DNA of 64,000 nucleotides from assembly GCA_002049795.1 (NCBI GenBank), contig MUKC01000001.1, positions 1 through 64,000 of the forward strand, in the 5' to 3' direction. This document shows positions 1 through 64,000 of the stretch, piece after piece. Under the pieces are notes generated by a model. It made no database searches and was not told the DNA's origin. It saw nothing but the letters and a program-made list of their open reading frames with translations. The translations under genes and the position numbers were made by a program. The first letter of the stretch is position 1; each line of letters starts with the position of its first letter. The stretch comes from Desulfobacca sp. 4484_104 (GTDB taxonomy: Bacteria; Desulfobacterota; Desulfobaccia; Desulfobaccales; Desulfobaccaceae).

Positions 1-563
1 GTCAGTTGCTCAGCAAAAGTGGTGACATCCGAGTTAAAATCCGAGCTGGCGATCAAAAACTGAAAATTCTCCCGGCCGCTGACCCGACCCTCCTGCCAAG
101 TAAGTCGATCCAGGGTAAGTAAATCCTGACGCAGCGGCGCTAAGCGGTCCCGGACCTGCCTGACCTGGAGCCAATCGACCCCGAAGCGGGCCATTAGCTG
201 CTCGATCTGCTGGGCCAGCAACCGCCGATCCCGCGAAAAGGGGAATTCAAACGGCACCAGGTCCCGGCCCTGGGCCTGCAATAGCTCCATCAGGGCGTGG
301 GTATTGGAGCAATCACCCTGGGTCACGGCGATGATTACGGCAATTTCGGGGTGTTCCAGCAAGGTGGCATAAATCCCCTTAATCCAGGCGCAGACAGTGC
401 GCGGGAAGCCGGCTTCTTCGGCCTGGGCCACCCGGCGATAGGCCGACGTCGAGGCAATAAACAGATTATTGAGATCGACCGGCACCAACCCCGCGGCTAA
501 GATGACCTCCACCGGAATAGTGGTGGTCAGGCCGACTTTGGTGCCGGGCCGGTAATTTGTCAT
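1..563 (-). CDS. 2-hydroxyacyl-CoA dehydratase family protein (HgdB-like), 3' part cut by window edge
   Basis: The frame is open from the ATG at 563 down to base 1, so only the N-terminal 187 residues are visible. The start MTNYRPGTKVGLTTTIPVEV and the later GDCSNTHAL motif match the conserved N-terminal half of 2-hydroxyglutaryl-CoA dehydratase D-component-like proteins. In that family such cysteines bind an iron-sulfur cluster. Members of known function dehydrate 2-hydroxyacyl-CoA or reduce aromatic acyl-CoA with an ATP-dependent activator, but many single-gene relatives have no known substrate, and nothing here identifies one. A terminator for the upstream yggS gene lies at 622..661, so it probably has its own promoter in 564..620. 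Confidence 0.65.
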   Translation of the reverse strand, partial: MTNYRPGTKVGLTTTIPVEVILAAGLVPVDLNNLFIASTSAYRRVAQAEEAGFPRTVCAWIKGIYATLLEHPEIAVIIAVTQGDCSNTHALMELLQAQGRDLVPFEFPFSRDRRLLAQQIEQLMARFGVDWLQVRQVRDRLAPLRQDLLTLDRLTWQEGRVSGRENFQFLIASSDFNSDVTTFAEQL

Positions 564-621
564 AGGCATATCGGTTAAAGCATTTTAGACTAAGATGTGA
601 TTGATCTTAATATAGATTATA

Positions 622-661
622 TCAAAAAAAACAAAGGGGCAGACAGGCTGGTCCACCCCTT
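622..661 (-). terminator. Rho-independent terminator downstream of yggS
   Basis: Read on the minus strand, AAGGGG at 656..661 pairs with CCCCTT at 634..639 around an interrupted stem. A T-rich tract (TTTGTTTTTTTTGA) follows at 620..633. It lies about 50 bases past the yggS stop codon and before the 563 start. The same hairpin sequence recurs at 32074..32101. Confidence 0.6.
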
Positions 662-714
662 AATAATAATGCCGCACAATTGGTTAGATGCCGATGCCTT
701 GCCGCGGCAGGCTC

Positions 715-1407
715 TTAGGCTCCGGGTCGGGCTCCAAAGATGGCGGTGCCGATCCGCACCAGGGTGGCGCCTTCCTCGATGGCCGCCTCGAAGTCGCCGG
801 ACATCCCCATTGACAGCTCACTCAGTTGGATTTCCGGGAAAGAACGGCTCAGACGGTCTTTCAACTCTCGCAATTGTTTAAAATAAGGCCGGACAGCTTC
901 GGGTTCATTAAACCAGGGGGGCATGGTCATTAGCCCCCGGAGCCGCAGATGTGGCAGGGCGGCGATGGCCTCAATAAGGGCCGCGGCGTCTTCGGGGGCT
1001 ACCCCTGACTTGCTGGCCTCCCCGGCCAGATTGACCTCAATCAAGATCTCCTGGATCTTTCCCAATTTCTGTGCGGCTTTTTCTAAGGCTTGGGCCAGCT
1101 TCAGGCGATCAACGGAGTGGATCAGATCAAAACCGGCTACGGCCCCGGCGGCCTTGTTGGTCTGCAGGTTGCCGATAAAATGCCAGCTTACCACCTGACC
1201 CAAGGCGGCGATCTTGGTTTGGGCCTCCTGGAGATAATTTTCCCCCAAGATCTTTACCCCGGCGGCAATAGCCCGGCGCATGCGCTCCAGGTCGACGGTC
1301 TTGCTGACCGCCACCAGCTTAACCTCGTCGGGCTGCCGACCCACCCGCTGGGCCGCCGCAGCAATTTGGTCTAGTATGTAGCGCAAATTATCGGCAATGG
1401 GATTCAT
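715..1407 (-). CDS. yggS: YggS/PLPBP family pyridoxal phosphate homeostasis protein
   Basis: This 230-residue protein has the usual length of the single-domain alanine-racemase-fold PLP-binding family. Lys36, in the segment VAVSKTV, is the expected Schiff-base lysine. [21 protein letters not shown], the SKSGV region and the late [10 protein letters not shown] block are all typical. Family members buffer and deliver PLP and affect amino-acid pools; no catalytic activity is established. Its ATG overlaps the tatD stop as ATGA, so the two genes are translationally coupled. Confidence 0.93.
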
Positions 1408-2192
1408 GGCGCGGCCTCCAGACCAAATACCCGGCGGGTATTATTCCAGGTATGTTGGGCCACGGTAGCCAGATCTACCCCTTTCAGGTCAGCTAAAGTT
1501 TGGGCGGTATAGAGCAGATAGGCGGGTTCATTCCTTTTGCCCCGGCGAGGCTGGGGGGCCAGATAAGGGGCATCGGTTTCAATCAACAAACCTTCCAGGG
1601 GCAATTTCTTTACTACCTCCCTTAAGGGGTCGGCATTAGGATAAGTCAAAACCCCGGATAGCGACAACACCAGACCCAGATCAAGAAAGGCCCGGGCCTC
1701 GGCATAGGAACCGCCAAAACAATGCATCACGCCGCCCGGCAGGCCGGGGGCATACTTCCGCAGGATGGCCAGCGTGTCGGCAGTGGCCTCCCGGTTATGA
1801 ATGACGACCGGTTTATTGAGCGATTGAGCCAGCCCTAGCTGACGCTGGAACCAATGCTTCTGCACCTCTGCCGGAGCGCGCTGACGGTAGTAATCCAGGC
1901 CGATTTCACCGATCGCCACTACCCGCGGTGAGGTTGCCCACCGACTAAGCTCGGCAATGCCGGTCTCCTGGAGCTGGCCCACGCCATGCGGATGGATCCC
2001 GACGGTGCCATAGATCTGATCATATTTTTGGGCGGTGTTCAGAACTTCAGCGGCATTGGCGAGGCTGATGCCGATATTGATAATTAATTCCACCCCCGCT
2101 TCCCAGGCCCGTTGAATCACCTGGGACTGATCGGTCTGGAACTCGGGCATATCAAGGTGCGCGTGCGAATCAGCGAAACGAATGTCAGACAT
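1404..2192 (-). CDS. tatD: TatD family metal-dependent deoxyribonuclease
   Basis: This 262-residue TIM-barrel hydrolase has the metal-binding HAH near residue 10 (DSHAHLD). The later family blocks are also present: GEIGLDYY, the KPVVIHNRE histidine, MHCFGGSYAEA and ETDAPYLAP. TatD proteins are cytoplasmic 3'-5' exonucleases implicated in DNA and RNA turnover. The gene leads a two-gene operon with yggS, a common bacterial arrangement. It starts at ATG 2192. It is 56 kb from the Qat-like pair and in a housekeeping context, so I do not read it as the QatD component. Confidence 0.93.
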   Translation of the reverse strand: MSDIRFADSHAHLDMPEFQTDQSQVIQRAWEAGVELIINIGISLANAAEVLNTAQKYDQIYGTVGIHPHGVGQLQETGIAELSRWATSPRVVAIGEIGLDYYRQRAPAEVQKHWFQRQLGLAQSLNKPVVIHNREATADTLAILRKYAPGLPGGVMHCFGGSYAEARAFLDLGLVLSLSGVLTYPNADPLREVVKKLPLEGLLIETDAPYLAPQPRRGKRNEPAYLLYTAQTLADLKGVDLATVAQHTWNNTRRVFGLEAAP

Positions 2193-2244
2193 TATCCCTT
2201 GGCCTATAGACTAAAGCCGACCTATGTGATAAGATAACCCAAAT

Positions 2245-3105
2245 TTGCCGAGGCCGCAAGGTTATAGTGTGTTACGTCTGATTGCTATCTTGATCCTCAT
2301 GGGATGGAGCCTGATTACAGGTTTCCTACCGGCCCGGGCCCAGGGATGGAGTCATGGGCCCTTAGAATGGCAGGAACTGGGAAAGGGTCTATATTTTGCC
2401 CAGGTTACGGTATTCGATGATCACCGTGGGGTGGGCTTTATCTCTGTAGTGCGGATTGATCCCAATTATAACGCCTTTCGGATCTTCCACGGCAACCCGC
2501 AAACCATCATTGCCTGGCAAGAATATAGCGGGGCCTTAGTCTTGTTTAACGCCAGTTATTTCCGTCCTAACGATGAACCCTGTGGACTCATCATTGCTGA
2601 CGGCGAGCTTTGGGGGCCCTATAATAATTACGCCATGCGCGGCATGTTTGTTTCGGAGCCCAAGGGCATTTCCCCAGATTTGCCCCGGGCCACCATCCTG
2701 GATCTGACCGTGACCAGGATCCAGCCCAAAAATCTGCCCTGGACTCAAGGGGTCCAATCTTTTCCCTTACTGCTGGATTCTCAAGGTCGCATCCGGGTTA
2801 AAAAAACCTCCCTGATAGCCCCGCGCACGGTTATCTGCACCGACCGTAAAGGTAATATCCTGGTTATCAATAGTCCGGATAAATATTTCACCCTGTACGA
2901 ATTGGCCCGTTTCCTCAAAACCAGTGAATTTGACATCGACACCGCCCTCAATCTGGACGGTGGTTCCATGGCGCAACTATTTATCAAGACTTCGGAATTC
3001 AGTTTTTCCTCTCCGTCCTTTCTGGAGAGGCAGGCGCGGGAACTGATCGACCCCCGGATGGTCCTCTTACCAACGGTGATCGGCGTCTTCCCTCGTCCCA
3101 AATAG
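2245..3105 (+). CDS. Secreted phosphodiester glycosidase family protein (NAGPA/DUF2233)
   Basis: About 286 residues with an N-terminal hydrophobic signal segment (roughly residues 9-32, ending ARAQG), so probably exported. The mature part has the NAGPA-fold hallmarks: LFNASYF, GLIIADGELWG and, near the C terminus, ALNLDGGSMAQLF. In characterised relatives this domain cleaves sugar-phosphodiester bonds; in bacteria it often sits in surface-polysaccharide or wall metabolism. The substrate here is unknown. No in-frame ATG precedes the signal peptide. The start taken is TTG 2245, with GTG 2269 as an equally plausible alternative. The next gene begins five bases after the stop. Confidence 0.8.
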   Translation: MPRPQGYSVLRLIAILILMGWSLITGFLPARAQGWSHGPLEWQELGKGLYFAQVTVFDDHRGVGFISVVRIDPNYNAFRIFHGNPQTIIAWQEYSGALVLFNASYFRPNDEPCGLIIADGELWGPYNNYAMRGMFVSEPKGISPDLPRATILDLTVTRIQPKNLPWTQGVQSFPLLLDSQGRIRVKKTSLIAPRTVICTDRKGNILVINSPDKYFTLYELARFLKTSEFDIDTALNLDGGSMAQLFIKTSEFSFSSPSFLERQARELIDPRMVLLPTVIGVFPRPK

Positions 3106-3110
3106 AGCCG

Positions 3111-3770
3111 ATGAAACAATATCTAATTATTGGAGCCGGACATTTCGGTTATCTGGCTCTCAGTCGCCTGGCCCAACAAGAGCCGGGAAGCTACTTCACC
3201 GTGATTGATCAACAGCCGGAGGCCCTGGAGGATTGCCGCCTCCCCGGGTTAGCCAATCTACGGTTGCAGCAAGGCGATGGCCTGGCCTTTTTAATTTCCG
3301 AGTTGCACGAAGAGTCTGGTTACGATTGGATCATCCCGGCCATTCCTCGACATGTGGCCTTTGAATGGGTCTGGCAGCGACGTTCCCCCGAAGCCGGCTG
3401 GCAAGTAATTCCGGTGCCCCCCGAAGTAGAAAACCTGAATGTTCAGGCATTTCGAGGCCTTCAGGGCGAAGTGCTCCTCAGTATGGCGGATTTTATCTGC
3501 CCGGATGATTGTCCGGAACCGGACGACCATTGTCGGGTAACCGGCCTGCCCCGGGTCGGCACGCTCTATGAAGTCCTGGAAGATTTACTGATACCCGGGT
3601 TTGCCTCCCTGGTAATCCGCAGTCAGCAACTGGCTCCCGGCGTCGGCGGTTATATGCCGGCCGATCTGTGGCGATTAGAGCAGCAGGTCCGCAGCGGACC
3701 TGATAAGTTGTTGATTGCCACGGCCTGTCGTTGCCATGGGGTAGTGCATGCCCTTAGTAAAAAAGGATGA
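3111..3770 (+). CDS. Rossmann-fold (TrkA-N-like) conserved hypothetical protein
   Basis: A 219-residue protein that opens with a dinucleotide-binding motif, LIIGAGHFGYLAL (GxGxxG at residues 8-13). An acidic residue follows at the end of strand 2 (VIDQQ), as in NAD-binding RCK/TrkA-N domains. The rest is not a standard TrkA. It has a cysteine cluster around residue 130 (CPDDCPEPDDHC) and a CRCHG motif close to the C terminus, which suggest metal binding. It lies five bases after the glycosidase and eleven bases before the sigma-54 activator, so all three probably share a transcript. Function unknown; a redox or NAD sensor for the next gene is only a guess. Confidence 0.6.
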   Translation: MKQYLIIGAGHFGYLALSRLAQQEPGSYFTVIDQQPEALEDCRLPGLANLRLQQGDGLAFLISELHEESGYDWIIPAIPRHVAFEWVWQRRSPEAGWQVIPVPPEVENLNVQAFRGLQGEVLLSMADFICPDDCPEPDDHCRVTGLPRVGTLYEVLEDLLIPGFASLVIRSQQLAPGVGGYMPADLWRLEQQVRSGPDKLLIATACRCHGVVHALSKKG

Positions 3771-3781
3771 GTGAGAACTAG

Positions 3782-4741
3782 GTGGCTTTTGATTTTTCCG
3801 GCATTATTGGTCAATCCGCGCGCATGCAGGAAATTTTTGCCATGCTCAGCCTGGTGGCGCCCTCGGATGCCAATATCCTGCTGCTCGGAGAAACCGGGAC
3901 CGGGAAAGAGATTGTCGCCCACGCCATCCATCAACACAGCCGGCGGCGGGAAGGCCCGTTTGTCGTGGTGAACTGTGCCGCTCTACCCGAAACGCTGCTG
4001 GAAAGCGAGTTATTCGGCCATGAGCGGGGGGCCTTTACCGGTGCGGTTGCTCGTAAAGAAGGGCGGTTTTATCTGGCCCATCAAGGGACTTTGTTTTTAG
4101 ACGAAATCGGCGAACTGTCGCTCACCACCCAGGCCAAAATTCTGCGGGTTTTACAATCGCGCGAGTTCGAACCCTTGGGGAGCATTCGTACCCTTAAGGT
4201 TGATGTCCGCATCATTGCCGCTACCAACCGGCATTTGGAAATCGAGGTCCGTGAAGGGCGTTTCCGAGAGGACCTATATTATCGCCTCAATGTGGTCTGC
4301 ATCGCCCTGCCGCCATTACGGGAACGCCATGATGACATAGTGCTGCTGACTCAATATTTCTTGGCACATTATAATAAAAAAAATGCCCGCCAGGTCCAGG
4401 GCCTCGACCCGGAGGTGCTGAGAATTTTCCGCAAGTACTCCTGGCCGGGGAATGTCCGAGAGCTGGAAAACGTCATCGAAAGAGGGGTAATTCTATGCCC
4501 GGCCGACATCCTGACCGTTAAGGAACTGCCTCCCGCCCTGCAAGAGTTGGCCGGCTATCCCCTGGCCGAGTCTAGGGCTGACGAGTGCGCTTCGGAGCCC
4601 AGCCTGGTGGAATTGGAACGGGAGCTGATTTTACGGACCATCGCTAAGGTGGGCGGCGACCATCGGCAAGCTGCCATGATTCTGGGAATCTCTATGGAGG
4701 AATTGAGTCTGAAACTAAAGTCTTATGGCGGCGAAGCTTAA
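3782..4741 (+). CDS. Sigma-54-dependent transcriptional activator without a sensory domain
   Basis: The 319 residues are almost entirely an AAA+ sigma-54 activator domain. Walker A is GETGTGKE at about 36, the sigma-54 contact loop GAFTGA is near 80, and Walker B is LFLDEIGEL. The arginine-finger segment [11 protein letters not shown] and [10 protein letters not shown]-type motif follow. A Fis-like C terminus has lost the usual recognition-helix consensus ([12 protein letters not shown] in place of the usual RRTL). There is no receiver, GAF or PAS domain ahead of the ATPase, so activity must be set by a partner or be constitutive. The start is GTG 3782, because the AAA+ domain begins immediately. 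Confidence 0.9.
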
Positions 4742-4790
4742 ATTCTGGGGCCTTCTTAAAAAGCCAGCTTAACCAAAGGAGAAGCGATTT

Positions 4791-5388
4791 ATGTTTTATC
4801 CACCGCTACTGATGATTTTCATGCTCATCTTTTTGGTTCTGGCCATTTTTCTGTTCGCCTTTTTACAGGTGGGGGGGCAGTATGGTCAATATTCCCATTG
4901 CCCAACTGGAAAGTGAAGAATTAGTTCACGACGAAATAGTCAGCTATTTCGGCATGCGTTATCGCGTACCCAAGATTATCCGTCCCCAAAAGACGGTATT
5001 AGCCATTAATGTCGGAGGGGCGTTGATTCCGCTATTGATCTCCGTTTATCTGATGTTGAAAATCAACTACGTAATTCTGCCGGTGTTGGTTACCGGTCTG
5101 GTAGCCCTGGTGTCCAACCGGCTGGCCCGGCCGGTCCCGGGCATGGGTATCGCCATCCCGGCCCTGATTCCGCCGATTATTGCTGCGGTAGGTGCCTTAA
5201 TCTTGTCCCCCGCGGAGATTCGGGCCCCGATCGCCTATATCGCCGGCACGATGGGAACCTTGATCGGGGCAGATCTGCTGAAAATCAAGGAATTGCGACA
5301 TCTGGCCGCGCCGGTGGCGTCCATCGGCGGGGCCGGAACCTTTGACGGGGTATTCTTAAGCGGCATCATCGCAGTATTGCTCAGTTAG
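4791..5388 (+). pseudogene. DUF1614 integral membrane protein, split into two frames
   Basis: The main frame, 4882..5388 (168 residues), carries the conserved core of DUF1614: AINVGGALIPL, ARPVPGMGIAIPALIPP, GTLIGADLLK and SIGGAGTFDGVF. The usual N-terminal helix is encoded one frame away at 4791..4916 (MFYPPLLMIFMLIFLVLAIF, then LQVGG), behind a strong AAAGGAG ribosome site. The frames meet at a run of seven G (4871..4877). Removing one G would join LQVGG to SMVNIPI. From memory of the family, about 25 residues are still missing at the join. Function of DUF1614 is unknown. It may be a real lesion, a sequencing error or a coupled pair. Confidence 0.65.
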
Positions 5389-5435
5389 TCTGAACCAAAG
5401 GCTGGGCACCGAAAATCAACCGAAATGGAGGAATT

Positions 5436-5879
5436 ATGAAGCGACCGTACGGTTGTCAGACATTGGCATTAATTCTCGGCCTGAGCATATCAGTGCTGGC
5501 CTGGGTGGATATTTCCGGCAATACCATCAACCCCGAATACGTGGCACGCATTAAAGACGGTAAGACCACCAAAAACGAGATTATGCTGCTGTTCGGGGAA
5601 CCCCAGGAGGTTCAGCGCACCCAGACGGGACTGGTCTTCACCTATCATAGTTACCGGGACGCGACCATGCCGGCCTTTAGCAAAGAAAGAGAGATTAACG
5701 AACAGTCAACCGTGCCATTTTTCCTGGATGATAACAAAACCATCAAGAAGGTGCCGGTTAAGAAAAAAGGTAAAATTCTGCATAGCACCCTGACCATTCG
5801 CTTTAAACCCGACAACTATACGGTAGAACAGCATAACTATAAAGTTCATGACGCCAAAGGAAAAATCTCTGCTAAGTAA
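5436..5879 (+). CDS. BamE/SmpA-like small exported protein
   Basis: A 147-residue protein with an N-terminal hydrophobic segment (residues 9-24) and no lipobox cysteine. Residues 28-65 follow the BamE/SmpA pattern: start strand, VARIKDGKTTKNEIMLLFGEP, then a strand reading YHSYRD. BamE-fold proteins are small periplasmic or outer-membrane-associated factors. This one lacks the lipid anchor of true BamE, so I do not assign it to the BAM complex. The C terminus is lysine-rich. A clear GGAGGAAT ribosome site precedes ATG 5436. Confidence 0.6.
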   Translation: MKRPYGCQTLALILGLSISVLAWVDISGNTINPEYVARIKDGKTTKNEIMLLFGEPQEVQRTQTGLVFTYHSYRDATMPAFSKEREINEQSTVPFFLDDNKTIKKVPVKKKGKILHSTLTIRFKPDNYTVEQHNYKVHDAKGKISAK

Positions 5880-5896
5880 CTCTGTTCGCTGACTCG

Positions 5897-7006
5897 ATGA
5901 CCTCCCCTTCCCTGCCCTGGCGTTTTCAACGGCTGCTGGTGGAGGAGGCCGCCCGGGAAGATGATATAACCAGGCGGGTGCAATCCCGGCTGCCTCAGCT
6001 GCCGGTAGAAATCATCCATGAAACTGGGGACTTACACCGGCGGAGAAACCATAGTCGGGCGGATCTAGGTCAAGCCAAGCGCACCCTCTTGTTAGCCCAC
6101 CAAAAAGGGCCGTTCTGGCGGCCCTGTCCGGGCACCAAAGGCTACCTCTGTTGCGGCTACCAGGTTTTGCAGGTGGCTACCGGCTGTCCTATGGACTGTA
6201 GTTACTGTATTCTACAGGGCTACCTTAATTTCCCGGCGATCACCATCTTTACGAATGTTTATGACCTGCTGACCGAACTCCAAACCCGCCTCACAGCCAG
6301 CCCCTCGCAGATCTGGAGATTAGGAACCGGGGAATTTGCCGACAGCCTGGCGCTCGACGACCTGATGGGCCTTAACCACGAATTGATTCAGTTTTTTGCC
6401 CGTCAGTCCCATGCGGTGCTGGAAATCAAGTCCAAATGCACCCTGATAGAGCCATTATTACCCTTGGGACCTAATCCTCAGGTCATATTCGCCTGGTCCC
6501 TCAATCCGCCCAGAATCATCCGCCAAGAAGAGCATTTTACTGCGCCATTGGAGGCCCGGCTCCGGTCAGCCCAGCGCGCCGCCGCGGCCGGCTTCCGTCT
6601 GGCCTTCCACTTTGATCCGTTGATTTATTATCCCGGCTGGGAAAACGATTACCGACAGACCGTAGAGCGGTTATTCCAGGTGGTGCCCCCTGAGGCCATT
6701 GCCTGGATCAGCCTCGGGGCCTTGCGCTTCATGCCCCGCCTGAAGGCCATCATCCGGAGCCGTTTTCCGGCCAGCCGGATTGCCGAGGAGGAATTTATTA
6801 CCGCCTTGGATGGCAAGCTGCGCTACTTCAAGAGCTTGCGCATTGAGATGTATGCCCGGATGCGAGACTGGATCGTCACGCAGGCCCCAGAGGTCCTGGT
6901 CTATCTCTGCATGGAGAGCCCATCGATCTGGCAGGCAGTTTTTGGGTTTGTCCCGGCTGGCGGAGAACTGCCCCGCTTACTGGACCGGGCCGTGGAAAAA
7001 GGCTGA
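5897..7006 (+). CDS. SPL-family radical SAM protein (spore photoproduct lyase-like)
   Basis: A 369-residue protein with an iron-sulfur motif CPMDCSYC (Cx3Cx2C) near residue 97, preceded by CCGYQVLQVATG and followed by LQGYLNFPA and FTNVYDLL. This order is characteristic of the spore photoproduct lyase-like radical SAM branch. The blocks WRLGTGEFADSL, EIKSKC and FHFDPLIYY continue the match. True SPL repairs a UV thymine lesion in spores. Relatives occur in non-spore-formers with undefined roles, and nothing here points to sporulation. The last 106 bases overlap the 3' end of the convergent GH8 gene. Confidence 0.8.
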   Translation: MTSPSLPWRFQRLLVEEAAREDDITRRVQSRLPQLPVEIIHETGDLHRRRNHSRADLGQAKRTLLLAHQKGPFWRPCPGTKGYLCCGYQVLQVATGCPMDCSYCILQGYLNFPAITIFTNVYDLLTELQTRLTASPSQIWRLGTGEFADSLALDDLMGLNHELIQFFARQSHAVLEIKSKCTLIEPLLPLGPNPQVIFAWSLNPPRIIRQEEHFTAPLEARLRSAQRAAAAGFRLAFHFDPLIYYPGWENDYRQTVERLFQVVPPEAIAWISLGALRFMPRLKAIIRSRFPASRIAEEEFITALDGKLRYFKSLRIEMYARMRDWIVTQAPEVLVYLCMESPSIWQAVFGFVPAGGELPRLLDRAVEKG

Positions 7007-8184
7007 ACCCAGCCCCGATAAGTGGCCAGTCCCAGCCAGGCCCAGTTGTTGCCATAATAGTCATCGGGTCGATTGAAATAGCCTCCCTGACTTCCCTGGT
7101 GATAGGTGACGACAATCTTTGCGGCCCAGTGTCGGGCCAGTTGCGGCTGCTCACTGGCCAAAGCCGCGGCCAACAGGCCGGCATAGAGCACCGGACTTTC
7201 ATAATCCACCAGCGGCTGTCCCTGGTAGCTGTAACCTGCCGCCAGTCTTTGCTTCTGGTCCCACTCCTTGGAAAAGAAGGTTAATACCGAGTCTTGCAGG
7301 CACCTGGTCGCCCGCGGCTCTTTAAACCACAGCCTATCCAGCCCGATCCGCCAGGGGATACGCACCGCTTCCCAGCCATAGTCAGAGCCGCGGTCCGGAT
7401 GCGGTGCAAATCTATCCGGCGCGGTCAGCACACACCAGTCCGGGAAGAGACCGACCCCCTGCCGGTTTCCCAACTGACGGCCTAATTTTTCCAGGGCATA
7501 ATAAGTAGAATCAATCAGTTCTAACCATCGACGGTCCTGAGTGACCAGATAAAACAGCCGATAGCTGGCTGGAGAAAAGTATGAAGGGTTTAAGGACAGA
7601 GGCAACTTCGGCTCGATCCAGCTCCCCGGGGTCAACCAGCGGCGGCCAGAGGCATCCACTGCAGTCTCCCGGGCCAGGATGTCTTTTAGCACCTGCTGGG
7701 CCTTAACCAGATAGTCGGGCAGGGGCTGGGACGGTCGGCCCCATTGCCGGTGGGCCAGGATTAAGGCCAGAGCATAGTCCAGGTCGCCATCAGTAGCGCT
7801 ATTCCAATCCAGCACCTGCCATTGGCCGCTTTTAGTCTGGCCCCAGCGCCAGGCCAGGAGATGGTCGCCTTTTTCCACCAGCCGCGACAGGTGGGTTTCG
7901 GTCCAGGTATAACTGCGATCAAAGGCAGCCTGATCCTGGCTCCACACCGCCCGCAATAGGGCGTAGGCCTGGCCTTCCGAAATGCTGTCCTGCTGGTTTT
8001 CCGGACGGATCACCCGGCCGTCCAGGGAGATAAAATTGATCCGATAATATTCCCAACTCTGCACCAGAATCCGGTCGATCCGGGCCGTCCAGTCAGTATC
8101 GGCGGGCGGCGGCGTGGAGCAAGCCGGAAGAGCAGCACTGACTAGCGTCAGGACTAGCCATTTAAAGGACCTGAATCTGATCAC
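6901..8184 (-). CDS. Glycoside hydrolase family 8 lipoprotein (BcsZ-like cellulase)
   Basis: Starting at GTG 8184, the protein (427 residues) begins with a short signal ending in a lipobox, LPACS, so it is probably a lipoprotein. The GH8 acid residue motif SEGQAYALLRAV lies about 65 residues in, and DGDLDYALALI carries the second catalytic acid. YFSPASYRLF and the late NNWAWLGLA helix complete an alpha/alpha-barrel like BcsZ. Family enzymes cut beta-1,4-glucan. No cellulose synthase genes are nearby. The last roughly 30 residues lie antisense to the SPL gene and look unconserved. An upstream ATG at 8265 exists but would bury the signal peptide. Confidence 0.8.
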   Translation of the reverse strand: MIRFRSFKWLVLTLVSAALPACSTPPPADTDWTARIDRILVQSWEYYRINFISLDGRVIRPENQQDSISEGQAYALLRAVWSQDQAAFDRSYTWTETHLSRLVEKGDHLLAWRWGQTKSGQWQVLDWNSATDGDLDYALALILAHRQWGRPSQPLPDYLVKAQQVLKDILARETAVDASGRRWLTPGSWIEPKLPLSLNPSYFSPASYRLFYLVTQDRRWLELIDSTYYALEKLGRQLGNRQGVGLFPDWCVLTAPDRFAPHPDRGSDYGWEAVRIPWRIGLDRLWFKEPRATRCLQDSVLTFFSKEWDQKQRLAAGYSYQGQPLVDYESPVLYAGLLAAALASEQPQLARHWAAKIVVTYHQGSQGGYFNRPDDYYGNNWAWLGLATYRGWVQPFSTARSSKRGSSPPAGTNPKTACQIDGLSMQR

Positions 8185-8369
8185 TGTATCACCGAAAATG
8201 CCATAATATCCTTGAATTTGGTTTTTCGAAAATATTGCGGTCAACGGTCTATTATATCTTATCATCCCGACGTCGCCCCGGCTAATACAAATGCTTCAGG
8301 TTTTTGCCTTATATGCCGATTCATTTATAATAAATTGCCACTGTCTATTTTAAAACTTATTGGCGTCAG

Positions 8370-9527
8370 GTGCATACCATCACCAATGCCATTATGCTTT
8401 TGGGCCTGGAACGTATCCGGGATTTAACAATAGGTCTGCGTTTATTTGAAAATTTTAGCTGCTCTCAAAATCTCTCTCCGGTGCGACGCTTAATTATCTC
8501 CGCCTTTTTTACGGCCTTATTGTCTCAGGCCCTGAGCCAAGACACCCGCCGCTATCAGGGCGAAGAGGTATTTATCACAGGGCTGCTGTTCAACCTGGGG
8601 GAGTTGATCGCCGCCTATTATCTTCCTGAAGATTATGACCAGATTCTCCAGATTGCGGCGCGGCAGGGCATAAGCCGGTCCCGGGCTGCTAAACAGGTTC
8701 TCAAGGTGTCTTGGCAAGAACTAGGTCTGGCCATTCTAAGAAAATGGCAATTTCCGACAGGTCTGGTGATGAAGTTGAGTTATTTACATATGGCAAGTGA
8801 TACCACTACGGGTGACGACGTCCCCTTGCGCCTGCTGGTCCAGAACGCCCACGAACTGGGGCAGAGCTTATTAGAGGCAGAGCTTAGTCCGGAGGAGTGG
8901 CAGCATCGCCTCCAGCGCTGTGGGAAAAGACTGAACATAACCTCGGATCGGCTCGATCAGATAATAACCAGCAGTATTAACGGTATTCAAGAATTGACCA
9001 AAACGCTCGGAATCGATCTTCAGGAATTAAAGCTTCCTATCTCTAGTATCCAGGGCAGTTTCCAGACTCAACTAGACTCCGAGGTTTTAGTTCCCGATGA
9101 GGATCAGCGAACCAGTCCGGATAGTCAGTCTGCGAGGCGAGTACGCCAAAGCGCTCGCTTTGGCCTGGGGCCGGGGGTAGAAGATTTGCTGCCCGTCCTG
9201 CAACTGCCATTTTCCCCGAGCGATAATATTCTTGCCTTAGCGCTGGCCGAACGCCGGGAGTACATTTTTAAGGCTGGTGAACAACGAGAAAATTTAAAGC
9301 TGATGCCAGCAAGCTTTTGGAAAATAATCGGGGAAGCCGACTTTCTGGTCACTCCCATCCTGGTCAATGAGGTGGCGATCGGCTTTTTTTACGTGGACCG
9401 TTGCGGCTCCCAGTGCTCTTTCAGCGATGAAGACCGTCAGAGACTGGAGATTTTCCGGAATTTAACCACTATCGCCCTGCGTTGCTGTTGCAGTACCCCT
9501 TCCAACTTTCAGTATAAGGTGCCTTAA
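8370..9527 (+). pseudogene. HDOD-domain protein with N-terminal truncation, C-terminal GAF-like domain
   Basis: From GTG 8370 the product would be 385 residues. It starts in mid-domain: VHTITNAIMLLGLERIRDL is the central HDOD segment that normally follows about 90 residues of the domain. The reading frame is open only back to 8334 (IATVYFKTYWRQ, resembling the preceding helix) and then meets TAA at 8331. No other frame upstream supplies the missing part, and the divergent GH8 gene starts at 8184. HDOD proteins are signalling adaptors. Residues about 285-385 look like a GAF fold (FLVTPILVNEVAIGFFYVD). The 3' end overlaps mtaD by 59 bases. Confidence 0.6.
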
Positions 9528-10857
9528 GCCGACGCGCGATCTGTCGGACCTGGGCCATAGCTTCCTCCACCTCAAAGGTCAGCACCTGTCGATCCCTTAC
9601 CAGCACACGACCGTTAACCAACACGGTGCGCACATCCGCTCCGGTGGCCACATAGACCAGATGTGAACAAGGATTATACATCGGTATCATATGCGGCTGC
9701 TGGCAGTCAATGACGATCACATCCGCCCTTTTGCCAGGTTCCAAAGACCCTAGCTCCTGATCCAGATCAAGCACGCCAGCACTACCGCGCGTTGCCAATT
9801 CCAGGACTGCGGAAGCGGGCAGGACGGTAGGATCGAAGTGATGGACCTTGTGGAGTTTGGCAGTGGTATCCATTTCCTGAAGCAGATCCAAGTCATTGTT
9901 GGAAGCGCAGCCGTCAGTACCCAAACCCACTTTGACGCCCTGGGCCAGCAGTTCTACTACCGGGGCGATGCCGGACGCGAGCTTCATATTGCTTTCCGGG
10001 CAATGCACGACTGAGGCCCCGTGCTGGGCCATGAGTTCCACATCGGCGGCGCTTAAGGCCACGGCGTGATCGGCCACTAAGCGGGAATCGAGCAATCCCA
10101 GCCGATGCAAATGGCCTACCGGGGTCGCCCCATAACGGGCCTGGCAATCCTTGACTTCCTGCCAGGTCTCGGCCAGGTGAATAATCAATCGGACTTCGTG
10201 CCGCGCTGCCAGTTCGCCGCAACGGACCAGAAGCTCCGGGGAACAGGTGTAAATCGCATGGGGCTGGATGGCTACCCGGATCAGCGGATCAGCCTTCCAG
10301 CGTAAACATAAATCCTCGCTGAACCTGAGACCATTTTCTGGAGGCCCATAATTGCTGGAAGGAAAATCGTAGAGCACCTCGCCGATCACAGCCCGCATCC
10401 CGGCTTCGGTGGCCGCCTGGGCCACCGCATCGGCAAACAGATACATATCGCAGAAAGTGGTAGTCCCGGAGAGCAACATCTCCGCCATCGCCAGTTTGGT
10501 GCCCCAATAAACTAAATCCCGATCTATCTGCCGTTCGGCCGGAAAAATGTAATCATTCAGCCACTCCGCCAGCGGCAGATCATCGGCCAACCCCCGGAAG
10601 CAGGTCATGGCCGCGTGAGTATGGGCATTGATCAGACCAGGCATTATTATATCACCTGTATAATCAAGTACCTGGGTAGATTGATAATGAGTCTCGATCT
10701 CGGGCCGGGGGCCGACGGCTGCAATGCGATCCCCCCGGATGGCCACGGCCCCCGGGTTAAAGGTGTGCTGTTGATTATTGAGAGTCAACACCTGGCCCCC
10801 CAGGAGCAGCACATCAACCTTTGCCGCAGACTTTGAACTTTGGTTTGAGTCGAACAA
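9469..10857 (-). CDS. mtaD: 5-methylthioadenosine/S-adenosylhomocysteine deaminase (amidohydrolase)
   Basis: A 462-residue metal amidohydrolase. Metal ligands are in NAHTHAAM, HLAETWQEV, HGASVVHCPESNMKL and LGTDGCASNNDLDLL. The GLADDLPLAEWL block and the overall layout match MtaD, which deaminates methylthioadenosine and S-adenosylhomocysteine to the inosine forms. mtnA and a MetE-like gene elsewhere in the window fit a methionine-salvage role, though deaminase substrate range cannot be read from sequence. The start is TTG 10857 with AGAGG just upstream. It lies 11 bases after the lytic transglycosylase stop as displayed, but on the same strand its transcript runs toward the HDOD gene. Confidence 0.87.
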   Translation of the reverse strand: MFDSNQSSKSAAKVDVLLLGGQVLTLNNQQHTFNPGAVAIRGDRIAAVGPRPEIETHYQSTQVLDYTGDIIMPGLINAHTHAAMTCFRGLADDLPLAEWLNDYIFPAERQIDRDLVYWGTKLAMAEMLLSGTTTFCDMYLFADAVAQAATEAGMRAVIGEVLYDFPSSNYGPPENGLRFSEDLCLRWKADPLIRVAIQPHAIYTCSPELLVRCGELAARHEVRLIIHLAETWQEVKDCQARYGATPVGHLHRLGLLDSRLVADHAVALSAADVELMAQHGASVVHCPESNMKLASGIAPVVELLAQGVKVGLGTDGCASNNDLDLLQEMDTTAKLHKVHHFDPTVLPASAVLELATRGSAGVLDLDQELGSLEPGKRADVIVIDCQQPHMIPMYNPCSHLVYVATGADVRTVLVNGRVLVRDRQVLTFEVEEAMAQVRQIARRLKAPYTESWKGYCNSNAGR

Positions 10858-10868
10858 GATAACCTCTT

Positions 10869-11807
10869 TCAGGGAATAGTAAGCTGTCCCGTAACCAAGG
10901 ATTCGTAAAAACCAGGAGCCGACCCCGGGGGCACTTTGAGGCGATAGAAACCCGGAACCAGGGTATTACCCTGGAGCTGGGGATTAAGGCGCTTAATGGC
11001 CTTATAATAAGTCCCGCAGGCCTGGGCTACCTCCTGCACCTGAACCTCCCTGGTCAGGATAAACTGGACCTGGTCGTACTCCAGGGGCGGATAACATTGA
11101 TCAGCAGGGATCTCATAACCGTATTGGGCCGGCTGGCTCAAGACGATCTTGGCAGCAATAATGCGCAAGACATAGCGCTCCGTTTCCTCGGGAAGGCTAA
11201 GGCGATAGTAATCTTGAACCCCCTGTTCATTGATCTCCCTTGCCAACCGGCCTTCACCGCAGTTATAGGCCGCCAGAGCCAGGGTCCAGTTTCCGAACTT
11301 TTGGAACAGAAATTGTAAATATTGCAGCGCCGCCTCGGTAGCGGCGGCAAAATCCATACGCTCATCCAGGTGCTTTTCGGTCTTAAGGTCAAAGCGATTG
11401 GCCGTGGGCCGGATAATCTGCCAGGGGCCCCAGGCATCGCGGGGGGAGCGCACCTCCGGGCGCAGGTCACTTTCCACCACCGCCACATACTTCAAATCAT
11501 CAGGGAGTCGTGCCTGTCGCAATTTTTTTTCAATATAAGGAAAATAGCGCGTCGCGCGTTTAATCCACAGAGTGGTCTGGACCCGACTCCAAACCACAAT
11601 AATAAATTCCTTGTCCAGATCCTCCCATACAGCTTGATCATTTATAGGCACTAGCTCACCGCATAGCGTCAGACGCTCGGGAAGCCGGTAGTACGGCATC
11701 GACACCGTAGCCGGGGGTGGCTCCGTCGGGGTCGGCGGCGGTGAAGTGGCGACCATACCGTTAGGCCACCAAAAGATCGCCAAAAATAGCAATATGATAA
11801 AAATCAC
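10869..11807 (-). CDS. Membrane-anchored lytic murein transglycosylase with LysM domain (MltD-like)
   Basis: A 312-residue protein with an N-terminal membrane/signal segment (MIFIILLFLAIFWW), a proline-rich linker and an SLT domain. The catalytic glutamate is in VVESDLRPEVRSP, followed by AWGPWQI and LALAAYNCGEGR, the standard SLT motifs. A LysM-like module closes the protein (REVQVQEVAQACG through PGFYRLKVPPG). Such enzymes cleave the glycan strand of peptidoglycan in the periplasm with 1,6-anhydro product formation. The start is GTG 11807. Probably cotranscribed with mtaD, 11 bases downstream. Confidence 0.88.
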   Translation of the reverse strand: MIFIILLFLAIFWWPNGMVATSPPPTPTEPPPATVSMPYYRLPERLTLCGELVPINDQAVWEDLDKEFIIVVWSRVQTTLWIKRATRYFPYIEKKLRQARLPDDLKYVAVVESDLRPEVRSPRDAWGPWQIIRPTANRFDLKTEKHLDERMDFAAATEAALQYLQFLFQKFGNWTLALAAYNCGEGRLAREINEQGVQDYYRLSLPEETERYVLRIIAAKIVLSQPAQYGYEIPADQCYPPLEYDQVQFILTREVQVQEVAQACGTYYKAIKRLNPQLQGNTLVPGFYRLKVPPGSAPGFYESLVTGQLTIP

Positions 11808-12081
11808 CCGAGAGATCCTTTGCTCCCGATCAGGACAGGATAATTTAATGCTTTTATTCCAAATCTAAACCGGTGTCAATAGCGCCTGGACAAGCAGGAT
11901 TTTATTGAGGGGGAAAAGAGGGGGTAATAATATCGGCCTTTAAGCCCAGGGCAGGGCCAACTTAATAGAGGTAACCGATGATTGTTTAGTATCCGCCCGG
12001 CTGGCCCTTTACAGCCTGTAAAAAAATACTGGCAGCCAGGATAAAAGAAGTCGCCGCCAATCTCAATGTTTAATTATCTGG

Positions 12082-12172
12082 TATCCATCCGGAAAGCCGT
12101 TATCCTCTGTTCCCCTCCCCTGGGTGGCAGAGGTTAAGCCGGGGATAAAAAATATTATATGATCTCAATATG
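12082..12172 (-). repeat. Dispersed repeat copy A (related to 29163..29244)
   Basis: On the minus strand this reads TATTGAGATCATATAATATT, then a T run, a C/G-rich block and finally TTTCCGGATGGA. The same order occurs on the plus strand at 29163..29244 (TATTGAAACTATATAATATT, T run, C-rich block, TTTCCGGACGGA). Two clear copies in intergenic DNA indicate a small repeat family. It has no coding capacity. Confidence 0.6.
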
Positions 12173-12305
12173 TTGAAAATATTATCCCCATCCCCTGGCC
12201 GCGGTGGTTGGCCGCCATGTAATTTTTCCCGGCTACTTCGCCGGTCTGCCCCAAAGCCCAGACCACAGCCGGATGATTATCCAGACTGGCATCATTAAGA
12301 TACGA
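12165..12305 (-). pseudogene. Possible HEAT-repeat gene remnant
   Basis: A 46-codon open stretch without a start codon contains SLDNHPAVVWALGQTGEVAG, which resembles one HEAT/PBS-lyase-type repeat (the 'WALGQ.G' helix turn). Only a single repeat is recognisable, and the flanking sequence is closed in all frames. It could be chance; the call rests on one motif. Confidence 0.22.
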
Positions 12306-12447
12306 CGCTTAGAACGCTGGTCCGCCGCCAATCTTCAATATTAGCCTTTTGAGATCAGTATCTTTGCTATGATTTACGCTGATCTCCTCGCCGCAGCGGG
12401 CGGCCTCTGTCCTCCCCACCTTCATCTAAAAGCCACCCTAACCCTGG

Positions 12448-12660
12448 CTAGCAATGTCCCCGGGCAGTCTGGCCTTTGGGGCCCAGGAGGAAAGGTCCGA
12501 ACCAGTTGGTAGTCAGGAAGCCCTCCAGGCGCGTTGCCTTCGGCATTTCGACGTTAGCATCGTCTTTGGGAAGGTCCACGCCATCCTCACCTAACAGTTC
12601 TTCCAATAGACCTTCCAGAAACCAGGGTGGCAGCTTGTTGCTTTTTAAATAATCATCCAT
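12448..12660 (-). CDS. Small hypothetical protein, 70 residues
   Basis: Not recognised. From ATG 12660 the product is acidic in the first half (LLEELLGEDGVDLPKDD) and has an amphipathic start with a PPWFLEGL motif. No signal peptide or cysteine pattern is visible. It stands alone between a decayed region and an endonuclease III homolog. Codon use looks ordinary, but no homolog comes to mind, so it is only a plausible gene. Confidence 0.4.
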   Translation of the reverse strand: MDDYLKSNKLPPWFLEGLLEELLGEDGVDLPKDDANVEMPKATRLEGFLTTNWFGPFLLGPKGQTARGHC

Positions 12661-12754
12661 ATCATTGCCCTCATGCCATCTAACTGCAAATAATAGACCA
12701 AAATAATTATCACCTCCTGGTCGGTCAAGTTAATGTCATGATATTCTTTAAAAT

Positions 12755-13408
12755 TTACTTTAAAAAATCTTGGCCAAAAAGCGGGCATAGCTCACAGCGT
12801 GGCTTCGGGCGGCAAAATTCTTTACCCAGACGTACCAAAAGAGCATGATATTCCTTAAACAGCGGGACCTCCGGGGGAAGCTGGGCCATGAAAAGCTGCC
12901 GCAGGTCTTCGTACGAGCATGGGTCATTTACCAAATCATGTCGGTGGCAGATCCGAAAAGTATAGGCATCCACCACAAACGTGGGTTTTTCGAGGGCATA
13001 GAGCAAGATACTATCGGCAGTTTCCGGACCAATGCCTTTGATGCTCAACAAAGCCGGTCGCAAGTTTTCTAGACTAGCCGCGGCCATATTTTCCACCGAG
13101 CCTTGATAATAGAAGAAAAGAAAGTCCAAAAAATTTTTCAGGCGGCGGGCCTTAAGGTTATAATATCCCACCGGGCGCAGAATCTGAGCCAGTTCTGCCT
13201 CCCCGATCTCCATTAATCTTAGCGGCGCAAGTTGTTCCGTCTGCTTTAGTTGGGCAATGACCCGGGCGACATTGTGCCAATTGGTGTTCTGGGTCAGGAT
13301 GGCGCCGACCGCGACCTCAAAGGGGCTATCTCCGGGCCACCAGCCCTGGGGTCCAAAGACTTCCCATAATCTTTGGTATAGGTTCTGAAGCCGATCAACC
13401 CGTTCCAT
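12755..13408 (-). CDS. Endonuclease III domain protein (HhH-GPD base-excision glycosylase, COG2231 type)
   Basis: A 217-residue HhH-GPD protein. ILTQNTNWHNV, the hairpin SIKGIGPETADSILLYAL and the aspartate in FVVDAYTFRI follow the endonuclease III fold. The position of the catalytic lysine of true endonuclease III is Glu here (GPETA), which points to a monofunctional glycosylase-like subfamily. The C-terminal iron-sulfur motif is incomplete: CRPKPRCELC has three cysteines, and the fourth position falls on Asp (CPLFGQD). It presumably removes damaged bases from DNA; the substrate is unknown. Confidence 0.83.
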   Translation of the reverse strand: MERVDRLQNLYQRLWEVFGPQGWWPGDSPFEVAVGAILTQNTNWHNVARVIAQLKQTEQLAPLRLMEIGEAELAQILRPVGYYNLKARRLKNFLDFLFFYYQGSVENMAAASLENLRPALLSIKGIGPETADSILLYALEKPTFVVDAYTFRICHRHDLVNDPCSYEDLRQLFMAQLPPEVPLFKEYHALLVRLGKEFCRPKPRCELCPLFGQDFLK

Positions 13409-13672
13409 TTTTTGAACTCCATGTTACCCAGTTCTGATCACTGGTACAGCCAGATCAGGGCTTTTTTAATAAAAAAATTTATACTAACGATAATTTAGCA
13501 TTATGTAAATATGTTACCAACGGTCAGTCTTTGTCGGCCCGGAGGTCTAACCCCTCCTCCGGGTAAAAAGTTCCCTGGCGGTAAATTCTGACTTGCAACC
13601 TTCTCAGATTGGCAAACATATTTTTATGATTTATAACTCATTAAACGTCAAACCCATGGCGCCGAGGTCGGA

Positions 13673-14008
13673 ATGAACAAATTTTGGGCCTTTTTAAGCA
13701 CTCTGATCCTGATAACTGGCTGTTCGACTGCAGGACCCCCCTCCTCGACGCTTTATCAAGTGTCCACCCTTCAGGCGCTGATGCAGGGCGTATATGACGG
13801 CCATACCAGCATTGGCCAGCTAAAGACTAAAGGAGATCTGGGGCTGGGCACCCTCAATGGATTGGACGGTGAATTAGTAGTATTGCAGGGGGAGTTTTAT
13901 CAGCTCCGGGCCGATGGTCGGACTTACCGGTTAGCTGACCAGAAATTGACCCCGTTTGCCGCAGTGGTCTGGTTCCGACCAGATATTTCTGAATCAGTTA
14001 GACATTGA
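13673..14008 (+). pseudogene. Truncated alpha-acetolactate decarboxylase with lipoprotein signal
   Basis: The 111 residues start with a lipoprotein signal (LITGCST). They continue with unmistakable N-terminal acetolactate decarboxylase sequence: LYQVSTLQALMQGVYDG, GDLGLGTLNGLDGELVVLQG, FYQLRADG and TPFAAVVWF. The family is normally about 235-260 residues, and its zinc-binding histidines and catalytic residues are in the second half. That half is absent: a stop at 14006 is followed 32 bases later by murA. Either a decayed gene or a non-catalytic domain; it cannot be a normal decarboxylase. Confidence 0.72.
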
Positions 14009-14040
14009 GTTTTATCTGCTAGTGTGTTATTCGAAGGGCC

Positions 14041-15294
14041 ATGGATAAAATTGTCATCGAAGGCGGGATTCCACTCCAAGGAGAGGTTGCCAGCAGTGGG
14101 GCCAAAAATGCTGCGCTGCCGATTCTGGCGGCCACCCTGCTGGCCCCGGGGATTCACCACCTCAGCAATGTCCCCAATCTGGCAGATATCCGCACCGCCA
14201 AAAAGCTGCTGGCTAATCTGGGGGTCAAATTTACGGATCATGAGGTCCTGGCGGTGGATACCAGCCGATTGACCTCTTGTGAAGCTCCCTATGCCTTGGT
14301 CAAGACCATGCGGGCCGCGGTGCTGGTATTGGGGCCATTGGTCGCCCGGGCCGGAGAGGCACGGGTTTCTCTGCCAGGCGGCTGTGCTATCGGGGCCCGA
14401 CCGATCAACCTCCACCTCAAGGGGCTGGAGGAGATGGGGGTCAGGGTCACCCTGAAACACGGCTACGTCGAGGCCAAGGTCCACCGTCTGCACGGGGCCC
14501 CTATCCATCTGGAATTGCCCAGCGTGACTGGCACCGAGAACTTGATGATGGCCGCCACCTTAGCCGCCGGCACCACGGTCATCCACAACGCCGCTCAAGA
14601 ACCGGAAGTCGCTGACTTGGCCCGCTTCCTGGTCGCCATGGGGGCTGAGATCGACGGCATCGGCACCGATGTCTTAACTATCCGCGGGGTGCAGAGCCTG
14701 TCGCCAGCCAGCCATACGATTATGCCGGACCGCATCGAGGCCGCCACCTACCTGACCGCGGCCGCCATTACCCAGGGCGAAGTTACGATTCGCGGCGTCC
14801 CGTGCGAGCATCTTACTGCAGTACTGGATAAGTTCCAGGAAGCCGGAGTCCGCTTGGCCATCGAAGACAGCCAGTTAAAGGTAAAGCCTGCCAAGCACCT
14901 GGTCGGGGTTGACGTTATGACCCATCCCTATCCCGGCTTTCCCACCGATATGCAGGCCCAATTTATGGCCTTGATGTGTATCGCCGAGGGTGCCAGCCTG
15001 ATCACCGAAAACATCTTTGAAAAACGCTTTATGCACGTCAGCGAGCTTCGCCGTCTAGGCGCGGATATCGTAGTTTCCGGTAACCACGCCCTGGTGCGCG
15101 GCGTCCGGTGCCTGCAGGGGGCCCCGGTAATGGCCACCGATCTGCGGGCCAGCGCCTCGCTGGTCCTGGCTGGCCTGGCGGCTCAGGGCGTCACTGAAGT
15201 ACACCGGGTTTATCATCTTGACCGGGGCTATGAACAGCTAGAACACAAACTCTCGGCGCTGGGGGCCCGGATCTGGCGGGCCAAGGCGGATTGA
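14041..15294 (+). CDS. murA: UDP-N-acetylglucosamine 1-carboxyvinyltransferase
   Basis: A 417-residue enolpyruvyl transferase of standard length. The start MDKIVIEGG, the [10 protein letters not shown] substrate motif, the catalytic Cys115 in [11 protein letters not shown] and the late [13 protein letters not shown] block are all present. It makes the first committed precursor of peptidoglycan in the cytoplasm from UDP-GlcNAc and phosphoenolpyruvate. Cys at 115 predicts fosfomycin sensitivity by known chemistry. murB is 32 kb away, so the mur genes are scattered. Confidence 0.97.
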
Positions 15295-15339
15295 CAGCCG
15301 TATCGCTTAACAGCAGTCGGACCAATCCCGATCTGTCCT

Positions 15340-15933
15340 TTAAGCCATTAATTCCCAAAACCTGGAGATCATCGGAAAATGATGGGAAACCCCGGCTTCG
15401 CACTGAGAACTAGGTTTGGCCTTAAAAAATAGATATTTCAGACCGAAGCGGTGCGCCGCTTGCAGAATCTCTTCATTATCGTCGATCAGCAGGGTGCGCT
15501 GCGGGTCGAGTCGGAGCTGATCGGCCAGCACCTGCCAGAACCTTACCTCCTCCTTCGGCATTCCTAAATCAAAGGAAGAAATCACCCGGTCAAAGTAATC
15601 TAAGAGGCCGACATGCGACATCTTCAGATCCAGGGTTTTGTAATGGGCATTAGTGACCAAGGCGATTTTTTTACCCAAGTTCTGGAGAAACTGTAAAAAA
15701 ACCTCGCTGTCCGGATGCACCTCGATCAGATGGCGGATGCCGGCTTTCAGGGCGGGGATGTCAAGGTCCAGTTCGCGGGACCAGTAATCGACATCGGTCC
15801 AGTTCAGGGTGCCCTCTTGCCGCTGATAACGGGCCAGAACTGCGCGGCGGGCCGCGTCCGGTTTCAGCCCTCGACGGCGGGCATATTCCGCCGGTATGTG
15901 GAGACGGAATAAACCATGCAGGCCAGATTTATC
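15340..15933 (-). pseudogene. Decayed HAD-superfamily nucleotidase (YrfG-like) lacking motif I
   Basis: The frame is open from 15933 to the stop at 15340. It matches the cap and C-terminal core of YrfG-type HAD phosphatases: EYARRRGLKPDAA, TLNWTDVDYWS, ALVTNAH, MPKEEVRFW and LLIDDNEEIL. The N-terminal motif I, which supplies the nucleophile DxDGT, is missing. An in-frame TAA at 15934 sits where it should lie, and the only start codon in frame is GTG 15720, deep inside. Without the nucleophile no phosphatase activity is expected. I read it as a pseudogene from a small deletion. Confidence 0.6.
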
Positions 15934-16056
15934 TTAACAGATCTGCGGGGATTGAGCAGCTAGGCAACTCATTTTCAGGCTTTGGCTTGAGCGGAATGGA
16001 ATTGCCCTGGTAACACCGGCGGGTGCATTCAAGGGCATTTACCGAGAAAAGAATAA

Positions 16057-16127
16057 GGTGCGTTGTATGCACCAAAATCAGGGTGGATTTGCGGAATGAT
16101 ATTTATATTTGGTGCATGGGAGGCACC
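16057..16127. repeat. Nested inverted repeats after the zinc-ribbon gene
   Basis: ATGCACCAAA (16066..16075) is an exact inverted match to TTTGGTGCAT (16108..16117). Each arm also forms its own small hairpin (GGTGC..GCACC at 16057..16073, GGTGC..GCACC at 16111..16127). The structure lies just past the stop of the minus-strand gene at 16144. It may act as a 3' structure; there is no T run. Confidence 0.35.
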
Positions 16128-16143
16128 CTCTCGACCAACCTCA

Positions 16144-16659
16144 CTAGAAACGGACAAATTGCTTAAGCATGGCCCCCAAAGAGTTAAAAAACTCTATGGC
16201 TTCAACATCATGCCGGTCGGGGGTCCAGATATATTTGCCCGCGGCCGAGAAGGCCAGGCCGTAGTAAGCTAAGACAAATTGGCCGATAGCCACGTATCCT
16301 GAGGCGAACTGCCCCAATGCCAGGATTATCCCTCCCGCGAATTGGGCCACGACCAGGGGTGCAAAGATAAATTGGCCCAAGCCGAAGACCATGCCGACGC
16401 CAAATTGGGCCACGGTGATCAGGCCGATGCCATATTGCCCGATGGCGATGATGCCTTTGGCCACCCGGCGGCGGCCGCGGGGGTCTTTGCCGTAAGCGAT
16501 ATGCACCAGAGGATAGCCCCAATAGCTGCGGGCCGATTTCCATTCATAGCCTGTACCGTGCCACTCCCGGTCACTGGGACGTGGAGCGCCGCAATGAGGA
16601 CAGGCCTTGGCCTCGGTACTCACCTCTTTCTGACATTCCCGGCAAGTGGTCATTGACAT
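16144..16659 (-). CDS. Zinc-ribbon membrane protein with Gly-Gln-Phe repeat region
   Basis: 171 residues. An N-terminal zinc ribbon has two Cx2C knuckles (CRECQ and CPHCGAP, residues 6-23). After a spacer with GYPLVHIAYGKDP, residues 68-145 are a run of short hydrophobic repeats of the form G-x-(I/V)-(A/G)-x-x-Q-(F/Y), with units such as AIGQYGIG, VAQFGVG, GLGQFIF and AIGQFVL. The periodic small/hydrophobic pattern suggests a membrane-associated solenoid or closely packed helices. Function unknown. GAGGA precedes ATG 16659. It stands alone among gene remnants. Confidence 0.65.
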   Translation of the reverse strand: MSMTTCRECQKEVSTEAKACPHCGAPRPSDREWHGTGYEWKSARSYWGYPLVHIAYGKDPRGRRRVAKGIIAIGQYGIGLITVAQFGVGMVFGLGQFIFAPLVVAQFAGGIILALGQFASGYVAIGQFVLAYYGLAFSAAGKYIWTPDRHDVEAIEFFNSLGAMLKQFVRF

Positions 16660-16739
16660 GGTGATGTCCTCGATAAATTAAAGTTCCCAGCTTTGAATCC
16701 TGGTCAGAGAAATTTCATTGATTGTTTAAGGGCTTTTCG

Positions 16740-16937
16740 TCAGGCCGAAGGCGAAACTTTAGGATCAGGAAGCCGAACAGCCTGAACCTCACCCTTCTGG
16801 AGCCGCAAAAGTTTCTCCTGACCCCCGATCATCACCATGATATCGCTGGGTTTAATGACAAAACTGGGATCGGGCAGAAAAATTTGGGACCCCTGGACGT
16901 TGCCCCGGATCAATCAGTCACAGAGGCGGATTTTAGC
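16740..16937 (-). pseudogene. TrkA-C (RCK C-terminal) domain remnant
   Basis: The frame reads AKIRLCD, a TGA stop, then LIRGNVQGSQIFLPDP, SFVIKPSDIMVMIGG and QEKLLRLQKG, ending with TGA at 16740. The segment IRGN..IFLPDPSFVIKPSDIMVMIG is the typical TrkA-C domain that regulates potassium channels and transporters. The rest of the gene is gone, and metE-like DNA begins at 17008. TTG 16913 could start a 57-residue fragment, but no ribosome site is evident. Confidence 0.55.
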
Positions 16938-17007
16938 CGGCAGGGCCTAGTTTATTGACAATCTGGGGAAAAAATATTACGTTTTAGAGGAACTCATCTG
17001 ACAATTA

Positions 17008-18081
17008 ATGAAAATTGGGGAATTTATGGGTGTTCTACCAGCCTTAGCCGCCACCGGGATCGGTTCGGTGCCGTTTCTGAACTCTCAAGAAGCGGTCGCC
17101 TTAATCCTGCAATACCTTCCAGAGATACCTTTCTGGCCGCAGATGGTCAAATTGGGCTTTCAAGAAGACATGGTGCCCCAAGCCGCCGGGGGCTTGCCGG
17201 GTCTCAGGTTGGATGCCGAAAATCGGACCGTTTCTCTGGACGGCCAGCTCGACCGGGAGGCGACCTTAACCAAATTTTACGAACTGGCAATGAGCGGCGA
17301 ATTAGCCTCCTTTGCTTTACACCCCCAGGAAGCCGCGGGTTTTTTTGACCTGCTGGCCGCGGTTCAGAACCAGTCCGCGACCTCACCGTCATTCTTAAAA
17401 GGACAGATCGCCGGTCCGGTTACCTTTGCCGGGATGGTCAAGGACCAGCAGGGCAAAGCCATTCTGTTTGACCGGGAGATCAGCCAGGCCGTCACCCAGG
17501 GGCTGGCCTTAAAGGCCGCCTGGCAGGCCCAGGAAATTCGCCGCCTGGGCAAAGACGCGGTGATGTTCTTTGATGAGCCTTATCTGACCGGCTTTGGCTC
17601 GGCTTTCATGCCCATTTCTCGGGCCGAAGTGATTGCTACCCTCACCGAGGCCATGGACATCTGCCGTCAATACGGCGAGGTGCTCTTTGGCATCCACTGC
17701 TGTGGCAACACCGACTGGTCCATGTTGCTGGAGACTCCGGTTGATATTCTCAGCTTTGACGCTTATGGTTTTTTTGATACCCTGATCCTCTACGGTCCGG
17801 CGGTGAAAAAATTCCTGGCCCGGGGCGGATATTTGGCCTGGGGAATGGTGCCAACCAGTCCCACGGAACCGGTCCAGACGGTGGATCAGCTCTGGGAGCG
17901 GTTTCAAGAGCAAGTCATCCGCTTAACCCAGACCGGCCTGGACCGACAAGCACTGCTGGCCCAGAGTCTCCTGACCCCGGCCTGTGGCCTGGCTTACCTG
18001 ACGCCAGAGCAAGCGCATCAGGCCCTGGCTGCATTGGCCGAACTGAGTGCGCGCAGCCGGGATTGGCAGACCGGTAGTTAA
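17008..18081 (+). CDS. MetE-like cobalamin-independent methionine synthase (single C-terminal barrel)
   Basis: A 357-residue protein related to the catalytic C-terminal barrel of MetE and to UROD/MetE-like proteins (COG0620). The first residues, ATGIGSVPF, are typical. Putative zinc ligands are the His and Cys of IHCCGNTDW, the Glu of FFDEPYLTG and the Cys of LTPACGLAY. The N-terminal MetE domain that binds folylpolyglutamate is absent. Such core enzymes transfer methyl groups to homocysteine or a related thiol, possibly with a corrinoid protein as donor. The actual donor is unknown. Confidence 0.75.
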   Translation: MKIGEFMGVLPALAATGIGSVPFLNSQEAVALILQYLPEIPFWPQMVKLGFQEDMVPQAAGGLPGLRLDAENRTVSLDGQLDREATLTKFYELAMSGELASFALHPQEAAGFFDLLAAVQNQSATSPSFLKGQIAGPVTFAGMVKDQQGKAILFDREISQAVTQGLALKAAWQAQEIRRLGKDAVMFFDEPYLTGFGSAFMPISRAEVIATLTEAMDICRQYGEVLFGIHCCGNTDWSMLLETPVDILSFDAYGFFDTLILYGPAVKKFLARGGYLAWGMVPTSPTEPVQTVDQLWERFQEQVIRLTQTGLDRQALLAQSLLTPACGLAYLTPEQAHQALAALAELSARSRDWQTGS

Positions 18082-18141
18082 CTAGAACTGACCGAATTAA
18101 TCTTCTGCCTTTAAGACGTCTTTGGACCTTAGGAGTTAACC

Positions 18142-18852
18142 TTGAACCAATCAAAATCCAGCTTTGGACTATGGGTTTGCAGCGGTCTGATCCTGCCCGC
18201 CATGATCTTCTACCTGGGATGTGCCAGTACTCCAGCACCTCAGCCCTCCATAGCCGGCATTAATAAGGTCCTGTTGGTAGGATTCCCGGGCAAGGTGTGG
18301 GATGATATGAATAAAGGTCGGCGTATACTGCACATCGCCGAGAACAAGCTGGCGCTGGCCTCGAATTTCGACATCGTGACCGACGACCGTGATCCCCAAG
18401 AACTGGAACTGATCCAGTGGGGACGCTGGGGTGACCCCTGTTTAACCTTCAAAATGGTGGAGCGCGACGACTCTGCACTGGTGGATGTCAACCGCGTCAT
18501 CAGCCTGGCCCAGAAAAAAAATGTTGACGCCATTATGATCGGTGCTCTGCGGCTTTATGGCGCCCGGGGTGGGAAATATTATCTGGCTCTGACCAATAGC
18601 TGCATGCGAAGCAAAGGCGAGGATATCTTAGGTGATGCGGAAAGCGATGTGACCTTGGAAGCAATCCTGGTCGGGGCCGACGGTAGCTGTCGCTGGCACG
18701 GCCTGAAAGAGACCAGTACCAGCTTAGGAACCGGCTTAAAATCAATGGTGCTGTTTGGCAAGGGCGTGGCAGATGAAGTCGCTTATGACCGGGTCGAGCG
18801 GGGTCTGACCTATCTATTTGTCACGCTTCCCAAGCCGCCCCGCGTTGATTAA
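18142..18852 (+). CDS. Hypothetical lipoprotein, 236 residues
   Basis: Starts at TTG 18142 behind a good AGGAG site. The signal peptide ends in LGCAS, a lipobox with Cys27. The mature part has a NKVLLVGFPGKVWDD strand early and alternating strands such as NVDAIMIGALRLYGA, resembling the general plan of secreted proteins with a Rossmann-like or CsgG-like fold, but I cannot assign a family. A cysteine pair in the mature part (CLTF, SCMRSK) may form a disulfide. Probably in the outer membrane or periplasm. No operon partner. Confidence 0.6.
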   Translation: MNQSKSSFGLWVCSGLILPAMIFYLGCASTPAPQPSIAGINKVLLVGFPGKVWDDMNKGRRILHIAENKLALASNFDIVTDDRDPQELELIQWGRWGDPCLTFKMVERDDSALVDVNRVISLAQKKNVDAIMIGALRLYGARGGKYYLALTNSCMRSKGEDILGDAESDVTLEAILVGADGSCRWHGLKETSTSLGTGLKSMVLFGKGVADEVAYDRVERGLTYLFVTLPKPPRVD

Positions 18853-19002
18853 TTTCTTAGTGAGTGAAGGGCAGTTATCTAACTCCCGTGATTCCAACTT
18901 TTTTTACTGAGTTGATCATCTAGACCCAGTTTTTTTCTGGAAGCGCTTTTTTTCGGCAGTATGACTGGTTGGGCCGCAGTTGAGCACGAAAGGAGATAAT
19001 CC

Positions 19003-19404
19003 ATGAAAGTCCGAGATGTTATGGTCAGAGATGTAGCTACCCTAAATCTTGAGGATGAATTGAGTCTGGCCAACGATATCATACAGTTGGGACGCATCCG
19101 CCATCTGCCGGTAGTGGAAGGCAAAAAGCTGGTAGGCATCATTTCTGAACGTGATCTGTTCCGCAGCTCTCTGGCCCAGGCCCTGGGCTACGGCACCCGG
19201 GCGACCCGAGATCTGATGAAGACCATCCGGATCAAAGACATCATGGTGACCGACCTGGTGACCATCTCGCCAGATGAAGAATTAAAAGTCGCGGTCCGGA
19301 AGATGCTGGATAAGAAGATCGGTTGCTTGCCGGTGGTTCAAGAAGAGGAATTGATCGGGCTGATCACGGAAACTGATGTTCTCTCGCAATATCTGAAGAA
19401 TTGA
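19003..19404 (+). CDS. Two-CBS-domain protein
   Basis: 133 residues forming exactly one CBS pair. CBS1 runs about 1-60 (MKVRDVMVRDVATL, HLPVVEGKKLVGIISERDL); CBS2 about 75-133 (IKDIMVTDLVTISPDEEL, GCLPVVQEEELIGLITETDVL). CBS pairs bind adenosyl ligands such as AMP, ATP or SAM and regulate partners. No effector domain is fused, so the partner is unknown. AAAGGAG lies seven bases before ATG. It converges on the HD-GYP gene. Confidence 0.88.
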   Translation: MKVRDVMVRDVATLNLEDELSLANDIIQLGRIRHLPVVEGKKLVGIISERDLFRSSLAQALGYGTRATRDLMKTIRIKDIMVTDLVTISPDEELKVAVRKMLDKKIGCLPVVQEEELIGLITETDVLSQYLKN

Positions 19405-19419
19405 GGTCAGTTTACCTCA
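19402..19419. terminator. Small hairpin between convergent CBS and HD-GYP genes
   Basis: TGAGGT (19402..19407) pairs with ACCTCA (19414..19419) around a six-base loop. It overlaps the CBS stop codon and lies at the HD-GYP 3' end, so it could end both transcripts. There is no T run. Confidence 0.3.
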
Positions 19420-20469
19420 TAGCGCCAAAAATTTAATGAAGATCTCTAATAATCGTTGGTCATATATCAGGCCCCGCGGGCCGCTTTGTTCCCGTAAGAT
19501 TTTAATGGCGTCGAAGGCCCGGTAGGCCGGACGATAAGGCCGGAGAGAAGTAAGCGCTTCGTAGGTGTCAACCAGCCGGAGGATGCGAGTATGGCGATGC
19601 TGTTGGCTTAAGCTCAGCCCCCGGAGGTAACCGGAACCGTCACAGTTCTCATGATGTTCTAAAATAAGCCTTAAGGCCTCCAACGGAATCGCCGAAAATC
19701 CTTTGAGCATATCAAAGCCGATCTGGGGATGTTCCTGCACTAGCAGCCTATCTTCGGCGTTTAAGGTTTCCGGCTTATCCAAGATCTCCGGCGGAATTCT
19801 GGTCATCCCGACATCATGGAATAGCGCCGCGATCCCCATATGCTGACATTCAACTTCCTTCTTTTCAAGATAGACCATCAGCGCTAGCGCGATCATAAAC
19901 ACGTTGACCGAATGATTATACAGACTGTAATCGTGTAGGATTATTTCCCAGAGGAAATTCAAGGGCAGCTTGCCCGTAGCCAATTCTTCCAGCAGCCAAT
20001 TTACCTGCTTGATCGTGGAGCGGATATAGGGACCCATGCGGGTGCTGGTCATAGCCTGTCTGATGGTGAGATTCAACTGATCATAAAACACCCGCATTTT
20101 TTGCTGATTGGCTATTCCGCCTTGACCCTCCAGTATCAGTAGATAATTATTCAGGTACGCGATAACCCTTGGTAAATCAACTTTTTTAAAATAAAGACGA
20201 TCTATGCCTATTTGTTCGAGCTGACTCAGCCAGGCGGGTTGAAAAACTTCTCCAGGCATACCACAAGGCAGATAGTGGATCTCTTTGTTACCCTCATTAA
20301 GGGTCTTTAAATAGATTGCAAAGGTCAAAGCTTCCCCTGGGAACAAGGACCGCAAAAGTAAAGGGCAAAATTCCTTCTCCTGTTCTTCGCTGGCGGTCCC
20401 TTGAACCACTCGCAACTTCTTGGAAAACAAGCGCTCTCTGATCTGCTGACCTTCTATGTCGATCTCCAA
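19417..20469 (-). CDS. HD-GYP domain protein (probable cyclic-di-GMP phosphodiesterase)
   Basis: 350 residues. The C-terminal HD-GYP domain shows the metal motif ALFHDVGMTRIP and the signature HHENCDGSGYLRGLS, where the third GYP residue is Leu instead of Pro. RLVDTYEALTS and the RPYRPA segment agree. The N-terminal 150 residues are an unassigned input region without membrane helices. HD-GYP enzymes hydrolyse cyclic di-GMP to GMP in the cytoplasm. The signature is otherwise intact, so activity is likely. Confidence 0.85.
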   Translation of the reverse strand: MEIDIEGQQIRERLFSKKLRVVQGTASEEQEKEFCPLLLRSLFPGEALTFAIYLKTLNEGNKEIHYLPCGMPGEVFQPAWLSQLEQIGIDRLYFKKVDLPRVIAYLNNYLLILEGQGGIANQQKMRVFYDQLNLTIRQAMTSTRMGPYIRSTIKQVNWLLEELATGKLPLNFLWEIILHDYSLYNHSVNVFMIALALMVYLEKKEVECQHMGIAALFHDVGMTRIPPEILDKPETLNAEDRLLVQEHPQIGFDMLKGFSAIPLEALRLILEHHENCDGSGYLRGLSLSQQHRHTRILRLVDTYEALTSLRPYRPAYRAFDAIKILREQSGPRGLIYDQRLLEIFIKFLAL

Positions 20470-20772
20470 GCCTGCTCTTAAAGGGATGATCGTTGATATT
20501 TAGGTTAATTAAACAATAAACTCTGTATTCTTAATCGGCAATCACTTTGCCTACTAAAGCTTAAAGTCCTCAAGACGGATAGTGGCAAGGGATATAGGCC
20601 AATCGCCCCCACCAGCCCCTGAATTATAGCATACCGCTTTAAATCAACCTAAATTGAGCGCCTTCGATTTGCAACTTTAAGGTGGCGCAAAGATCTGCAC
20701 CGCTATTAAGCATCTCCTTAGGCCGGTCACAGTTTGCAACTACCGATAGTTATGCCAAAGAGAGCGCTCAAT
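20470..20772. other. 303-base intergenic region with a long-range inverted repeat
   Basis: AATTGAGCGC at 20652..20661 is an exact inverted match to GCGCTCAATT at 20764..20773, which overlaps the ilvE stop. TTTGCAACT occurs twice between them. The region should carry the HD-GYP promoter and the end of the ilvE transcript. I see no gene or RNA family. Confidence 0.4.
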
Positions 20773-21690
20773 TCAGATGTATGTTAACCAGGAGGCATAG
20801 CGAGGATTTTCGCCCTTGACCGCCGCGAAATAGGCCTTTTGCAACTCAAGGGTAAGAGGGCCGGGCTGGCCGACTCCGATCAGGCGATCATCAACCTCCC
20901 GGACCGGGGTGACTTCGGCGGCGGTGCCAGATAAAAAGACCTCATCGGCAATGTACAGCTTATCTCGACTGAATCGTTCTTCTTTTACTACTAACCCCAA
21001 ATCCTGGGCCAATTTAATGATGCTGTCGCGGGTAATCCCGGCCAGGATAGCGGAAACCGGCGGGGTCTCTAAAATGCCCTTTTTGACCATAAAGATATTC
21101 TCACCCGAGGCTTCGGCCACAAAACCCTCGGTATCGAGCAACAGGGCCTCGTCGTAACCGGCCTGAGTCACTTCCCGTTTGGCCAGAATGGAGTTGACGT
21201 AATTGCCCACCGTCTTGGTCCGGGTCATCATGATATTGACGTGATGTCGGATAAACGACGAGGTCTTGACCCGGATGCCGCGCCGCAGGCCCTCGTCGCC
21301 CAGGTACGCTCCCCAGGGCCAAACGATGATGGCAACGCGGGTCGGGTTATTCTGGGGATGGAGCCCCATCACCCCGTCGCCGATAAACACCAGGGGCCGG
21401 ATATAACCATCTTTTTGCTCATTAATTCTTAGAGTCTCAATACAGGCGTGATTAATCTCTTCCTGAGTATAGGGGATGGGCATCTGCATGACATGCGCGG
21501 AATCGAACAGCCGCTCGGTATGTTCTGCCAGCCGGAAGATAGCCGTGCGGCCATCAACGGTCTGATAAGCCCGAATACCTTCAAAGGTCCCCAACCCATA
21601 ATGCAAGGTATGGGTCAGAACATGCACCTGGGCTTCATCCCAAGGTCGAAATTTTCCATCCATCCAGATAAACTTAGTTTTTTCAACCAT
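20773..21690 (-). CDS. ilvE: Branched-chain amino acid aminotransferase
   Basis: A 305-residue class IV PLP aminotransferase of normal length. The start has [16 protein letters not shown] and [13 protein letters not shown]. The PLP lysine is expected in [15 protein letters not shown], followed by [23 protein letters not shown] and [17 protein letters not shown]. It interconverts branched 2-keto acids and Leu/Ile/Val. AGGAG precedes ATG 21690. No other ilv or leu genes are in the window, so regulation cannot be judged from context. Confidence 0.95.
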
Positions 21691-22017
21691 CTGTTACTCC
21701 TTCAGACCATAGGTTATAACTTTTAGCGCATTTCCCTAGCGATGTCAATTACTATTTCCGTCCAGGCCGGAGGGCCAGGTTTTGTTTGCAATCTGGTCGT
21801 TAAATGTGTAATTTAACATATCAGTAGCTAATACTCAGACCATTGAGTAAGTTACAGTTCCTGGTTGGTAAAACCCGCCTCTCTCAGGGGTGGGAATACC
21901 TGTTGGCTCAGTCGCAGCTAACATTTTGCTAACCAAAGAAATAAACATTTAAACATTAAGTTCGAAGTTTTACTAAAATTCAGCTAACCAGCAATACTTA
22001 GGGGTGGTCATCAGCAG
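21691..22017. other. 327-base intergenic region between divergent genes
   Basis: Separates ilvE (minus) from the Gfo/Idh gene (plus), so promoters for both should be here. The sequence is AT-rich with short palindromic stretches such as AAATGTGTAATTTAACATAT, but I cannot name a specific site, RNA or gene remnant. Confidence 0.4.
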
Positions 22018-22959
22018 ATGCAGCCGATCAGGGCCGGAGTCATTGGCGTGGGTTATCTGGGCCGGTTCCACGCCGAGAAATATGCCGCCCTTAAAACCGC
22101 GGAGTTGGTCGGGGTAGTAGATTTAGACCCGAAGCGGGCCGCTCAGATCGCACAGGTCTGCGGTACTCAGGCCTTCCAGGATTATCGACAACTGCTGCCA
22201 CAGGTCCAAGCCGTCAGTGTGGCAGTGTTTACCTCTGAACATTATGCCCTAGTGCGTGACTGTCTGTTACACGGCTGCGACGTCCTGGTTGAAAAGCCGC
22301 TGGCCACCACCGTCGCCGAGGCCGAAGAGCTGGTGCACCTGGCCCGCCAGCAAGGCCGGATATTACAGGTAGGCCATCTGGAGCGCTTTAACCCCGCGCT
22401 GGAAGAACTGGTCCGCCGCCTGACCCAGCCGCAATTCATTGAGACTCACCGTCTGGCCTTTTTCAAAGAACGGGCTACCGATGTCGATGTGGTATTGGAT
22501 CTGATGATCCATGACCTGGACCTGACCCTGTCGCTGGTCCCAGGCGCAATCCGGGAAATCCGGGCCGCGGGCATCTCGGTGCTGACCGATACCATTGATC
22601 TGGCCAATGCCCGTCTGGAGTTTGATACCGGCTGCATCGCCAACCTGACCGCCAGCCGGGTATCGTTTAAAAGTATGCGAAAATTCCGCCTGTTCCAGCC
22701 GCGGACTTATCTGTCCCTGGATTTTGAGAAGCGGGAACTGACTTGCGTGGAAAAGACTGACCAGGCGGGGGGGGTCTATCCAGGGATTAACCTGGAGAAT
22801 CTGAGTTTCCCCCCTGCTGATCCCCTGCTAAAAGAGATCTCGGCCTTTCTGGAGGCCGTAGCCCGGCGGCAAGAGCCCGTAGTCAGCGGTGAAGCCGGCA
22901 AGGCGGCCCTGGCCCTGGCCCTGGATATCAATGCCGCCATGCGCAAGGCCAAGGTGTGA
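22018..22959 (+). CDS. Gfo/Idh/MocA family oxidoreductase, lipid A cluster type
   Basis: 313 residues. The Rossmann start GVIGVGYLGRFHAEKY, the EKPLATTVAEAEELV motif and the HDLDLTL segment are typical of this NAD(P)-dependent sugar oxidoreductase family. In many Gram-negative anaerobes a member of just this length sits between lpxI and lpxB in the lipid A cluster. Here lpxB follows 162 bases downstream, although lpxA/lpxD/lpxI are not seen. The substrate is probably a nucleotide sugar but is unproven. Confidence 0.82.
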   Translation: MQPIRAGVIGVGYLGRFHAEKYAALKTAELVGVVDLDPKRAAQIAQVCGTQAFQDYRQLLPQVQAVSVAVFTSEHYALVRDCLLHGCDVLVEKPLATTVAEAEELVHLARQQGRILQVGHLERFNPALEELVRRLTQPQFIETHRLAFFKERATDVDVVLDLMIHDLDLTLSLVPGAIREIRAAGISVLTDTIDLANARLEFDTGCIANLTASRVSFKSMRKFRLFQPRTYLSLDFEKRELTCVEKTDQAGGVYPGINLENLSFPPADPLLKEISAFLEAVARRQEPVVSGEAGKAALALALDINAAMRKAKV

Positions 22960-22962
22960 TGC

Positions 22963-23183
22963 GGTTTTCTGTTTTGGGTTTTCGGTTTTCGGTTAGATTC
23001 AACTTTAGGCATGGTTCCCATATTTGGATTATACCAAATAGCTAACAACTATTCCTGGCTAAGATATAGTTTTCAATAGCAGATATTTGCCACTGATCGG
23101 TAACTAGAATAATTTATAATTATGGTTAAAAGATCAAAAATAGTTTTTTCCAACAGAAAACAGAAAACAGAAAACAGAAAACC
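22963..23183. repeat. CAGAAAA heptamer repeats in inverted arrangement
   Basis: GGTTTTCTGTTTT at 22963..22975 is the exact inverse of AAAACAGAAAACC at 23171..23183. The right arm is a run of four CAGAAAA heptamers (23154..23181), and the left has the related TTTTCGG units. The two arms flank the 5' end of lpxB, and the right arm is inside its reading frame. Confidence 0.6.
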
Positions 23184-24321
23184 CCAAATCCTGGTAGTGG
23201 CGGGCGAGACTTCCGGCGACCAACACGGTGCCCGGTTGGTGGCGGCAATCCAGGAGCAGTTGCCGGAGGCCCGGTTTTACGGGATCGGCGGTGATTATCT
23301 GGCCCGCCAGGGAGTAGAGATTGCTTACCCCGCTAAAGACTTGGCAGTAGTCGGTCTCTGGGAAGTGGCCGCCAAGCTGCCGACCGTCGGGCGAGCCTTG
23401 GCCTGCCTGTGGCAGTACCTCAAAAATGGCCGGCCCCACCTGGCCATTCTGGTCGATTATCCGGATTTCAATTTCTGGGTAGCCCGTTTCGCCCGCCATT
23501 TCGGGGTGCCGGTGCTATATTATATCAGCCCCCAGGTCTGGGCCTGGCGGCGTTATCGGGTCCACACCATTGCCCGCCTGGTTGAGCGCATGGTGGTGAT
23601 TTTCCCCTTTGAAGAGCGATTCTACCAGGAACACGGGGTGGCTGTGACCTATGTCGGCCATCCGCTGTTGGAAACCATGCCGGCGTTGTCGCCCCGTTCA
23701 CAGGTGCGGCAGCAACTGGGTCTGGCTGACCAGGATCTGGCCATCGCCCTGCTGCCCGGCAGTCGGGCCAGCGAGATTGAGCGCCTGCTGCCGATCATGC
23801 TGGCCGGGGCTGAATTAGTGCAACAGCAAGTCCCGGGATGCCGGTTTGTGCTGCCGCGCGCCGCTACCGCCCCCCCCGAGCTGATTAACCGTCTGATATC
23901 CCAGGCCAGGGTGCCTATAAAAATTTTTCACGAGCAGACTAACGAGGTCCTGGCCGCCGCCGACCTGGCCGTGGTAACCTCGGGCACCGCTACCCTGGAA
24001 GCCGCGCTGTGGGGTACCCCGATGGTAATTGTCTATCGGCTGACACCGCTCAGTTATCAGGTGGGCAAACGGCTGATCCGGGTCGATCATATCGGCATGG
24101 TCAATCTATTGGCCCAGGAGCGATTATTCCCGGAGCTGATCCAGGACCAGTTAACCCCGGCGGCGCTGGCGGCCCAGATAAATAAAATCTTGTCTGAGCC
24201 AGAGCTCTGGGGGCGAATGCGCTCGGGCCTGGAACGGGTGATTACCAGTTTAGGTGGGACCGGAGCTTCCCGCCGGGCCGCCCGGGTGGCGCTGGAATTA
24301 TTGGCACCGCAACTTAGTTAA
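23122..24321 (+). CDS. lpxB: Lipid-A-disaccharide synthase
   Basis: A GT19 glycosyltransferase (399 residues) that joins UDP-2,3-diacylglucosamine and lipid X in lipid A synthesis. The motifs are VVAGETSGDQHGARLV, YGIGGDYLARQGVE, VGLWEV, VDYPDFNF, YYISPQVWAWR and, late, VVTSGTATLEAALWGTPMVIVYR. The first 24 residues (including KQKTENRKP) are encoded by a CAGAAAA heptamer array and are not family sequence. ATG 23122 has no clear ribosome site. No better start lies between it and the conserved strand, so the N terminus is uncertain. Confidence 0.93.
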   Translation: MVKRSKIVFSNRKQKTENRKPQILVVAGETSGDQHGARLVAAIQEQLPEARFYGIGGDYLARQGVEIAYPAKDLAVVGLWEVAAKLPTVGRALACLWQYLKNGRPHLAILVDYPDFNFWVARFARHFGVPVLYYISPQVWAWRRYRVHTIARLVERMVVIFPFEERFYQEHGVAVTYVGHPLLETMPALSPRSQVRQQLGLADQDLAIALLPGSRASEIERLLPIMLAGAELVQQQVPGCRFVLPRAATAPPELINRLISQARVPIKIFHEQTNEVLAAADLAVVTSGTATLEAALWGTPMVIVYRLTPLSYQVGKRLIRVDHIGMVNLLAQERLFPELIQDQLTPAALAAQINKILSEPELWGRMRSGLERVITSLGGTGASRRAARVALELLAPQLS

Positions 24322-24461
24322 GGTTCAAAGTTCAAAGTTGGAAAATAGTCATGGTTTCGTGGTAAGCCAATCAACTATCTGTTATTTACGGATGGGTTAA
24401 CCCCCTTTAAGGAAATGCCGATAGATTAAAGTTAACCTCACTATAATAAGTATAAGGAGGC

Positions 24462-25517
24462 ATGATGTATTCCAAAATTCAGAGTTTGCTAGGACCGGAA
24501 GCCGAGGATTTATTGACTCATACCTGCACCGGGATTCCGAAAGCGACGCTACACCTGCCGGGCCCGGATTTTATCGACCGGGTCGTGGAGCAGAGTGACC
24601 GTCCGACCGGGGTACTGCGCTCCCTGGCATGTCTGTTCAATCATGGCCGCCTGGCCGGGACCGGCTATGTGTCCATTCTGCCGGTAGATCAGGGCATTGA
24701 ACATTCCGCCGGGGCTTCATTTGCTCCTAATCCCATCTACTTTGACCCGGAAAATATCATTAGACTGGCGATTGAAGGCGGCTGCAACGCCGTGGCCTCC
24801 ACCCTGGGGGTGCTGGGGTCGGTGGCCCGCCGTTATGCCCACCGGATTCCTTTTCTGGTCAAGCTCAATCACAATGAACTGCTGACCTATCCCAATATCT
24901 ATGACCAGACCCTGTTTGCCCGGGTCGAGCAGGCCTTTAATCTGGGGGCGGTCGCAGTAGGTGCAACGATCTATTATGGTTCGACCGAATCTCGCCGACA
25001 GATTCAGGAGATCAGCGAGGCCTTTGAACGCGCCCACGAGTTGGGCATGGTGACCGTCTTATGGTGTTACCTGCGCAATCCGGCCTTTAAAGTAAGCGGC
25101 GTCGATTACCATAGTGCCGCGGACCTGACCGGCCAGGCCAACCATTTAGGGGTGACCATCCAGGCCGATATCGTCAAACAGAAACAGCCGGAAGTAAACG
25201 GCGGCTATAACGCCCTGAAGTTCGGCAAAACCCATGCCCGGGTGTACTCGGAACTGGCCGGTGAGCACCCCATTGACATGACCCGCTATCAGGTGGCCAA
25301 TTGCTACATGGGTCGGGTCGGGCTGATCAATTCCGGCGGTGCCTCGGGCAAAAACGATCTGGCCATGGCCACCCGCACCGCGGTGATCAACAAACGGGCC
25401 GGAGGCATGGGCCTGATTTCCGGCCGCAAGGCCTTCCAGCGCCCCATGGCCGAAGGGGTCGAGCTGCTGAATACTATCCAGAACGTCTATCTGTGCCCGG
25501 AAGTTACTGTGGCCTGA
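24462..25517 (+). CDS. Class I fructose-bisphosphate aldolase (DhnA/FbaB type)
   Basis: 351 residues, close to the 350 of E. coli FbaB. Conserved blocks are [44 protein letters not shown], the [13 protein letters not shown] strand and MYLGR-like [16 protein letters not shown]. It cleaves fructose 1,6-bisphosphate through a lysine Schiff base. The likely lysine is in the [12 protein letters not shown] segment. AAGGAGG precedes ATG 24462; ATG 24465 is an alternative. It appears monocistronic. Confidence 0.93.
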
Positions 25518-25622
25518 GCCGGTCGCCGGCAGGTGATACATCAGGCTTAAAGTCCAGAAAAGCGGGGGGTGGCTTTAATATGGCAAGCCGTCCCTAGCCC
25601 AGATGACCTTGAGGTCAACCTT

Positions 25623-26270
25623 ATGTTCACCGGATTAATCGAAGGCATGGGGGAGATTACCCAAATCACCCGGGTCGCCGATGGGTTGCGGCTAAGTGTT
25701 AGCCGCCCTTTTGAGCTCGCGGCGGTCGGTCTCGGCGACTCCATTGCCGTCAGCGGCGCCTGCCTGACGGTAGTCGCTCTGACGGCCCGCGAGTTTACCG
25801 TCGAAGTCTCGGCCGAGACCCTGGCGCGGACTACTTTATCCTTGAAAAAGCGGCGTGATCTGGTAAACTTAGAGCGTGCTCTGCGGCTCGGCGATCGCTT
25901 GGGAGGGCATCTGGTCACCGGCCACGTGGACGACGTCGGCACGGTGCTGGAAAAGGTGGTCGGTCCCCAGTCCTGGCGGCTTAAATTTGCCCTAGCCGCG
26001 CCCTGGTGCCGTTATGTGATTGAAAAAGGCTCAATCGCCGTGGAGGGCATCAGTCTGACGGTAAATGCTTGCGGACCCGACTGGTTTATGGTTAACATTA
26101 TCCCGTACACCGCCCAACATACGACCATAGCCGGCCTGAAAGTGGGAGATCAAGTCAATATTGAGACCGATATTATCGGCAAATACGTGGCCAAGCTGCT
26201 GGGCCCCAAACTCGAGACCTCAGAATCAGGAGTAACCCCAGAATTATTGCTGCGTCATGGTTTTATTTAA
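25623..26270 (+). CDS. ribE: Riboflavin synthase, alpha chain
   Basis: 215 residues from ATG 25623, where the canonical start MFTGLIEGMGEI begins; a longer reading from 25569 would add 18 unrelated residues. The two lumazine-binding repeats are visible: GDSIAVSGACLTVV with GHLVTGHVD, then EKGSIAVEGISLTVNA. The C terminus is standard. It dismutates two 6,7-dimethyl-8-ribityllumazine molecules to riboflavin. First gene of ribE-ribBA-ribH-nusB. There is no FMN riboswitch in the 105 bases upstream. Confidence 0.95.
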   Translation: MFTGLIEGMGEITQITRVADGLRLSVSRPFELAAVGLGDSIAVSGACLTVVALTAREFTVEVSAETLARTTLSLKKRRDLVNLERALRLGDRLGGHLVTGHVDDVGTVLEKVVGPQSWRLKFALAAPWCRYVIEKGSIAVEGISLTVNACGPDWFMVNIIPYTAQHTTIAGLKVGDQVNIETDIIGKYVAKLLGPKLETSESGVTPELLLRHGFI

Positions 26271-26327
26271 AAATAAACCTTAGGATTTATACCTAACTAA
26301 TGAATATTTATCAAGGAATAGCCTAAA

Positions 26328-27530
26328 ATGCCGATCGCGCCGATCGAAGAGGTCATTACCGATATCCAACAGGGCAAGATGATCATCCTGGTCGATGACG
26401 AAGACCGGGAGAATGAAGGTGATCTGACTCTGGCCGCGGAAAAAGTCACCCCGGAGGCCATCAATTTCATGGCCCGCTTTGGCCGGGGGCTGATTTGCCT
26501 GGCCCTGAGTCCGGAAATTATCGAGCAATTACAAATCCCGATGATGGTCAGTCATAATACTTCGCCGTTCCGGACTGCCTTTACGGTATCCATTGAAGCC
26601 AAACGGGGGGTTACCACCGGCATTTCGGCCGCGGATCGGGCCACCACTATTCAGACCGCGGTGGCCGATAACGCCCAACCCGAAGATTTGGTCAGTCCGG
26701 GTCATGTTTTTCCTTTGCGGGCCCGGAAGGGCGGGGTCCTGGTGCGCACCGGCCAGACCGAAGGCTCGGTTGATCTGGCCCGGCTGGCCGGCCTGAAACC
26801 CGCGGCGGTGATCTGCGAGGTCATGAAAGACGACGGTTCCATGGCCCGGATGGCGGATCTGGAGATTTTTGCGGCTCACCATGATCTGAAAATCGCCACC
26901 ATTGCCGACCTGGTGGCCTACCGCTTGGGGCATGAGTCATTTGTCCACCGCCGGGCGATCACCAAACTGCCGACTTATTATGGAGAATTCACCGCCATCG
27001 CCTACGAAAATGACATTGATGAATTCCAGCACCTGGCCCTGGTCAAGGGTGACGTCCGACCAGATCAGCCGGTGCTGGTGCGGGTTCATTCCGAGTGTCT
27101 GACCGGCGATGTTTTTGGCTCTCTGCGGTGTGATTGCGGCGATCAGTTGATTTCCGCCATGCAAATGGTGGAAGCTGAAGGTTGCGGCGTCATCATCTAC
27201 ATGCACCAGGAAGGCCGGGGCATTGGACTGATCAACAAGTTGCGGGCCTATGAACTACAGGATCAGGGAGCCGATACCGTAGAGGCCAACATCGCTTTGG
27301 GCTTTAAGGCGGATCTAAGGGATTACGGCATTGGGGCCCAGATTTTGCGGGATTTAGGAGTGCGCCAAATGCGCCTGATGACCAATAATCCCAAAAAGAT
27401 CATTGGCCTAGAAGGTTACGGGCTTAAGGTCGTGGAGCGGGTGCCGTTGGAAGTGCCTCCGAAACGGGAAAATCTTAAATATCTTAAGACTAAGTGTATG
27501 AAGATGGGCCATTTGCTCGATATGGTATAA
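26328..27530 (+). CDS. ribBA: Bifunctional DHBP synthase / GTP cyclohydrolase II
   Basis: 400 residues, the usual two-domain length. The N-terminal RibB half (1-200) has [39 protein letters not shown] and PGHVFPL. The C-terminal RibA half has the zinc motif [18 protein letters not shown] and the catalytic region [11 protein letters not shown], ending with TNNPKKI. It makes both riboflavin precursors, from ribulose 5-phosphate and GTP. Both active sites look intact. The next gene, ribH, starts 11 bases after its stop. Confidence 0.96.
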
Positions 27531-27541
27531 AGGGGACCGGC

Positions 27542-28012
27542 ATGATTAAGACGGTGGAAGGCAAGCTGCTGGCCGAAGGACTGAAGTTTGCCCTGGTGGT
27601 GAGTCGATTTAATGATTTTATCAGCAACCGCCTGTTGAGCGGGGCCATTGACGGTTTGGTGCGCAAGGGAGCGCGGGAAGAAGACCTCACCATTTTTATG
27701 GTGCCGGGCGCTTTTGAAATCCCTTTGGTGGCCAAGAAACTGGCCCAGTCCCGGGCCTTTGACGCGGTCATCTGCCTGGGAGCAGTGATTCGGGGGGCAA
27801 CCCCGCACTTCGATTATGTGGCCTCGGAGGTCAGCAAAGGTATCGCCAATGCCTCGTTGGAAACCGGCCTGCCCATCCTCTTTGGAATATTGACCACCGA
27901 CACCTTAGAGCAGGCTATTGAACGGGCCGGCAGCAAAGCGGGCAACAAGGGTGCGGCCGCGGCCGAGGCCGCGGTGGAAATGGTCAACCTGCTCCGGCAG
28001 ATCGGAGCTTAG
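27542..28012 (+). CDS. ribH: 6,7-dimethyl-8-ribityllumazine synthase
   Basis: 156 residues from ATG 27542, which follows GGGGACC; the frame runs back to 27494 but the family starts here. [48 protein letters not shown] and the [15 protein letters not shown]-terminal helix are diagnostic. The enzyme condenses the RibA-derived pyrimidine with the RibB product and usually assembles into 60-mers or pentamers. It supplies ribE two genes upstream. Confidence 0.96.
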
Positions 28013-28056
28013 ATATTTGTGCCCGGCTGTCCAAAAGCCAGGCCCGCGAATGGGCT

Positions 28057-28425
28057 TTGCAATGTCTCTACCAGTGGGAGATGGCCAGGCCGGTGGGACA
28101 ATCCATCCCTGATCAATACCAACAACATTTTCAAGAGGGGCAGAAAGCTCCAGCCTATTTTCGACAACTGGTGGAGGGCGTCCAGGCTCATCAGGTCGAA
28201 TTGGATGCCCTGATCACCCGGTTTGCGGAGCACTGGCGTCTGGAGCGCATGACCGTCATAGATCGGAATATTTTGCGTTTGGCCACTTTTGAGCTGCTCT
28301 ATGTGCCTCAGGTGCCACCCAAGGCGGCGATCAATGAAGCCGTGGAATTGGCCAAACGCTATGGCACGGAGGACTCCGCCGCCTTTATCAATGGTATTCT
28401 GGATCGCATCTGGAAAGCCAGGTAA
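28057..28425 (+). CDS. nusB: Transcription antitermination factor NusB, start uncertain
   Basis: The helical NusB fold is clear: QCLYQWEM, ERMTVIDRNILRLATFELLY, VPPKAAINEAVELAKRYG and AAFINGILDRI. NusB binds boxA RNA with S10 in rRNA antitermination. The conserved N-terminal helix (SKSQAREWAL) is encoded upstream of the first usual start, TTG 28057. The same frame is open back past 28012 but offers only CTG 28027 or ATT 28015, the latter seven bases after GGAG. An extra C near 28022 would instead allow GTG 28019. The gene follows ribH directly, as in many bacteria. Confidence 0.88.
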   Translation: MQCLYQWEMARPVGQSIPDQYQQHFQEGQKAPAYFRQLVEGVQAHQVELDALITRFAEHWRLERMTVIDRNILRLATFELLYVPQVPPKAAINEAVELAKRYGTEDSAAFINGILDRIWKAR

Positions 28426-28455
28426 TCACAACATCAGCTACACTAGGAGGATAAC

Positions 28456-29094
28456 ATGGTCCGTAAATCTCTAACGATTATGGTGGCTTGGTTAATGTTA
28501 ATATCCCTGGTCGGTTGTTCGGTCAACGGCCACTATGATCCGGCCCGTTCCGCTGCAGCCGGGACCTTGGGCGGCGCGGCCTTAGGTGCCGCCCTGGGGT
28601 CAATCATCGGTGCCGGTACTGGTTCGGCTGCAACCGGAGCCTGGGTGGGCGCAGCTTCCGGGGCTCTGGTAGGCGGCGTCGGCAGTTATCTCTATGCCAA
28701 ACACAAGGAGTCCCAGGTCCGCGATGCCAATCTGGCTGCCCAGCATTACAGCTACTCCCCCAGCCGGGGCAACATCATCACCATTGAAAAGGTGGATACC
28801 AATCCAACCAAGGTTAAACCGGGCGAACGGGTTGATATGATCATGTCCTATACCCTGCTGACCCCGGAGAACCAGCCTATCCCGGTTACCGTGGCCCGCG
28901 AAGTCCAGTTTGGGGGAAGGCGGTTTTCTCCTCCCAGCCAGAATCAGACCACCAAGTCCAACGGCACGTATGTAGATCAGGTAGCCTATCAAGTTCCCAA
29001 AGAGGCTCAACCGGGCACCTATACCGTGGTCAACAAGATTATTAGCGACTTGGGGTTTGATGAGAAGACCACATATTTTGTGGTCGAACGTTAA
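28456..29094 (+). CDS. Lipoprotein with glycine-zipper domain
   Basis: 212 residues. Signal peptide ends LVGCS, a lipobox at Cys22. Residues 34-80 form a glycine-zipper stretch (AAAGTLGGAALGAALGS, IIGAGTGSAATGAWVGAASG), which usually inserts in or spans a membrane. The C-terminal half is a beta-rich domain with KVKPGERVDMIMSYTLLTP and PVTVAREVQFGG, like an Ig-type fold. Similar lipoproteins sit in the outer membrane, with undefined function. AGGAGG precedes ATG 28456. It follows nusB by 30 bases, but the strong ribosome site suggests it can be independently expressed. Confidence 0.7.
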   Translation: MVRKSLTIMVAWLMLISLVGCSVNGHYDPARSAAAGTLGGAALGAALGSIIGAGTGSAATGAWVGAASGALVGGVGSYLYAKHKESQVRDANLAAQHYSYSPSRGNIITIEKVDTNPTKVKPGERVDMIMSYTLLTPENQPIPVTVAREVQFGGRRFSPPSQNQTTKSNGTYVDQVAYQVPKEAQPGTYTVVNKIISDLGFDEKTTYFVVER

Positions 29095-29121
29095 AAGGAG
29101 TTGATCGGCAACTGATTGGAT

Positions 29122-29242
29122 TCCATCCGGAAACTTACCTACTCTGGGGGAGGCGATTAGAACCTATTGAAACTATATAATATTTTTTCACCCCCACCCT
29201 GACCCTCCCCCCTTAAGAGGGAAACAATGATTTCCGGACGGA
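29122..29242. mobile_element. MITE-like element, copy B of the dispersed repeat
   Basis: TCCATCCGGAAA (29122..29133) and TTTCCGGACGGA (29231..29242) are terminal inverted repeats with one mismatch over 12 bases. Between them lie TATATAATATT plus a T run and a CCCTGACCCTCC-rich block with a short CTTAAG palindrome. The right two-thirds (29163..29244) matches copy A at 12082..12172. The size (121 bp), the inverted ends and the lack of coding content fit a miniature inverted-repeat element. I could not identify a target-site duplication. Confidence 0.45.
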
Positions 29243-29314
29243 CACTAACGTGAGGACCACGAAGGCTTCGAGCGTGGTATAGAGCAGGGAGGGCAAAATT
29301 ATTCCCTGATTTTA

Positions 29315-29343
29315 TTGACAGACGTATCTTTAAAAGTTATTAA
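29315..29343 (+). promoter_or_regulatory. Sigma-70-type promoter for rpsF cluster
   Basis: TTGACA (29315..29320) is followed after 17 bases by TATTAA (29338..29343). The perfect -35 and ideal spacing, 63 bases before rpsF, support a strong constitutive promoter. Confidence 0.6.
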
Positions 29344-29405
29344 TAAAGTTTATACTCCTTGCTCTGGGCCGTGGTCCAGGGCTACTACAGCCAGAAGGAG
29401 GCAGG

Positions 29406-29837
29406 ATGCGACGTTACGAGTCGGTCTTTGTGATCAACCCCGACCTGATGGATGCTGAAATTGAGGCCACTATTGACAAATTCACCGGAATTATCAGCTC
29501 CCAGGACGGCACGCTGTTTAATCGGGAGAACTGGGGGCGGCGTAAGTTAGCTTACCGCATTCAAAAATTCACCCGCGGCTACTATGTCCTGACGGACTTT
29601 GCCGGTGAACCGGCGGTAGTCTCCGAATTGGAACGCAACTACAAGTTGGATGACCGGATTATCCGCTTTTTAACCATCAAAACCAGTGATCGGGTGGATC
29701 TCGAAGCGATTAAGGCGGAATTGGCGGCCAAGCCGGCGGCTCTTCCTGAAGCCGAGAAACCGGCGGACGAGTCCAAGACGCCGGTGCCGGTGGAGGCCAT
29801 TGAGTCCTCTGGCGAAACCCCTGAGACGGAGGTATAA
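29406..29837 (+). CDS. rpsF: 30S ribosomal protein S6
   Basis: 143 residues. The S6 fold is clear: MRRYESVFVINPDL, the NRENWGRRKLAYRI block, GYYVLTDFAGEP and RNYKLDDRIIRFLTIK. The last 35 residues are an Ala/Pro/Glu-rich acidic tail, an extension common in this protein. S6 binds S18 and 16S rRNA in the platform of the small subunit. First gene of rpsF-rpsR-DUF2232-rplI, with rpsR three bases downstream. AGAAGGAGG precedes the start. Confidence 0.96.
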   Translation: MRRYESVFVINPDLMDAEIEATIDKFTGIISSQDGTLFNRENWGRRKLAYRIQKFTRGYYVLTDFAGEPAVVSELERNYKLDDRIIRFLTIKTSDRVDLEAIKAELAAKPAALPEAEKPADESKTPVPVEAIESSGETPETEV

Positions 29838-29840
29838 CTT

Positions 29841-30098
29841 ATGGCCTTACCTACCAGACGGAAACGGAAAACGGTATTTCGGCGACGAAAGGTCTGTCGT
29901 TTCTGCGTTGATAGTTCATTGCGGGTTGATTATAAAGATGTCAATACCTTGAGGCATTTTATTACCGAGCGCGGCAAAATTATTCCCCGACGCATTTCGG
30001 GCAACTGCGCTCGCCATCAACGACAGATTACCACCGAAATCAAACGCGCCCGGCACTTAGCGCTGATACCCTATACCGCCACACTTCCCCAGGATTAG
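29841..30098 (+). CDS. rpsR: 30S ribosomal protein S18
   Basis: 85 residues, highly basic. The middle segment [20 protein letters not shown] and [13 protein letters not shown] is invariant-like S18 sequence. The early KVCRFC motif marks the zinc-binding (C+) form, with Cys at CRFC and the later NCARH. It pairs with S6 in the 30S platform, and its gene lies directly after rpsF. Confidence 0.96.
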
Positions 30099-30138
30099 GC
30101 CGGATCGCGCCGACGGCTGAGTGGATGGAGGGGGCCCA

Positions 30139-31083
30139 GTGGAAACCACACTGGTATTAAGGCTGATCAGCGGACTCTGTGTGCTACTGCTGCTATACAT
30201 TGCCTCCCTTCAGATTCCGCTCCTGGGGACGCTGTTTGGCATCTTGATACCCTTACCGATTATCCTGGTCTGTCGGCGGGTTAGCTGGTGGTCGGGATTC
30301 TTTCTGGTGCTGGTAGCGGCTGGGGTTTTTTGGTATCTGGAACATTTTTTCCACTTAAATGGAGAAATTGTTCAATATCTAGAATTGGCCCTGATTGGTT
30401 TGGTCCTGGCGTTACTCAGTATCCGCGGTTATGCGGCGGATCGCGCCATCAGTATCACCGTGTTGATTATGACCCTGGTGGGGGGGCTGATTTTTGTGGC
30501 ACAGGCACTGCACCAGGGTTTAGCGCCGCTGGATTATTTACATCGGACTATCGAGAACCTGGCAAATAATTTCCTGACTTTATTGGGCAAGGAGGGGATT
30601 CCTGCTGAACAGTTGTTGCCGGACAACCTTCAACTCCCTAGACTGATTGAATTGGTGGTGCAGATCAGCCCGGCATTATGGTTGATTAATACTACCCTGA
30701 TCGTCTGGTTGAATATGATTCTTAGTCGGGAAATTATCCGACAGAGTACTGGCCAGGATGTGGGCCCGCCGCTTAATCTGTGGAAGTCCCCGGAATGGCT
30801 GGTATTCATTGCTTTGGCCGCGGGTTTCGGAATCCTCCTGCCGATCGGCTGGCTACCGAAGGTAGCTCTAAATGTCTTGCTGCTCTGTGGTCTGATTTAT
30901 TTTTATCAAGGTTTGGCGATTGTGGCGTTTATTTTCCACCGGTTCCGGGTTCCCAAAATAATCCGGGCCTTGGGCTATCCTTTGCTGCTTCTCAAGCCCC
31001 TCACCCTCCTGGTGATTGGGGTGGGCCTGGTTGACCTGTGGTTTGATTTTCGGCGCTTGCACCAACCGCCGACCCAAGCCTGA
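30139..31083 (+). CDS. DUF2232 (YybS-like) integral membrane protein
   Basis: About 314 residues and very hydrophobic, with roughly eight membrane helices (for example LISGLCVLLLLYIASL and LALIGLVLALLSIRGYAA). The position between rpsR and rplI and the size match the DUF2232 family common in this cluster in deltaproteobacteria and Firmicutes. Some relatives resemble S components of ECF transporters, but no ligand is known. I chose GTG 30139 because GGAGGGG lies just before it; GTG 30121 is in frame without such a site. Confidence 0.75.
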   Translation: METTLVLRLISGLCVLLLLYIASLQIPLLGTLFGILIPLPIILVCRRVSWWSGFFLVLVAAGVFWYLEHFFHLNGEIVQYLELALIGLVLALLSIRGYAADRAISITVLIMTLVGGLIFVAQALHQGLAPLDYLHRTIENLANNFLTLLGKEGIPAEQLLPDNLQLPRLIELVVQISPALWLINTTLIVWLNMILSREIIRQSTGQDVGPPLNLWKSPEWLVFIALAAGFGILLPIGWLPKVALNVLLLCGLIYFYQGLAIVAFIFHRFRVPKIIRALGYPLLLLKPLTLLVIGVGLVDLWFDFRRLHQPPTQA

Positions 31084-31147
31084 CCTTGGCCCCTAATTTC
31101 ATCTGCAAATGATTGATTTTTAGTTAAATGATAAGAGGTAAGTAAAC

Positions 31148-31597
31148 GTGAAACTGATCTTAACCGAAGACCTCCCGGGATTGGGAAAAGTCGGCAACCT
31201 AGTCGAAGTCGCCCGTGGTTATGGACGTAATTATTTGATTCCTCAAGGTAAAGCGCTGGAAGCGACTCCAGGCAACATCGCCCGCTTTGAGCAACAGCGC
31301 GCCCGTCGGCAAAAGACTCAGGAACGTGAAAAAGAGACGGCCCTGGCCCTGGCGGCCCGCCTGGAAGGAGTAACGCTGATCATCCCCCAGCGGGTGGGCG
31401 AAACCGAAAGACTGTACGGTTCGGTTACCTCGGCCCAGCTCGCCGAAGCCCTGGCAGGGCAAGGTTTTGATCTGGACCGCAAAATGTTGGAGTTGCCGGA
31501 GCCGATAAAGACTCTGGGGACCTATGAAGTCACGGTGCGTTTGCATGGCGGGGTCCGGGCCGCGGTCAAGGTCGAGGTAGTACCGGAGACTAGTTAA
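31148..31597 (+). CDS. rplI: 50S ribosomal protein L9
   Basis: 149 residues, the full two-domain L9. The N-terminal rRNA-binding domain is MKLILTEDLPGLGKVGNLVEV, followed by RGYGRNYLIPQGKAL. A long connecting helix (ARRQKTQEREKETALALAA) and the C-terminal domain (VTSAQLAEAL, LPEPIKTLGTYEVTVRLH) follow. L9 stabilises the L1 region and helps keep the reading frame. The start is GTG 31148 with AAGAGG upstream. Confidence 0.96.
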   Translation: MKLILTEDLPGLGKVGNLVEVARGYGRNYLIPQGKALEATPGNIARFEQQRARRQKTQEREKETALALAARLEGVTLIIPQRVGETERLYGSVTSAQLAEALAGQGFDLDRKMLELPEPIKTLGTYEVTVRLHGGVRAAVKVEVVPETS

Positions 31598-31600
31598 CCA

Positions 31601-31638
31601 GGCTCTTCTTTGCCTGTCATATTCGAGCCGATTTTTTT
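31601..31638 (+). terminator. Possible terminator after rplI
   Basis: GGCTC (31601..31605) pairs with GAGCC (31625..31629), followed by GATTTTTTT. The stem is short and the 19-base loop long, so it is weak, but it sits four bases after the rplI stop. Confidence 0.4.
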
Positions 31639-32073
31639 ATTCCCGGATTTAATCTTTAATATTGGCAAACTTAGCGATATTTAAGGGGGATGATGCTGTC
31701 GGGGTATGAAAATCGGCGAAAACGGGAACTGCAAAGAGTTTGGCGGGGCGGGGGCGGTTGGCCCCCAAGCCCCAATAATTACTTCACAAAACCATCCTGC
31801 TGCTACTTACCGAAAAGCCTCCAAGCCCCCGATTAAGCAGGATTAATTGGCCGACTGGGGGTTAAGTTGTGTTGTCCTTCCTAATTTCTAGTTTATGGCC
31901 AGCGCCTTTGACAACCGCCGGCGATTTTATTAGAATTGGTTTTAAATCGATTCTTATCCTTAATTTTGTTAATCATCGACATATTTAGCCTCTGGGGGCG
32001 GAGGAGCCCATAATTTTGGCCCTCTCCTAGCCTACTCCTGACCTGTAGCCAGGCCAATTGCAAATTTGAGGAA

Positions 32074-32101
32074 GAAGGGCAGACCAGGTTGGTCGGCCCT
32101 T
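32074..32101. repeat. Hairpin repeat related to the yggS terminator
   Basis: AAGGGCAGACC and GGTCGGCCCTT form an 11-bp stem with one mismatch around AGGTT. The 28 bases closely resemble 634..661 (AAGGGGCAGACAGG, then TGGTCCACCCCTT). No T run follows here on either strand, so it is not an obvious terminator at this site. Confidence 0.5.
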
Positions 32102-32149
32102 CGGTTAGCAATGCTCAGGTAAGTTAAGAATAAAGATGTCGAGGCAGAT

Positions 32150-33526
32150 ATGACTTCAGTAACCGCCATTCCCAGACCGAAAAGCGAACCCGAGGAGCGG
32201 CGTCCGCCTGCCAACCTGGAAGCCGAGCAGTCGGTGTTGGGGGCGATTATGCTCCAGGGAGAGGCCTTGGACCGGGTGGCCGATCTGTTGCGGCCCGAGG
32301 ACTTTTATCGTGAGGCGCATGGCCAGATCTATCGGGCCATGTTGGATCTTTACCAGCGCCGCGAGCCGGTGGATCTGGTCACGGTAACCGCGCGGTTGCA
32401 GGACCGTCAGATTTTAGACGAAGTCGGGGGGCCGGTATTTTTAACCGATCTCAATGCTCAGGTCGGGACCGCGGTCAACGTTGACTATTATGCCAAAATT
32501 ATCCATGAGAAATCAGTCCTGCGTCGGCTGATCGCCCGGGCGGAGGAAATCGCTAGCAGTTGTTATACCCCGGTCGAAGACGTGGCGGAACTGCTGGATT
32601 GGGCCGAAAGCCGGGTCTTTGAGATTGCCGAGTCCACCCTCCGTCCTGGCTTCCATCCGGTCAACCAACTGGTCCATAGTGAAGTTGCTACTCTGGAGGC
32701 CATCTGGAGCCGCGGGGAATTAATCACTGGAATCTCTACAGGTTTTCGCGAACTCGACAAACTCACCGCGGGATTGCAGCCCTCGGACCTGATCGTGCTG
32801 GCCGCCCGTCCCAGCATGGGCAAAACCGCTCTGAGTCTAAATATCGCCTTTAATGTCGCATTCCAGGGCAAAGTCACGGTAGCCATCTTTTCCTTGGAGA
32901 TGTCCAAAGAACAACTGGTCCGGCGATTACTCAGTGCCGTCGGTCTGGTCGATGCCTCCCATTTGCGTCGAGCCTTTCTGACTGATGCCGACTGGAACAG
33001 CCTGCAACTGGCCGCCAGCCACCTGATGGAGTGCCCCATAGTCATTGATGATACCCCGGCGGCCACGGTTTTGGAAATTCGGGCCAAGTGCCGCCGCCTC
33101 AAAGCCGAGGGCATATTGGGACTGGTAATCATTGATTACTTGCAACTGATGCGCGGCCGCAAAGAATTGGGCAGCCGGGAACAGGAAATCTCCGAAATTT
33201 CCCGGTCACTCAAGGCCCTGGCCAAGGAGTTGAACGTCCCGGTGTTGGCCCTGTCACAGCTTAATCGGCGGGTAGAGGATCGACCCAATAAACGGCCGCA
33301 ATTGGCCGATCTGCGCGAGTCAGGAGCTATTGAACAGGATGCCGATGTGGTGCTGTTTATCTATCGGGATGAGGTCTATAAGGAGGATTCACCTGAGAAA
33401 GGCACCGCCGAGATCAGTATCGGCAAGCAACGTAACGGCCCGACCGGCAAATTCAAATTGGCCTATCGGGATAAATTCACCCGCTTTGACGATTTTGCCG
33501 AGGAAGAACCTCCACCGGCATTTTAA
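32150..33526 (+). CDS. dnaB: Replicative DNA helicase DnaB
   Basis: 458 residues, standard length. N-terminal primase-interaction domain: PPANLEAEQSVLGAIML, RPEDFYREAHGQIY and VGGPVFLTDL. The RecA-like motor has TGFRELDKLTAGLQPSDLIV, Walker A AARPSMGKTALSLN, the SLEMSKEQLVRRL segment and Walker B LVIIDYLQLM. The sensor LSQLNRRVEDRPNKRPQLAD and DLRESGAIEQDADVV follow. It is the ring helicase of the replication fork, without an intein. It ends the ribosomal-protein cluster. Confidence 0.97.
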   Translation: MTSVTAIPRPKSEPEERRPPANLEAEQSVLGAIMLQGEALDRVADLLRPEDFYREAHGQIYRAMLDLYQRREPVDLVTVTARLQDRQILDEVGGPVFLTDLNAQVGTAVNVDYYAKIIHEKSVLRRLIARAEEIASSCYTPVEDVAELLDWAESRVFEIAESTLRPGFHPVNQLVHSEVATLEAIWSRGELITGISTGFRELDKLTAGLQPSDLIVLAARPSMGKTALSLNIAFNVAFQGKVTVAIFSLEMSKEQLVRRLLSAVGLVDASHLRRAFLTDADWNSLQLAASHLMECPIVIDDTPAATVLEIRAKCRRLKAEGILGLVIIDYLQLMRGRKELGSREQEISEISRSLKALAKELNVPVLALSQLNRRVEDRPNKRPQLADLRESGAIEQDADVVLFIYRDEVYKEDSPEKGTAEISIGKQRNGPTGKFKLAYRDKFTRFDDFAEEEPPPAF

Positions 33527-33544
33527 ATCGCCCCCTAGGCCTAA

Positions 33545-33570
33545 CTAGGGAGACCCGAGGGTCTCCCTAG
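33545..33570. terminator. Bidirectional terminator between dnaB and hsp20
   Basis: CTAGGGAGACCC and GGGTCTCCCTAG form a perfect 12-bp stem with a GA loop, in the 51 bases between two convergent genes. The stem works on both strands; the flanking T content is low. Confidence 0.65.
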
Positions 33571-33577
33571 TCAATTA

Positions 33578-33979
33578 TCAACCTACTTTTACTTCGATCT
33601 TGCGGGGTTTGGCCTTTTCCACCTTGGGCAGCACCAGCCGCAGCACCCCGTTTTTCATGGTCGCCTCAATCCGGTTCTGGTCGATAATCTGACCCAGGGT
33701 AAACTCCCGCACGTAATTACCGGTCTCGTATTCCTGGACCAGCAGTTGTTCCTGTTCGCCGCGGGGCGGGCTGATCTCGCCGGTGATGGTCAAACGGTCA
33801 TCGGTCAGGTCCACCATTACCTTATCCGGCGCTACCCCCGGCATATCCGCCAGCAGCACCAAAGCTTCGGGATTTTCATAGATATCTACCGCCGGCAGGA
33901 AAACTCTTCCTGGTCGCGTCAGCTCGGTCTTGGTGGGCATGGCTTCCTTTTCTCGGGGCTGCAATTCTTTTTCAACCAT
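33578..33979 (-). CDS. Small heat shock protein Hsp20 (second of a tandem pair)
   Basis: 133 residues with a complete alpha-crystallin domain: PAVDIYENPEALVLLADMPG, DRLTITGEI, YVREFTLGQIIDQNRIEA and the signature NGVLRLVLPK. It ends in a basic KPRKIEVKVG without a clear IxI tail. Hsp20 chaperones hold unfolding proteins without ATP. It lies 18 bases after a second hsp20 and likely shares its transcript. The two differ enough to form mixed oligomers, as seen for other bacterial pairs. Confidence 0.93.
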   Translation of the reverse strand: MVEKELQPREKEAMPTKTELTRPGRVFLPAVDIYENPEALVLLADMPGVAPDKVMVDLTDDRLTITGEISPPRGEQEQLLVQEYETGNYVREFTLGQIIDQNRIEATMKNGVLRLVLPKVEKAKPRKIEVKVG

Positions 33980-33997
33980 TCTGCTTCCCCCCCTTTC

Positions 33998-34450
33998 TTA
34001 AGCGATTTTAACCGTAATCTGCTTGGGTTTGATCTCTTCCGGCTTGGTCAGCGTAATGATTAACATGCCGTTTTGGCAGGTAGCCGCAACCTTGTTGGGG
34101 TCTACCCGGCCCGGCAACCGCACCACCCGGCGGAAAGACCCGGCTTCCCGTTCCCGGCGATGATAATCCACATCTTTATCCGCTTCCGGAACCTTACGTT
34201 CCCCACGCAGGATCAGGTTGTTATTTTCCAGAGTAATCTGAATGTCCTCGGGATTGACCCCAGGTAGCTCGGCCCGAACATATAGGTGGTCCGTATCTTC
34301 GGAAATATTCACCAACGGATAAACTCCGGCCCGCCACCGCAATAGAGGCTCCCGACGAAATGCATCTTCCCACAGGCGGTCCATTTCCCGGCGAACCTGC
34401 TCCAGCTCTCGGAATGGATCAACTCTTGGTCCAAAAGTTAACCAGGGCAT
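33998..34450 (-). CDS. Small heat shock protein Hsp20 (first of a tandem pair)
   Basis: 150 residues. The N-terminal arm has DPFRELEQVRREMDRLWED, the usual opening of bacterial class A Hsp20. The alpha-crystallin domain contains LVNISEDTDHLYVRAELPG, LILRGERK, GSFRRVVRLPGRVDPNKV and NGMLIITLTKPE. The C-terminal IKPKQITVKIA includes an IxV-like tail. AGGAGG precedes the ATG. A sigma-70-like promoter is at 34492..34520; I see no CIRCE element. Confidence 0.93.
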   Translation of the reverse strand: MPWLTFGPRVDPFRELEQVRREMDRLWEDAFRREPLLRWRAGVYPLVNISEDTDHLYVRAELPGVNPEDIQITLENNNLILRGERKVPEADKDVDYHRREREAGSFRRVVRLPGRVDPNKVAATCQNGMLIITLTKPEEIKPKQITVKIA

Positions 34451-34491
34451 TGATATTTCCTCCTTTACATCATTGACTTTCTTTGATTTTT

Positions 34492-34520
34492 AAATTAAGC
34501 ACCAAGAGAAAACGCGTCAA
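34492..34520 (-). promoter_or_regulatory. Promoter for the hsp20 pair
   Basis: On the minus strand TTGACG (34515..34520) and TAATTT (34492..34497) are separated by 17 bases, 42 bases before the first hsp20 start. The upstream CTTGAC could also serve a heat-shock sigma factor, but the -10 does not match CCCCAT. Confidence 0.5.
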
Positions 34521-34561
34521 GAGGTTGAAACAATTTCTGATTGGGTGGAACTTGATTTCAG

Positions 34562-34603
34562 GCCAAGACGCTAAGATACCAACGGAATCATTAGCGTCTT
34601 GGC
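34562..34603. repeat. CCAAGACGC palindromic repeat, copy 1
   Basis: GCCAAGACGCTAA (34562..34574) and TTAGCGTCTTGGC (34591..34603) are perfect 13-bp inverted repeats with a 16-base loop. A second element with nearly the same arms is at 57525..57581. This one lies between hsp20 and the dCMP deaminase gene. Confidence 0.6.
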
Positions 34604-34623
34604 GTAAGCCTAATAGCCTTGGC

Positions 34624-35187
34624 CTAGGTAGTTGAAGGTAAACGGCGGCGGGAAGTAAAGCCGTTCAGATAAGGCAGGATATATTCCAGGGTGGCCGGGG
34701 CAATGGTCAGTTGTTGATAGACCGTAAAACCGGCCTCCTTCACGGCCTGTTGGCGCCAGAAGGCATCGCGTTCCGGATGCCGGGATTCATAAGGTAACTC
34801 ATAGAAGACTTTGTCGATCTGGGCGGTGGCCAGCAGTTTCAGGCAGACATAACATGGTTCCAGGGTGACATAGAGGCTGGCCCCCTTGATGGCCACGCCG
34901 TGCCGGGCCGCCTGGGCAATGGCGTTGGCTTCGGCGTGCGAGGCCCGACAGTAATTATACTTATCGACATCGGCCACCTGGATGGCCCGGCGATGACAGT
35001 AGGGACTGCCATCGGGCAGGGTCTGATCGATACAGTGGGGCGCGCCGGGCATGGAGCCGTTGTAGCCGGTGGCCAGGATCTGCTTGTCCTTCACCAGCAC
35101 CGCGCCGGTAGGCCGGGAATTGCAGGTCGAGCGGGTACTCACCAGCTTGGCAATCAGCATAAAATATTCATTCCAATTAGGGCGCAT
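34624..35187 (-). CDS. dCMP deaminase family protein
   Basis: 187 residues. The zinc cytidine-deaminase fold shows the catalytic SHAEANAI motif and the ligand pair LEPCYVCLKLL. The RPTGAVLVKDKQILATGYNG and ending CRASHAE spacing match dCMP deaminase/ComEB. Further cysteine/histidine residues (HCIDQ, YCHRR) match the second zinc of the family. It converts dCMP to dUMP for thymidylate synthesis. The last 25 residues are unconserved. pyrE lies upstream on the same strand, so they may be cotranscribed. Confidence 0.88.
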   Translation of the reverse strand: MRPNWNEYFMLIAKLVSTRSTCNSRPTGAVLVKDKQILATGYNGSMPGAPHCIDQTLPDGSPYCHRRAIQVADVDKYNYCRASHAEANAIAQAARHGVAIKGASLYVTLEPCYVCLKLLATAQIDKVFYELPYESRHPERDAFWRQQAVKEAGFTVYQQLTIAPATLEYILPYLNGFTSRRRLPSTT

Positions 35188-35255
35188 AGCACATACCTTA
35201 GATTTAGGTCAGCCAAGGGGAAAGACGGTTACCGCCCCTACCCTTTCCGCCATTA

Positions 35256-35819
35256 TCAATCTGGCAGGGAAGTGAGTTCGGCCCCAGTAAACAGGACGCT
35301 CAGCTCATAGCCCTCTTGGGCCAGGAGTTCCCGGGCCCCTTCCTGGCGATCGACCAGGCACATCACCCGGGCGATCTGCCAGTCAGTCTGCTGCTGCACC
35401 GCCCGGATGGCCTTGAGGATCGAACCGCCGCTGGTGGCGACATCGTCGATGATGGCCACCCGCGCCCTTTGCGCCAGGTACGGGCCTTCGATCAGGTGCT
35501 GCTGGCCATGGCCTTTGGCTTCCTTGCGCACAATAAAGGCCTGGAGGGGGTGGCCTTCCTGATAACTGACCGCGGCCACGGCAGCAACGATGGGATCTGC
35601 ACCCAGGGTGAGGCCACCGATGGCCTCCACCGTCCGGGGGGGCAGATGCTGCAGGACTAGTTGGGCGGTCAGGTAGGCACCCACCGCGGACAGGGTTACC
35701 CGGCGGCAATCAATGTAATAGTTGCTGCGTCGGCCCGAGGATAGAATAATATCTTTAAATTCCAAGGCTTCCTGGCGCAACAACTTAAGCAATTGTTGCC
35801 TGGCCGAGGGATCGGTCAT
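35256..35819 (-). CDS. pyrE: Orotate phosphoribosyltransferase
   Basis: 187 residues. Substrate segments are GRRSNYYIDCRRVTLS and GLTLGADPIVAAVA. The flexible loop is FIVRKEAKGHGQQ, and the PRPP-binding signature is VAIIDDVATSGGSIL. It joins orotate and PRPP to OMP in pyrimidine synthesis. The next gene on the strand is a dCMP deaminase, another pyrimidine enzyme. ATG 35819 is the natural start. Confidence 0.95.
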   Translation of the reverse strand: MTDPSARQQLLKLLRQEALEFKDIILSSGRRSNYYIDCRRVTLSAVGAYLTAQLVLQHLPPRTVEAIGGLTLGADPIVAAVAAVSYQEGHPLQAFIVRKEAKGHGQQHLIEGPYLAQRARVAIIDDVATSGGSILKAIRAVQQQTDWQIARVMCLVDRQEGARELLAQEGYELSVLFTGAELTSLPD

Positions 35820-35844
35820 GTCAACCCCGTATAAAACCCCAGAT

Positions 35845-36255
35845 TCAGGTCTGGCGGTGGCAGTCCAGGCAGCGGATCGGTCCGGCCTGCTGGCCCTGTT
35901 GGCGGCGTTTTAAGTGGCAACCTTTACATTGCTGATGAAAGGCATTCTTCAGATCTGGCCGATCGGCCTGCGGCCGGGTCAGATGGCACTCCTGGCAAAG
36001 CTTTACCGGCTGTCCCTGGACCCAGCGATTGCAGCCCCGGTCATATTCATGATGGCAGGTAGTGCAAGCAATCTGCTGACCCTCGTGCTGTTGGTGGCTA
36101 AAGGTGACCGGCGGTTTCTGCCACGGTTTCAAGGCCGGGATCTGAATCAGACTCTGAGGCTGCGGCTTGGTAGCTAGGCTGGCCTGGGCCCAGATCACCC
36201 CTAGATTGCCCAGCAGAAATAGTGCCATTAACCATGATTGCTTTTTCCACCGCAT
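35845..36255 (-). CDS. Periplasmic tetraheme cytochrome c (class III-like)
   Basis: 136 residues with an N-terminal signal peptide (about 1-25, LLGNLGVIWAQAS). Four heme c sites follow: CTTCH, CQECH, CKGCH and CLDCH. Extra histidines (FSHQQHEGQQ, CHHEYD, NAFHQQ) can serve as axial ligands. The pattern and size match class III cytochromes c3, periplasmic electron carriers linked to hydrogenase and sulfate-reduction chains. No partner oxidoreductase is nearby. It lies between pyrE and queD. Confidence 0.88.
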   Translation of the reverse strand: MRWKKQSWLMALFLLGNLGVIWAQASLATKPQPQSLIQIPALKPWQKPPVTFSHQQHEGQQIACTTCHHEYDRGCNRWVQGQPVKLCQECHLTRPQADRPDLKNAFHQQCKGCHLKRRQQGQQAGPIRCLDCHRQT

Positions 36256-36264
36256 GTTTCTTCA

Positions 36265-36636
36265 TCAAGGCAGGTAATAAGCGGCGCTCGAGGTATCCGA
36301 TTCCCAGACCGCCACCCGGGTGACCTTGACCCGGTCATCATTGATCGCCGGGCTGAGACGTTCGAAGAGATAACGGGCCAGATTTTCGGAGGACGGATTC
36401 TGATTTTGGAAGGCCGGCAGCTCATTGAGATAGGTATGATCGACCTCCTCTAAAACCTCCCGGGCCGCGGCCTTGATCTTCCCAAAATCCCGTACCAACC
36501 CAACCTCATCCAGAGAAGCCGCACCCAGAAAAATTTCTACCTTCCAGTTATGCCCGTGCAAGGCTTCACATTTGCCATAGAAGTTTTCCAGCCGATGGGC
36601 CGCGGAAAACTGGGTAATAATCTTTAATTCATACAT
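36265..36636 (-). CDS. queD: 6-carboxytetrahydropterin synthase
   Basis: 123 residues. The zinc histidines are FSAAHRL and LHGHNW, with the catalytic cysteine in GKCEALHGH. The later VDHTYLN and NPSSENLARYLF motifs also match. QueD converts dihydroneopterin triphosphate to 6-carboxytetrahydropterin, the second step to preQ0 and queuosine. QueE and a standard QueC are not in the window, but the QatC-like protein at 58348 belongs to the QueC fold and would depend on this pathway. Confidence 0.93.
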   Translation of the reverse strand: MYELKIITQFSAAHRLENFYGKCEALHGHNWKVEIFLGAASLDEVGLVRDFGKIKAAAREVLEEVDHTYLNELPAFQNQNPSSENLARYLFERLSPAINDDRVKVTRVAVWESDTSSAAYYLP

Positions 36637-36640
36637 CGGG

Positions 36641-36853
36641 TCATCTCTCCGGGCCGGCCTTCAGGACCTTAAAACGGTTTTGCATACGGTTGATCAAGTT
36701 TTTCAGGTCATTTAAGAGCCCGGCCAGATCCTGGTGCCGTTTGGCTTCAATCTTTTTCAATTCCTCCAACCAATATTCCAGCAAGGCCAGTTCCCGTTGC
36801 CGCAGTTCGTTTTCTATCCGGCTTTTGAGTTGTTTTACTACAGCCTCATCCAT
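36641..36853 (-). CDS. Small coiled-coil protein, 70 residues
   Basis: From ATG 36853 the product is nearly all charged helix (VKQLKSRIENELRQREL, EYWLEELKKIEAKR), likely a coiled coil. The start overlaps the zinc-ribbon gene's stop as ATGGATGA, showing translational coupling; a longer reading from 36916 would be out of family. queD begins five bases after its stop. Function unknown. Confidence 0.65.
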   Translation of the reverse strand: MDEAVVKQLKSRIENELRQRELALLEYWLEELKKIEAKRHQDLAGLLNDLKNLINRMQNRFKVLKAGPER

Positions 36854-37100
36854 GGTCGGTCTCGTCCTGGAGGTTCTCGTAGGCCCGCCCACAGACACTA
36901 CAGACCCCATGTTCATCCAACACCCCGATACAGTTGCCGTCGGGACACAGAACCCGATCGCTCCAATCCGGCATCGCTTCCAACAGCTCTTCTAACCTGG
37001 CGCCACAGCGACAACAATAGTCGCCATCGGCGGGGGTCTCGCCGCCACACTCCGAACATCGGGTCATGGGCAATTCCCCACCACAATGGGGGCATTTCAT
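36846..37100 (-). CDS. Small multi-zinc-ribbon protein
   Basis: 84 residues with eleven cysteines arranged in Cx2C pairs: MKCPHCGGEL, RCSECGGE, YCCRCGA, and later CPDGNC with CSVCGRAY. This suggests two or three zinc ribbons. It likely acts through the coupled coiled-coil protein that follows. I do not know the family's function. A GGAT-type weak ribosome site precedes ATG 37100. Confidence 0.7.
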   Translation of the reverse strand: MKCPHCGGELPMTRCSECGGETPADGDYCCRCGARLEELLEAMPDWSDRVLCPDGNCIGVLDEHGVCSVCGRAYENLQDETDHG

Positions 37101-37258
37101 GGATTATCCTTTCGTCCTAAATCATTTTCCGACCTTACTTATTATCCCAAAAAATGCTCCCTGTCAATGTGCCCCCGCTGGCGAGCAGCGCTCTGTTTGA
37201 TTTTATTTGATCTTAATCGGCAATTATGGCTAAAATTAACACAGGAGGTTGGCCCATT

Positions 37259-37561
37259 TTGATTTTAAAAGAGGCCCTCAGACTCTTTTCCGGTCTGATC
37301 CTGCGGGAGGGCAGCAGTAAATATTGGGAACAGAGCCAACTCGTCAAGAGCATCAGCGACACTGAACCGGCCGCCCTGGATCAGCCGGTATATTGTGATA
37401 CCGAAGGGATCTGGGAGCTGACCCCCCAAGGAGATAAGGGGCGGGAACTCTATACTACGGTTCGTTGCCCCTTTTGCCATGATCTGATCTATTGGTCAGA
37501 TTACACCGAGGCCCTGGAAGGCTTGGCCCACAGTTTCTGTGATGCCAAAGATTGGCACTGA
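37259..37561 (+). CDS. Small hypothetical protein with CPFC motif
   Basis: 100 residues from TTG 37259. AGGAGG lies ten bases before, whereas the in-frame ATG 37226 has no ribosome site. The sequence has an amphipathic start (EALRLFSGLILREG) and a C-terminal CPFCHDLIYWSD with a later cysteine, a possible metal site. No family is recognised. It is divergent from the zinc-ribbon gene. Confidence 0.5.
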   Translation: MILKEALRLFSGLILREGSSKYWEQSQLVKSISDTEPAALDQPVYCDTEGIWELTPQGDKGRELYTTVRCPFCHDLIYWSDYTEALEGLAHSFCDAKDWH

Positions 37562-37592
37562 AAGTGCCTTTACCCCTTAAAAGGTAGGCTGA

Positions 37593-37778
37593 TCAAGACG
37601 TTGGCGGTCCCAGTTCGGTGGTCCAGTTGGGGCAACGGCTTGCTTGAATGGGAATAGTGGTAAAACAATAAGGGCAGACCTTGGTGGTGACCTCGACCGG
37701 CGCCTCTTCTTGACGCCACAGACGGTTAATGCTGCGGATGACTATAAATGGAGAGGGAAATTTCGGAAGGAAGGCGAC
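37593..37778 (-). pseudogene. mscL: Remnant of large-conductance mechanosensitive channel MscL C-terminus
   Basis: In the frame directly after the HAD gene's stop codon the sequence reads VAFLPKFPSPFIVIRSINRL, then WRQEEAPVEVTTKVCPYCF, then TTIPIQASRCPNWTTEL. This matches the end of MscL: the second helix, the charged linker and the CPYC..IP..A.RCP zinc-like tail found in many bacteria. The pore helix and N terminus are absent. No start codon is present, so I call it a remnant. Confidence 0.62.
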
Positions 37779-38414
37779 CTAAAAATAGCGGATCGGCCAG
37801 TGATAGCGGCGGGCCAGGCGTTTGAGCCGCCAACTGGGATTGACCGCCACCGGATGGCCGACCTTTAAAAGCAGGGGGACGTCCTCGAAATGGTCGGCGT
37901 AAGCGTAGGACCGGGCAATATCAAACCCCTGCGCCTGAGACAGTTCAAGCAACAGACGGAGTTTATTTTCGCCGCGCGGATGCAGGCCGGTAATGCCGCC
38001 GGTGTAGTGGTGGTTCTGCCGGTCTAATCGGGTCGCAATCAGCCACTCGGCCCCCAGTTCTTCCTTTAAGGGATGGATCAGACAGTGCAGCGATCCGGTC
38101 AGGATGACGATCACGTGCCCTTGGGCCTGATGCTGCCGGACGCATTCCCGGCCCTGGACACTAAGCCGCATAGCTATCACCTCCCGGTAGCAGGCCCGGG
38201 CCAGATGCTCGATTTCCTCCACGGCCTGTCCCTCCAGATAGGACTTATCATGGAACCGACTTTGGGGTTCGATAAGCAGATGCCCACAGAAGGCCAGCAC
38301 CTTGGCCCAGGATAGTTGTCTTTGCCGTAAGAGGTAATAGAAAAACAGTTGTTCGCTGGGACCGTTGACCAAGGTCCGATCCACGTCGAAAATAGCGGCG
38401 ATCTTGACCATCAA
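37779..38414 (-). CDS. HAD-IB family hydrolase (SerB/PgpP-like)
   Basis: 211 residues. Motif I is IFDVDRTLVNG, with both aspartates. Motif II is VILTGS, motif III includes the GENKLRLL lysine, and motif IV is YADHFEDVPLL. These place it in HAD subfamily IB with phosphoserine phosphatase-like enzymes. The next gene on the strand but upstream is a CDP-alcohol phosphatidyltransferase, so a lipid-phosphate substrate is a reasonable guess. The stop TAG at 37779 is followed in frame by an MscL remnant. Confidence 0.8.
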   Translation of the reverse strand: MMVKIAAIFDVDRTLVNGPSEQLFFYYLLRQRQLSWAKVLAFCGHLLIEPQSRFHDKSYLEGQAVEEIEHLARACYREVIAMRLSVQGRECVRQHQAQGHVIVILTGSLHCLIHPLKEELGAEWLIATRLDRQNHHYTGGITGLHPRGENKLRLLLELSQAQGFDIARSYAYADHFEDVPLLLKVGHPVAVNPSWRLKRLARRYHWPIRYF

Positions 38415-38454
38415 CCTCTCTGCTGACTGACCTGCCTAGTTAAGGCTTGAGTTT

Positions 38455-39063
38455 TTAGACGTTAGCCACGGGAGTGAGAAAATATCGACGGCTGTCGATC
38501 AACACCGGAATCCCCCGGATCACACAGAGACCGACGACCAGCCAGATTAAGGCTTGGTTAAAAGGTTGTAGGATAGATAACCAGGCGGAGTCTTTCAAGA
38601 TCAAGGCGTGGGTAAGCATGAGTTGACAAAAAACCCAGGCCTTGGCAAATCCATACAAAGCCCGCATAAAACGTGAGGCGACCAGGAACTTGCCCCAGTG
38701 CGAATGCATCATCCCAAACACTGATTTTCCCTGGCAGAGAGCTACGCCGCGCAAACCATCGACAATAAAGGAGCGGATCAGAAATATAATCGGCACCCAC
38801 AGCGGCACGAGCCCGATGTCCATAAAACTGATCCACAAAATATTTTCTACGGCCCGATCCAGGGCTACATCTAGGACCGCCCCCAAATGGGAGACTTCGT
38901 TACGCAGTCGGGCTACATAGCCGTCAAACCAGTCCATCAGAAACAGGATGATGAGGAGAGCCAGTCCTAGCAAACGCAATTGCAGATGGGGGATGAAGAG
39001 TATCGCCACTAGAGTGATCAGTAGCGGCAACCGACTCAAAGTGATAACATTAGCCAGAGACAT
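38455..39063 (-). CDS. CDP-alcohol phosphatidyltransferase family protein
   Basis: 202 residues with about six membrane helices. The catalytic motif is complete: DWFDGYVAR, then GAVLDVALDR (D..DG..AR...G...D...D). The start SLANVITLSRLPLL is also typical of PgsA and related enzymes. These join a CDP-diacylglycerol to an alcohol such as glycerol phosphate or inositol phosphate. The particular alcohol cannot be read. A HAD phosphatase follows 40 bases downstream, as expected if the product is a phosphatidyl-phosphate. Confidence 0.85.
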   Translation of the reverse strand: MSLANVITLSRLPLLITLVAILFIPHLQLRLLGLALLIILFLMDWFDGYVARLRNEVSHLGAVLDVALDRAVENILWISFMDIGLVPLWVPIIFLIRSFIVDGLRGVALCQGKSVFGMMHSHWGKFLVASRFMRALYGFAKAWVFCQLMLTHALILKDSAWLSILQPFNQALIWLVVGLCVIRGIPVLIDSRRYFLTPVANV

Positions 39064-39531
39064 CAGAAAAAATCCACAACTCCTGAGGTAGGTAATTTCA
39101 GCATAACAGAAATTTTATCTTATTTCAATGCCCTTTAAGGCGGCCGTCAAGATTTCCGCCGGCCTTGGAAAAAGGTATTGATTTTTTAATTAGTTTAGGT
39201 TATAGAAACTTTATAATATTTGTGGCCATTCCGGCCTATCGGCATAAAAGGGGTCAAGGCCTTAGTGCTTTGCTTTTTTAAGGGTTGCATGCCATTTGCG
39301 GCTGCGGATCGGATTCTGGCTTTCACAGAGGCACAGCAGAGGAAGCGGGAACCTTGGGAGAATCAAATCATAGATCATCCTACCCGGGCTGACCAGCGAT
39401 TAACCCCAGCAACTTCATCTCCTCCTACCCTTAAACTAAGCACCCAGTTCTACATGCGCGGATTAGAGAAATCCTCAGAATCGACTGGGATCGAGTAATA
39501 GGGCGTGTGCCCCGGCCTTGTTGTGGAGTCT
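39064..39531. other. 468-base intergenic region between divergent genes
   Basis: Holds a promoter-like pair at 39178..39206 and a GCGGCCG..CCGGCC-rich palindromic patch near 39141. A 92-codon frame starting at 39220 has no ribosome site and odd composition; I do not call it. GAAACTTTATAATATTTG at 39206 faintly resembles the AT block of the dispersed repeat. Confidence 0.45.
39178..39206 (+). promoter_or_regulatory. Promoter candidate for hisC-cmk-rpsA-sppA
   Basis: TTGATT (39178..39183) and TATAGA (39201..39206) are 17 bases apart in an AT-rich stretch. It lies about 330 bases before hisC, which would give a long leader. Confidence 0.42.
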
Positions 39532-40632
39532 ATGTTTGAATCTTTGGTACCAGAAAACATTGCCACGCTAACAGCTTATCCGCCGGGCAAGCCCCTAGAA
39601 GAATTAGAAAGAGAACTTGGCATTACCGGGGCGATAAAATTAGCCTCTAACGAAAATCCTCTGGGACCTTCCCCCCTGGCTTTAGAAGCCATTCACTCGC
39701 AGCTTGCTAGCCTCAACCGCTATCCCGATAGTGGGGCCTATTATCTCAAAGCGCGTTTAAGCCGCCACTTGGGGATCAGACCGGAACAATTAATCCTGGG
39801 CAATGGTTCAGATGAAATTCTGGAATTAATCGTGCGAACTTTTCTGCAATCTGGGGAAGAAGTCTTGAGCTTTGCTCCTTCCTTTCTGATGTATGGCATA
39901 ATAACCCAGGCAGCAGGAGGAGTCTTTCGGCCCTTGCCGCTAAAAGATTTTCGAGTGGATCTGCCAGCACTGAACCAAGCCTTGACCTCGCGCAGCAAAA
40001 TCATCATCATCAACAATCCCAACAACCCTACCGGAACCGCATTTTATCGGACAGAATGGGAAGATTTTCTTAGGGCCCTGCCCCCTGGGGTAATTGTGGT
40101 CTTAGACGAAGCCTATATTGATTTTGTCAAATCGCCGGAGGTGCCCTCCGGTCTGGAGTACCTGGATGAGCAATTGCCCCTGATCGGCTTACGGACCTTT
40201 TCCAAGGCCTATGGCTTGGCGGGTCTGCGGATCGGCTATGGTTATGGACCGAGCGCACTGCTAAATTACCTGAACCGGTTGCGGCAACCGTTCAACGTCA
40301 ATAGCCTGGCGCAAGTCGCGGCGCGTTCCGCCCTGGATGACCAGGACTTTTTGCAGCGCACCCGGCAACTAATCTGGGACGGACTGGCTTACCTGTGCCA
40401 AGAACTTGATCGCCTGGGGGTTGCCTATCTTCCGACCCACGCCAATTTCTTGCTGATTCGGGTTGATCGGGACAGTCAGGAACTCTACCAACGTATGCTC
40501 CGGGAAGGAGTAATTATTCGGGCCATGAGCAGTTATAATCTACCCGAATATATTCGCGTCAACGCCGGGCTTCCGGAAGAAAACTCCCGTTTCTTGCAGG
40601 CATTTAAAAAGGTTATGGGGTTTACGGTCTGA
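39532..40632 (+). CDS. hisC: Histidinol-phosphate aminotransferase
   Basis: 366 residues from ATG 39532 behind GGAG; a GTG at 39505 would add nine unmatched residues. It is a fold-type I PLP enzyme. LASNENPLGPSP, the YPDSGAYYLKARL segment and ILGNGSDEIL are typical. So are NPNNPTGT, DEAYIDF, the PLP lysine in RTFSKAYGLAGLRIGY, and RVNAG near the end. It transaminates imidazole acetol phosphate to histidinol phosphate. It is not in a his operon; the cmk start is one base after the stop. Confidence 0.93.
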   Translation: MFESLVPENIATLTAYPPGKPLEELERELGITGAIKLASNENPLGPSPLALEAIHSQLASLNRYPDSGAYYLKARLSRHLGIRPEQLILGNGSDEILELIVRTFLQSGEEVLSFAPSFLMYGIITQAAGGVFRPLPLKDFRVDLPALNQALTSRSKIIIINNPNNPTGTAFYRTEWEDFLRALPPGVIVVLDEAYIDFVKSPEVPSGLEYLDEQLPLIGLRTFSKAYGLAGLRIGYGYGPSALLNYLNRLRQPFNVNSLAQVAARSALDDQDFLQRTRQLIWDGLAYLCQELDRLGVAYLPTHANFLLIRVDRDSQELYQRMLREGVIIRAMSSYNLPEYIRVNAGLPEENSRFLQAFKKVMGFTV

Positions 40633-40633
40633 G

Positions 40634-41374
40634 GTGCCCCGTCGATTGATCATTACCATTGATGGTCCGGCCGGGGCCGGTAAAAGCAGCGTCAGCAAAC
40701 GACTGGCTCAATGGCTGGAATACCTTTATTTGGACAGCGGTGCCTTCTATCGCGCCATCGCTTTGGTTGCGGGGAATCAGGGCGGCAACCTGGACGATGC
40801 GGGGTGGCTGGAAAGCTTCCTGGCGAGTTTTGAGCTAGAGGTTGCGTCGGGTCCCGAGGGTTTGCGGCTCTGGAACGATGGTCAGGAGATCACTCAGACC
40901 ATCCGAACGCCCCGGATTAGCCAGGACGCGTCTCGGGTCGCCACCTTGAGGCCGGTGCGCCAATGGGTAGCGGCCTACCTGCGTCGCTGTGCCAAAAACG
41001 GCGGGATTGTCACCGAAGGACGGGATATGGGAACCGTGGTGTTTCCTGAGGCGGAGGTCAAAATCTATTTAGATGCCGACTTAGGCGTTCGGGCGCAACG
41101 TCGCCGCCAGGAGCTGCAAGGCCGGGGGGTGGACCAACCAGCGGAGCAGGTTCAGGCCGACCTGGCCGACCGCGATCACCGCGACCGTGCCCGACAAGAA
41201 GGGCCGCTCTTAATTCCGCCCGGCGCCCAGGTGATTGACAACACCAACCTCAGTCTGGAACAGGTAGTACATGCCTGCCAGGAATTGATCCGGCCTAAAC
41301 TGGAGCAGTCCACTTGTCAAGCTGGCCCGGATTGCGATAAGTTATTTACACCAGAAAAACACCCGTTAGGGTAG
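40634..41374 (+). CDS. cmk: Cytidylate kinase
   Basis: 246 residues from GTG 40634. The nucleotide loop is DGPAGAGKSSVSKRLA. LYLDSGAFYRAIAL, EGRDMGTVVFPEAEVKIYLDA and the LADRDHRDRARQEGPL lid complete the family pattern. It phosphorylates CMP and dCMP. The last roughly 25 residues, with CQAGPDCDKLF, are beyond the usual end. The gene sits in the conserved hisC-cmk-rpsA order. Confidence 0.94.
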   Translation: MPRRLIITIDGPAGAGKSSVSKRLAQWLEYLYLDSGAFYRAIALVAGNQGGNLDDAGWLESFLASFELEVASGPEGLRLWNDGQEITQTIRTPRISQDASRVATLRPVRQWVAAYLRRCAKNGGIVTEGRDMGTVVFPEAEVKIYLDADLGVRAQRRRQELQGRGVDQPAEQVQADLADRDHRDRARQEGPLLIPPGAQVIDNTNLSLEQVVHACQELIRPKLEQSTCQAGPDCDKLFTPEKHPLG

Positions 41375-41400
41375 AAATATATTATAGGGGGAAGATTTGT

Positions 41401-43257
<1,857 letters not shown>

Positions 43258-43276
43258 CCGGCTGGGGAAGGACTCT

Positions 43277-44164
43277 ATGAAAAAGCGGCCGCTGTACTCC
43301 GTAGTGCTTATCCTGGGCTCGATTATCCTGTTTTTTATTGGCCTCAGTCTGTTGATGCTATCCTTTGCCAAAGACGGCACCCTGTGGTCGAGAGGAGAAA
43401 AAGTCGGGGTCATAGAAGTTACCGGGCTGATTTCTGAGGCCCAGGATACCTTAAAGCAACTGGATAAATATCGGCGGAATTCCCAGATCAAGGCGATTGT
43501 CCTGCGCATTAACTCGCCGGGGGGAGCCGTCGGTCCGGCTCAAGAAATCTGGCGGGAAATTAATAAAATCCGCAAGACTAAAAAAATCGTCGCTTCGCTG
43601 GGCACTGTCGCGGCTTCCGGAGGTTATTATATCGCCAGTGCCGCAGACCTGATCATCGCCAGCCCCGGTACCATGACCGGCAGTATCGGCGTGATCATCA
43701 GATTTGCCAATATCGAAGCTCTGGTTAAAAAGTTAGGGTTGGACTTCTACGATCTTAAGGCCGGGGCCTTTAAAGATACCGGTTCCCCCATGCGTCCCAT
43801 GACTCCGGAGGAGAAGGCCTATCTCCAAAATCTGCTTAACAATATTCACGAACAATTCATTCGCGATGTCGCCCAGGGCCGCAAGCTCCCCCTAGAAAAA
43901 GTCAGGGCCGTCGCCGATGGCCGGATCCTAACCGGTGAAGAAGCCAAAAATCTAAAGATGATCGATGAATTCGGCAATCTCCAGGATGCCATCGAGAAGG
44001 CCGGCCGCTTGGGGGGTATAGTGGGCAAAGTAGAGGCCGTCTATCCCGAAAAGGATAAATTCTCGCTGTGGAAATTGCTCTTTGGGCAGAGTTTTCAGGA
44101 AACCTTGAGTCAGCTCCAACTGTCGCCAGTGGTTCCGGCCTATCTACTCAGTGCCGGTAGATAA
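43277..44164 (+). CDS. sppA: Signal peptide peptidase SppA (short form)
   Basis: 295 residues, the single-domain (36K-type) form. A membrane helix spans about 9-31. VLRINSPGGAVGPAQEI forms the oxyanion region, the nucleophile Ser is in GTVAASGGYYIAS, and the catalytic Lys is in LKAGAFKDTGSP. SppA degrades remnant signal peptides in the membrane. Following rpsA is a common deltaproteobacterial order. The gene converges on the sua5-like gene with 19 bases between. Confidence 0.92.
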   Translation: MKKRPLYSVVLILGSIILFFIGLSLLMLSFAKDGTLWSRGEKVGVIEVTGLISEAQDTLKQLDKYRRNSQIKAIVLRINSPGGAVGPAQEIWREINKIRKTKKIVASLGTVAASGGYYIASAADLIIASPGTMTGSIGVIIRFANIEALVKKLGLDFYDLKAGAFKDTGSPMRPMTPEEKAYLQNLLNNIHEQFIRDVAQGRKLPLEKVRAVADGRILTGEEAKNLKMIDEFGNLQDAIEKAGRLGGIVGKVEAVYPEKDKFSLWKLLFGQSFQETLSQLQLSPVVPAYLLSAGR

Positions 44165-44183
44165 GCAACTAGCCCTAATAGCA

Positions 44184-44807
44184 TCATTCGAAAGCACTGA
44201 CCTCCCCTTTGCCCACTCGAATGATCTCGGGGACATCATCAATCAGCGAGATCACGCTGGACGGTTCCGGCATGATTACCCCGCCATCCACCACTAAATC
44301 GAGATACGGTTTGAAATAGTCAGCAATCTCATAAGGATCGCTCATTACTAGGCCGTCGGTGCGGCTGGCGCTGGTGCTGATGATAGGGTGGCCCAGAAGT
44401 TTCACCAGCCCCAGACAGATGGCATGGTTGGGAACCCGGATACCCGCGGTCTTACGCCGGGTCAGCATGATCTTGGGCACCAGCCGGGAGCCTTCCAAAA
44501 TAAAGGTATAAGGTCCGGGCAAGAGCCGCTTCATGGTCTTGTAGGCGTAGTTGGAAACCCGGGCATATTCGCTGATATTTTTTAAATCGGCACAGATAAA
44601 ACTGAAAGGTTTGGACAGCGACCGCCGTTTGAGCTGGTAAATCTTTTCAATCCCACCTTTGTTAAACAGATCGCAGCCGATGCCATAACAGGTATCGGTG
44701 GGATAAGCAATAATACCCCCGTCCGCCAGCACCTGCACCACCTGACGGAGCAGGCGGTCTTGGGGGTTCTGAGGGTTAATCCGCAACATCTTCGGCTTAT
44801 TTCCCAT
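44184..44807 (-). CDS. L-threonylcarbamoyladenylate synthase (Sua5/YciO/YrdC family)
   Basis: 207 residues. The ATP/threonine site is shown by GGIIAYPTDTCYGIGCDL, KRRSLSKPFSFIC, the RLLPGPYTFIL segment, TAGIRVPNHAIC and ISTSASRTDG. The length and the KRR..SKP motif are closest to YciO within the superfamily, so it may be YciO rather than TsaC. The family makes the donor for t6A37 on tRNA. The start has ATG 44807; the M23 gene's stop is 12 bases upstream. Confidence 0.87.
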   Translation of the reverse strand: MGNKPKMLRINPQNPQDRLLRQVVQVLADGGIIAYPTDTCYGIGCDLFNKGGIEKIYQLKRRSLSKPFSFICADLKNISEYARVSNYAYKTMKRLLPGPYTFILEGSRLVPKIMLTRRKTAGIRVPNHAICLGLVKLLGHPIISTSASRTDGLVMSDPYEIADYFKPYLDLVVDGGVIMPEPSSVISLIDDVPEIIRVGKGEVSAFE

Positions 44808-44818
44808 TTTCCTATATC

Positions 44819-46243
44819 TTACCGGCTAACTCCGGCCTCTTGTTTCACCGACTGGAGCGACTGCTCGGGCTTAAGTTGAAGTTCAACATTATCTTTAATC
44901 CAATGGGCATCCCACCACTCTAAAGGATTAACATATTGCCCCTGAACAATCATGGCAAAATGTAAGTGGTCGCCGCCGGCCAGGCCCGTGGTCCCGGTGC
45001 GGCCAAGGACATCGCCCTTCTTGACCTGCTGACCCATCTTGACTTGAATCTGACTCAGATGGCTGTACATGCTGAACAGGCCCCAGCCGTGATCAATGAT
45101 CACCGTCTGGCCATAAATCCCCAGAGGCTCAGCCATAACCACCACGCCGTGATTGGCCGCGGCTATTTCGGCGTTCTGGAGCGAAGCCAGGTCTTGACCT
45201 AAATGCACCTGATGATCAATTTCCCGCCCCTGAAAGAAATAGGAGCGGTGGTCAGCAAATCCCGCCATCGGCTTGCTGTTCTGCAGTCGCTGAAATGGCC
45301 CTTCCCAGAAACGTTGTGGATGGCTGGTCCGGCAGATTTCTTCCACCTGCTGGTTGTTGGCCCGACGCCACTGCCGATTAATCACCAGAAAGGCCTGCAG
45401 CGGGTCGCTGATATTTTTTAGATCCGCTGACATGGCCTGGAATTCCGGCACTTTTTGTTGTAAAAAGGTTTCTGAGATGTTAATGCGGTCTGTGCGCCAG
45501 CGGCGCCGTTTCAAGCGATAGACCACCGACTGCCGAGCTTCATTACCGACTAGGTCGATAGCCTTGACTTCCAGTGAGAAAGGGTTAGTCACTTCAATCG
45601 GTACTGCAAAGAAGGCCAAATAAACCCCTGGGGGGTTACCGGGACAGGGATAACCAGTAAACCAGCGGCCATCCACCAAAACCCCGCTCTGTTTAATGTC
45701 CTTGTTGATTTGATAGGTGACCAGCCCGGTCCCCCCCTGGTTCAAGACATGGTTCAAGGACCGTACTGATATCTGTAAGGGAATCAGATCGATGGTTAAT
45801 CGACGGCTTATGGTAGTTTTTCGGCCTCCAAACCAGCCCCACCAAGAATAATCCCGAGCCCCGACCTGGAGTTCAGCCGGGCCTTCCTGCAGCCCCAAGC
45901 TCTTGGGTTCCAAAGTTAAGGGCATCTCCACGAAATGCTCCCGGCCTCCCCCCAACCAGCCGCCGGATGGGAAATCACGGTCCACAATAAGCTTGACCAA
46001 GCCCGGCTGTTCCAGGGTTACTCGCAAATGTTGGAGACCGCTGTCCTGGTCGGCAACTTTTAAGGTTAGGTTGGTTTTAGGTCCCAAGACCTTAATTTCA
46101 GGAGATAATTGCACCTGTGGACCTTGCCAATCCAGGCGGTAGATGATAAATCCAATTAGGCCACCCACTAACCCGATCATCAACAGGATCACCAATAGAC
46201 TGCTCTGCCTGGAAAATAGAGTCCGTCGCCGAGGAATAATCAT
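44819..46243 (-). CDS. Membrane-anchored M23 (LytM) peptidase
   Basis: 474 residues. An N-terminal membrane helix (LLVILLMIGLVGGLIGFIIY) leads to a long beta-rich periplasmic region, about 40-330. The LytM domain starts near 345. VHLGQDLASLQNAEI has the zinc His/Asp. GHGVV-like NHGVVVMAEPLGIYGQTVIIDHG, YSHLSQIQVKMGQQVKKGDVLGRTG and DHLHFAM complete the site. Such enzymes cut peptide cross-links of peptidoglycan. GGGAGGCG lies right before ATG 46243. Cotranscribed with the downstream sua5-like gene. Confidence 0.9.
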   Translation of the reverse strand: MIIPRRRTLFSRQSSLLVILLMIGLVGGLIGFIIYRLDWQGPQVQLSPEIKVLGPKTNLTLKVADQDSGLQHLRVTLEQPGLVKLIVDRDFPSGGWLGGGREHFVEMPLTLEPKSLGLQEGPAELQVGARDYSWWGWFGGRKTTISRRLTIDLIPLQISVRSLNHVLNQGGTGLVTYQINKDIKQSGVLVDGRWFTGYPCPGNPPGVYLAFFAVPIEVTNPFSLEVKAIDLVGNEARQSVVYRLKRRRWRTDRINISETFLQQKVPEFQAMSADLKNISDPLQAFLVINRQWRRANNQQVEEICRTSHPQRFWEGPFQRLQNSKPMAGFADHRSYFFQGREIDHQVHLGQDLASLQNAEIAAANHGVVVMAEPLGIYGQTVIIDHGWGLFSMYSHLSQIQVKMGQQVKKGDVLGRTGTTGLAGGDHLHFAMIVQGQYVNPLEWWDAHWIKDNVELQLKPEQSLQSVKQEAGVSR

Positions 46244-46492
46244 CGCCTCCCTTAAAAAATATTTATTATCCTACCAAGGATTGCCTTTCCAGACAAGGGG
46301 GGCGCAATCGCGTTTTTTCGCCTCATCTGGGCTTAAAAAAATTTCTGTTGACTGGAGGGCAACAATGAGCAGGATAATTGATGAATTGAGCAAAGATTGA
46401 TATAAGTTGCAAGATCTGGCTGGAAATGTCTAAATGACACCGGTTATAATAGCTCACCGGTCAAATTTTCAGAGCCTAAATCGGACAATTAC

Positions 46493-47440
46493 ATGGTTTT
46501 CGGTCTAAATCACTCACTGGCCATCCGGGGTCAGGTTTATGACAATCACCCGCTAGCGCCTTTGACTACCTGGAAAATCGGGGGTAGTGCCCAGGTTCTG
46601 GCCGTTCCCCGAGATTTGGACGATCTGTTTGAAATTCTCCGCCAGGCTCAGATTTTGGAATGGCCGCTGTTCTTTCTGGGGCGGGGTTCCAACCTGTTGA
46701 TTGCCGACCGCGGTCTGCCGGGTATTACCCTGCACCTGGCCCCAACTTTTAAAGAACTAAAACTTAAGGACGATTACCTAGAGGTAGGCGCCGGGGTGTC
46801 CCTGCCCCGACTGGCGCACTATCTGGCCGCCCAGGGAGTGGCAGGGTTTGAGTTTATGACGGGTATTCCGGGTACCGTGGGCGCCGCGGTCCGGCTCAAC
46901 GCCGGGACCGGCCCGGGGCAAGAAATCGGCGCGCACCTCCGGCAGGTCACTTTGGTCACCCCTCGATTGCAACTGATAACCCTTACGGCCGCGGAACTGG
47001 GTCTGAGCTATCGGTACTCCCGCTTGCTTCACTTTCCACACTGGCTGGTGGTAGCCGCAAAATTTAATCTGAATAAGACCGCGCCGCCCGTCCAGATCCA
47101 GGCCCGGATGTCTGAGCTGCTGCGCCAGCGGCAGGCAAAATCTCCCGTTAATTCCCCTAATTGCGGCAGTGTTTTTAAAAATCCGCCTGGTGGCCGACCG
47201 GCCGGGTGGCTGATCGAGCAGGCTGGCTTAAAAGGGCTACGCTATGGAGACGCGCAGGTGTCCACCCATCATGCCAATTTCATTATCAATCTGGGCCATG
47301 CCACCGCGGCCCAGGTAAAGGCGCTGATCGCCCACATCCAGGAAACCGTCTGGAAGCTTTTCGGCGTTACCCTGGAGCGTGAAATGATCATACTGCCGGA
47401 TGATATCATGGCGCCTATACTAAACTCTGAGATCAGATGA
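46493..47440 (+). CDS. murB: UDP-N-acetylenolpyruvoylglucosamine reductase
   Basis: 315 residues, FAD-dependent. APLTTWKIGGSAQVLAVP and FLGRGSNLLIADRGLPG bind the cofactor. FEFMTGIPGTVGAAVRLNAG, the SYRYSRLL tyrosine loop and the serine segment NCGSVFKNPPGGRPAGWLIEQAGLKG mark the type II enzyme. It reduces the MurA product to UDP-MurNAc. In-frame start ATG 46493 has no strong ribosome site. A TATAAT lies at 46445. It is separated from murA by 32 kb. Confidence 0.95.
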   Translation: MVFGLNHSLAIRGQVYDNHPLAPLTTWKIGGSAQVLAVPRDLDDLFEILRQAQILEWPLFFLGRGSNLLIADRGLPGITLHLAPTFKELKLKDDYLEVGAGVSLPRLAHYLAAQGVAGFEFMTGIPGTVGAAVRLNAGTGPGQEIGAHLRQVTLVTPRLQLITLTAAELGLSYRYSRLLHFPHWLVVAAKFNLNKTAPPVQIQARMSELLRQRQAKSPVNSPNCGSVFKNPPGGRPAGWLIEQAGLKGLRYGDAQVSTHHANFIINLGHATAAQVKALIAHIQETVWKLFGVTLEREMIILPDDIMAPILNSEIR

Positions 47441-47571
47441 ACCAACCGTTCCGAAATCGTCAATTAAGACCGACGGCTCTTGTCCAAAGGTCAACGCTAC
47501 CGGGGTTGGAGACAGCTCAGGCCCAAAAGCCTATTTGCTAACTTTAGACCAAAGCTTGGAATCCTCACCTA

Positions 47572-49033
47572 GAAATCCCGAAAATCTTTATCTTCCATGG
47601 GGATAATCTCTTCCGGGTGGACCATGCGGGGTTCAGCCGGAACTGGTGCACGGCTGCCAGTAGGTGAAGCCGCGGCTTCTGGAAGCCTTCCAGTTTGATT
47701 ATCAAGTTTTAACTTCTGCAGCTTGCACTACTTTGTCCATTTGGGCAACAGCAGAATTGATCTGGATCACCCCTTGGGCCTGCTCCTGGCTGGCGCTGGC
47801 AATTTCGCTGACCAACTCGTTGACCTTCTTGGCGGAATCGCCCATATCGTAAAACTTGGTCAGCGTCTCCTGAATCTGGACGGTACCCATTTCGATCTGT
47901 TTTGCGGTCTCGCCGATCAAGCCATCCGTGGTCTTGGCAGCTTCTGCGGCTCGCTGGGCCAGGTTGCGGACTTCATCGGCTACTACCGCAAAGCCTTTGC
48001 CGGCCTCCCCGGCGCGGGCCGCTTCCACCGCCGCGTTCAGGGCCAATAGATTGGTTTGAAAGGCGATCTCGTCAATATTCCTGATAATCTTTTTTATGCT
48101 TTCACCCGATTGGGAGATGGTCACCATGACATCCTTGGTGGCCCGCAGCGACTTATGCACTTCTCTGGTCTTTTCGTGGGTCTGAAGCATATGACGGTTA
48201 CACTCTTCGGCATTGAGACAATTTTGCTTAACGGTGCCCGCCATTTCTTCCATAGAGGCGCTAGTCTCTTCCAGCGATGCCGCTTGCTGGGTCGAAGCCT
48301 CGGCCAGTTGCTGGGAGGCTTGGGCCACCTGACCGGAGGCCGCGGCAACTTCGCTTGACGCCTGCTCCAGCCCTTCCACGGTGCGCTTCAGGCTTCTCAC
48401 TAAGTGGCGTCCCAAGAAAAATCCCAACACCACAAAACCCAAAGAGAATAAACCACCCCAAAAATATATAAGATTCTGATAACTCTGGCTAGTCTGGATT
48501 AATGATTTATTGGCCTCCTCTAGCCGAGTCTGGACCTCGCTCTGGATCTGGGCATAATGTTGAGACAATTGTTCAACTAACGGCGCGGTGGTCTGAAAGT
48601 AATGATTGATGGCAACCGGTACTTCCCCTTGGTCAAAATAGTCCTTGAGATTTTGGACAGATTGTTGGAACTTTTTATTAAGATCTTGTAAGATTTGCAA
48701 ATTTCGTCGCGTAGAGGGGATTAATTTTTCCAGCTCCACCCTGGTTGAGCCCTCCAGCCATTCTGCCGATTTGGATTTATAATTGTCTAAGGCCTTGACG
48801 GCTGTTGGGGGATAGTCTGATCTAATAAGGCCCTCGGTCAGCTTCTGGATCCCGAGTACATAGGCCTCATGCGCCTGGGCAATGCTGTTTTGAATATCGC
48901 TGCCTGTAGCGATCAGCCGGGCAGTTTCAAGGTTATGACTTAATCCCCGAAAACCTAATACGGTAAGGATTATTAAAGCCGCCAGTCCTAAGCCAAACCC
49001 CAGACCTATTTTTTTCCCCATGGTCAATTTCAT
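47572..49033 (-). pseudogene. Methyl-accepting chemotaxis protein with frameshifted C-terminal tail
   Basis: From ATG 49033 (AAGGGGG upstream) the main frame runs to 47702, 443 residues. It has two membrane helices (about 8-28 and 188-208) with a four-helix-type sensor between, then the signalling hairpin with [23 protein letters not shown]. The frame stops right after [13 protein letters not shown]. In another frame, 47572..47701 encodes [14 protein letters not shown], then PEEIIPMEDKDFRDF, an MCP tail that usually ends receptors of this kind. A missing base in the AAAA at 47710 would join them, although about 35 residues still seem absent. The hairpin itself is intact, so it may signal. Confidence 0.75.
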
Positions 49034-49326
49034 ACACCCCCTTGAGTATCTGACTTGATGCCTTTTATTGATTTTTATATTAGGAATGTACAAATTTTCT
49101 TACAAAACTACCCAGATATTGTTTATCTTAATCCATATATCGAAACATGTCTGGTAAAACTGAAATTTTTCTATCCAAATGCTTAAAATTAACCTCTACT
49201 GGTCGCAGTCCGGGGTCTGGAATCGATAAAAGCTTAAAAACCAGAAATCCCCTTGACTAATGCTAATCCAGAGGCAAAAATATAGGGCCAATACCTAAAC
49301 CCAAACGTATGATGAGGTAGGGGATT

Positions 49327-49896
49327 ATGATTAAGCGGGAAGTCTGGTATTTTGATAAAACCGGGCCGGAAAATACCGACGCCTGCCTGGAGATTTTGGC
49401 CCGAGCCCAGGTTGAAGGTTTCAAATATTTTGTAGTGGCCTCTACTACCGGCGATACCGGGGTCAAAGCCGCCCGTTTACTGGCGGGTAAAAATATCAAC
49501 TTGGTAATTGTCGGCCACAGCGTCGGTTTTAAGGGTCCCAATATCGATGAATTCAAGGAAGACAATTATCGCCGGATCTGGACCTTAGGGGTTCCGGTGT
49601 ATAAAGGCACCATCCTCACCCATTCTCTGGAAACCAGCCTGGCCGAGCAGTTCAAAGGCAGCGCCCCCACTTTATTGATCGCCAATACGCTCAGGCGCTT
49701 GGGCCAGGGGATGAAGGTCTGTTGCGAGATTGTCATGGAAGCCGTCGATGCCGGACTGATACCCGAAGGGGTAGAAGTAGTAGCTATGGCCGGCACCGCC
49801 TGGGGGGCGGATACCGTAGCCGTGCTGCGCTCGGCGGCCTCCAAACGCTTCCTGGATTTAACCGTCCTGGAAATCTGGGCCAAACCCCGCGGCTAA
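49327..49896 (+). CDS. Pyruvate-kinase alpha/beta-like domain protein (COG1751)
   Basis: 189 residues. The sequence FVVASTTGDTGVKAARLL and INLVIVGHSVGFKGPN matches the conserved COG1751 family, a stand-alone domain related to the C-terminal domain of pyruvate kinase. The family has no established function. A late block, GVEVVAMAGTAWGADTV, is also typical. AGGTAGGGG precedes ATG 49327. mtnA starts 85 bases downstream, so they may be cotranscribed. Confidence 0.8.
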   Translation: MIKREVWYFDKTGPENTDACLEILARAQVEGFKYFVVASTTGDTGVKAARLLAGKNINLVIVGHSVGFKGPNIDEFKEDNYRRIWTLGVPVYKGTILTHSLETSLAEQFKGSAPTLLIANTLRRLGQGMKVCCEIVMEAVDAGLIPEGVEVVAMAGTAWGADTVAVLRSAASKRFLDLTVLEIWAKPRG

Positions 49897-49981
49897 ATTC
49901 ACTGTCAAGATTGAAAGACCTTATGATACTTTGGGGTACACCTTTGTGGTCTTGCCAAGTTATATTTTAAGGGGAATATAA

Positions 49982-51049
49982 GTGACTGAAATTGCAAGCT
50001 ATGACACTATTCGTTGGGAAAATGACAAGGTGGTCCTCCTCGATCAGCGGCGATTACCGGAAAAAGAACTATATCTGACCTGTGACGATTATCGGCAGGT
50101 AGTGGAGGCGATTCAGACCCTGGCCATCCGGGGCGCGCCCGCCATTGGAGTGGCCGCCGCCATGGCCGCAGCCTTGGGCGTCCTTAAGTCTCCCACTCGT
50201 CAGGTCCAGGAGTTTCAGCGTCATTTCCGGGACATCTGCCAGGTAATTGCTGGAGCTCGGCCAACCGCGGTCAATCTCACCTGGGCCCTGAAGCGTATGC
50301 AAGCTTTGGTCGCGGCCCACCTTGACCGGGGAATTGATGAGCTCAAGCAGCTCTTAGTCGCCGAAGCCCAAAACATCCTTAGTGAAGACATTGCCATTAA
50401 CCGGCAATTAGCCATGGCCGGTCAGGAACTGATTCAGGAGGGCGATACCGTGCTTACGCACTGTAATGCCGGGGGGCTGGCCACCGGTGGTTATGGCACT
50501 GCCCTGGGAGTGATTCGCGCCGCCTGGGAAAAAGGTAAAAAAATCCAGGTAATAGCCGACGAAACCCGGCCTCTTCTCCAAGGCGCTCGACTGACCACCT
50601 GGGAACTGATGAAACTGGGCATTCCCCATACCCTGATCACCGACAACTCGGCGGCCTGCCTGATGGCCCAGGCTAAAATCCAACTGGTGGTGGTAGGCGC
50701 GGATCGCATTGCCGCCAACGGCGACGTGGCCAACAAAATCGGCACCTATGGCGTGGCAGTCCTGGCCCAGTACCATAAAATACCCTTTTATGTGGCGGCT
50801 CCCCTCTCTACCTTTGATTTTTCACTAACCGAAGGCGGCCAGATACCCATTGAGGAGCGCGATAGCCGGGAGGTCACCCAAATCCAGGGTCACCCTATTG
50901 CCCCGGACGGCTGCCACGCCTTAAATATGGCCTTTGATATTACCCCTCATGGCTTAATTGCCGGGATTATCACCGAACGAGGTATAATATTACCGCCCTT
51001 GCCGGAAAACTTGCCAGCCTTGCGGACTAATATGGAGGAATCCCCATGA
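49982..51049 (+). CDS. mtnA: S-methyl-5-thioribose-1-phosphate isomerase
   Basis: 355 residues from GTG 49982. IRGAPAIGVAAAMAAALG, the catalytic cysteine in LTHCNAGGLATGGYGTALG, and the aspartate in VVGADRIAANGDVANKIGTY are diagnostic for MtnA of the eIF2B-like fold. It isomerises methylthioribose 1-phosphate in methionine salvage. The upstream step (mtnP or mtnN/K) is not in the window; mtaD at 9469 could feed an alternative route through methylthioinosine. Its stop overlaps the next start as ATGA. Confidence 0.94.
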   Translation: MTEIASYDTIRWENDKVVLLDQRRLPEKELYLTCDDYRQVVEAIQTLAIRGAPAIGVAAAMAAALGVLKSPTRQVQEFQRHFRDICQVIAGARPTAVNLTWALKRMQALVAAHLDRGIDELKQLLVAEAQNILSEDIAINRQLAMAGQELIQEGDTVLTHCNAGGLATGGYGTALGVIRAAWEKGKKIQVIADETRPLLQGARLTTWELMKLGIPHTLITDNSAACLMAQAKIQLVVVGADRIAANGDVANKIGTYGVAVLAQYHKIPFYVAAPLSTFDFSLTEGGQIPIEERDSREVTQIQGHPIAPDGCHALNMAFDITPHGLIAGIITERGIILPPLPENLPALRTNMEESP

Positions 51050-52005
51050 CCAGGCTCTGGACTGCCGTAGTGCTGGCCTTTAATCTGCTGTTTTCCGGGG
51101 TGGCGCTGGCGGCCGGGCCTTATCCGGTGCATCTGCCGGCTTCTCCTTTAGGCGTCGATCCTCAGGCGGTTACAGTGATTGGCCAGACACAGGAATATGA
51201 GATTCAAAAAGGTGATACGCTCCTGGATGTTGCTCGCGACTACGGGTTAGGTTACCTGGAGTTGGGTCAGCTCTACCGGCACTGGGATCCTTTCCTGCCA
51301 ACGGTCGGGGCGCGAATTACTATCCCTACTACTTGGATTGTTCCGGACTGTCAAAATCGGCAATTAGTGGTGAACACCGGCGAAATGCGGTTATATAAAT
51401 TTGCCGATAATGCCCGGAAAGTTTACACCTTTCCGATCGGCATGGGCGTACTGGACTTTAAGACCCCGACCGGGACCTATAAGGTCACCGAAAAAAAGGT
51501 CAAGCCGTCCTGGTATGTGCCCAAATCTTTACAGGCCAAATACGGCATGGCGGTCATGCCCCCTGGTCCCGACAACCCCTTGGGAGATTACAAACTTACC
51601 CTCTCCTGGGGTGATTACGGTATCCACGGCACTAGTATGCCCTGGGGCGTGGGAAGACTGGTCAGCCACGGTTGTACCCGGATGTATCCCGAGCACATCA
51701 AGGAACTATTTCCCATGGTACCGGTGGGCGCCGTGGTGGAATACATTTATGAGCCGGTCAAGATCGGTTTCCGACACGGGCGTATCTACCTGGAAGTCAA
51801 CGAGGATTACTATCATCGCATTCCCGATATGCTGATTCATACCCTTAACCAACTGGAAGACCGCGGGTTAATTACCGAGATTGATTATTCCAAGGTGGTA
51901 AAAATTGTGGAAGAAAAGTTAGGGTTGCCAGAGGAGATAACCAAAAGGACTGAGGGTGTGGCGGCTACCTGCCTGACCCACACCCTCGAATCAACTAATG
52001 AATAA
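51046..52005 (+). CDS. L,D-transpeptidase (ErfK/YbiS) with LysM domain
   Basis: 319 residues. A signal peptide (1-23, ending ALAAG) is followed by a LysM domain (YEIQKGDTLLDVARDYGLG). The YkuD catalytic domain has LVVNTGEMRLYKF, PTGTYKVTEK, the histidine segment GDYGIHGTS and the nucleophile motif RLVSHGCTRMYPEHI. It forms 3-3 cross-links or anchors proteins on peptidoglycan. In other bacteria such enzymes attach Lpp-like lipoproteins, and two of those genes lie directly downstream. Translationally coupled to mtnA. Confidence 0.92.
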   Translation: MTRLWTAVVLAFNLLFSGVALAAGPYPVHLPASPLGVDPQAVTVIGQTQEYEIQKGDTLLDVARDYGLGYLELGQLYRHWDPFLPTVGARITIPTTWIVPDCQNRQLVVNTGEMRLYKFADNARKVYTFPIGMGVLDFKTPTGTYKVTEKKVKPSWYVPKSLQAKYGMAVMPPGPDNPLGDYKLTLSWGDYGIHGTSMPWGVGRLVSHGCTRMYPEHIKELFPMVPVGAVVEYIYEPVKIGFRHGRIYLEVNEDYYHRIPDMLIHTLNQLEDRGLITEIDYSKVVKIVEEKLGLPEEITKRTEGVAATCLTHTLESTNE

Positions 52006-52032
52006 AAGATTTTAAATCGGCTATCGGTACAT

Positions 52033-52335
52033 TTACCTTCTGTGCCGCATAGCTCTGGCGCATACCTTATCGGCTGCGTCTTCTGCCCGGGCAGCAGCGG
52101 CCTCCGCACGATCAGCCGCCGCGGCGGCTTTCGGAATAGGAGGTTTGGCATCCTGTGCGGCCGCTTCGGCATTCACAACCGAGGCGGCAGCCCGATCTGC
52201 TGCAGCTTTGGATTGCTCCATGTACATTTTGGCTTCATCATAGTACTTTTGGCAGCAACCCGAAGCTCCCACTACCAGGGCAAAGACCGCGAGGAGCGCC
52301 AAGGCATAGCCTTTTGTCAATAACGCTTTCCTCAT
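52033..52335 (-). CDS. Small Lpp-like alanine-rich lipoprotein (second of tandem pair)
   Basis: 100 residues. The signal peptide ends in GASGC, and Cys27 should be lipidated. The mature part is an Ala/Asp/Glu heptad pattern (EQSKAAADRAAASVVNAEAAA, cut short here) and is predicted to be a trimeric coiled coil like Lpp. It has lost the usual C-terminal lysine: the end is CARAMRHRR. It is a diverged copy of the gene at 52425. Together with the adjacent L,D-transpeptidase it suggests an outer-membrane-to-wall tether, unproven. Confidence 0.75.
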   Translation of the reverse strand: MRKALLTKGYALALLAVFALVVGASGCCQKYYDEAKMYMEQSKAAADRAAASVVNAEAAAQDAKPPIPKAAAAADRAEAAAARAEDAADKVCARAMRHRR

Positions 52336-52424
52336 CGATTACCCCCTTTCGGAGAGGACGGTAGATTTGCTTTGGCTTGGAAATCCCCCTCCAAGTAAAG
52401 CTTTCGCAAACCGTGCACAGGCCC

Positions 52425-52718
52425 TTACTTCCGCATCTTCTTCAACAGACAAGCCTCTGCCTTGGCAGCCGCGGCTTCGGCGCGATCAGCCGCCGCTTCA
52501 GCCTTGTCAGCTGCGGCTTTGGAATCTGCTGCTGCAGCCTCCGCGTTGCGTGCGGCACTGTCCGCCTTGGAAGCCGACGCTTTTGCCTGATCAGCGTACA
52601 TCTTGGCTTCGTCTACGTACTTTTTGCACGTGTCGCAACAACCCGCTCCCATGACGAGGACGAACGCCATGAGAATGGCTAAGGCGAAACCTCTCCGTAC
52701 CAAAGCTTTCCTCATCAT
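52425..52718 (-). CDS. Small Lpp-like alanine-rich lipoprotein (first of tandem pair)
   Basis: 97 residues, or 96 from the second Met (52715). The lipobox is MGAGC. Heptads such as DQAKASASKADSAARNAEA and AADKAEAAADRAEAAAAK run to the C-terminal KKMRK, whose lysines resemble the wall-linked end of Lpp. The two genes share MRKAL, the lipobox and an EAKMY segment, so they arose by tandem duplication. GGGGGG lies upstream of the start, and a promoter candidate is at 52770..52798. Confidence 0.78.
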   Translation of the reverse strand: MMRKALVRRGFALAILMAFVLVMGAGCCDTCKKYVDEAKMYADQAKASASKADSAARNAEAAAADSKAAADKAEAAADRAEAAAAKAEACLLKKMRK

Positions 52719-52769
52719 TTATCCCCCCTTTTCAAAGTAATGGAATAATGCGGTTTTTAAACTAATGGT

Positions 52770-52798
52770 ATTTAACAACAACCCCAAAAAAATATCAA
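52770..52798 (-). promoter_or_regulatory. Promoter for the Lpp-like pair
   Basis: On the minus strand TTGATA (52793..52798) and TTAAAT (52770..52775) are 17 bases apart, 51 bases before the first start. The flanks are very AT-rich. Confidence 0.45.
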
Positions 52799-52863
52799 GT
52801 AAAATTATTGTTAGCCTTGATTTTTTTTGTGGCCTATATAATTATTTCATAAATATCAATATC

Positions 52864-55524
52864 TTAAAAATTGCCTGACCAGGGCCGCATTTCGCCCCAA
52901 TTTTTCCCGACTCGGATATCGACAATCAACGGCACCTTAAGTTGGGTGACATTCTCCATGGTTGGCTTTAACCAGCGCACCGAAGTCGGCATTTCTACCT
53001 CGGGAACTTCTAACAATAATTCATCGTGCAGTTGCAGCAGCAGGCGGCCAGTCAATTTTTCCCGGTTCCAGACGTTTTCCACGGCCAGCATGGCGCTTTT
53101 AATCAGATCCGCGGCGCTGCCTTGGATGGGAGTATTGATGGCGCTGCGTTCCGCTTCCTGCCGGACGCGGCGGTTGCTGCTGTTGATCTGTGGAATTTGC
53201 CGCCGCCGCCCCCACAGGGTAGCCACCCAGCCTTGCTGACGCGCCGTCGCCAGGATTTGCTGAATATAACTTTGGACCCCGGTATGACGCTCAAAATAGC
53301 GGTTGATGAAATCCTGGGCCACCGGTTGGCTGACCCCTAACTGTTTGGCCAGGCCAAAGGCGCTCATCCCATAGATGATGCCAAAGTTAATTACTTTGGC
53401 CAAGCGACGCATATCCGGGCTGACCAGCTCGGGATGCAGATCAAAAACCTCGGCCGCGGTCTGGCGGTGAATATCGATGCCTTCCCGAAAGGCTTTCAGG
53501 AAGGCCGGATCTTCCGAAAAATGTGCCAAAATGCGAAGCTCAATTTGGGAATAATCTCCACTGATAAATACCTGTCCGGGCCCCGCCACAAAGGCCTGGC
53601 GGATCTGGGCGCCCGTCTCACCCCGCACCGGGATGTTCTGGAGATTGGGATCGCGGCTGGACAAGCGTCCGGTGGCGGCCACCGACTGCACAAAGGTAGT
53701 ATGGATGCGACCGGTGGCCGGATTGATGAGTCGGAGCAAAGAATCCACATAGGTGGATTTTAATTTGGTCAGCGTCCGATACTGTAAAACCTGGGCGGCA
53801 ATGGGATGCAGCTCGGCCAGGATCTGCAGCACCTCGATGTCGGTAGAATAGGAGCCCTTGCCGCGGGTTTTTTTCTGCCGCGGCAACTGCAATTTATCAA
53901 ACAGAATACGGGCCAGTTGTTGGGGCGATTGAATTAAGAAAGTTTCTCCGGCCAGGGCATAAATTTCTTGTTCCAGGCGCTTGAGATCGTTTTCCAGGTC
54001 CTGGCTGAACTTTTGCAGAAAATTCCGGTCAATGCCGATCCCCTGGGCCTCCATCCGGGCCAGTACCGGTAACAGCGGTAACTCCAAATTTTCATAAAGT
54101 GATTGCAAGTTTTCCTGGGTGAGTTCGGCCTCTAACCGGGGCCACAGGTCCAGCGCGGTTTCGGCGCGCTGGGCCGCATAAATCAGCGCCGCTTCCTCCG
54201 ACAAGTTCAGAGCCGCCACCGGGTGTCCGGCCAACTCCCGCGGCGCGGGTAGATTTCTGCTCAAATAGTGGAGGGCAACATTTTCCAGGTTTTGTTCGTA
54301 ACGGGCCGGATTGAGAAGATAAGAGGCCAACAAAATATCGCCCGCTAATCCGGCCAGGTGCCAGCCATAGCGTTCCCCTACCAGCAGAGCGGCCTTCAGG
54401 TCCGGCCCGATCTTGCCAATCTGCGGATCGCTCCACAGCGGCCCCAATAATTCCCCCACCCAGGCCGGGGGATGACCCCGCCAGGGTAGATAAATCCCGC
54501 CCCCTGCCTGCCAGGACAGGGCTAAGCCGCCAATCTGGGCGAGCATCGGGTGCTGGTCGCTGGTGAGGCAAAAAAGCGCGACCTGGCCGGCGTTCTTGAT
54601 CTGTTCTACTGCCGACCTCAGGGCCTCCGGGTCACGCACCAGGGAAAAATTTCCCGACCGGGCCTCTGCGCCCAATTCCTTGGCAAATTTGCTAAATTCG
54701 AGCTCGTTAAACAAGCGGCGTAAGGCCGAGCGATCCCACGGACCGGGCTTTAACTCTTCTAGAGGTATAGGCAACGGCACCTGCGCGTCCAAAACCGATA
54801 ATTCCCGACTGAGCCGGGCCTGATCCTGATATTGAATCAGGTTGGCCTTAAGTTTCTTTTTATTGATCTCCTCCAGATGCTGGAACAGGTTATCAAGATC
54901 GTGGAATTGGGAGATTAACTGCCGCGCGGTTTTTTCTCCTACCCCTGGGACCCCTGGAATATTATCACTGGCATCCCCGGCCAGACCCCTGATTTCCACT
55001 AGCTGTTCCGGTTGGACCCCGTATTTCTCCCTGATCGCCTCCAGGTCATAGCGCTTATCCTTCATCGGGTCCCAGACCGTAACGCCGTCCTCGATCAACG
55101 GCCATAAATCCTTATCCCCTGAGACAATTTCCACCTTAAGACCCGCGGCCCGAGCCTTTTTGGTTAAAGTGCAGATGATATCATCGGCTTCAAAGCCTTC
55201 CTGTTCCAGGGCGGGCAGATTTAAGGCCGAGACCAACTGATGGATATAGGGCAACTGCATCACCAAATCGTCGGGCATGGGCGGGCGTTGGGCCTTATAG
55301 TCCGGATAGCGCTGGTGCCGAAAAGTCGGACCCTTGGCATCAAAGGCCAGGGCAAAGTAGACCGGCTGGCGCTCTCGCAAGACCTTGAGCAACATACTGG
55401 TCACCCCAAATACCGCGTTGGTCGGCAGACCCTGAGAGTTCCGCAGTCCCGGCAGGGCGTGATAGGCCCGATAAATATATGAACTGATATCAACAAGATA
55501 AAGAGTGTCAGAGTTCTTGCTCAT
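52864..55524 (-). CDS. polA: DNA polymerase I
   Basis: 886 residues from ATG 55524 (AGAGGT upstream); a longer frame to 55596 adds 24 unmatched residues. N-terminal 5'-3' exonuclease: LYLVDISSYIYRAYHA, GDKDLWPLI and IPGVPGVGEKTA. Polymerase motifs: A SGDYSQIELRILAHFS, B RRLAKVINFGIIYGMSAFGL, and C QLHDELLLEVP. The middle 3'-5' exonuclease domain looks inactive. Where E. coli has DTET there is CLTSD, and the YAAxDA motif reads YAAQRA; only the GDILLASYLLNP aspartate remains. It joins Okazaki fragments and fills repair gaps, here probably without proofreading. Confidence 0.95.
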   Translation of the reverse strand: MSKNSDTLYLVDISSYIYRAYHALPGLRNSQGLPTNAVFGVTSMLLKVLRERQPVYFALAFDAKGPTFRHQRYPDYKAQRPPMPDDLVMQLPYIHQLVSALNLPALEQEGFEADDIICTLTKKARAAGLKVEIVSGDKDLWPLIEDGVTVWDPMKDKRYDLEAIREKYGVQPEQLVEIRGLAGDASDNIPGVPGVGEKTARQLISQFHDLDNLFQHLEEINKKKLKANLIQYQDQARLSRELSVLDAQVPLPIPLEELKPGPWDRSALRRLFNELEFSKFAKELGAEARSGNFSLVRDPEALRSAVEQIKNAGQVALFCLTSDQHPMLAQIGGLALSWQAGGGIYLPWRGHPPAWVGELLGPLWSDPQIGKIGPDLKAALLVGERYGWHLAGLAGDILLASYLLNPARYEQNLENVALHYLSRNLPAPRELAGHPVAALNLSEEAALIYAAQRAETALDLWPRLEAELTQENLQSLYENLELPLLPVLARMEAQGIGIDRNFLQKFSQDLENDLKRLEQEIYALAGETFLIQSPQQLARILFDKLQLPRQKKTRGKGSYSTDIEVLQILAELHPIAAQVLQYRTLTKLKSTYVDSLLRLINPATGRIHTTFVQSVAATGRLSSRDPNLQNIPVRGETGAQIRQAFVAGPGQVFISGDYSQIELRILAHFSEDPAFLKAFREGIDIHRQTAAEVFDLHPELVSPDMRRLAKVINFGIIYGMSAFGLAKQLGVSQPVAQDFINRYFERHTGVQSYIQQILATARQQGWVATLWGRRRQIPQINSSNRRVRQEAERSAINTPIQGSAADLIKSAMLAVENVWNREKLTGRLLLQLHDELLLEVPEVEMPTSVRWLKPTMENVTQLKVPLIVDIRVGKNWGEMRPWSGNF

Positions 55525-55679
55525 GGTAACCTCTAATCTGCCTATATACCGCTTGGGCCGCATTGTCAATTTTTTAATCAACTTGACGATCAACAATTCC
55601 TGAGCTAATTTAAGTATAATTTAGATATATTGGTTGGCTAACCCCTCAGAAACTGAGTTGTTCGGAAGGCAGGGAAAAG

Positions 55680-56168
55680 ATGCGGACTAAAGCCAAGGTT
55701 AATTTTGTCATTGATGCTCTGATGTTTTTAATTATGTGTGCCATTGCCGGGATCGGCTTGCTGATGAAATATGTCCTGATTCCGGGCAAGAACCGGTGGG
55801 TGGAATACGGGCGCAATGTCGATCTGTTCTGGCTGGGCCTGGACCGCCATGAATGGGGTTCTATCCATCTCTACCTGGCCCTGATTTTACTCACTTTATT
55901 GGTCATCCATATCATTTTGCACTGGCAGATGATTCTGAGTTTATTTGGAAGTCTTATCCCGAATACGGGGGCCAGGTCATTGATTGCCCTGATATTTATA
56001 GTGATTTCCATAAGTTTAATAGGTTTTTCGCTGCTGCTGAGTCCGGAAGTACAAGAAATTCAGCGCGGCCGCGGTCGCCGGTTCGGCCAGGCCGCCGTTA
56101 TGCTTGAACAGCACCAGCCTGTCCATCTGGCCAGCAATCAATTCGAGGTAACTAAGGCCCAAAGCTAA
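55680..56168 (+). CDS. DUF4405 membrane protein (cytochrome b-like)
   Basis: 162 residues with three clear helices: FVIDALMFLIMCAIAGIGLL, LYLALILLTLLVIHIILHW and LIALIFIVISISLIGFSLLL. HEWGSIHLYLAL and HIILHW supply three histidines in the arrangement of DUF4405, which resembles two-helix heme-b modules. It may be a heme-b electron carrier; no partner is nearby. The last 35 residues are soluble. The radical SAM gene starts two bases after the stop. Confidence 0.7.
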   Translation: MRTKAKVNFVIDALMFLIMCAIAGIGLLMKYVLIPGKNRWVEYGRNVDLFWLGLDRHEWGSIHLYLALILLTLLVIHIILHWQMILSLFGSLIPNTGARSLIALIFIVISISLIGFSLLLSPEVQEIQRGRGRRFGQAAVMLEQHQPVHLASNQFEVTKAQS

Positions 56169-56169
56169 G

Positions 56170-57516
56170 GTGAACCACCCACCCACCATTCTGCTGATCA
56201 ACCCTTGGATCTACGATTTTGCCGCTCACGACTTTTTTGCCCGGCCGCTGGGATTATTATACCTGGCGGCTAGGCTGTTGGCGCAAGGCTATGCGTTAAG
56301 ATTTATTGATTGTTTGGAACGACCCGTAGACCGGAATATCGCCAAAAACCTGCCGTCTGGTGAGCATTCAGTCACCGGGCGTTACCATAAAGAACCATTG
56401 CCGACGCCCCGTCCTCTGCGGGGCCTCCCTCGCCGCTATGGCCGTTATGGGATCAGCGAGGCAGCATTTCGAGACAAGCTCCGTGGCACTCCTTGGCCCG
56501 CGGCGGTGCTGGTGACTTCTTTGATGACTTACTGGTATCCTGGCGTACAGGCGGTCATCAGGCGGCTCCGGGAGCATTTCCCCGGCGTGCCGGTGGTGCT
56601 GGGGGGCATCTACGCCACTTTATGCCCGGAACATGCCCGGCGTTACAGCGGCGCTGACCTGGTGCAAACCGGCCCTGGAGAACCGCAGATTCTGCCCCTG
56701 CTCGCGGAACTGACTGGCTGGGATCGCCCTGTGCCGCCGGTCCTGGAGGATCTGGATGCCCTACCCTACCCGGCTCTGCACCTGCTTGCCGAACGCGGTC
56801 TGATCCCCTTACTCACCTCCCGTGGCTGTCCCCTAAACTGTGCCTATTGCGCCTCCAAACTGCTGCAACCCAAATTTCAGCAACGCCGCCCGGCCGCGGT
56901 GGTCGAGGAGCTGACCTATTGGCAGGCCCGTTTGGGATCAAAGGAAGTCGCCTTTTATGACGATGCCTTGTTAATCAATGCCGAATCGCACTTATTGGCC
57001 ATCCTCGAAGGGGTATTGAGCCGGGGATTAGATTTAAGGTTTCATACCCCGAACGGCCTGCACCTGAAGCTGATCAGCCCATTGGTGGCCAAGTGGCTGA
57101 AAAAGGCCAATTTTAGCACCCTGCGCCTGGGTTTGGAAACTACTGCCCTGGGGCCCAAACGCCTGGATAGCAAGGTCCAGGCCGGTGATTTGGAACAGGC
57201 CCTGGCCGCGCTGCAGGAAGCGGGTTTTGGGGCCGACGAAATCGGGGTGTATCTGCTTATCGGTCTGCCCCACCAGGAGGATACGGCGATCGTCGATGCC
57301 ATCCGGCAGGTGCGGAGCTTGGGTGCTACCCCGGTCCTGGCCCAATATTCGCCGATTCCGCATACTGCTTTGTGGTCGGAGGCCCTAAGAGTTTCGCGCT
57401 ATGATCTGGAGTCGGAGCCGCTGTTTCATAACAATTCGATCTTCCCGTGCTGGCCGGAATTTTCCTGGCCGCGCTACAGCCGCCTTAAAACCTTGGCCGC
57501 GGGAGGACGGGTATGA
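56170..57516 (+). CDS. B12-binding-domain-type radical SAM protein (COG1032)
   Basis: 448 residues from GTG 56170. The N-terminal half resembles a cobalamin-binding domain: ILLINPWIYDFAA, RPLGLLYLAARLLAQGY, PVVLGGIYATLCPEHA. The classic DxHxxG cobalamin motif is not evident. The radical SAM core has TSRGCPLNCAYCASK, EVAFYDDALLI, the LRLGLETT segment and VYLLIGLPHQ. Members perform methylations and ring rearrangements. An insertion near residues 60-95 is basic. It sits between DUF4405 and the Qat-like pair, but its link to either is unclear. Confidence 0.82.
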   Translation: MNHPPTILLINPWIYDFAAHDFFARPLGLLYLAARLLAQGYALRFIDCLERPVDRNIAKNLPSGEHSVTGRYHKEPLPTPRPLRGLPRRYGRYGISEAAFRDKLRGTPWPAAVLVTSLMTYWYPGVQAVIRRLREHFPGVPVVLGGIYATLCPEHARRYSGADLVQTGPGEPQILPLLAELTGWDRPVPPVLEDLDALPYPALHLLAERGLIPLLTSRGCPLNCAYCASKLLQPKFQQRRPAAVVEELTYWQARLGSKEVAFYDDALLINAESHLLAILEGVLSRGLDLRFHTPNGLHLKLISPLVAKWLKKANFSTLRLGLETTALGPKRLDSKVQAGDLEQALAALQEAGFGADEIGVYLLIGLPHQEDTAIVDAIRQVRSLGATPVLAQYSPIPHTALWSEALRVSRYDLESEPLFHNNSIFPCWPEFSWPRYSRLKTLAAGGRV

Positions 57517-57524
57517 AGATCTCT

Positions 57525-57581
57525 CGCCAAGACGCAAAGACGCTAACTTACCATATCAACATTTCAACTTGCGTCTTGGCG
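57525..57581. repeat. CCAAGACGC palindromic repeat, copy 2
   Basis: CGCCAAGACGCAA (57525..57537) is perfectly inverted at TTGCGTCTTGGCG (57569..57581). The left arm also contains AGACGCAAAGACGC. The element lies between the radical SAM gene and the Qat-like pair, 33 bases before the QatB start. It matches copy 1 at 34562..34603. Confidence 0.6.
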
Positions 57582-57614
57582 TGAGATAAATCTTTAAATC
57601 ATGGGAGAAATGCG

Positions 57615-58358
57615 ATGGGCACATCCGCGGGCCGTAAGGCCCCTACCGGAAAGTTCTGGCGCCAGGCCAAGTCCACTATGGCCCGGTTCAGCTCCCCCCA
57701 CAACACCGGTCAGGTGGCGGTCACCGAGGTCGCGGCCCGTTATGTCCTGGCCTTAACCGATTGCCGTCCAGAAGCCCCGGCGGCCATTGGACATTTCTAT
57801 CATATTCAGCAAGTCGCTCAAAACCTGGCCGCCTTTTATCAACAGCTTGCCCGGCAGGGCCTGGATCAGACCCTCCAAGACCTGGGTCTGGAAAACCCGG
57901 TCGGCCGCTCACCGCACACCTGGGTCCCGGCCCTGATCGATAGATTGGCTGGCCCTGGGGCCTTATTGGAAGCCGCCATCGCCCGATCGGCGCTGATTGA
58001 CGTCCTGGCGGGCGAACTAGCGCCAAATATCGAAGATCATCATATTCGGACGGACTGCGGCGCGGGTGACGGTGCCCCAGCTGCCATTGCTGACCAGCTC
58101 AAAAATTTCTTGGCAACCGCGGTGTTCCAGAAACTGGCCACTGATTTGGGAGAGACGTTGGAGGCCCAGGCCGAGGATACCCGGACTGGGATGCAGCGCC
58201 TGCAAGAACTCCGGGATTTTATTAAAGGGCAAATATTTCTCAACCCCACCGGCACCGAGCCTTTTGACCTGGCCTGGACCGCACCGCAGAGACAGGCCTG
58301 GATTAACGGCCAACTTCTGCAACTGTTGCGTGGCCTGGCGGCGACCCATGGCGGCTAG
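57615..58358 (+). CDS. QatB-like protein
   Basis: 247 residues, cytoplasmic and mainly alpha-helical by appearance. The start is MGTSAGRKAPTGKFWRQAK; removal of Met would leave a free N-terminal glycine. GGGAG lies before the ATG. The protein overlaps a QueC-like gene by 11 bases, and QatB is the small protein next to QueC-like QatC in the known four-gene Qat anti-phage system (QatA ATPase, QatB, QatC, QatD nuclease). Identification rests on this context, length and the MGTS start. It may be the substrate of its partner. No QatA is found upstream: a repeat and a radical SAM gene lie there. Confidence 0.5.
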   Translation: MGTSAGRKAPTGKFWRQAKSTMARFSSPHNTGQVAVTEVAARYVLALTDCRPEAPAAIGHFYHIQQVAQNLAAFYQQLARQGLDQTLQDLGLENPVGRSPHTWVPALIDRLAGPGALLEAAIARSALIDVLAGELAPNIEDHHIRTDCGAGDGAPAAIADQLKNFLATAVFQKLATDLGETLEAQAEDTRTGMQRLQELRDFIKGQIFLNPTGTEPFDLAWTAPQRQAWINGQLLQLLRGLAATHGG

Positions 58359-59655
58359 AATCTTCGTCCGGGGGCATCCCCAGGAAACCCCTCACACTCC
58401 AGAAAAATATGCGGCTGATATCAGCCTGTGGCCCCCAACTTCCGGCTTCACGGTGCACCATAACCTGCAGCAGCTGTGGGCCAATCCCCGGCTTCCCAGC
58501 TCGGAATATCAATCTTTGCTGCTCTTGGCGATCGGCGTCTGGGCTACAGACAAGCTGGTGTTCAGGTCCACTGCCGCGGACGCCTGGACCCGGGAGCTGG
58601 TTTTGGAAGTCCCGGCAAGTCCGGCCTGGATGGCACTGGTGGCCGGCCTGACGCCGATCTTGGAGTTCCTCACCGGAGACCGCTGGCAATTGGTGCCCCG
58701 ACCACTACAATATGATTTAAGTTTTCAAGCGGAATGGCGATTAGACTGGCAACCGGATCTGGTCTGCCTGTTTTCCGGCGGGATTGATTCCCTGGTCGGG
58801 GCTATCGATTTCCTGGAGGCCGGGTATCGGCTAATATTGGTCAGTCATTATGATTATGGACAACTGGCCGGATATCAAAAACATTTGGCCGCGGCCCTGA
58901 CCCAGCATTATGGGGCGGAACGCGTCCACCACCTGGGCCTACGGGTACAACTGGAGGCCCCGGAATTGAGCCTGAGGAGCCGCTCCCTGCTGTTCATCGC
59001 CCTGGGGTTGACGGTGGCCGGGGCTTTTAAGCCAAGGCTGCCGCTGCTGGTCCCGGAGAACGGTTTTATCAGTCTCAACCCGCCGCTGACCCTGAACCGC
59101 CTGGGCAGTTACAGTACTCGCACCACCCATCCTTATGTCTTGCAGAATTTGCAAGACTTCTGTCGTCAGGTAAAGATTTTCCATCCCCTGGTCAACCCTT
59201 ACCAGGGGCAGACCAAAGGCGAAATGTTGGCTTCCAGTCGAGGCCAGGAACTGTTGCGCGCCTTGCTGCCTCAGACCTTGTCCTGCTCTCACCCGGTAGT
59301 CGCCCGCTGGCACCGCCAAACTCAGGGCAATTGCGGCTATTGTTTTCCCTGTCTGTTGCGCCGGGCCGCGCTGCATCGGATCGGTGCGGATCAGGGCCAG
59401 GATTATCTTTATGATGTCCTCACCGATGACCGGTTGTTAACCAATCGGGCCCGGGGAGCCGACCTGCGCAGTCTGCTTTTCGCCCTTAAAACGTGGGAAG
59501 ACATCGGCCCGACCCCGTCCTTACTGTGGCGCACCGGCCCGCTGCCGGGAGAATTTGACTTAAAATTGCGGGTGTTGGCAGCCGGGATGGCCGAGATTAA
59601 ATCCTGGCTGCAGTCTCAAGCCCGGCCGGGCTTGCGGAGATATCTGGGTTGGTAG
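58348..59655 (+). CDS. QatC-like QueC-family protein
   Basis: 435 residues from ATG 58348. The PP-loop ATPase motif LFSGGIDSLVGA is at about 142-153, preceded by a 130-residue N-terminal region absent from ordinary QueC (about 220-235 residues). A zinc site of four cysteines is near 343-364 (LSCSHP, then NCGYCFPC). PENGFISLNPPL and SYSTRTTHP are conserved in QatC-type proteins. Ordinary QueC makes preQ0 from carboxydeazaguanine. QueC-like enzymes in defence operons such as type IV CBASS attach a deazaguanine to a protein N terminus. A similar role here is inference. Confidence 0.65.
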   Translation: MAARIFVRGHPQETPHTPEKYAADISLWPPTSGFTVHHNLQQLWANPRLPSSEYQSLLLLAIGVWATDKLVFRSTAADAWTRELVLEVPASPAWMALVAGLTPILEFLTGDRWQLVPRPLQYDLSFQAEWRLDWQPDLVCLFSGGIDSLVGAIDFLEAGYRLILVSHYDYGQLAGYQKHLAAALTQHYGAERVHHLGLRVQLEAPELSLRSRSLLFIALGLTVAGAFKPRLPLLVPENGFISLNPPLTLNRLGSYSTRTTHPYVLQNLQDFCRQVKIFHPLVNPYQGQTKGEMLASSRGQELLRALLPQTLSCSHPVVARWHRQTQGNCGYCFPCLLRRAALHRIGADQGQDYLYDVLTDDRLLTNRARGADLRSLLFALKTWEDIGPTPSLLWRTGPLPGEFDLKLRVLAAGMAEIKSWLQSQARPGLRRYLGW

Positions 59656-59759
59656 AAGACTTCAGATAAAAAATTAGGTTATCCTCCTAACATTCGAAAA
59701 TATTTACTGATCCAGCAATTTAAAAATATTTTGACTCCAGACCAAAATTTAATATCATG

Positions 59760-60257
59760 TCATGCTTCTAGCGCAATAGCTAAAGCGGTGGTGAGCTTGA
59801 CCACCTCATTGCCGGTCTGGCGCAGTCGCTGGGATAACATTTGTGACAAGCGCCAAAGAATCTTAATTCCCATCTTGGGATTCTGGTGGACCAGCTCATA
59901 GAAGCAATCCTTGCCAAGTTCTAACAATCGGCAGTCAGTCAGGGCGGTAACCGTGGCCGAGCGCACGTCATTGTCAATCAGGGCCATTTCGCCAAAGATT
60001 ACGCCGTCGTCGGCCTTGAGCCGGATCATTACCTTGTCCCGGGGCACACCATCGTCGAATTGCAGGACCAGGCGTTTGGTGATTTCCACTTCTCCTTCAC
60101 ACATGATATACATCACCTCTCCCGGCTCCCCTTCGGTCATAACGATGTTTTGCGCCGGGACCGAGTGCGGGCGGGTGGCGGCCAATACCTGCTCTAGCTC
60201 GTTGTCCGACAAATCTTGCAAGATAAAAATCTTCTTTAATAGCCTCAGATCTATCAT
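59760..60257 (-). CDS. Cyclic nucleotide-binding domain protein
   Basis: 165 residues from ATG 60257. A frame to 60317 exists but overlaps the channel gene. The CNB beta-roll is clear: IFILQDLSDNELEQVLA, VMTEGEPGEVMYIMCEGEVEI, and FGEMALIDNDVRSATVTA, which includes the phosphate-binding-cassette region; the cassette arginine is in NDVRSATV. No effector is fused. It starts four bases after the potassium channel gene, so the pair is probably one operon and may form a ligand-gated unit. The ligand is unknown. Confidence 0.85.
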   Translation of the reverse strand: MIDLRLLKKIFILQDLSDNELEQVLAATRPHSVPAQNIVMTEGEPGEVMYIMCEGEVEITKRLVLQFDDGVPRDKVMIRLKADDGVIFGEMALIDNDVRSATVTALTDCRLLELGKDCFYELVHQNPKMGIKILWRLSQMLSQRLRQTGNEVVKLTTALAIALEA

Positions 60258-60261
60258 CGTT

Positions 60262-61548
60262 TTAGAGTTGTTCAAAGCTCCCGGTGCCTTTGGACAACCA
60301 CGGTTGTTCGTTGGCAATCACCACCGCCACTTCATTAGGGGCAATTAAGTGGTCGGCTGCTGGATTAATGACACACTCGGTGCGGCGGCGGCCAAAGAGA
60401 TGGGTCATGCCAGCCTCGGCGAACTTCCGGCGGATGAACTCATCAATAGCCGAGGCTTCCCCTGACAACAGATCTTCCAGCCGTAGCATCTGACCTTCAT
60501 TAAAGAGGCCAATCAGCAAGGCCTGGTAACGACTTCGCAAATAGTCGCTAAACTCCTGGACCGACAAGCCATGAAACCGGGCCGGGATTTCGACTACCCA
60601 GAAATTGGGTTTGTCGGCGGACAGCAAACTCTCCAGCACTTTAAACAGCCCCGCAGAAGTCGTGGCGCTGGCGATCAAGGCGCTGTCATATTCCCCCCGG
60701 GTGATGATATTCTCCACATGAGCCCGTTCCAGGTGCAGGCGATTTTCGGGATACAGCAACTCGGCCGAGATGTTGATTTTGGGATTGACCGCCTTAACCG
60801 CCAGGGCCGCCAGCAGCGTATGTTGATCGATCTGCTCTCGGGGCCGTTCCTGCATCCGGTCCGCCAAAATCAGGACTTTGTGGGCCCGCCTGAGATTAGC
60901 CTTGACTAACAGATCCTCCCGGGCAAAATCGCCCCGTAAAAAAAATAGATCATGATCGCGAAATTTAATCTTGATGTCCTCAAATTCCTCCGGTGACATT
61001 TCACTGATCAACACTACCGGGTTCCGCTGTTCCAGACGATTGAGCAGGTCCCTGAGGATACGTTCGCCGCCCCGATGCCAGCCCATGATAATGATATGGT
61101 TGTTAACCCTGATATCTTCCAATCCTCGTTCCCTCCGGAACTTACGTTCAATAAATACTGAGGCCACAGTGGCAGTCAGCAGAGAGAGAATAACCAGACC
61201 CGACAGCATCAGGCCAACTCCAATGAGGCGTCCGATTACCGATTTGGGGACCAGATCCCCATAACCAACCGTAGTCAGGGTCACCACAGCCCACCAGAGG
61301 CCATTCCCCAGATCGACCCAGAAGCTGGGGGCCTCAAATTCCTGGAAAGCAAACCCTAAAGCTCCCAGGAACACCAAGCTGGCTATGGTCCCGATCAGCC
61401 AGAAGACCCTTTCCTTCCGCAAGGTGGCAAAAAGGGCACTTAAATTGTTGACCAGATTCAGCCCAGCCTTTTTTAAAAAATCCTGGTTTGCTCGCAGACT
61501 TAGCAATAGATGAACTTTTTTATGGACTAACAGGGTAAATTTTCTCAT
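60262..61548 (-). CDS. Two-helix potassium channel with RCK (TrkA-N) domain
   Basis: 428 residues. Two membrane helices (about 48-68 and 110-133) flank a pore loop with the selectivity filter TLTTVGYGDLVP. The cytoplasmic part has an RCK_N-like domain (NNHIIIMGWHRGGERIL, FFLRGDFAREDLL, KVLILAD), though the nucleotide loop is degenerate (GWHRGG). It ends in a further regulatory region. It likely carries K+ and is gated by a cytoplasmic ligand. The cyclic nucleotide-binding gene follows immediately; the sugar kinase gene is 64 bases upstream. Confidence 0.9.
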   Translation of the reverse strand: MRKFTLLVHKKVHLLLSLRANQDFLKKAGLNLVNNLSALFATLRKERVFWLIGTIASLVFLGALGFAFQEFEAPSFWVDLGNGLWWAVVTLTTVGYGDLVPKSVIGRLIGVGLMLSGLVILSLLTATVASVFIERKFRRERGLEDIRVNNHIIIMGWHRGGERILRDLLNRLEQRNPVVLISEMSPEEFEDIKIKFRDHDLFFLRGDFAREDLLVKANLRRAHKVLILADRMQERPREQIDQHTLLAALAVKAVNPKINISAELLYPENRLHLERAHVENIITRGEYDSALIASATTSAGLFKVLESLLSADKPNFWVVEIPARFHGLSVQEFSDYLRSRYQALLIGLFNEGQMLRLEDLLSGEASAIDEFIRRKFAEAGMTHLFGRRRTECVINPAADHLIAPNEVAVVIANEQPWLSKGTGSFEQL

Positions 61549-61612
61549 ATCGGATTAGCTGGACACCGTGATGCCCCTTCGGTAACTCAAGGAAATAGTC
61601 TGGCCACGATCC

Positions 61613-62632
61613 TCAACGCCAGAAATTACCAACCATTTCGATGTTTCTCTTCCAAACCTGGTGTTGATTAAGGATGACGCGGGAGCCTTGGGGTTCGAAT
61701 TGAAAAGGCAGCTCGCGCAGATGCGAAAGCCGTTCTCGAACCCGATTAATCTGGGAGGGCGAACAATAAAGCAGGATAAAACCGCCGCCCCCCGCGCCGC
61801 TGACCTTACCGCCGATAGCTCCCGCCTCCCGGGCTTGGTGGTAAATTCGATCGATCTGGCGGTTGGAAATAGCCGCGCTGAGCGCCCGTTTGGCCAACCA
61901 GCCGTGGTGCAGCGCCCGGCCAAAATCATCCAGCTTTCCCTGCCGCAATAAATCCCGCATTTGCCAAACCTGATCCCGAATAGCCCTCAGAGCCGGCCGA
62001 CTGGCGCCGATATCGGCGGTAATTTTGGTTAAAATCGGATCTGCCTGGCGGGTATTGCCCAGATAAAAAAGATACAAGTGTTTTTCCAGACAACGTTTTT
62101 GAGACCAGGACAAGTCAAGCCGTTCTGGTTCGACGCGGCCATCGGTCCGGAAGCGGAAGGTACATAAATCGCCGTAGGCGGCAATATATTGGTCCTGGAT
62201 CCCCATGGGCCTTTTCAAAATGTCAATTTCAATCTGACAGGCTTCCTGGGCCAATTGCGCCGGAGTTACTGATCGGCCTAAAAAATTATGACAGGCATTT
62301 AACAGCCCCACCGTCACACTGCTGGAGGACCCTAACCCGCAGCCTTCAGTGGGAACATCGGCCAAGGTGACCACTTCTACGCCATGATCCAGGCCGGTGA
62401 GGCGCAGCGCTTCCCGCATCAGGCCATGCTGAATATCGTCCAGCCGGTGGACCACTTCCCGTTGCGAGTAGTTCAGGACAATCAGATCATCAAAGCGTTT
62501 ATTGACGATGACGTAGATAAATTTGTCAATGGCGGTGCACAGCACCGCGCCCTCTTCCTGGCTCCAGAAATCCTGAAAGTCTGTAAAGCCGCCCACGAAG
62601 CTGATACGTAAGGGCGTTTGGGTAATGATCAT
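61613..62632 (-). CDS. GHMP-family sugar kinase (HddA-like)
   Basis: 339 residues. The start TPLRISFVGGFTDF, the ATP loop VPTEGCGLGSSSSVTVGLL, MGIQDQYIAAYG and the C-terminal SGAGGGGFILLY form the full GHMP kinase set. The closest match by layout is D-glycero-D-manno-heptose 7-phosphate kinase. No gmhA/gmhB are nearby, so the sugar is uncertain, though LPS or S-layer glycan synthesis is likely. Confidence 0.82.
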   Translation of the reverse strand: MIITQTPLRISFVGGFTDFQDFWSQEEGAVLCTAIDKFIYVIVNKRFDDLIVLNYSQREVVHRLDDIQHGLMREALRLTGLDHGVEVVTLADVPTEGCGLGSSSSVTVGLLNACHNFLGRSVTPAQLAQEACQIEIDILKRPMGIQDQYIAAYGDLCTFRFRTDGRVEPERLDLSWSQKRCLEKHLYLFYLGNTRQADPILTKITADIGASRPALRAIRDQVWQMRDLLRQGKLDDFGRALHHGWLAKRALSAAISNRQIDRIYHQAREAGAIGGKVSGAGGGGFILLYCSPSQINRVRERLSHLRELPFQFEPQGSRVILNQHQVWKRNIEMVGNFWR

Positions 62633-63182
62633 GGTCGTGCTCCGGAATCAGCCGTAACGGTAAAGACCCAATTGGGAGAGAGATGCGAGGTTATTAAGTT
62701 GACGCGTCTCCAGCAACTGGTTGCCATCCTTAAGGTTAGCAAGACCCTGAACTTTTATCGGCCGTAGTGCGAACTTAACATTAATTTAAAAAACGGTCCG
62801 CGGTTAATTGCCGCGCTGACCATTAATGCCTTGGTTCTACCTCACACCGGCATGATATCCAGCTAACTGCTTTACAGGAGCGCACCACGGGATTGAAAAT
62901 CTGGCCCTCGTCATGCTTTGAATTAAAATATCAAGACAACCCCTATAATACAATAAAGAAAACTGAACTTCGGGGACCAACGGGAGATTATTCAGAATTT
63001 CTGCCCCAACCCCCACGTCCGTGCCTTAGAGAAGGTCTGCAAAAGTCAGGTGACACTACTATTCAATTGAAAAATAATTTTTTATTTGATAATTAGAAAA
63101 ATATTTCAGGTTATCGGTGCATCTTCCCGATCAATAAAGAGTAACGCGGCGCCATAAAACTTTCATAGTTCAGAGATCGAGC
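62633..63182. other. 550-base intergenic region between divergent genes
   Basis: Separates the sugar kinase (minus) from the diadenylate cyclase (plus). I see a small GCGGTTAATTGCCGC palindrome near 62802 and an AT-rich patch (63061..63115), but no gene, RNA family or clear promoter. Confidence 0.4.
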
Positions 63183-63773
63183 GTGTTTCCTGATACCCAT
63201 CTATTCGACGAGATTTGCGCCAGAAAACAGGGTGTTAGACGCGAAGTATTGGAACATGTTATCACCCTGGCCGTGGAATTGGCCCGCGAAGGCCGAGAAG
63301 GTAGAAAAATCGGCACTTTATTTATCGTCTATGATTCCGACGCGGTGCTGGCCCAATCCAGATGTCTGATATTGGATCCCTTATTGGGACATCCGGACGA
63401 GGTAAAACGGATTGACAATCCTAATATGCGTGAGACCATCAAGGAGTTGGCGCAATTAGACGGGGCGTTTGTGGTTTCTGGGGACGGCGTCGTGGTCTCG
63501 GCCTGCCGGTATCTCAATTCTTCAGCAGTTGGCATTGATTTGCCGCTAGGGTTAGGGTCTCGCCACATGGCCGCCGCCTCCATCACTAAAGAAACTGAAG
63601 CCATTGCGGTGGTCGTATCCGAAAGTTCAGTAGTGCGGGTATTTGTCGGTGGCAAATTGGTCTCGGAAATCATTCCGGAATTATGGGTGCTGAGCCGCGC
63701 CAGCCTGCACCTGAGCTGGCCCTATGTGGAGCGGACCACCAATCATGTTACGGTGGTCAGCAAAGAAGATTGA
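63183..63773 (+). CDS. Diadenylate cyclase (DAC/DisA_N domain protein)
   Basis: 196 residues from GTG 63183. The DAC motifs are visible: the DGA of LAQLDGAFVVSGDGVVV (about residue 93) and the RHR-type motif as GLGSRHMAAASITKETEAIAVVVSES. The DAC region (about 45-185) occupies most of the protein, without the DNA-binding domains of DisA or the helices of DacA. It most resembles soluble DacZ-like proteins. It makes c-di-AMP from two ATP; c-di-AMP commonly controls potassium uptake. Whether RHM retains activity cannot be settled here. Confidence 0.82.
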   Translation: MFPDTHLFDEICARKQGVRREVLEHVITLAVELAREGREGRKIGTLFIVYDSDAVLAQSRCLILDPLLGHPDEVKRIDNPNMRETIKELAQLDGAFVVSGDGVVVSACRYLNSSAVGIDLPLGLGSRHMAAASITKETEAIAVVVSESSVVRVFVGGKLVSEIIPELWVLSRASLHLSWPYVERTTNHVTVVSKED

Positions 63774-63870
63774 CTAAATATTGAGATAAGGAGTAGAATA
63801 ACTATAAGAATCCAATTAATAAGCCCACGCGGCAGATAAATTTGGTTCTTTAATATAAAAGGGGTGGACC

Positions 63871-63947
63871 GTGCTTGCTCAGTAGTTAGTAGTAATCCTG
63901 AGCCGGCTGGTTTACGGGAACAAGCACACTGGTATAAACATCCAGTG
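63871..63947 (+). promoter_or_regulatory. Structured leader before the last gene
   Basis: GTGCTTG (63871..63877) pairs with CAAGCAC (63921..63927), enclosing CTCAG/CTGAG (63878..63882 with 63898..63902). A further hairpin, CACTGG/CCAGTG (63927..63932 with 63942..63947), lies before the GGAGGAG ribosome site. The last C of the first stem is shared with the second, so the two may be alternatives. It matches no riboswitch consensus I know. Confidence 0.35.
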
Positions 63948-63961
63948 CTAGGGAGGAGAAA

Positions 63962-64000
63962 ATGCGTAATTGGGTCCGATTAGGGGGAGTGATGGTATGC
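63962..64000 (+). CDS. Start of a gene cut by the window edge
   Basis: ATG 63962 follows GGAGGAG by a good distance. The 13 visible codons read MRNWVRLGGVMVC, possibly the beginning of a signal peptide or membrane helix. Nothing more can be said. Confidence 0.5.
   Translation, partial: MRNWVRLGGVMVC

Follow-up and report, generated by a model that had tools for sequence, protein, structure and literature searches.

The window, a 64,000-nt stretch of the Desulfobacca sp. 4484_104 genome (class Desulfobaccia), carries two overlapping genes resembling the QatB and QatC components of the qatABCD anti-phage system. Reading of the open reading frames places the QatB-like gene at 57615-58358 (+), encoding a 247-aa protein that begins MGTSAGRKAP, and the QatC gene at 58348-59655 (+), encoding a QueC-family enzyme of 435 aa and overlapping its partner by 11 nt. 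The ATG at 58348 was taken as the QatC start, in place of the longer mechanical ORF from 58066, because the sister species (L037) keeps the same start. The MGTS motif, whose Gly2 is the predicted acceptor of a modification, is encoded at 57615-57626 (+), the SGGIDS ATP pyrophosphate loop (S143-S148) at 58774-58791 (+), T257-R258-T259 at 59116-59124 (+), and the zinc cysteines C313, C329, C332 and C335 within 59284-59352 (+). These positions agree with the initial annotation, which had described an MGTS-starting protein overlapping an enlarged QueC-like enzyme with SGGIDS and four cysteines. The conserved upstream neighbor, at 56170-57516 (+), encodes a 448-aa B12-binding radical-SAM protein (PF04055 and PF02310). 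Between it and qatB lies an imperfect inverted repeat (57519-57587) with 19-bp arms at 57519-57537 and 57569-57587 and 1 mismatch. Its 19-nt core, CGCCAAGACGCAAAGACGC, was found in none of the relatives fetched, which argues for an intergenic element belonging to this genome; because the gene order around it is conserved, the earlier suggestion that it marks a rearrangement was abandoned.

The family assignment of the pair was examined by profile, sequence and structure comparisons. QatC scored 340 bits against NCBIfam NF041925 (cut-off 280), E=2e-101 against the PADLOC QatC profile and 2.6e-58 against the solved QatC by phmmer. It has the N- and C-terminal extensions, SGGxDS loop, Thr pair and four-Cys zinc site that characterize the family, and its model matched QatC 9y02_B in Foldseek with E=3.5e-27 and TM 0.79/0.81, the matches to Cap9 and QueC being far weaker (Cap9 9nto_B, TM 0.70 by target). 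Against the canonical QueC profile TIGR00364, QatC reached only 20.9 bits, below the cut-off of 150.3. The QatB-like protein matched QatB profiles at 1e-12 to 1e-17 (1e-12 for PADLOC QatB) and scored 64.7 bits against NF041924, short of the cut-off of 100. However, when QatB was modeled with AlphaFold2 from 19 sequences of the class (pLDDT 82.6), P. aeruginosa QatB 9y01_A was the only significant PDB fold match of the model (probability 1.00, TM 0.60/0.68). The profile comparison proposed in the initial annotation was therefore passed by QatC at a curated cut-off and not by QatB, for which the fold match stands instead. The assignment appears to hold for both proteins, for QatB mainly through its modeled fold and its partnership with QatC.

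In published work, QatB and QatC form a complex that alone suffices against lambda-vir, and truncated Pseudomonas and E. coli operons with only QatB-QatC defend against lambda (PMC13279940). Gly2 of QatB and the ATP-site and Thr residues of QatC, including T278/T280 of the P. aeruginosa enzyme, were essential in that study, in which QatC was also found to replace the nucleobase-reading Tyr/Asp with Thr/Thr. The QatC reaction was not reconstituted there (PMC13279940), and the Qat papers considered show no modification of QatB itself. Amongst 20 QatC sequences of the class, S143, G144, G145, D147 and S148 of the ATP loop, the Thr-Arg-Thr motif, the His-Pro that follows it and the four zinc cysteines were all invariant. 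T257-R258-T259 aligned to STRTTHP of 9zee and with the essential T278/T280.

The N-terminal tip of QatB was similarly conserved. In an alignment of 19 class sequences, M1, G2, T3, S4, R7, P10, W15 and A18 were invariant; thus eight of the 17 invariant columns fell within the first 18 residues (p=2e-6), and mean pairwise identity was 63% over the first 26 residues versus 35% over residues 27-247. In the AlphaFold2 model, residues 1-6 are disordered and the first helix begins at residue 13. The tail ahead of this helix, about 12 residues, is short like those of Actinobacterial QatBs, whereas many other QatBs carry tails of 30-90 residues. One genome (G011) reads N at the position of the MGTS tip. 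In another (G020), the start of qatB (L074:7390-7450) consists of a repeat-like stretch, cagttttcagttttcagtttt, in place of MGTS, with the remainder of the gene intact; this is either an assembly error or a genuine loss of the acceptor tip. When the window was compared with its sister genome (G006), dN/dS was 0.28 for QatB and 0.18 for QatC, with 0.19 for the radical-SAM protein and 0.14 for PolA. Both QatB and QatC are under purifying selection.

QatC exceeded its cut-off in 22 of the 29 class genomes, and a match was present in 20 of the 22 good-quality genomes and in each of the 11 genera, almost without exception in one copy. A class profile search identified QatB in 23/29 genomes (20/22 of good quality; 11/11 genera). 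The two genome lists disagreed only in G002, where the contig stops 31 nt past qatB, and in G027, a 460-contig assembly. Absences were confined to four genomes of 69-84% completeness and to G016, which is without QatB, QatC and the radical-SAM protein all together. Outside the class, QatC exceeded the cut-off in just five of about 378 genomes in a phylum sample of 395. Four of these loci (L167-L170) are complete qatABCD operons, and three of the five (L167, L169 and L171) adjoin clear restriction or BREX-type genes. The fifth, L171 (7639-9555), encodes a short QatC (384 aa) and an adjacent QatD. Neither QatA nor QatB could be detected there; the neighbors include BREX-like PglZ and BrxHI genes, and the locus is a different incomplete Qat arrangement. 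Separately, far longer QatC-like proteins, some 630-700 aa in length and scoring 170-183 bits to QatC, are encoded at L173:7557-9659, L174:6668-8758 and L068:600-2495, and apparently represent another QatC-related family in the phylum.

In a midpoint-rooted tree of 48 QatC sequences, those of the class formed one clade (100/99), with the QatCs of complete operons falling outside it. Every genus sampled more than once (g1, g2, g3, g6, g9 and g10) was monophyletic, and family f2 formed one clade (100/99), although two genera of family f1 failed to join (92/80). The class clade mostly tracks taxonomy, a pattern that indicates vertical inheritance. Its placement amongst complete-operon QatCs suggests, under the midpoint root, that QatA and QatD were lost in the class ancestor. 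Taken on its phylogenetic distribution, the pair is best read as neither a product of decay nor a recent stripped-down island, but as a fixed core module of the class. A QueC-superfamily survey (PMC13329287) reports qatA and qatD beside only about one third of the members of the QatC cluster, and QatC without these partners may accordingly extend beyond the class; a class-wide fixed QatB-QatC set is not described in the passages considered.

The absence of QatA and QatD was consistent across searches. In the window's genome, the QatA profile matched nothing, and the QatD profile matched only a TatD protein at 1404-2192 (-), 55 kb away, with 86 bits against a cut-off of 230, which is most likely a housekeeping TatD. 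No class genome of the 29 had QatA over the cut-off, the only signals being four matches of about 25 bits. With HMMs built from complete operons, no qatA or qatD was detected beside any class locus, and the same HMMs found both proteins beside QatB/QatC in Actinobacterial and other loci (L008-L029) and in five plasmid loci, as well as at most Qat loci of other classes. The initial description, in which QatB and QatC stand as a pair in the absence of QatA and QatD and both the enzyme and the MGTS acceptor are intact, is therefore supported by the profiles, the fold comparisons and the HMM scans, and in the survey of relatives every class locus likewise lacked qatA and qatD. The pair falls within the QatB/QatC families, and no intact qatA or qatD accompanied by a second qatB/qatC copy was found in the genome.

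Across the class, the common block runs from the B12-binding radical-SAM gene to qatB to qatC. The radical-SAM protein was found in 24/29 genomes, and in each class stretch containing both genes its own gene lies upstream of qatB, on the qatB strand; the protein matched no NCBIfam family over the cut-off and no PDB entry by sequence. In genus g2, the gap between the radical-SAM gene and qatB is 12-22 nt and the qatB/qatC overlap about 11 nt, so the three genes look like one operon there. Flanking genes vary among genera; polA or tilS, with a sensor kinase (Pfam) and a response regulator, lies upstream, and on the downstream side a cNMP-binding protein and a K+ channel are encoded convergently, followed a few genes further by queD in family f2. 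The three-gene block usually stays. Exceptions include G026, with the radical-SAM gene and qatB together and qatC on another contig; G013, where all three genes are retained on three separate contigs; G008, where qatC has a different upstream gene and qatB sits at one end of another contig; and G028, where the radical-SAM gene is unlinked from the qatB-qatC contig. Additionally, the radical-SAM gene and qatB are separated by a 298-aa ORF at L070 (G017), and another ORF of 298 aa, LD-carboxypeptidase-like by eye, follows the radical-SAM gene at L150 (G013).

The surroundings of the class pair are housekeeping genes, whereas restriction or BREX-type genes lie next to several of the phylum's complete Qat loci. 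PADLOC matches amongst the neighbors (PolA as RTasPolA, the cNMP-binding protein, a Hanks-type kinase and a SPASM radical SAM) seem to reflect generic domains and were discounted, as was carriage by a phage, for which there were just two weak Listeria-phage matches with 48% coverage. In the window, the cNMP-binding protein and the K+ channel with RCK/TrkA-N domains, encoded at 59760-61548 (-) and converging on qatC, are kept in many class members and are possibly a cyclic-nucleotide-gated channel pair. A single-domain diadenylate-cyclase protein (DAC, PF02457; 196 aa) is encoded at 63183-63773 (+), 3.5 kb from the pair.

QueD catalyzes an early step towards 7-deazaguanines, and a queD gene (6-carboxytetrahydropterin synthase) lies outside the operon at 36274-36624 (-), with 97.5 bits to TIGR03367 (cut-off 89.25) and a PF01242 match. 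QueC, QueD and QueE-like proteins were found across the class, and therefore CDG should be available. In 25/29 genomes there is a separate canonical QueC; the QueE-like match is below the TIGR03365 cut-off, and its gene adjoins queC in most genomes. In the window's own assembly QueD was found, and canonical QueC and QueE were not. Because QueC and QueE occur in both congeners and in most of the class, this absence most likely reflects an assembly gap, and the same observation outweighs the idea that QatC stands in for a lost QueC.

Compared with known systems, the class module shares with qatABCD (PDB 9y01/9y02, 9zee, 9vlk) the family and fold of QatC with its terminal extensions, SGGxDS, Thr pair and zinc cysteines, as well as the QatB fold, the MGTS tip and the overlapping gene pair. 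It differs in that its operon lacks the QatA ATPase and the QatD nuclease, in being a vertically inherited chromosomal core locus, in its short QatB tail and in the B12 radical-SAM gene found upstream. Type IV CBASS likewise pairs a QueC-family enzyme with a partner starting Met-Gly, and Cap9, to which QatC has a fold match (9nto_B), joins CDG to Gly2 of the CD-NTase. However, PADLOC and Pfam scans of the neighboring genes found neither a CD-NTase nor Cap10, the partner here is QatB, and class QatC has Thr/Thr where Cap9 has the nucleobase-reading Tyr/Asp. With canonical QueC, the preQ0 synthase, QatC shares the PP-loop/Rossmann core and the zinc site, but it fails TIGR00364, and across the class a true QueC is encoded separately.

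Altogether, we consider it probable (roughly 60%) that the class carries an active QatB-QatC module, fixed in the core genome since the class ancestor, vertically inherited and without QatA and QatD, in which QatC modifies Gly2 of QatB. We infer the reaction, the small molecule, the role of the radical-SAM protein and the function of the module as follows. QatC would bind QatB, the initiator Met of which would be removed to expose Gly2. QatC would then use ATP to activate a carboxylate, which could be CDG, a 7-deazaguanine related to it or a different acid, and would join it to the alpha-amine of Gly2. The identity of the acid is uncertain because QatC is without the Tyr/Asp base reader; with T257/T259 in these positions the substrate may not be CDG, and "deazaguanylation", the term of the initial annotation, is a guess at the chemistry. 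The B12 radical-SAM protein is the probable third component, and would make or change the small molecule or modify QatB. On the basis of gene order, it may supply or change the conjugated molecule, although the association could be mere synteny, since in G013 the gene and qatB are not linked, and in G028 it is not on the contig that carries qatB and qatC. Modified QatB would serve a role stable enough for its retention in almost every species.

The nature of that role can be considered against the usual behavior of defence systems, which are often gained and lost. Class-wide single-copy retention, fixed synteny, the lack of QatA and QatD and the lack of clear defence neighbors disfavor a typical mobile defence, and a constitutive cell function is somewhat likelier. 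The initial suggestion of a stripped-down defence locus thus gave way to a vertically inherited core module, usually accompanied by the B12-binding radical-SAM gene. It is possible, though less likely than not, that the class has domesticated QatB-QatC into a constitutive, non-defence modification pathway with a B12-dependent radical-SAM partner. A constitutive role is placed slightly ahead, and permanent core-encoded immunity is also compatible with the data.

In such immunity, QatB-QatC alone would defend the cell against phages and would have been kept permanently by the class. The sufficiency of QatBC against lambda-vir and the conservation in the class of the catalytic residues and Gly2 needed in that assay (PMC13279940) favor this explanation, and the fast divergence of QatB outside its tip would also fit an arms race. 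However, near-universal single-copy vertical retention with fixed synteny and no defence-gene neighbors is unusual for defence systems. QatA and QatD, moreover, broaden the phage range in the published system and are nevertheless missing everywhere in the class. We therefore regard core-encoded immunity as possible but doubtful.

Alternatively, QatC could be purely metabolic, producing a free 7-deazaguanine or other small molecule with QatB as a mere scaffold. QueC-fold enzymes make small molecules, and queD lies in the wider neighborhood of many class members. This explanation is nonetheless improbable, given the separate canonical QueC in 25/29 genomes, the unstructured tip being the most conserved part of QatB, and the failure of E. 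coli QatC to complement a queC mutant, as stated in PMC13329287. A decaying remnant of a qatABCD operon, also raised in the initial annotation, would account for the missing qatA and qatD and the loss of the MGTS tip to a repeat-like insertion in G020, but it is contradicted by the class-wide distribution, the purifying selection, the intact ORFs and the active sites invariant across 11 genera, and is very improbable.

To our knowledge, a QatB-QatC modification module is known only from a mobile anti-virus system. The class Desulfobaccia would have a native minimal form of it, core-encoded without QatA and QatD and sometimes split over separate loci, with the radical-SAM gene as a candidate for the component missing from the QatC reaction that was not reconstituted in the 2026 structural work. 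If the proposed domestication is true, it would be the first case of N-terminal nucleobase-type conjugation in a housekeeping role. The fixed core pair may do a steady cell job instead of, or besides, fighting viruses, and the class allows one to study whether defence modules can be incorporated permanently into the physiology of the cell.
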